Assembly (NCBI GenBank): GCA_945876015.1
Contig: CAMCNM010000005.1
Location: 1-20,586 of the forward strand
Direction: 5' to 3'
Source of the DNA: Gemmatimonas phototrophica
GTDB taxonomy: Bacteria > Gemmatimonadota > Gemmatimonadetes > Longimicrobiales > Gaopeijiaceae
Length of the DNA stretch: 20,586 nucleotides
Within the stretch, counting starts at the first letter, position 1, and each line of letters starts with the position of its first letter. The position numbers and the translations under genes were made by a program. Under the pieces are notes generated by a model. The model saw only the letters and a program-made list of their open reading frames with translations, ran no database searches and was not told where the DNA came from. This document shows positions 1 through 20,586 of the stretch, in pieces.

Positions 1-103
1 GCAGCGGGGCTCAGATGCGCAGCATCTGGAGCGCAGCGAGCGAAGCGATGCGGAGCGCCCCCGCAGCGAGGCGGCACCGACCCCCGCCCGCGCAAACCAC
101 CAA

Positions 104-131
104 AATGCAGAAGCGGGAATGCAGAAGCGGG
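104..131. repeat. Perfect 14-bp tandem duplication
   Basis: The 14-mer AATGCAGAAGCGGG occurs twice back to back (104-117 and 118-131). It lies in the gap beyond the 3' end of the TPR gene. The rest of 1-194 is GC-rich, low-complexity DNA (AGCG/GCGAGC-like words, a small GATGC/GCATC hairpin at 14-26). No gene or clear terminator was recognised there. Confidence 0.8.
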
Positions 132-194
132 CGCCGCAGGGAAGTCCCCGCGACGCCCGCCCGATCCGACCTAAATGGTCGAAAGGAACCGCTA

Positions 195-1964
195 CTACCG
201 CCCGCGCTTGATCACAACGTTTTCGATCTCGATGTAGGTGTTCACCGCGTTGTTGATCTGCGTCAGATCCACACCAATCTTCCGCGCCGCCGGCGCGCCG
301 GCCGCGAACAAGTTCTTGGCCTGCTCGAACATCGGCAGCACCACGGTCGCCGAAGCCTTGGTCGGCTGGCACTCGGCGGGGCCGGGGCAAGACGGAATGT
401 GCAGCGCCATGGCCTGGTGATACAGCGCCCAGCCGTGCCAGAAGTCGAACTCGGAGCGGGTCTCGGCGTTCACGCTGAAGGTCTTCGCCTGGCCGATCCC
501 CTTGATCGCGTATTGCCACGCCTTCTTGTTGATGCCGTTGGTGACCGCGTCGCCGTAGACAAGCTTCGCGGCCGTGTTCGCGTCGGTGCCGTCATCGACC
601 GCCTTCTTGAGGTACGGGATGGCGTCATCGACCCGGCCCGCCGCGAGCAGCCAGCTGGCCTGGCGCACGCGCACGCTCGGGTAGTCGGCCTTGATCTCCT
701 TGACCTTGTCCATCGTGACGAGGGCCGCGTCGATCTTGCCCTGCCTCTGCTGCGCCTCGGCCAGGTTGGCCCAGATCAGCGCCTCGGTCGGATACGCCGT
801 GACTGCAGCCTGCGCCTCCGCCTCCGCCCCGGCCGGATCACCCGAGGCCAGCTTGGCCTGGATCAACATACGGAGGTAGCCCGCCGTCATCGCGCTACCA
901 CGGACTTCCTTGGACTTGGTCAACGCGTCGATCGCCTGCTTGTAGAGGGCGATCGCTTCGGGCGATCCGGGAGTGGCGGCGTCGCGCTTGGAGGCGGCCG
1001 CGACCCCGTAGCTGGCGTAGTACTCGAGCAGATCGGCGTTGTTGGGCGCCGCTTCGATACCGGTCTTGACCAGACCCATCGCGCCCTCGGGATCGCCCGC
1101 CTGCGCCATGTCGAAGGCGATCGAGAGACGGATCTGGTCGGCGCCGGGATTCACCTCGAGGTACTTGTAGAAATACTTCCGACCCTCTTCCGGCTGACCG
1201 AGCTGGATCGCGACCACACCGGCGAGCTGCAGGGCCGCCTCGTGGAACTCGTTCTGGGAGAGGACCGTCTTCAGCTCGGTCATGGCCTGCGTGTTCAAGC
1301 CATTCTTGGTCGCATCGTCGGTCGCGTCCTTGGCCTTCGCCATGATCGCCTGGACCTTGCGGAGCCGCGTCACGACGGCGTTCGGGTTGAGCGCGAGCGC
1401 CTTGTCGCAGTTCTCGATCCCGTTATCCCACTGCTGGCTTCCGATGTAGTCGGCGCAGAACTGCTGCGACTTGGCCAGCTGGATCATGCGGTCGAACGCC
1501 ATGAAGACGTGGTCGGCCGCCTGGATCTTGGCGTCCTTACCGGTCACCGTGACGTTCTCGACCTTGAGAGGCTCACCGGTCGTCATGTCCCAGAACTCGA
1601 TGCCCGACAACTGGAAGCTTTCACCCGAGCCGCTGAACGAAGCGCAGAGCGCCAGGTTGGCGTTGATCTGAGTGGCCAACTGCTGCGTCTTGAGGCAGTC
1701 GAGCTCATCCATCTTCATCTTGAACTTGCTGAGCTGCTCCTTGAGCTCCTTCTCAGGAATCGGCGCATGTGTCCCGAGCTTGTCGAGCCGTGCCCTGAGC
1801 TCCTTCGCCACGTCCCCGCCGAATCCGCCCTTCGCGCCCTGGACGGCGAAGAAGTCGGGAACGAGCACGCGGTAGCGACTCCCCTGTGCCGAAACCCGAC
1901 TGGGCAGGGCTATGAGGAGGGCGGCCGCTGCGAAGGCGAAGAATTGAGTCAGCCGTCCGTTCAT
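195..1964 (-). CDS. Exported TPR-repeat protein with TolB/CsgG-like N-terminal region
   Basis: Length is 589 aa from the ATG at 1964. That start is preferred over the upstream in-frame GTG (1988) because AGGAG sits 9 nt before it and a clean signal peptide follows: MNGRLTQ, a hydrophobic stretch at residues 8-20, and a VSA-Q cleavage site near 26. Residues about 30-150 begin with YRVLVPDFF and contain alternating helices and strands, resembling the periplasmic nucleotide-binding-like fold of TolB/FlgO/CsgG-type proteins. This is a weak resemblance. Residues about 165-560 are helical TPR-like repeats with typical blocks (for example GRVDDAIPYLKKAV and ALIWANLAEAQQRQGKIDAAL). It is probably a periplasmic scaffold or assembly factor; the partner is unknown. 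Nothing downstream is co-transcribed within the window. A possible attenuator lies in its leader. Confidence 0.8.
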   Translation of the reverse strand: MNGRLTQFFAFAAAALLIALPSRVSAQGSRYRVLVPDFFAVQGAKGGFGGDVAKELRARLDKLGTHAPIPEKELKEQLSKFKMKMDELDCLKTQQLATQINANLALCASFSGSGESFQLSGIEFWDMTTGEPLKVENVTVTGKDAKIQAADHVFMAFDRMIQLAKSQQFCADYIGSQQWDNGIENCDKALALNPNAVVTRLRKVQAIMAKAKDATDDATKNGLNTQAMTELKTVLSQNEFHEAALQLAGVVAIQLGQPEEGRKYFYKYLEVNPGADQIRLSIAFDMAQAGDPEGAMGLVKTGIEAAPNNADLLEYYASYGVAAASKRDAATPGSPEAIALYKQAIDALTKSKEVRGSAMTAGYLRMLIQAKLASGDPAGAEAEAQAAVTAYPTEALIWANLAEAQQRQGKIDAALVTMDKVKEIKADYPSVRVRQASWLLAAGRVDDAIPYLKKAVDDGTDANTAAKLVYGDAVTNGINKKAWQYAIKGIGQAKTFSVNAETRSEFDFWHGWALYHQAMALHIPSCPGPAECQPTKASATVVLPMFEQAKNLFAAGAPAARKIGVDLTQINNAVNTYIEIENVVIKRGR

Positions 1965-1998
1965 GATCCATTTCTCCTGGGAATGCACCCTGTTCTTG

Positions 1999-2025
1999 AA
2001 AAAAGGACAGCCCGACCGGACTGTC
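1999..2025 (-). terminator. Intrinsic terminator or leader attenuator upstream of the TPR gene
   Basis: Read on the minus strand, GACAGTCC (2025-2018) pairs with GGGCTGTC (2013-2006) around the loop GGTC. This gives 8 bp including one G-U pair. One C and then six Ts (2004-1999) follow. It ends about 34 nt before the TPR start codon. It could terminate the thioesterase remnant transcript or act as an attenuator in the TPR leader. Confidence 0.6.
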
Positions 2026-2036
2026 AGGGGGACAGT
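2020..2036 (-). promoter_or_regulatory. Competing inverted repeat (possible antiterminator or operator)
   Basis: The sequence ACTGTC-N5-GACAGT occupies 2020-2036, with arms 2020-2025 and 2031-2036. The arm 2021-2025 is also the left arm of the terminator hairpin, so the two structures exclude each other in RNA. As DNA it is equally a 6-5-6 dyad of the kind bound by dimeric repressors. The rest of the 1965-2119 gap shows no promoter I would defend. Confidence 0.4.
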
Positions 2037-2119
2037 TTGACTACACTACTACACGACGTTGGATCGGGAAATCCGTGTGGAATAAGACCGCGCAATCTAC
2101 TGTTCCCGGAGGTTGGACG

Positions 2120-2524
2120 TCAAACATCACGCCAAGGCCCGTTTCCCCCCCCTCCTGGAACCCCCTCCCACCTGCCGCTCCGCCCGAACCGCCCCTCGAA
2201 CCCCACGATCCGGTCCCGGACGTCGTCCGGTAGCCGCTTGCTCGCGCCGGCCGAATAGTCGTACATGACCTGCACCGTGGTCCCGCGCACCAGGCGCTCC
2301 CCCTCCTGGGACTCCACCGAGTAGTCCATCACGAAGTGCTTACGTCCCAGCAGGGAAACCCTGACCGAGACGCCCAGGCGGGCTGGCCAAAGGACTCGCT
2401 GGTGCCACCGCACGGCGGCTTCCGCGACGATATAGTCGATCGAGCCGTCTCAGGTCCGCCCCACCCCCTCCCGCCAATAGGCCGAGCGCGCCTCCTCGAA
2501 GTAGACGAGCGCGTGGGAGTGGAA
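2120..2524 (-). pseudogene. Hot-dog fold acyl-CoA thioesterase remnant (YbgC/FadM-like) with in-frame TGA
   Basis: One reading frame encodes a 4HBT thioesterase from FHSHALVYFEEARSAYW (from 2524) through DYIVAEAAVRWHQRV and GRKHFVMDYSVES to LPDDVRDRIVGFEG. It contains a TGA at 2450-2452, between GRT and DGSID. The N-terminal strand that normally carries the catalytic Asp (a D-x-D-x-x-G type motif before the H-x-x-x-x-Y helix) is not recognisable upstream, where thiO begins divergently at 2539. A GTG at 2413 could start a 97-aa product, but that would be only the C-terminal half of the domain. The TGA could be a single GGA-to-TGA change (T-G-D-G-S would read naturally). I call it a decayed gene; a base error remains possible for the stop but does not explain the missing N-terminus. 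Confidence 0.65.
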
Positions 2525-2538
2525 GGCGGAATCTCCGG

Positions 2539-3660
2539 ATGAGGGGTCGGGAGCGCAAAGGCTCGGATGTGATCGTGGTGGGAGGAGGGGCCATCGGCCT
2601 CGCCTGCGCGCGCGCCCTTGCGGCCCGCGGGCGCCACGTCACGGTGATCGATCGCGGCGTCCGCGGTGGAGAAGCCACGCTCGCCGCCGGAGGAATGCTC
2701 TCCCCCCTCGCCGAGTCGACCGGCCCCGGACCGTTCCTCGACATCGGCCTGGCCAGCTTCGCGCTCTGGCCGTCGTTCGTCGAGCAGATCGAGGAGGAGA
2801 CCGGGATGAGCCTCGACCTGCGCACGAACGGCAAGCTCCTGCTCGCGCTCGAGACGGAGGCCGCGCACGCGCTCCGCGCGCGCCACGACTGGGCGAAGCG
2901 GAACGGACTAGACGTGCGTTGGCTCGAGGGCGCGGCGCTGAGGGGGCGGGAGCCCAGCGTGCATCCCGCCGCGGTCTGCGGCGTCCACATCGCGGACGAC
3001 GGACAGGTGGACAATCGCCTACTGGCCCGGGCGCTGGACGTCGCGGCACGCGCCGCCGGATGCGCCGTCGCGGTGGGCGAAGCGAGCGGGCTGCTGGTCG
3101 AGAGCGGCGCGGTGCGCGGCGTCGTGACCCGGGACGGGGCCGATCATCCCGCGGACCTGGTGGTACTCGCCGCGGGCGCGTGGAGCGGTGGCATGTCGGG
3201 TCTCCCCCGCCCTCTGCCGGTTCGCCCGGTCAAGGGACAGATGGTCGCCCTCGCCTCACCGTCTCCACTGTCCACCGCGGTCGAGACCGAAGGCTGCTAT
3301 CTGATCCCCCGGCGCGGCGGCTCGGTCTGGGTGGGAGCGACGTCGGAGGATGTCGGCTTCTCGGGTGGCACCACCCCGGACGCGCGGGACGCGCTGCGGC
3401 GCGCGGCCGCCGCGGCCGTGCCGGGGCTCGACGGCGCCCCCGAGATCGAGGCCTGGGACGGGTTCCGACCCGGCACGCCCGACGGCCTGCCGATCCTCGG
3501 TCCGGATCCGGACCTTCCGGGGCTGATCCACGCGACGGGCCACTTCCGGAACGGGATCCTTCTCACGCCGATCACCGCCGAGCTCGTGGCGGGAGCCGCG
3601 GACGGAGCGCCGGACCCACGCCTGGCAGCCTTCCGTCCGGACCGCTTCCCGGGCGGATGA
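2539..3660 (+). CDS. thiO: Glycine oxidase ThiO (FAD-dependent amine oxidase, DAO family)
   Basis: The protein is 373 aa, typical of the family. The N-terminal dinucleotide-binding motif GGGAIG is at residues 15-20. The substrate/FAD domain has GATSEDVGF and WDGFRPGTPDGLPILGP, and the C-terminus carries GHFRNGILLTPITAELVA, the block that separates ThiO from other DAO-fold oxidases. ThiO oxidises glycine to iminoglycine, which feeds thiazole formation in thiamine synthesis. No other thi gene lies in the window, so the pathway link is from family knowledge. The ATG at 2539 has GGCGGA about 8 nt upstream and no better in-frame start. It is divergent from the thioesterase remnant. A 63-nt gap follows it. 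Confidence 0.87.
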   Translation: MRGRERKGSDVIVVGGGAIGLACARALAARGRHVTVIDRGVRGGEATLAAGGMLSPLAESTGPGPFLDIGLASFALWPSFVEQIEEETGMSLDLRTNGKLLLALETEAAHALRARHDWAKRNGLDVRWLEGAALRGREPSVHPAAVCGVHIADDGQVDNRLLARALDVAARAAGCAVAVGEASGLLVESGAVRGVVTRDGADHPADLVVLAAGAWSGGMSGLPRPLPVRPVKGQMVALASPSPLSTAVETEGCYLIPRRGGSVWVGATSEDVGFSGGTTPDARDALRRAAAAAVPGLDGAPEIEAWDGFRPGTPDGLPILGPDPDLPGLIHATGHFRNGILLTPITAELVAGAADGAPDPRLAAFRPDRFPGG

Positions 3661-3723
3661 TCCCCGCGCAGTTCGGTGGGCCGTAGCGGCCGACCCATGC
3701 CGCGGGCCGACGCGTAGTGTAGC

Positions 3724-4554
3724 TTGGCCGGATGCGCCGACTCGGCCCTCCCCCTCGTCCTGGCCGCCCTTCCGCTCGAACTCGCGTGCGCTTCGGGCGG
3801 CGCACCCTCACCGGCACCACCGACCGGCGCCTCCGCGGCCGAGTGGCAGGCGCTCTACCAGCCTCGCCCGGCTCCGCTCGCCGGTGCGCCTCGCATCGCG
3901 ATCGGGGAATTGACGCTGGGCGAAGACAAGCCGTGGGCACTGACCGCGTCGGTGCCCGCCGCGATCGCGATCGCGGAGTTGGTGGGCACCGAGCTGCTGC
4001 GCCGCGAGGACGTGCAGTTCGTCGAGCGACGCCGGTTCGCCGAGGCGGCCGAACGCGAGCGCCGTGGGCTGCCTCGTGGAGCGGGCGCACCTCCCGTGGG
4101 GACGTCGCCGGGGACCGAGCTGATCCTCGCCGGCAGTCAGACGCCGTTCCTGTTCGGCGACTCCGCACAGTTCAACCTCAGACTGGTGGACCCCGCGACC
4201 AGCGCCGTGCGCGCCGCGTGGCGCATGAGCGTTCCGCGCGGCGGCGATCCCGTTGCCCTCGCGCGCCGGCTGACGGGAAGCCTGGTGGCCACGCTCGACT
4301 CGCTCGCGACGCTGCCGCGCTGGGTCGATCCGGTCGCCGCCGCGACGCCGCGTGCGTGGAGCCCCTCGGGCGTCCCGCTCACCGCGGTGGACTCGTACCT
4401 GCGCGGAGTCGCGGCCGAAGACGTGTACGACTGGGAGAACGCTCGCCGCGCGTATCAGCGCGCGGGCGAGCTGGGGGGTTCGACGTTCTTCGAGCCGGGA
4501 GTGGCGCTCGCGCGCGTGGCGCGCCTCCACGCGGGCGGCACGCTCGGAGGGTGA
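3724..4554 (+). CDS. CsgG/FlgO-like envelope protein, C-terminus probably truncated
   Basis: The frame encodes a signal-like segment (PLVLAALPLELACAS) and then a domain resembling CsgG/FlgO/TolB-N: RIAIGELTLGED, IAIAELVGTELLRREDVQFVERRRF, TELILAGSQTPF, FNLRLVDPATSAVRAAW. The end, ENARRAYQRAGEL and EPGVALARVARL, looks like the beginning of TPR-type helices and then stops. No good start exists in this frame: only a TTG at 3724. An ATG at 3732 lies in the adjacent frame and would give MRRL followed directly by the hydrophobic core if one G near 3744 were absent. The Cys near residue 22 has Glu at -3, so it is not a standard lipobox. The stop at 4552-4554 adjoins a response regulator that lacks its own N-terminus, suggesting a deletion or misjoin. 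Confidence 0.6.
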   Translation: MAGCADSALPLVLAALPLELACASGGAPSPAPPTGASAAEWQALYQPRPAPLAGAPRIAIGELTLGEDKPWALTASVPAAIAIAELVGTELLRREDVQFVERRRFAEAAERERRGLPRGAGAPPVGTSPGTELILAGSQTPFLFGDSAQFNLRLVDPATSAVRAAWRMSVPRGGDPVALARRLTGSLVATLDSLATLPRWVDPVAAATPRAWSPSGVPLTAVDSYLRGVAAEDVYDWENARRAYQRAGELGGSTFFEPGVALARVARLHAGGTLGG

Positions 4555-5317
4555 GCGGTGGCTCTTCTCCGAGATCCTCCGCTCTCGGGGACACCACGTC
4601 GTCGCGACCGCGGACGCGGAGTCGGCGTGGACGTCCTTCGACGCCACCCCCTTCCCGCTCGTCGTGCTGGATCTCGTGCTCCTTCAGGCGGACGGCCTCG
4701 ACCTGTGTAGGCGCATCCGGGCGCACCCCGCGGGCCCCGACGCGGTGATCATGGTCGTCACCGGCAAACGCGACGCGAACGTCATCCAGGAGTCGCTCGA
4801 CGCGGGCGCGGACGACTATCTCGCGAAGCCCGTGGATGTCGCCCTGTTCAACCTCCGCCTCGCCGTGGCCGAGCACGCGGTGATCCTCAAGCACGAGCGC
4901 CGAACGAACCAGGACCGGATCATCACGCAGGCGGAGGAGATCCGCGCGCTGCTGGCCAACCTGGACGAGGTGATCTTCTCGCTCGATCCGCACACGGGCA
5001 CCCTCCTGCGCGTCTCCGCGGCCTCCGAGCGCATCGTGGGACGGAGCGCCGAGGAACTGCTCGCGACGGACTCCCACTGGCGCGCGCTGCTCTATCCGCC
5101 CGAGGTCGAAGTACGGACGCACGAGCTCAGCATGGGGCTCGACCGGACGATCCTCCATCGCTGGCAGATCCGCCTGACGAACGGGACGTCCCGCTGGGTG
5201 GCGGTGACCGTCAAGGGAGCGCGCGACGATTCCGGCCAGCTGGTGCGCATCGACGGCGTGCTCTCCGACGTGACCGAGACGCAGCGGTCGCAGGACGAGC
5301 TGGCCGCGCGCAACGAA
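4550..5317 (+). pseudogene. Response-regulator receiver plus PAS segment, N-terminus missing, frameshifted from the kinase
   Basis: From 4550 the frame reads a receiver domain beginning at alpha-1 (ERWLFSEILRSRGHHV). The phospho-acceptor Asp (VVLDLVLLQADG, codon 4670), the Thr of VVTG and the Lys of YLAKPVD are all present. Strand beta-1 with its acidic pair (the usual VLVVDDD) is absent, because the reading runs straight out of the end of the preceding gene. No plausible start codon precedes it in this frame. A PAS domain follows (ILANLDEVIFSLD-like start, RWVAVTVKGARDDSGQ, GVLSDVTE), then the linker QDELAARN. At about 5315 the coding frame moves by one base into the GAF-kinase frame, where the linker continues as KDLMTLYRISEVT. 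The original gene was probably a receiver-PAS-GAF-HisKA-HATPase hybrid kinase. Confidence 0.65.
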
Positions 5318-5324
5318 GGACCTG

Positions 5325-6569
5325 ATGACCTTGTATCGGATCTCCGAGGTCACGCTCACGGCCTCGTCCACCGAGCGCGCCTACCAGGATATCCTGGAGG
5401 AGCTGTGCAAGGCGACGGCGTTCCCCATCGCCGCGATCCTCCGCTTCGATCCCGAGCGCGACCGGCTCGTCGTGACCGCGGCGTGGGGCTTGCCCACCGA
5501 CGTGGCCCGGGTCGAAATGCAGGTCCACGACTCGCTCGCCGGTGTGGCGGTGCGCACCGGGCAGCCCGTGGCCGAGTTCAACGCGGGCGCGCGCCGCGAG
5601 ATGGCGAACGACCTGCTGCACGATCTCGGCATCCAGACGTACCTGGCGTTCCCGATGGTGGTGAGCCAGGAGGTGGCCGGCACGCTGATCTTCGCCCACA
5701 CCCAGGCGATGGAGCCCGACCGCAGGCTGGTCCGCTGGGCCGAATCGCTCGCCAACGGGGTCGCGCAGTTCATCGATCGGGTGACCGCGCATGAGGAATT
5801 GAAGGAGAGCGAGCAGGGTTACCGAAGGCTCGCGGAGGAGCTGCAGCAGGCGAACCTGGAGCTCGAGCGGTTCGCCTATTCCGTATCCCACGACCTGCGC
5901 GCTCCGCTCCGCACCATGCAGGGCTTCGCCCACGCGCTGATCCAGAACTTCGGCGACCGGCTGCCCGGAAAGGCGCGCGACTACGCGCAGCGCATCATCG
6001 CCTCGGGGCAGATGTCCGAGATCTTGATCCGCGACCTCCTGGCGTACAGCCGGCTGAGCTTCGAGGATCTCGAGCTCCAGCCCGTCGCGCTAACCAAGGT
6101 GGTCGAGGCGGCCTGCGAGCAGCTGGAGGGCGACCTGAAGGAAACGAACACGGACCTGGCCGTCGAAGGCGATCTGCCCCAGGTTCTCGGGCAGACCACT
6201 CCGCTGGTGCAGGTGCTGGCCAACCTGATCTCGAACGCGATCAAGTTCGTCCCGGTGGGCCGGCGTCCCCGCATCCGCATCCGCGCCGAGGAGAACGACC
6301 GGTGGGTGCGGCTCTGGGTGCAGGACAACGGGATCGGCATTCCCACCGGCCAGGAGGACCGCATCTTCCGCGTGTTCGAGCGCCTCACCGAGGGCGGTGC
6401 CCGCCCCGGAACCGGAATCGGGCTGGCCATCGTACGGAGGGGGATGGAGCGAATGAGCGGGCGCGCCGGAGTCGAAGCCGTCAAGGGCGGCGAAGGCAGC
6501 GCGTTCTGGCTCGACATCCCCCGCGTCGAAGGCGCGTCCAAGGGCGCGTGGCGCCGCAAGAAGAGCTGA
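5325..6569 (+). CDS. GAF-domain sensor histidine kinase (C-terminal part of a hybrid kinase)
   Basis: The protein is 414 aa from the ATG at 5325. A GAF domain occupies residues about 10-155 (TAFPIAAILRFDPERDRLVV, GIQTYLAFPMVV). A coiled linker (QQANLELERFAY) leads to the H-box SVSHDLRAP with His189, the N-box NLISNAIKF, the G1 box VQDNGIGIP, the F-box IFRVFERL and the G2 box GTGIGLAIV. It is a soluble kinase with no membrane segment. Codons just before the ATG (KDL) continue the linker of the receiver-PAS segment, so this is probably the 3' part of one longer gene split by an extra base at about 5315. Initiation at 5325 could still give a working GAF kinase. Its stop is 7 nt before the next gene. 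Confidence 0.82.
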   Translation: MTLYRISEVTLTASSTERAYQDILEELCKATAFPIAAILRFDPERDRLVVTAAWGLPTDVARVEMQVHDSLAGVAVRTGQPVAEFNAGARREMANDLLHDLGIQTYLAFPMVVSQEVAGTLIFAHTQAMEPDRRLVRWAESLANGVAQFIDRVTAHEELKESEQGYRRLAEELQQANLELERFAYSVSHDLRAPLRTMQGFAHALIQNFGDRLPGKARDYAQRIIASGQMSEILIRDLLAYSRLSFEDLELQPVALTKVVEAACEQLEGDLKETNTDLAVEGDLPQVLGQTTPLVQVLANLISNAIKFVPVGRRPRIRIRAEENDRWVRLWVQDNGIGIPTGQEDRIFRVFERLTEGGARPGTGIGLAIVRRGMERMSGRAGVEAVKGGEGSAFWLDIPRVEGASKGAWRRKKS

Positions 6570-6576
6570 GGAGACC

Positions 6577-6906
6577 ATGGAAGTCCTGCCGATCGACCTG
6601 ACCGCAGTCATCGCCACCTTCATGGGGATCTCGATCGTCCTCATTCCGGTGATGGGCCTGACCGCGCGTTACGCCCTCAAGCTGCTCGTTGAGTCGCTCG
6701 GCCGCCTCTTCAGCTCGAGGGAGAACGAGGAGAGCGTGCGCATTCTGGAGCGCCGCATGGCGCTGCTCGAGCAGCACCTCGAGGCGATGGACACGACGAT
6801 GACCCGCCTCGCGGAGGCGGCCGAGTTCCACCGCGACCTGCAGAGCGGAGGCACACCCGCCGATCCCGGTGCATCGCGCACCCTTCCCGGAGACCGGGGC
6901 TCGTGA
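6577..6906 (+). CDS. Small membrane protein with one TM helix and a coiled coil
   Basis: The protein is 109 aa. GGAG 4 nt before the ATG supports the start. Residues about 8-30 (TAVIATFMGISIVLIPVMGLTA) form one hydrophobic helix. Residues about 50-87 (SVRILERRMALLEQHLEAMDTTMTRLAEAAEF) form a heptad-like coiled coil, and the tail is Gly/Pro-rich and disordered. I know no specific function; the shape resembles small phage-shock-like or kinase-associated membrane proteins, but that is only a likeness. The gene sits between a sensor kinase and the glycerophosphodiester pathway. Its stop overlaps the GTG of the next gene (GTGA), implying translational coupling. Confidence 0.75.
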   Translation: MEVLPIDLTAVIATFMGISIVLIPVMGLTARYALKLLVESLGRLFSSRENEESVRILERRMALLEQHLEAMDTTMTRLAEAAEFHRDLQSGGTPADPGASRTLPGDRGS

Positions 6907-7658
6907 CCGAGGTGGCCACGCGCGACCTCGAGATCATCGCGCACCGCGGGTACAGCTCGCGCGCTCCCGAGAACACGCTCGCCGCGATCGACCTCGCGAT
7001 CACCGCGGGCGCGGACGCCATCGAGTGGGACGTCCACGTCGCCGCGTGCGGGACTCCGGTCCTGTTCCATGACGTCAACCTCTCGCGCACCAGTAGCGGC
7101 GTGGGACCGATCCGGCGCCGCACGCTGGCACAGCTGCAAACGCTCGACGCGGGCAAGTGGTTCGGCACGGAGTTCGCGGGAGAGAAGATCCCGTCGCTCG
7201 CGCAGGCGCTCGAACGCACGAAGGGCCGGGTGCGACGCGTCTACACCGAGGTGAAGGGCTTCCGCGAGCTCGAGGATCTGGACCGCATGGTCGACATCGT
7301 CCGAAAGGCCGACCGCATCCTGGACAACGTCTTCATCTCTCTCGACTGGGCGATCCTCGACCGCCTCGCGGGACGCGACCCCGCCGTGGGCATCGGCTAC
7401 ATCGTGGACACCGCCGAGCGCTTCGACGAAGGGCTCGAGCGGGCAACGTCCGACGGCCGATCGCTGGTGGATCTCGAGTACAGGCTGATCCTCGAGCGTC
7501 CGGACTTCGCGCGCCGCGCCCTCGAGCGCGGCATCAGGGTCGCGGTCTGGACCGTGGACGATCCGATCGACGCCGGCCGCCTGCGCGAAGCGGGCGTGAC
7601 CCGCTTCACGACCAATCAGGTGGACGCGCTCCTGGCCTGGAGGGCCGACATCCCGTGA
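6903..7658 (+). CDS. ugpQ: Glycerophosphodiester phosphodiesterase
   Basis: The protein is 251 aa, the length of cytosolic UgpQ-type enzymes, with no signal peptide. The GDPD fold is complete: AHRGYSSRAPENT gives catalytic His14 and Arg15 with the conserved E-N-T, IEWDVHV gives metal ligands Glu41 and Asp43, FHD gives the second catalytic His56, and TEVKG gives Glu116 and Lys118. The C-terminal AVWTVDD and FTTNQVDALL are standard for the family. It hydrolyses glycerophosphodiesters (deacylated phospholipid headgroups) to sn-glycerol-3-phosphate plus an alcohol. The GTG start overlaps the previous stop, and its own stop overlaps the GTG of glpD, so the product can pass directly to the next enzyme. 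Confidence 0.9.
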   Translation: MTEVATRDLEIIAHRGYSSRAPENTLAAIDLAITAGADAIEWDVHVAACGTPVLFHDVNLSRTSSGVGPIRRRTLAQLQTLDAGKWFGTEFAGEKIPSLAQALERTKGRVRRVYTEVKGFRELEDLDRMVDIVRKADRILDNVFISLDWAILDRLAGRDPAVGIGYIVDTAERFDEGLERATSDGRSLVDLEYRLILERPDFARRALERGIRVAVWTVDDPIDAGRLREAGVTRFTTNQVDALLAWRADIP

Positions 7659-9298
7659 CCTCGCCCCACCCGTTCTCCCCCGAGGGGCGAGCCCGCGCCC
7701 TGGAGGAGATGGGGCGGACGGAGCTGGACGTGCTGGTGATCGGAGGCGGGATCACCGGAGCCGGGATCGCGCGCGACGCCACGCTCCGCGGGTGGGAGGT
7801 CGGCCTGGTCGAGAAGGAGGACTTCGGCTTCGGTACCTCGAGCCGCTCGTCGAAGATCATCCACGGCGGGATCCGCTACCTCGAGTACGGACAGTTCCTC
7901 CTCGTGCGCGAGTCCGCGCGCGAGCGGAAAGCGCTCCGGCGCATCGCCCCGCACCTGGTCCATCCGATCCCGTTCCTCTACCCCGTGTTCGGCGGCGACC
8001 GCTTCTGGCTCATCAGCGCGGGACTGGCCGTGTTCGATCGCATGGCCTCCGCGACGTCCGAGGAGAAGCATAAGAACCTCGGACCCGATGAAGTGCGCGA
8101 ACGACTGCCCGGGCTGCGCGATCCGCTCGAGGGCGGCGTCCTCTACCTGGAGTACATCACCGACGACGCGCGCTTCACGATGGAGAACGCGCTCTCGGCG
8201 GCGCTGCACGGAGCCCTGGTCGCGAACCACGCCTCGGCGCTGGTGCAATCGGCGGGCGGCCGCGTGGTGGGAGCCGAGGTGACCGACGCCGCGACCGGAA
8301 GGAAGACCTCGGTGCGCGCGCGCGTGGTGGTGAACGCGACCGGAGCATGGGCGGCCCAGACGATCTCCGCCGCCGGGCTCGAGCTGCCCCGACCGATCGT
8401 TCCCAGCAAGGGCATCCATCTTCTGCTCGACGCCTCCTCCCTGCCGATCCAGGGCGCCTGCTTCCTGAAGGCGTCGAACGGGCGGCGCGGTCTCGCGATG
8501 CGTCGCCTCGACCACGTCTACGTGGGGACCAGCGACGACGAGTACAAGGGTCCGCTCGACGCACCGCGCGCCACCCGCGCCGAGGTCGAGGAGCTGCTCG
8601 CCATGGTGCAGGACTGCTTCCCGGGAGCCGCGCTCGGCCTCGACGACGTGCGCGCCACGTGGGCGGGAATCCGTCCGCTCGTCCTCGAGCCGGGAAAGAG
8701 CACGCGCGACACCTCGCGCCACGACCAGGTCTGGTCTCATACCCCGGGACTGGTCACGGTGGCGGGAGGAAAGCTCACCACGTACCGCCCGATGGCGCAC
8801 CGCACCCTGAAAGCGGTGGCGCGGCAGCTGGGCGAGCGACTCCCGAAGGATCGCTCGGCCGAGGTCCCTCTCCCGGGCGGCGACCTCGGTGGCGCGGATC
8901 CGGAAGCCTACCGCGCCGCGCGCGCGAGCGATCTGATCGCCCGAGGCGTCGCGCCGGCCACCGCGGCGCGGCTGACCTGGCTCTACGGCCGGCAGCTCGA
9001 GGATCTCCTGGCGCTGGCCGACCGCGATCCCGACTGGCTCGAGCCCCTGCACGCCGACGTTCCGGCGCTGCGCGGTGAGGTGCGGCTCGCGGCGGAGCGT
9101 GAGATGGCCGGCTCGCTGATCGACTTCATGGACCGACGCTCGGCGCTCCTGATCTTCTCGCGCGGGCAGGGTGAGGCGGGCGCGCCCGCGGCGGCGGAGA
9201 TCCTGGGGCGGGTTCTCGGATGGAGCGCCGAGCGGCGCGAGCGCGAAGTGGCGGCCTACCGGTCCCACGCCGCCCAGCACCGGGTGCCGAGCGCCTAG
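7655..9298 (+). CDS. glpD: Glycerol-3-phosphate dehydrogenase (FAD, GlpD type)
   Basis: The protein is 547 aa from the GTG at 7655, which overlaps the preceding stop in a GTGA. The FAD-binding motif GGGITG is at residues 30-35, and the GlpD signature FGTSSRSSKIIHGGIRYLE follows at about 59-77. Later family blocks include VVVNATGAWA, KGIHLLLD, YVGTSDDEYKG, WAGIRPLV and VAGGKLTTYRPMA. The C-terminal about 130 residues form the helical DAO_C domain (LYGRQLEDLL, EREMAGSLIDFMDRRSALL). It oxidises sn-glycerol-3-phosphate to DHAP at the membrane and passes electrons to quinone. No glpK or glpF is nearby, so the substrate here probably comes from the adjacent phosphodiesterase. It ends 4 bp from the convergent kinase gene. 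Confidence 0.92.
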   Translation: MTSPHPFSPEGRARALEEMGRTELDVLVIGGGITGAGIARDATLRGWEVGLVEKEDFGFGTSSRSSKIIHGGIRYLEYGQFLLVRESARERKALRRIAPHLVHPIPFLYPVFGGDRFWLISAGLAVFDRMASATSEEKHKNLGPDEVRERLPGLRDPLEGGVLYLEYITDDARFTMENALSAALHGALVANHASALVQSAGGRVVGAEVTDAATGRKTSVRARVVVNATGAWAAQTISAAGLELPRPIVPSKGIHLLLDASSLPIQGACFLKASNGRRGLAMRRLDHVYVGTSDDEYKGPLDAPRATRAEVEELLAMVQDCFPGAALGLDDVRATWAGIRPLVLEPGKSTRDTSRHDQVWSHTPGLVTVAGGKLTTYRPMAHRTLKAVARQLGERLPKDRSAEVPLPGGDLGGADPEAYRAARASDLIARGVAPATAARLTWLYGRQLEDLLALADRDPDWLEPLHADVPALRGEVRLAAEREMAGSLIDFMDRRSALLIFSRGQGEAGAPAAAEILGRVLGWSAERREREVAAYRSHAAQHRVPSA

Positions 9299-9302
9299 CG
9301 TC

Positions 9303-11105
9303 CTAGACTCTCGCTTCCGCGCGCACCCGGGCGGACTTCTCCGCGGCGGCAGGCAGACCGAAGAAGAAGGTCGTCCCTTCGCCGAGGCGGCTCTCCACCC
9401 AGACGCGGCCGCCGTGCGCTTCGACGATCCCCCGCACGATCGCGAGCCCGAGTCCCGCACCCTGCCGATCGGACCGGTTCTGTTGCCAGAAGCGATCGAA
9501 GATGTGACCGAGCGCTTCCGGCGGGATCCCCTCACCCTCGTCCGACACGGAAAACTCGACACCACCCCCCTCGCCGCACCGCGCCGCGATCCGGATCGCC
9601 CCATGGTCGGTGAATTTCAGCGCGTTGCCGACCAGGTTCGAGAGGACCTGGAGCACCCGGTCGCGGTCGGCGTGCACCGCGGGCAGGCCGTCCTCGACAT
9701 CCTGCGACAGCTCGACCCCCCGATCGCGCGCCAACGGGCGCAGCAGATCGACCGCTTCGTCAACGAGGGGCCCGACCACCACCGTCTCCGGCTCCACGAA
9801 GAGGCCGCCGCCCTCGATGCGCGCCACGTCGAGCAGGTCGCGGATCAATCGGTTCATGCGCTCGGTCGCGCGCACGATGATCTCGAGGTTCTCACGTTCC
9901 TTTTCGGGCGGGAGCTCGATGTCGAGCAACATTCCCGCGGCCGCGGCGATCGTGCCCATCGGATTGCGCAGGTCGTGCGAGACCACCGCGACCACCTCGT
10001 CGCGGGCGCGGATCGCCTGCCGGAGCGCTTCCTGCGCGGCCTGGATCTCGCGCATGTCGGTGAACGTGAAGACGGCTCCCCGCACGCGCTGTCCGTCCAT
10101 CAGCGGACCCAGCGACCATTGGACCGGAATCGCGGCTCCGTCCTTCCGCCAGACGTAGCCCTCAGGATCGCGGCCGGTCGAGCCCGACCGGATCGCCGCG
10201 AGGAGGGGGCAGTCGGCGCTCGTGTGATCCAAGCCCGGACCCGAGTGGATCGCTTCGTGGACACCGCTTCCGGCGAGCTCCTCGGGCTCGAATCCGAGCA
10301 GGCGCGCTCCCGCTGAATTGAGCGAGGTGCACTTCCCGTTCAGGTCGAGCCCGAGCACACCGTCGCCCGTGGCCTCCAGGATCGCGTCCACCTCGCGCCG
10401 CGCGCGATCCGCGCTCTCACGCTGGGCGTTCGCTTCGGCCACCAGGGCGCGCAGGCGTCCGCCGATCCCCGCCACCAGGGCCGTCGCGAAGAGCGCCACC
10501 ATGACGAGGACGATCGTGAACCAGAGCTCGAGGCTGCGCGCGCGGTCCATACGGTCGCGGCCCGCCTGCGCGCGCTCGACGATCGCTTCGACGAGGTCGT
10601 TCGACGCCTGCAACAGATCCTCGTTGCGACGCTGGTCGGCGGCGAGGTCCGTGAGGTAGGCGATCCGCGCGGTGTCCGACCCGAGCGCCTCGGCGTGGAG
10701 CACGTGCCAGTCGGTGGAAGCGCGCTGCAGCTCGGCCAGCTTGGTGCGTACGTCCAACTCCATCTGGTCGCTCAGGCGGAGCAGGCCGTCGTACAGCCCC
10801 CGCTCGCTGGAGCGCGCCTGCCGATAGCTGTCGAGCGAGGCGAGGTCGCCGCTCAGGAGGTAGCTCTGGAAGCGCGCGATCTGGCGGGCGTGCACGAGGG
10901 CGAGGCCGAACGAAAGCTCCTGGGCGGGCTCCAGAACCTCGACGATGTCCCTCTCGATGCCCGCCTCCCAGCGATCGATCGCGAGCGGAACGACCACCAG
11001 GGCCAGGAGGGCGACGACGACGAAGGCCAGCGGCCAGCGACTCGCTCGGAACCCCTCGGTCGGGGTGGCCTGAGAGCCGGAGAACGCCGGGCGGAAGCTG
11101 GCCAT
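9303..11105 (-). CDS. Membrane PAS sensor histidine kinase with extracytoplasmic helical sensor
   Basis: The protein is 600 aa from the ATG at 11105, chosen because it lies 7 nt after the mobA stop and precedes a sensible N-terminus. TM1 is at about 24-45. A helical extracytoplasmic region of about 140 residues (IERDIVEVLEPAQEL, RFQSYLLSGD) resembles CHASE3/four-helix sensors. TM2 lies near 185-208 (LWFTIVLVMVALFATALVAG). A PAS domain follows (ILEATGDGVLGLD, GARLLGFEPEEL, FTFTDMREI). The kinase core has VVSHDLRNP with His377, NLVGNALKF, VSDEGEGIP, IFDRFW and GAGLGLAIV. No response regulator is beside it. It is the last gene of the nitrite/sulfite reductase run, which suggests but does not prove a redox or nitrogen-related signal. 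Confidence 0.85.
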   Translation of the reverse strand: MASFRPAFSGSQATPTEGFRASRWPLAFVVVALLALVVVPLAIDRWEAGIERDIVEVLEPAQELSFGLALVHARQIARFQSYLLSGDLASLDSYRQARSSERGLYDGLLRLSDQMELDVRTKLAELQRASTDWHVLHAEALGSDTARIAYLTDLAADQRRNEDLLQASNDLVEAIVERAQAGRDRMDRARSLELWFTIVLVMVALFATALVAGIGGRLRALVAEANAQRESADRARREVDAILEATGDGVLGLDLNGKCTSLNSAGARLLGFEPEELAGSGVHEAIHSGPGLDHTSADCPLLAAIRSGSTGRDPEGYVWRKDGAAIPVQWSLGPLMDGQRVRGAVFTFTDMREIQAAQEALRQAIRARDEVVAVVSHDLRNPMGTIAAAAGMLLDIELPPEKERENLEIIVRATERMNRLIRDLLDVARIEGGGLFVEPETVVVGPLVDEAVDLLRPLARDRGVELSQDVEDGLPAVHADRDRVLQVLSNLVGNALKFTDHGAIRIAARCGEGGGVEFSVSDEGEGIPPEALGHIFDRFWQQNRSDRQGAGLGLAIVRGIVEAHGGRVWVESRLGEGTTFFFGLPAAAEKSARVRAEARV

Positions 11106-11112
11106 GACGTCG

Positions 11113-11748
11113 CTACCCCGTTCCGCCCGGTACGCTTCTGCCGGACACGGCCGCGAGGAGCGATTCCGCCCGCTCCAACTCCTCCGGCGTATTGACGTTG
11201 AGCAGCGGCTCGGCGACGCGCGCATGCCCGCGCCACTCGGACTCGGCGATCACCCGGGTGCGCAGGCGCTTCGCGAGGCTCAGCGGGGACCGATCCGACG
11301 ACCCGAGCGCGTCGAGCGCGGGCTCGAGCGCGGAGGTGGACCAGACGGCGCAGAACGGCTGGATCCATCCCGCCTGCTCGGGCACCACCAGGTCATCGCC
11401 GCGCCACGCAGCGACCAGGGCTCCGACGAATGCGCCATCCACCAGCGGAAGATCACACGCGAGGACGAGCGCTCCGGCGTCCCCGTGATCCCGCGCGTAG
11501 CGGAGCACCGCGACGATCGCGGCGAGCGGACCTCCACTCCCCTCCACGTCGTGCACCAACGGGAGCCCGATCCCGCTCAGGCCCGGTTCCGGAGCGAGCG
11601 CGACGACCTCGCGGCAGTGAGGCATGAGCGCGGCGGTCGCGCGCTCCACCATCGGCACGCCGCCCACTGGCTCACTCCACTTGGCACGTCCGAAGCGAGT
11701 GCTCCTTCCACCCACGAGCACCGCGCCGACCAGGGACGCCACTTTCAA
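11113..11748 (-). CDS. mobA: MobA-like molybdenum cofactor guanylyltransferase
   Basis: The protein is 211 aa. The nucleotidyltransferase motif VLVGGRSTRFGRAKW fits L-x-G-G-x-S-x-R-x-G-x-x-K, ACDLPLV supplies the metal-binding Asp, and NVNTPEELERAE is the standard C-terminal motif. MobA transfers GMP from GTP to molybdopterin, giving the cofactor of DMSO-reductase-family enzymes including many nitrate and formate enzymes. The start is uncertain: the frame allows TTG at 11748 or GTG at 11742 with no strong SD. The gene lies 18 nt after the Lrp-type gene and 7 nt before the kinase. Proximity to a nitrite/sulfite reductase would fit nitrate assimilation, but no nitrate reductase is in the window. 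Confidence 0.85.
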   Translation of the reverse strand: MKVASLVGAVLVGGRSTRFGRAKWSEPVGGVPMVERATAALMPHCREVVALAPEPGLSGIGLPLVHDVEGSGGPLAAIVAVLRYARDHGDAGALVLACDLPLVDGAFVGALVAAWRGDDLVVPEQAGWIQPFCAVWSTSALEPALDALGSSDRSPLSLAKRLRTRVIAESEWRGHARVAEPLLNVNTPEELERAESLLAAVSGRSVPGGTG

Positions 11749-11766
11749 GTCGATACGGCGAGGACG

Positions 11767-12246
11767 TCAGCCTTCGACGGTCACGTTCCCCATCGAGATG
11801 CGCGTGCTCTCCTTGAGCGACGACAGCACGATGCTGGTCGTGGTCCAGTGCACGCCGGGCCAGGACTGGATCTCGGCCAGCAGGCGCTCGAGCGTAGACG
11901 TGTCGCGCGTGCGGATCTTGATCAGATGCGAGCCCTGCCCGGTCACCGCGTGACACTCCTGGATCTCGGGATGGGCCTGCGCGTGCTCGACGAAGTCGAG
12001 ATAGAAGCGGGAGCCGTCGATCCCGACGGCGATGAATGCGGTCACGTCGGCGCCGAGCTGCTTGGGATCCAGCACCGCGGTGAAGCCCCTGATAATCCCG
12101 CGCTCCTCGAGCTTGCGCAGGCGTTCCCCGGTGGCGGGCGACGAGAGTCCCACGGCTTCCGCGAGATCGTGCTGCGACATGCGGCCATCATCCTGAAGCA
12201 GTGTCAGCAGCTTGAGGTCGATCTCGTCTAGAGTCTGGCCACGCAT
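11767..12246 (-). CDS. Lrp/AsnC-family transcriptional regulator
   Basis: The protein is 159 aa, a standard Lrp length. The N-terminal winged HTH spans about residues 5-60 (LDEIDLKLLTLLQDDGRMSQ, LAEAVGLS, ERLRKLEERGIIRGFTAVLD). The RAM ligand-binding/oligomerisation domain spans about 68-145 (FIAVGID, ECHAVTGQGSHLIKIRTRD, WPGVHWTTTSIVLSS). Such proteins form octamer-like assemblies and sense amino acids. Here the likely targets are its own operon (nitrite/sulfite reductase to kinase), which is an inference from position. It lies 27 nt after the unknown gene and 18 nt before mobA. The ATG at 12246 has no convincing SD, so coupled translation is likely. Confidence 0.9.
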   Translation of the reverse strand: MRGQTLDEIDLKLLTLLQDDGRMSQHDLAEAVGLSSPATGERLRKLEERGIIRGFTAVLDPKQLGADVTAFIAVGIDGSRFYLDFVEHAQAHPEIQECHAVTGQGSHLIKIRTRDTSTLERLLAEIQSWPGVHWTTTSIVLSSLKESTRISMGNVTVEG

Positions 12247-12273
12247 GGGTTCGGGTCGGTTGGAGGAGGCCAG

Positions 12274-12830
12274 CTATGGCGCCACACGGACGTCGGCGGC
12301 CAGCCGGTCACGGGGATCGTTCGGCACCCTGCTCACCTTGGGCGCCTTGTCCGCCAGGACCGCGGTGACCGCCTTCTTCACCACAGGTTCCAGGACACGG
12401 TATCCCTCTTCCGTGTTGGGCGCACGAAGCCGGTCGTTCGCCTCGATCCGGATCACGGACCGATCGAACTCGAGCTTTCCGCCCAGCCGGGGGTCGGCCT
12501 CGAGCTTGGACGCCACCTGCAGCATCTGTCGGAGGGTGGACGCGACCGTGTCCACGGCGTCGCCCTTTCCGTTCACCCGGCGCTGCGCGAGCAGGCCGAA
12601 GCGCCCGTCCGAGCGATCGAGCGCGAAGGTGGCCTCGTGCGTGACCAGCACGATGCCAGGGCTGTCCGGCACGTGCGCGTAGTCGGCGACGTCGAACAGC
12701 ACCAGGCCGTCGAGCGCCTGGTCGCGGATCCACTCCTGGAAGATCGGGACGTACACCTGATCTCCGATCCCGGTCTCGGCCGCGTACAACTTCATGCAGA
12801 TGCGCTGAGGACCTTCGTTGGCGTTGGCCA

Positions 12831-12831
<1 letters not shown>
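12274..12831 (-). CDS. Conserved protein of unknown function coupled to nitrite/sulfite reductase
   Basis: The protein is 185 aa, soluble, with no signal peptide, TM helix or Cys cluster (one Cys). It starts with KLYAAETG and YVPIFQEWIRDQALDGLVLFDVADYAHVPDSPG, then an alternating strand region (IVLVTHEATFALD, GLLAQRRV) and a helical middle (VASTLRQMLQVASKLEADPR). I have an impression of similar proteins next to NirA-like reductases in other phyla, but cannot name a family. The ATG overlaps the reductase stop in TGATG, so the two are very likely co-translated. A role in maturing, anchoring or supplying electrons to the reductase is possible but not shown by any motif. Confidence 0.75.
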
Positions 12832-15137
<2,306 letters not shown>

Positions 15138-15336
15138 CGCAGTTCGATTCTTGGGTTGCCGGGAAGCCCTGGGCGACGCCGGGTATCTAACCGGCTCAGT
15201 CGGGAAATATGGCCGTGAAGGCGGTCCGTGACTAGCGGACCCGCTCTCCAACTTTGGCCTCAACCTGCCCACCGGCATTAGTTTCCCCCCCGTTGGGCCA
15301 AGCCGCGCCGATTCGATCAGCCCCCCCGGAGTGTTC
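15138..15336. promoter_or_regulatory. Divergent intergenic region between the reductase and the outer-membrane gene
   Basis: This 199-bp gap must hold the promoters of both divergent genes. GGAG at 15328-15331 is a good SD for the plus-strand ATG at 15337. An AT-richer patch with GTATCTAACC and GGGAAATATGG (about 15182-15214) is the likeliest promoter or operator area. No -35/-10 pair or dyad is clear enough to name, and no riboswitch was recognised. Confidence 0.4.
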
Positions 15337-17643
15337 ATGCGAAAGACCTGGCTCCCCCTTGGTGTGTCCCTCTCTCTCGTCCTCGCCGGCGGACTGGACG
15401 CCCAGGCGGCACCCGCCCAACGCTCGATCGCGACCACCCGGATCGCCCCGAACGAGGAGATCCAGCTCGACGGCAGGCTGGACGAAGCGGCCTGGCAGCG
15501 GGCGACCCCCGCGAGCGGCTTCCTCCAGGTGGAGCCGCAGAATGGCCAGCCCGCTTCGGAGGCCACCGAGGTCCGCGTCCTGATCGACGGCGACCGGCTG
15601 ATCTTCGGCGTCTTCGCCCACGACTCGAACCCCGACGGGATCATCGCGAACACTCTCCAGCGGGACGCCCCGTTCATCGCGGACGACCGCTTCATGCTCG
15701 CCCTCGACAGCTATCGGGACGGGCGGAGCGGATACTTCTTCGAGGTGAACCCTTCCGGGGGAATGGCTGACGGCCTGCTGGGCGGCCCGCAGCCGGGAGG
15801 TGGGGGCGGGGGAGGCGGCGGGGGAGGCGGCGGTGGAGGCGGCGGTGGAGGCGGGGGCGGTGGTGGCGGGGGCGGCGGAGCCGGCTTCTACGGCGGCCCC
15901 GGAAGCCCGAACAAGGCGTGGGACGGCATCTGGATGGCGCGCGTCGTGCGCGATCCGCGCGGGTGGACTGCGGAGATCGAGGTTCCCTTCGGCACGCTCA
16001 ACTTCGACCCGAACATCACGGCGTGGGGGATCAACTTCCAACGCACCATCCGCCGCAAGAACGAGGAGACGCGCTGGAACGGCTTCGCCCGCAACCAGCA
16101 GGTCTGGCAGATGTCTATGGCCGGCGTGGTCGAAGGAATAGCGGAGATCAGCCAGGGCCTCGGCCTGGACGTGAAGCCATACTTCATCGGCCGCGCGTCC
16201 GCGACGCCCGCGACCGCGGCGCCGTCCGCGTACAAGGGCGACGTGGGCGGCGACGTGTCGTACAACATCACGCCCAACCTGCGCGCGAACCTCACGATCA
16301 ACACCGATTTCGCGGAAACCGAGATCGACGACCGCCAGGTCAACCTGACGCGGTTTCCGCTGCGCTTCCCGGAGAAGCGCGAGTTCTTCCTGCAGGGCAC
16401 CGGCGTGTTCGGGCTCGCCGGGGATCCCGACGTGTTCTTCAGCCGCCGCATCGGCCTGAACGACGGCGCGATCCAGCCGATCGACGCCGGGCTCAAGCTC
16501 GTCGGACAGATGGGGAAGTTCGACCTGGGCGCGCTCCAGGTGCGCACACGCCAGTACGACCGGACCGCGGAGCTCGGGGGTGACCTGCCGGGCGAGGACT
16601 TCACCGTCGTGCGCACGCGCCGCCGCTTCGGCTCGCAGTCGCACTTCGGAGCCCTCTACACGCGCCGCGACCAACGAGGCACGGACGCGGAGCAGCTGCA
16701 GACGGCGGGAATGGATCTCCGGCTCGCGACCACGAACCTGATGGGCAAGGGCCTCAACCTGAACTGGCGCTCCAGCTACATCTGGACCACCGACGCGCGT
16801 TCCGACGACGCCGGCCGGAGCGACAAGTTCAGCTTCGCGCTCGACTATCCGAACGACGTGTGGAATTTCCGCATCCAGTCGGACTGGATCGGGGAGGACT
16901 ACGATCCCGCGGTCGGCTTCAAGTTCAGGGGTGGCATTCGTCAGTACGACCTCCAGGCTTTCTGGAACCCACGGCCGGGCCCAGGATCGGCCATCCGCCA
17001 GCTCAACTTCGGTGTCGCGCCGAACCTGGTGACCGACCCGTCCAACCAGAAGCTGAGCCATCGGATCCAGATCAAGCCGCTCGGCATCAACTTCCAGTCG
17101 GGCGAAAACGTGAGCGTCACCGTCATACCCAACTGGGAGCGGCTCGACACCGACTTCCGCCTGCCCGGCGACATTCTCCTGCTCGAGGGCGGCGAGTACG
17201 ACTACACGCGCTACAACGTGTCGGTCGGCACGGCGGACCAGCGCCTCATGTCGGGATTCGCGAGCGTCGAGATCGGCGACTTCTACTCGGGAACCCGCCG
17301 CGACCTGAACCTGATCGGCACCGTTCGACCCTGGACGGGAATCTCGCTCAACGTGAACGGACAGTGGAGCCGGCTCGAGCTGGCCGAAGGGAGCGTCTCG
17401 ACCACGGTGCTCCAGGCCAAGCTCGGGACGCAGCTCAACCCGTGGGTCTCGTTCAACAACAACATCCAGTACGACAACCAGAGCCGTGCGCTCGGCTGGC
17501 AGGCCCGCTTCCGCTGGACCCTGACTCCCGGGAGCGACGTGTTCTTCGTCTACTCGCACAACTGGATCGACCCGCTGATCGGCGGCCTCTACACGAACGA
17601 CCGCACCGCCGCGACCAAGGTCGTCTTCACCCGCCGATTCTGA
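15337..17643 (+). CDS. DUF5916-type outer-membrane protein with CBM9-like N-domain and poly-glycine tract
   Basis: The protein is 768 aa. The ATG at 15337 has GGAG 5 nt upstream and is preferred over the GTG at 15331. A signal peptide (hydrophobic 6-18, cleavage near DAQA) precedes a CBM9-like beta-sandwich (IQLDGRLDEAAWQRA, VRVLIDGDRLIFGVFAHDS, DDRFMLALDSY, GYFFEVNPSG). This domain is interrupted at residues 154-181 by 28 consecutive Gly codons, then resumes (WDGIWMARV, GWTAEIEVPFGTLNF, WGINFQRTIRRKNEE). From about residue 260 amphipathic strands run to a C-terminal Phe (VVFTRRF), as in outer-membrane barrels, with the DUF5916 block FPEKREFFLQGTGVF. Function is unknown in the family; surface glycan or nutrient binding is a guess. 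Its stop directly abuts the convergent folP stop (TGATCA). Confidence 0.85.
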   Translation: MRKTWLPLGVSLSLVLAGGLDAQAAPAQRSIATTRIAPNEEIQLDGRLDEAAWQRATPASGFLQVEPQNGQPASEATEVRVLIDGDRLIFGVFAHDSNPDGIIANTLQRDAPFIADDRFMLALDSYRDGRSGYFFEVNPSGGMADGLLGGPQPGGGGGGGGGGGGGGGGGGGGGGGGGGGGAGFYGGPGSPNKAWDGIWMARVVRDPRGWTAEIEVPFGTLNFDPNITAWGINFQRTIRRKNEETRWNGFARNQQVWQMSMAGVVEGIAEISQGLGLDVKPYFIGRASATPATAAPSAYKGDVGGDVSYNITPNLRANLTINTDFAETEIDDRQVNLTRFPLRFPEKREFFLQGTGVFGLAGDPDVFFSRRIGLNDGAIQPIDAGLKLVGQMGKFDLGALQVRTRQYDRTAELGGDLPGEDFTVVRTRRRFGSQSHFGALYTRRDQRGTDAEQLQTAGMDLRLATTNLMGKGLNLNWRSSYIWTTDARSDDAGRSDKFSFALDYPNDVWNFRIQSDWIGEDYDPAVGFKFRGGIRQYDLQAFWNPRPGPGSAIRQLNFGVAPNLVTDPSNQKLSHRIQIKPLGINFQSGENVSVTVIPNWERLDTDFRLPGDILLLEGGEYDYTRYNVSVGTADQRLMSGFASVEIGDFYSGTRRDLNLIGTVRPWTGISLNVNGQWSRLELAEGSVSTTVLQAKLGTQLNPWVSFNNNIQYDNQSRALGWQARFRWTLTPGSDVFFVYSHNWIDPLIGGLYTNDRTAATKVVFTRRF
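15796..15879 (+). repeat. Poly-glycine codon tract (28 GGN codons)
   Basis: There are 28 uninterrupted GGN codons using all four third bases. They include two copies of GGC-GGC-GGT-GGA, a sign of local duplication followed by drift. The tract lies inside a loop of the CBM9-like domain of the outer-membrane protein. Confidence 0.95.
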
Positions 17644-18519
17644 TCATCCGCCCGGGCGCCGGCGCACCACCGCGTCGGCGATCCGGGCCACCCGCGCCAT
17701 CTGCGCGACGTCGTGCACGCGCACGATGTCGGCACCCCGGTCGATGCACAGCGTGACCGCCGCCGCGGTGCCCTCGGTCCGCTGGTCCGGCGGAAGGTTG
17801 AGCGTGTAGCCGACGAACGACTTCCGGGACGGCCCGACCAGGATCGGCCTGCCCAGCGAAGCGATCTCGGAGAGCCGATCCACCAGCTCGAGGTTCTGCT
17901 CGACGGTCTTCCCGAAGCCGATGCCCGGATCGACGATCAGCCGATCCTCCCGCACGCCGGCGCGCAGGGCCAGCTCGATCGACTCCCCAAGCTCGCGCGC
18001 GATGTCCTCCATCAGGTCGCCGTACTCGACGCCCACGTAACGTCCGCCGAGGTGGGCCTCCTGCACCGCGTCCTTGGGGCGGCTGCGGTTGTGCATCAGC
18101 ACGACCGCCACGCCGGCTTCGGCCGCGACCCCGGCGAGGTCGGGGTCCATGCGCAGGCCCCACACGTCGTTCAGGATGGTCGCGCCCGCGGCGATGGCCT
18201 GGCGGGCCACTTCGGCTTTGTAGGTGTCGATCGAGATGGGAACGGACACGCGGCCGGCGAGCGCGCGGACCACGGGGATCGTGCGACGTAGCTCTTCCTC
18301 GAGGGGGATCGGCTCGCTGCCGGGGCGGGTGGACTCTCCGCCGACGTCGAGGAGATGGGCGCCCGCGGCGACCTGGGCCTCGGCCAGCGCGACCGCCCGC
18401 TCGACCTCGACCACGCCGTCCCCCGAAAACGAATCGGGGGTCACGTTCAGGATCCCCATCACGTAGGTCCGGCTCCCCCACTCGAAGGTGTGGGGGCTTA
18501 CGGTCAGCGAACCGGCCAA
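17644..18519 (-). CDS. folP: Dihydropteroate synthase
   Basis: The protein is 291 aa from a TTG at 18519, which overlaps the 3' end of folK by 16 bp. GAGG lies 8 nt upstream and no ATG/GTG would keep the first strand. A CTG at about 18507 is an alternative. All DHPS motifs are present: MGILNVTPDSFSGDG, LLDVGGESTRPGSEP, ISIDTYKAEVARQA, ILNDVWG, IVDPGIGFGKT, LVGPSRKSFVG, and VRVHDV at the end. It condenses 6-hydroxymethyl-dihydropterin pyrophosphate with p-aminobenzoate to dihydropteroate and is the sulfonamide target. It is the last gene of the CADD-COG0720-folK-folP operon. Its stop abuts the convergent outer-membrane gene with no space for a terminator. Confidence 0.92.
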   Translation of the reverse strand: MAGSLTVSPHTFEWGSRTYVMGILNVTPDSFSGDGVVEVERAVALAEAQVAAGAHLLDVGGESTRPGSEPIPLEEELRRTIPVVRALAGRVSVPISIDTYKAEVARQAIAAGATILNDVWGLRMDPDLAGVAAEAGVAVVLMHNRSRPKDAVQEAHLGGRYVGVEYGDLMEDIARELGESIELALRAGVREDRLIVDPGIGFGKTVEQNLELVDRLSEIASLGRPILVGPSRKSFVGYTLNLPPDQRTEGTAAAVTLCIDRGADIVRVHDVAQMARVARIADAVVRRRPGG

Positions 18520-19007
18520 ACCTTCCGCCTCTCGGCATCGGGGAGCTGCCGGAGCAGGTCGCGGATGCTCATGCCGAGCGTCGGATGTTCGACCTCGGGA
18601 GCGACGTCGTTCAGCGGGACGAGGACGAACGACCGCTCGTGCAGGAGCGGATGGGGCACGGTCAGCTCGGGCGTCTCGATCACGAGATCGTCGAAGAACA
18701 GGAGATCGAGATCGATCAGGCGGGGGCCGAAACGCTCTTCGGGGGCGCGACCGAGCGCCACTTCCGTCTGCTTCAGGTGGGCGAGCGCGTCCTGACTCGA
18801 CAGCGTCGTGGTGGCCCGGCAGCACTGATTGTAGAACCTCGGCTGGTTCACCTCGTAGGCCGGCTCGGACTCGTAGATCGGGGAGACGGAGATCACCTGG
18901 AACGATTCGCCGAGAGCGTCCAGCGCCAGACGGAGATTCTCGGCACGATCTCCCAGATTGGTGCCGAGAGCCAGGTACGTCGTGTGGACCTTCTCGGCGC
19001 GTTGCAC
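18504..19007 (-). CDS. folK: 6-hydroxymethyl-7,8-dihydropterin pyrophosphokinase
   Basis: The protein is 167 aa, typical for HPPK. LALGTNLGDRAENL is the N-terminal nucleotide/pterin loop, VSPIYESEPAYEVNQPRFYN the central block, and RFGPRLIDLDLLFFDD the HPPK signature with the two magnesium-binding Asp. VPHPLLHERSFVLVPL is the C-terminal motif. It transfers pyrophosphate from ATP to 6-hydroxymethyl-dihydropterin for FolP. The GTG start at 19007 has AGGGG close upstream and lies 11 nt after the COG0720 stop. There is no folB fusion or neighbour, unlike many folB-folK-folP clusters, so the pterin substrate probably comes from the adjacent COG0720 enzyme. Confidence 0.93.
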   Translation of the reverse strand: MQRAEKVHTTYLALGTNLGDRAENLRLALDALGESFQVISVSPIYESEPAYEVNQPRFYNQCCRATTTLSSQDALAHLKQTEVALGRAPEERFGPRLIDLDLLFFDDLVIETPELTVPHPLLHERSFVLVPLNDVAPEVEHPTLGMSIRDLLRQLPDAERRKVWPVR

Positions 19008-19018
19008 GGTCCCCTGCT

Positions 19019-19516
19019 CTACCGGGCCACGCGCTTCAGCTCTCTACGAAACACCGCGGATTGTCCGGGCGTCTCCTCGATCTCGACCTCGAGCGCGGTC
19101 AGATGATCCGCGCCATCCGCGGCCAGATCCACCGCGAGCTGATCGGCGATCCACACTGCGATGTGCTCCGCGGTCGTGTTCGGGATGGGGAGCTGCACCA
19201 CGTCCTCGCGCGGGAAGACGTAGGTCTTGTGCTGGTATCTGACCGTGTACCCGACGGCGTCCGCTCGGATGTCGAGATGGGGATTGTCCGTGGGGAGCAA
19301 CATGCGGTGGTCCAGCCGGTCGCACACCGCCTTCATCATCCGTTTCAGGGTGACGAAGTTGAAGACGAACTCGCTCTCGCCGAGCGGCCCCTCCAAGGTC
19401 ACCGCGGCGCGGTAGTTGTGACCGTGGAGGGGCTCACAGGAACCCGAGTACGTGATGAAGTGGCCCGCGCAGAAGACCAGGCTGTCCTTGACGACGCGAA
19501 CCTTGAAAGCCTGCAT
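19019..19516 (-). CDS. COG0720 6-pyruvoyl-tetrahydropterin synthase/QueD-family enzyme, PTPS-I/III-like motif
   Basis: The protein is 165 aa, longer than the about 120 aa of E. coli QueD because of an insert near residues 75-105 (HLDIRADAVGYTVRY, YVFPREDVV). Zinc ligands are His19 (FCAGHF), His31 and His33 (LHGH). Cys27 and Glu28 form CEPLHGH. Asp69-His70 (LDHRML) and the late Glu (EIEETPG) complete the site. The usual DF after the second strand is NF here (FVFNFVTLK). The family converts dihydroneopterin triphosphate to carboxy-, pyruvoyl- or hydroxymethyl-pterins. As I recall, CExxHGH marks dual PTPS-I/III enzymes that can feed both queuosine and folate. Its place just before folK-folP and the lack of folB favour a folate role. 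GGCGGA repeats just upstream serve as SD. Confidence 0.85.
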   Translation of the reverse strand: MQAFKVRVVKDSLVFCAGHFITYSGSCEPLHGHNYRAAVTLEGPLGESEFVFNFVTLKRMMKAVCDRLDHRMLLPTDNPHLDIRADAVGYTVRYQHKTYVFPREDVVQLPIPNTTAEHIAVWIADQLAVDLAADGADHLTALEVEIEETPGQSAVFRRELKRVAR

Positions 19517-19538
19517 GGGTCCGCCTATCCGCCTCGAA

Positions 19539-20240
19539 TCAAGCGATCACTGCCTTCGCCGTGGCGCACGCGATCCCGGCCTCGGCGCACACTCCGTCGA
19601 GGAGCTGCCAGTACGCCTTGAGCGTGTCGGCCGCCGCGCCGAGAACCTCATCGGCATCGGCGCCCTGGTCGAGGCAGCGCCCCAGCGTCTCGCGCTCACC
19701 CTGGCGATGCTCGAGATCCAGGGTCGCGTGGACGGAAAAGTACCGGAGGCCCTTGTCGCTCGTGATCCCGTAGTGATCGCGGAGTCCGTGCATCTTGGTC
19801 TCGGAGACCTCGGGCTGCTGCGACTCGTACGCGTACAGCGCGGCCAGCGCGGCCGCGGTCGTGCCGCGCGCGTTCGCGCGGAGCGTCTCGACCATGCACT
19901 CCGCGGAACGGTGGACCACGTCGGACGCGACCTGCGCACGATCCAGTCCGAGCTCCTCGGCGAAGTCGAGCCACAGCTCAGGGTGCGGCGCGGGCTGTCC
20001 GAGCTCGTCGGCCAGGTTGCGTGCCAGCTCCTCGCGGGCGTCGGCGTCGGTCGCCCGGGCGACAGCGTCCCTCAAGTGCCCCGGGAAGGCCGCGACGTGG
20101 GGATAGTAGATCCGTGCGTACGTCGCCAGTTGACCCTGCGTCAGCTCGCCCCGCTGCCAAGCCTGGTAGAACGGATGGGCGAGGATGGAATGGGTCGCGA
20201 CCAGCCCGTCGAGTCGATCCAGCACCTGCGCACGATTCAT
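19539..20240 (-). CDS. CADD-like di-metal protein, probable self-sacrificing p-aminobenzoate synthase
   Basis: The protein is 233 aa from the ATG at 20240 (AGGGGAG upstream), close to the about 231 aa of Chlamydia CADD, and belongs to the heme-oxygenase-like/TenA-PqqC fold. Opening blocks are HPFYQAWQRGELTQ and YARIYYPHVAAFPGHL. Metal ligands appear as Glu79 and His86 (DELGQPAPH), Glu139 (YAYES) and His171, Asp175, His178 (HATLDLEH), with the same spacings as the CADD ligands I recall (81/88/142/174/178/181). Tyr25, Tyr41, Tyr138 and Lys149 match CADD Tyr27, Tyr43, Tyr141 and Lys152, the residues linked to pABA formation from the protein's own side chains. It leads a folate operon, 22 nt before the COG0720 gene, which supports a pABA role. 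Confidence 0.85.
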   Translation of the reverse strand: MNRAQVLDRLDGLVATHSILAHPFYQAWQRGELTQGQLATYARIYYPHVAAFPGHLRDAVARATDADAREELARNLADELGQPAPHPELWLDFAEELGLDRAQVASDVVHRSAECMVETLRANARGTTAAALAALYAYESQQPEVSETKMHGLRDHYGITSDKGLRYFSVHATLDLEHRQGERETLGRCLDQGADADEVLGAAADTLKAYWQLLDGVCAEAGIACATAKAVIA

Positions 20241-20302
20241 GGTTCTCCCCTTGGAGTGGCGGATGTCGAGGCCCAAGCCCTGCAAAGTTACTCCGGAAGC
20301 CC

Positions 20303-20341
20303 CGAAAAACGAAGCGGCCGCGCGACGCTCGGGCGGCCGCC
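20303..20341 (-). terminator. Intrinsic terminator after the partial right-end gene
   Basis: On the minus strand, GCGGCCGC (20340-20333) pairs with GCGGCCGC (20321-20314) across an 11-nt loop. TTCG and then five Ts (20309-20305) follow. It lies 22 nt after the stop at 20363. It separates that gene from the folate operon, whose promoter should be in 20241-20302; no clear -35/-10 was found there. Confidence 0.8.
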
Positions 20342-20362
20342 AAGAATCAGAACGTCCGGGCG

Positions 20363-20586
20363 CTACCTGGTCGTCGGCGCGACCACCTGTCCTTCCTGTT
20401 GCACCGCATCCTTGAACGGCTTCACGCCCGAGCCCGGGCAGTAGTCACCGTTGTTCCGCATGTGGGTGTTCAGGCATTTGTACTCCGACCCGAGCCTGAG
20501 CAGCAGCTCCATCGTCTGCGGATAGGGCGTGCGCGAGAAGAATCCGTTGCGTCCACCGCGGGTCATGTCCACCACGGACTGACCCA
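20363..20586 (-). CDS. C-terminal fragment of an unidentified protein (runs off the window)
   Basis: About 74 codons are visible, open to the right edge of the window and ending in TAG at 20363-20365. The readable end contains VVDMTRGGRNGFF, YPQTMELLLRLGSEYKCLN, DYCPGSGVKPF and a Gln/Val/Pro tail. There are two Cys (YKC and DYC) 12 residues apart, and no CxxCH haem site or other motif I can name. A strong terminator follows, so it is the last gene of its transcript. Whether it is coding at full length cannot be judged from this window. Confidence 0.55.
   Translation of the reverse strand, partial: GQSVVDMTRGGRNGFFSRTPYPQTMELLLRLGSEYKCLNTHMRNNGDYCPGSGVKPFKDAVQQEGQVVAPTTR

Follow-up and report, generated by a model that had tools for sequence, protein, structure and literature searches.

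Clusters that join CADD with folABKP, and hence with folB, are described for Chlamydia and Wolbachia in the available sections of PMC1971073, in agreement with the original prediction's statement that a link between CADD and folate synthesis is known from Chlamydia. Within the CADD family, the accessible text of PMC11965152 places the sacrificial Tyr/Lys pair at Y27/K152 in the chlamydial protein CtCADD and at Y25/K159 in NePabS, names Tyr41 as essential in NePabS, and assigns the preference for Mn/Fe versus Fe/Fe to two positions (Y141/Y170 in CtCADD); a 3His/3carboxylate ligand set is given in the available part of PMC13108848. For the pterin branch, the accessible portion of PMC5041015 associates the motif CxxxHGH with QueD and ExxHGH with the folate enzyme PTPS-III, and allows for a CExxHGH enzyme, hybrids being able to serve both pathways. 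Rickettsia genomes hold mostly broken TIGR04305 genes together with a canonical QueD-type PTPS according to the sections of PMC5615194 at hand, an enzyme that is called PTPS-III in those of PMC4674097. The mobile gene sul4 is thought, in the available text of PMC5732528, to have its origin in folate genes on the chromosome of Chloroflexi.

The window analysed here, a 20,586-nucleotide stretch from a 20.6-kb Gemmatimonadota contig (C5), carries at one end a unit of four minus-strand genes spanning 20240-17644: a CADD-type pABA (p-aminobenzoate) synthase (19539..20240, 233 aa, ATG start), a COG0720 enzyme of the PTPS family (19019..19516, 165 aa) whose motif CEPLHGH has the CExxHGH form and predicts a bypass of FolB, FolK (HPPK; 18504..19007, 167 aa, GTG start) and the dihydropteroate synthase FolP (17644..18519, 291 aa counted from a TTG that is uncertain as start codon). 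The open reading frames match the original prediction in place and strand, with gaps of 22 nt between CADD and PTPS and 11 nt between PTPS and FolK and the one overlap, between folK and FolP, which amounts to 16 nt if FolP begins at the TTG. Because of this spacing we infer that the four genes form a single transcript. On the 3' side, a plus-strand gene for a DUF5916 protein ends at 17643 and abuts the end of FolP, while the end of another minus-strand ORF lies 5' of CADD. An inverted repeat of high G+C content that runs into a stretch of T (20306..20340, minus strand), recognized by eye and absent from the output of the terminator scan, may terminate this upstream gene and so leave CADD at the head of the operon. 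Scanning of the locus found no promoter-like sites and two terminator-like sites, both intragenic, against 0.9 expected.

The family identities proposed earlier are upheld by profile scores far beyond chance. CADD matches TIGR04305 (E = 8.7e-60) with 201.9 bits, just above the cut-off of 200, and also matches PF14518 and PF03070 (NCBIfam/Pfam); the COG0720 enzyme matches PF01242 (E = 1.2e-25); FolK reaches 136.7 bits against a cut-off of 54.1 (TIGR01498, E = 4.8e-40) and FolP 293 bits against 162.6 (TIGR01496, E = 2.2e-87). The top model for FolP is Sul4 (NF033502), at 409 bits and thus under its cut-off of 600.

The proposal that the COG0720 enzyme replaces FolB is favoured by its signature Glu and by the way in which this residue tracks the absence of FolB in relatives. 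Across the window protein and the best 119 of 2504 homologues, the Glu at the motif position is present in 120/120 and the Cys in 95/120, the pattern expected if Glu is the selected residue. The relation to FolB was examined in a PTPS type different from the window's, marked by GKCxxxHGH and readable in the stretch examined in 60 of 98 relatives: Glu occurs in 41/41 genomes with FolK but no FolB, in 0/4 with both (G021, G030, G036 and G057, from four genera) and in 5/15 that lack FolK (Fisher 6.7e-10, uncorrected for kinship). An earlier count of the same type gave 36/36, 0/4 and 5/15, and a looser count with all PTPS types mixed gave Glu in 40/49 genomes with FolK versus 5/29 without. Left out of the count over 60 genomes were G085 (GRCE) and a second PTPS type, HKCARLHGHS, which lacks the Glu and occurs in six genomes with FolK and without FolB (G065, G071, G075, G079, G081 and G088), all of which also carry the GKCE type. 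The FolB-bearing genomes G092 and G095 have the PTPS motif CAHPHGH, without Glu.

FolB (PF02152) itself was matched in 17 of the 98 genomes, above cut-off in 16, and was not found in the genome that carries the window (G000; 1.98 Mb in 276 contigs) or in its congeners G001 and G002. Absences from G000 carry little weight because this genome is 73% complete and yielded no TrpE either. The original prediction had asked whether pabABC and folB exist elsewhere in this genome; our search covered PabB and FolB and found neither of the two.

The COG0720 enzyme could instead be mainly a QueD of queuosine synthesis, or a dual enzyme, its place in the operon reflecting shared pterin chemistry. It retains the Cys of CxxxHGH, which makes a QueD-like role possible; hybrids for both pathways are described in the accessible portion of PMC5041015, and the sole other PTPS found in the host genome lacks HGH. 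We regard this alternative as unlikely, however, since the protein scores 70.4 bits against the QueD model (TIGR03367), under the cut-off of 89.25, since it is the Glu that is invariant and the Cys that varies among the best-listed homologues, and since homologues of PTPS and FolK share contig sizes in 18 cases versus 0.88 by chance (among the matches listed).

The original prediction of a CADD-type pABA synthase gains support from the family assignment, from the catalytic residues and from the predicted fold. The closest solved structures are CtCADD (1rcw, 5e-36) and 9pj4, a 4-aminobenzoate synthase (9.4e-32). The putative sacrificial residues Y25 and K149 align with CtCADD Y27 and K152, Y138/Y167 with CtCADD Y141/Y170, and Y41 with NePabS Tyr41. 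E79, H86, E139, H171, D175 and H178 align with the six metal ligands of CtCADD. The sacrificial, ligand and other aligned residues (Y25, K149, Y138, Y167, Y41) are invariant in 30/30 sequences, the window's included, chosen from 120 listed. An AlphaFold model of the protein (pLDDT 95.5) has as its top Foldseek match in the PDB the CtCADD structure 8va9, with a TM score of 0.86 (query length), an rmsd of 1.6 and 36% identity.

PabB (TIGR00553) is found above cut-off in 39 of the 98 genomes. Since just 4 of 14 control genomes reach this cut-off, the chorismate-binding enzymes (PF00425) of nine genomes were counted as well. The single one found in G000 is an isochorismate synthase. G001 and G002 each have one TrpE and one isochorismate synthase, all four above cut-off; PabB was not found in any of these three. 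CADD is present at E <= 1e-20 in 8 of 395 Gemmatimonadota genomes, and none of the eight has a PabB above cut-off. No chorismate-binding enzyme was found in two of them, G218 (one contig, 93% complete) and G092, both with FolK; there is one in G000 and in G095, where it fits best as TrpE, below cut-off; and there are two in G001, G057, G356 and G406, the pair in the last three being TrpE and isochorismate synthase, above cut-off. FolK accompanies CADD in seven of the eight, the exception being G406 (80% complete). More broadly, FolK occurs in 66 of the 98 genomes, 38 with and 28 without PabB above cut-off, and CADD (E < 1e-40) is found in 0/38 of the former versus 5/28 of the latter (hypergeometric 0.011, hand-computed and uncorrected for kinship); in one of these five, G057, the CADD frame is interrupted. 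This table omits weaker matches (1e-10 to 1e-18) in G033, G058, G061 and G086, with which the counts become 2/38 and 7/28. CADD can thus not be predicted from a missing PabB: neither was found in G002, and 23 of the 28 relatives with FolK and without PabB above cut-off have no CADD at E < 1e-40.

How far the gene order extends to relatives, a survey that had been proposed at the outset, has a divided answer: the PTPS-FolK-FolP part recurs, and the linkage to CADD was not seen at named loci. The congener G002 (95% complete) repeats the window's order of PTPS, FolK and FolP, and neither CADD nor PabB was found in it, which counts against a need of the operon for CADD; its PTPS is 77% identical, with the motif CESLHGH, and the next gene upstream lies on the opposite strand and is arsenate reductase-like by eye. 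With the window proteins as queries, PTPS, FolK or FolP was found beside CADD at 0/32 named CADD loci (phmmer 1e-3; stored flanks of at most 6 kb, shorter at contig ends) and in none of 8 stretches from related genomes, 4 of which repeat named loci (phmmer 1e-3). Verrucomicrobial CADD has a PIG-V-like and an AhpC/TSA protein nearby. We reject inheritance of CADD along with the genus: the protein of G001 is 43% identical, is encoded among other neighbours and forms a long branch in the tree.

A less direct view of linkage comes from homologues lying on contigs of equal size. Among the matches listed (the best 119 for CADD, 118 for PTPS and 120 for FolK), homologues of all three share longest contigs of sizes 96230, 6010 and 2478; CADD and FolK also share 2686060, and CADD and PTPS also share 3132. 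Sampled shifted comparisons gave no three-way matches, and in two-way comparisons CADD and PTPS match 6 times versus 0.60 by chance (maximum 4) and CADD and FolK 4 times versus 0.64 (maximum 4). Single two-way matches are no proof, because chance can yield as many as 4; the match at 1422 and one of the two CADD entries at 6010 may be such chance events. We suggest that the size-matched contigs represent 3-5 further linked contigs. In a tree of 50 chosen sequences, the window CADD falls in a clade of 13, with 12 database CADDs, at support 100/100. The CADDs on the contigs of 96230, 2686060, 6010 and 3132 belong to this clade and that on 2478 lies outside it, so that 4 of the 12 database CADDs in the clade match PTPS or FolK contigs in size and the rest do not; one of the latter, P0008, sits on a 6.8-Mb contig whose size is common to no listed PTPS or FolK entry. 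Going by these contig-size matches, some members of a small clade, and possibly one further lineage, probably have CADD linked to the folate genes. With 0/32 named loci showing it, the linkage is rare.

Against this background, the window CADD could be an HDO oxidase with another substrate that stands in the operon by chance, with pABA taken up from outside or produced by a PabB that escaped detection. Varied reactions are described for HDO enzymes in the available part of PMC13108848, and both the retention of the remaining operon by G002 and the named loci, none of which adjoins PTPS, FolK or FolP in the stored flanks, would fit such a reading. It appears quite improbable to us, given that the protein has lost neither of the sacrificial residues and none of the ligands; a chance neighbour has moreover to be weighed against the sizes common to CADD, PTPS and FolK (96230, 6010 and 2478) and against the placement of 4 of the 5 matching CADDs in the window clade, and an undetected PabB against the finding of none in CADD-bearing genomes. 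A binning or assembly artefact, with an operon from another organism such as a member of the Chloroflexota, would account for the organism-named relatives of PTPS and FolK being all Chloroflexota (6/6 each, among 120 listed entries each) and for the GC3 of CADD, PTPS and FolK (0.84-0.87) lying slightly under the 0.90-0.92 of two neighbours, but we give it very little credence, as PTPS, FolK and FolP are arranged alike in G002, where the PTPS is 77% identical, the window's GC of 0.69 falls inside the range of the four genes (0.64-0.72), and the position of the genes at one end of the 20.6-kb contig is likewise counted against it.

Gene content and order, conserved residues, predicted fold and the lack of detectable PabB and FolB lead us to consider it likely that the four genes are a folate operon bypassing two standard steps, with CADD acting in place of PabABC and the PTPS in place of FolB. 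CADD would form p-aminobenzoate in an O2- and dimetal-dependent reaction, excising the side chain of its own Tyr25 and taking the amine from its own Lys149; as it would consume its own residues, neither chorismate nor PabABC would be needed. The second enzyme, of the PTPS-I/III type, would use the Glu beside the usual Cys to convert dihydroneopterin triphosphate, supplied by a FolE encoded elsewhere, into 6-hydroxymethyl-dihydropterin, a direct conversion that would make a phosphatase and FolB unnecessary, and FolK and FolP would then complete the synthesis of dihydropteroate. FolE is present in G000 with a 329-residue in-frame insert bearing intein marks, so that the pathway would depend on removal of this insert.

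As to origin, CADD probably joined the head of an older Chloroflexota-type PTPS-folK-folP operon, or else was lost in the congener G002. We offer only tentatively the further idea that CADD and the Chloroflexota-type operon make up a portable cassette, passed between phyla, that would yield dihydropteroate from the FolE product without chorismate-derived pABA or FolB; folate synthesis would thereby be uncoupled from the shikimate pathway outside Chlamydia-like parasites. Because the Glu covaries with the loss of FolB (41/41 versus 0/4), a bypass of FolB can be tested for simply from sequence.

Both bypasses were known before, and it is their union in one operon that is apparently undescribed in the open-licence PMC literature: we found there no paper that brings CADD, PTPS and folK together, with a prior report being possible, and TIGR04305 was found in PMC5615194 alone. 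Like the Chloroflexota source region of sul4, the window has folK just upstream of FolP, the Sul4 model is the best for its FolP, and its PTPS and FolK have relatives in Chloroflexota; in contrast to sul4, it lies on a chromosomal Gemmatimonadota contig, no mobile element was seen, and its FolP is not called Sul4. With the FolB-bypassing PTPS-III and PTPS-I/III enzymes it shares the CExxHGH motif, the clustering with folate genes and a genome in which no FolB was found, and it adds a CADD, an association that we did not find reported for these enzymes in the open-licence PMC literature. NePabS of Nitrosomonas europaea (NE1434) is likewise a self-sacrificing pABA synthase outside Chlamydia; unlike the window CADD it stands apart from the other genes of folate synthesis, as far as the accessible text of PMC11965152 goes, and according to the same text it has Phe at both metal-selecting positions where the window CADD has Tyr. 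Closest is the CADD of Chlamydia (CT610), also a pABA synthase adjoining folate genes, with the same sacrificial Tyr/Lys, metal ligands and Mn/Fe-type Tyr pair (Y138 and Y167 in the window). The window differs from the chlamydial clusters, as far as these are described in the available text, in having a PTPS at the place of folB and a host in another phylum; if our reading is true, the costly self-sacrificing route to pABA would belong, at a great distance from Chlamydia, to a complete alternative operon for folate.

We propose that the Glu following the motif Cys (CExxHGH) in the GKC-type COG0720 enzymes (PTPS) of the related genomes, which bear the motif GKCxxxHGH and are distinct from the window PTPS, is a residue switch, its presence or loss following the folate pathway. 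Among the relatives in which the GKC-type enzyme was read, this Glu is missing from it in 10 of the 15 without FolK and in all four that bear FolB. In the congener G001, two PTPS genes flank FolE, the GTP cyclohydrolase (L129, on contig G001:C5), one with the PTPS-II motif CxxxxxHGH and the other with GKCERLHGH; judged by coordinates, FolE also lies between two PTPS genes in the relatives G003 (C440) and G009 (C84). The genome to which the window belongs, G000, carries a second PTPS (L166/L172, G000:C257) with HGAT instead of HGH, adjoined by ORFs that by eye appear dehydrogenase-like and glycosyltransferase-like.

FolE, present in 18 of the 19 genomes searched, is split in G000 alone (G000:C28, L170:2452-4056), where an in-frame insert of 329 aa falls exactly before the Cys of CEHH, which has a catalytic role. 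The first residue of the insert is itself a Cys, and its end is His-Asn, followed by Cys. Matches of the insert to LAGLIDADG_3 (6e-4, below cut-off) and intein_Nterm (0.12) are weak, and the PDB yielded no match to it. Judged from its sequence, the insert is intein-like; among the papers listed on inteins and GTP cyclohydrolase, none obviously concerned such a FolE insert.

Among 98 related genomes, 28 have FolK and no PabB over the cut-off, and 23 of these, the congener G002 included, also lack a CADD gene at E below 1e-40. The CADD frame of the related genome G057 (L005, L111) is broken after about residue 155, reflecting either a decaying gene or an assembly error. The Verrucomicrobial CADD genes (L041, L045, L049, L050, L051, L054, L058 and L059) share common neighbours, identified by Pfam on a single example of each: a PIG-V-like protein upstream in seven of the eight loci, L051 being the exception, and an AhpC/TSA protein directly downstream in all eight.

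Within the window, FolP (17644-18519) adjoins a DUF5916 protein (15331-17643) that carries a long glycine run. The top-scoring model for this FolP is that of the mobile Sul4 (NF033502), at 409 bits vs a cut-off of 600, and Sul4 is likewise the best model for the FolP of G002, at 402 bits. The window FolP is an ordinary chromosomal relative.
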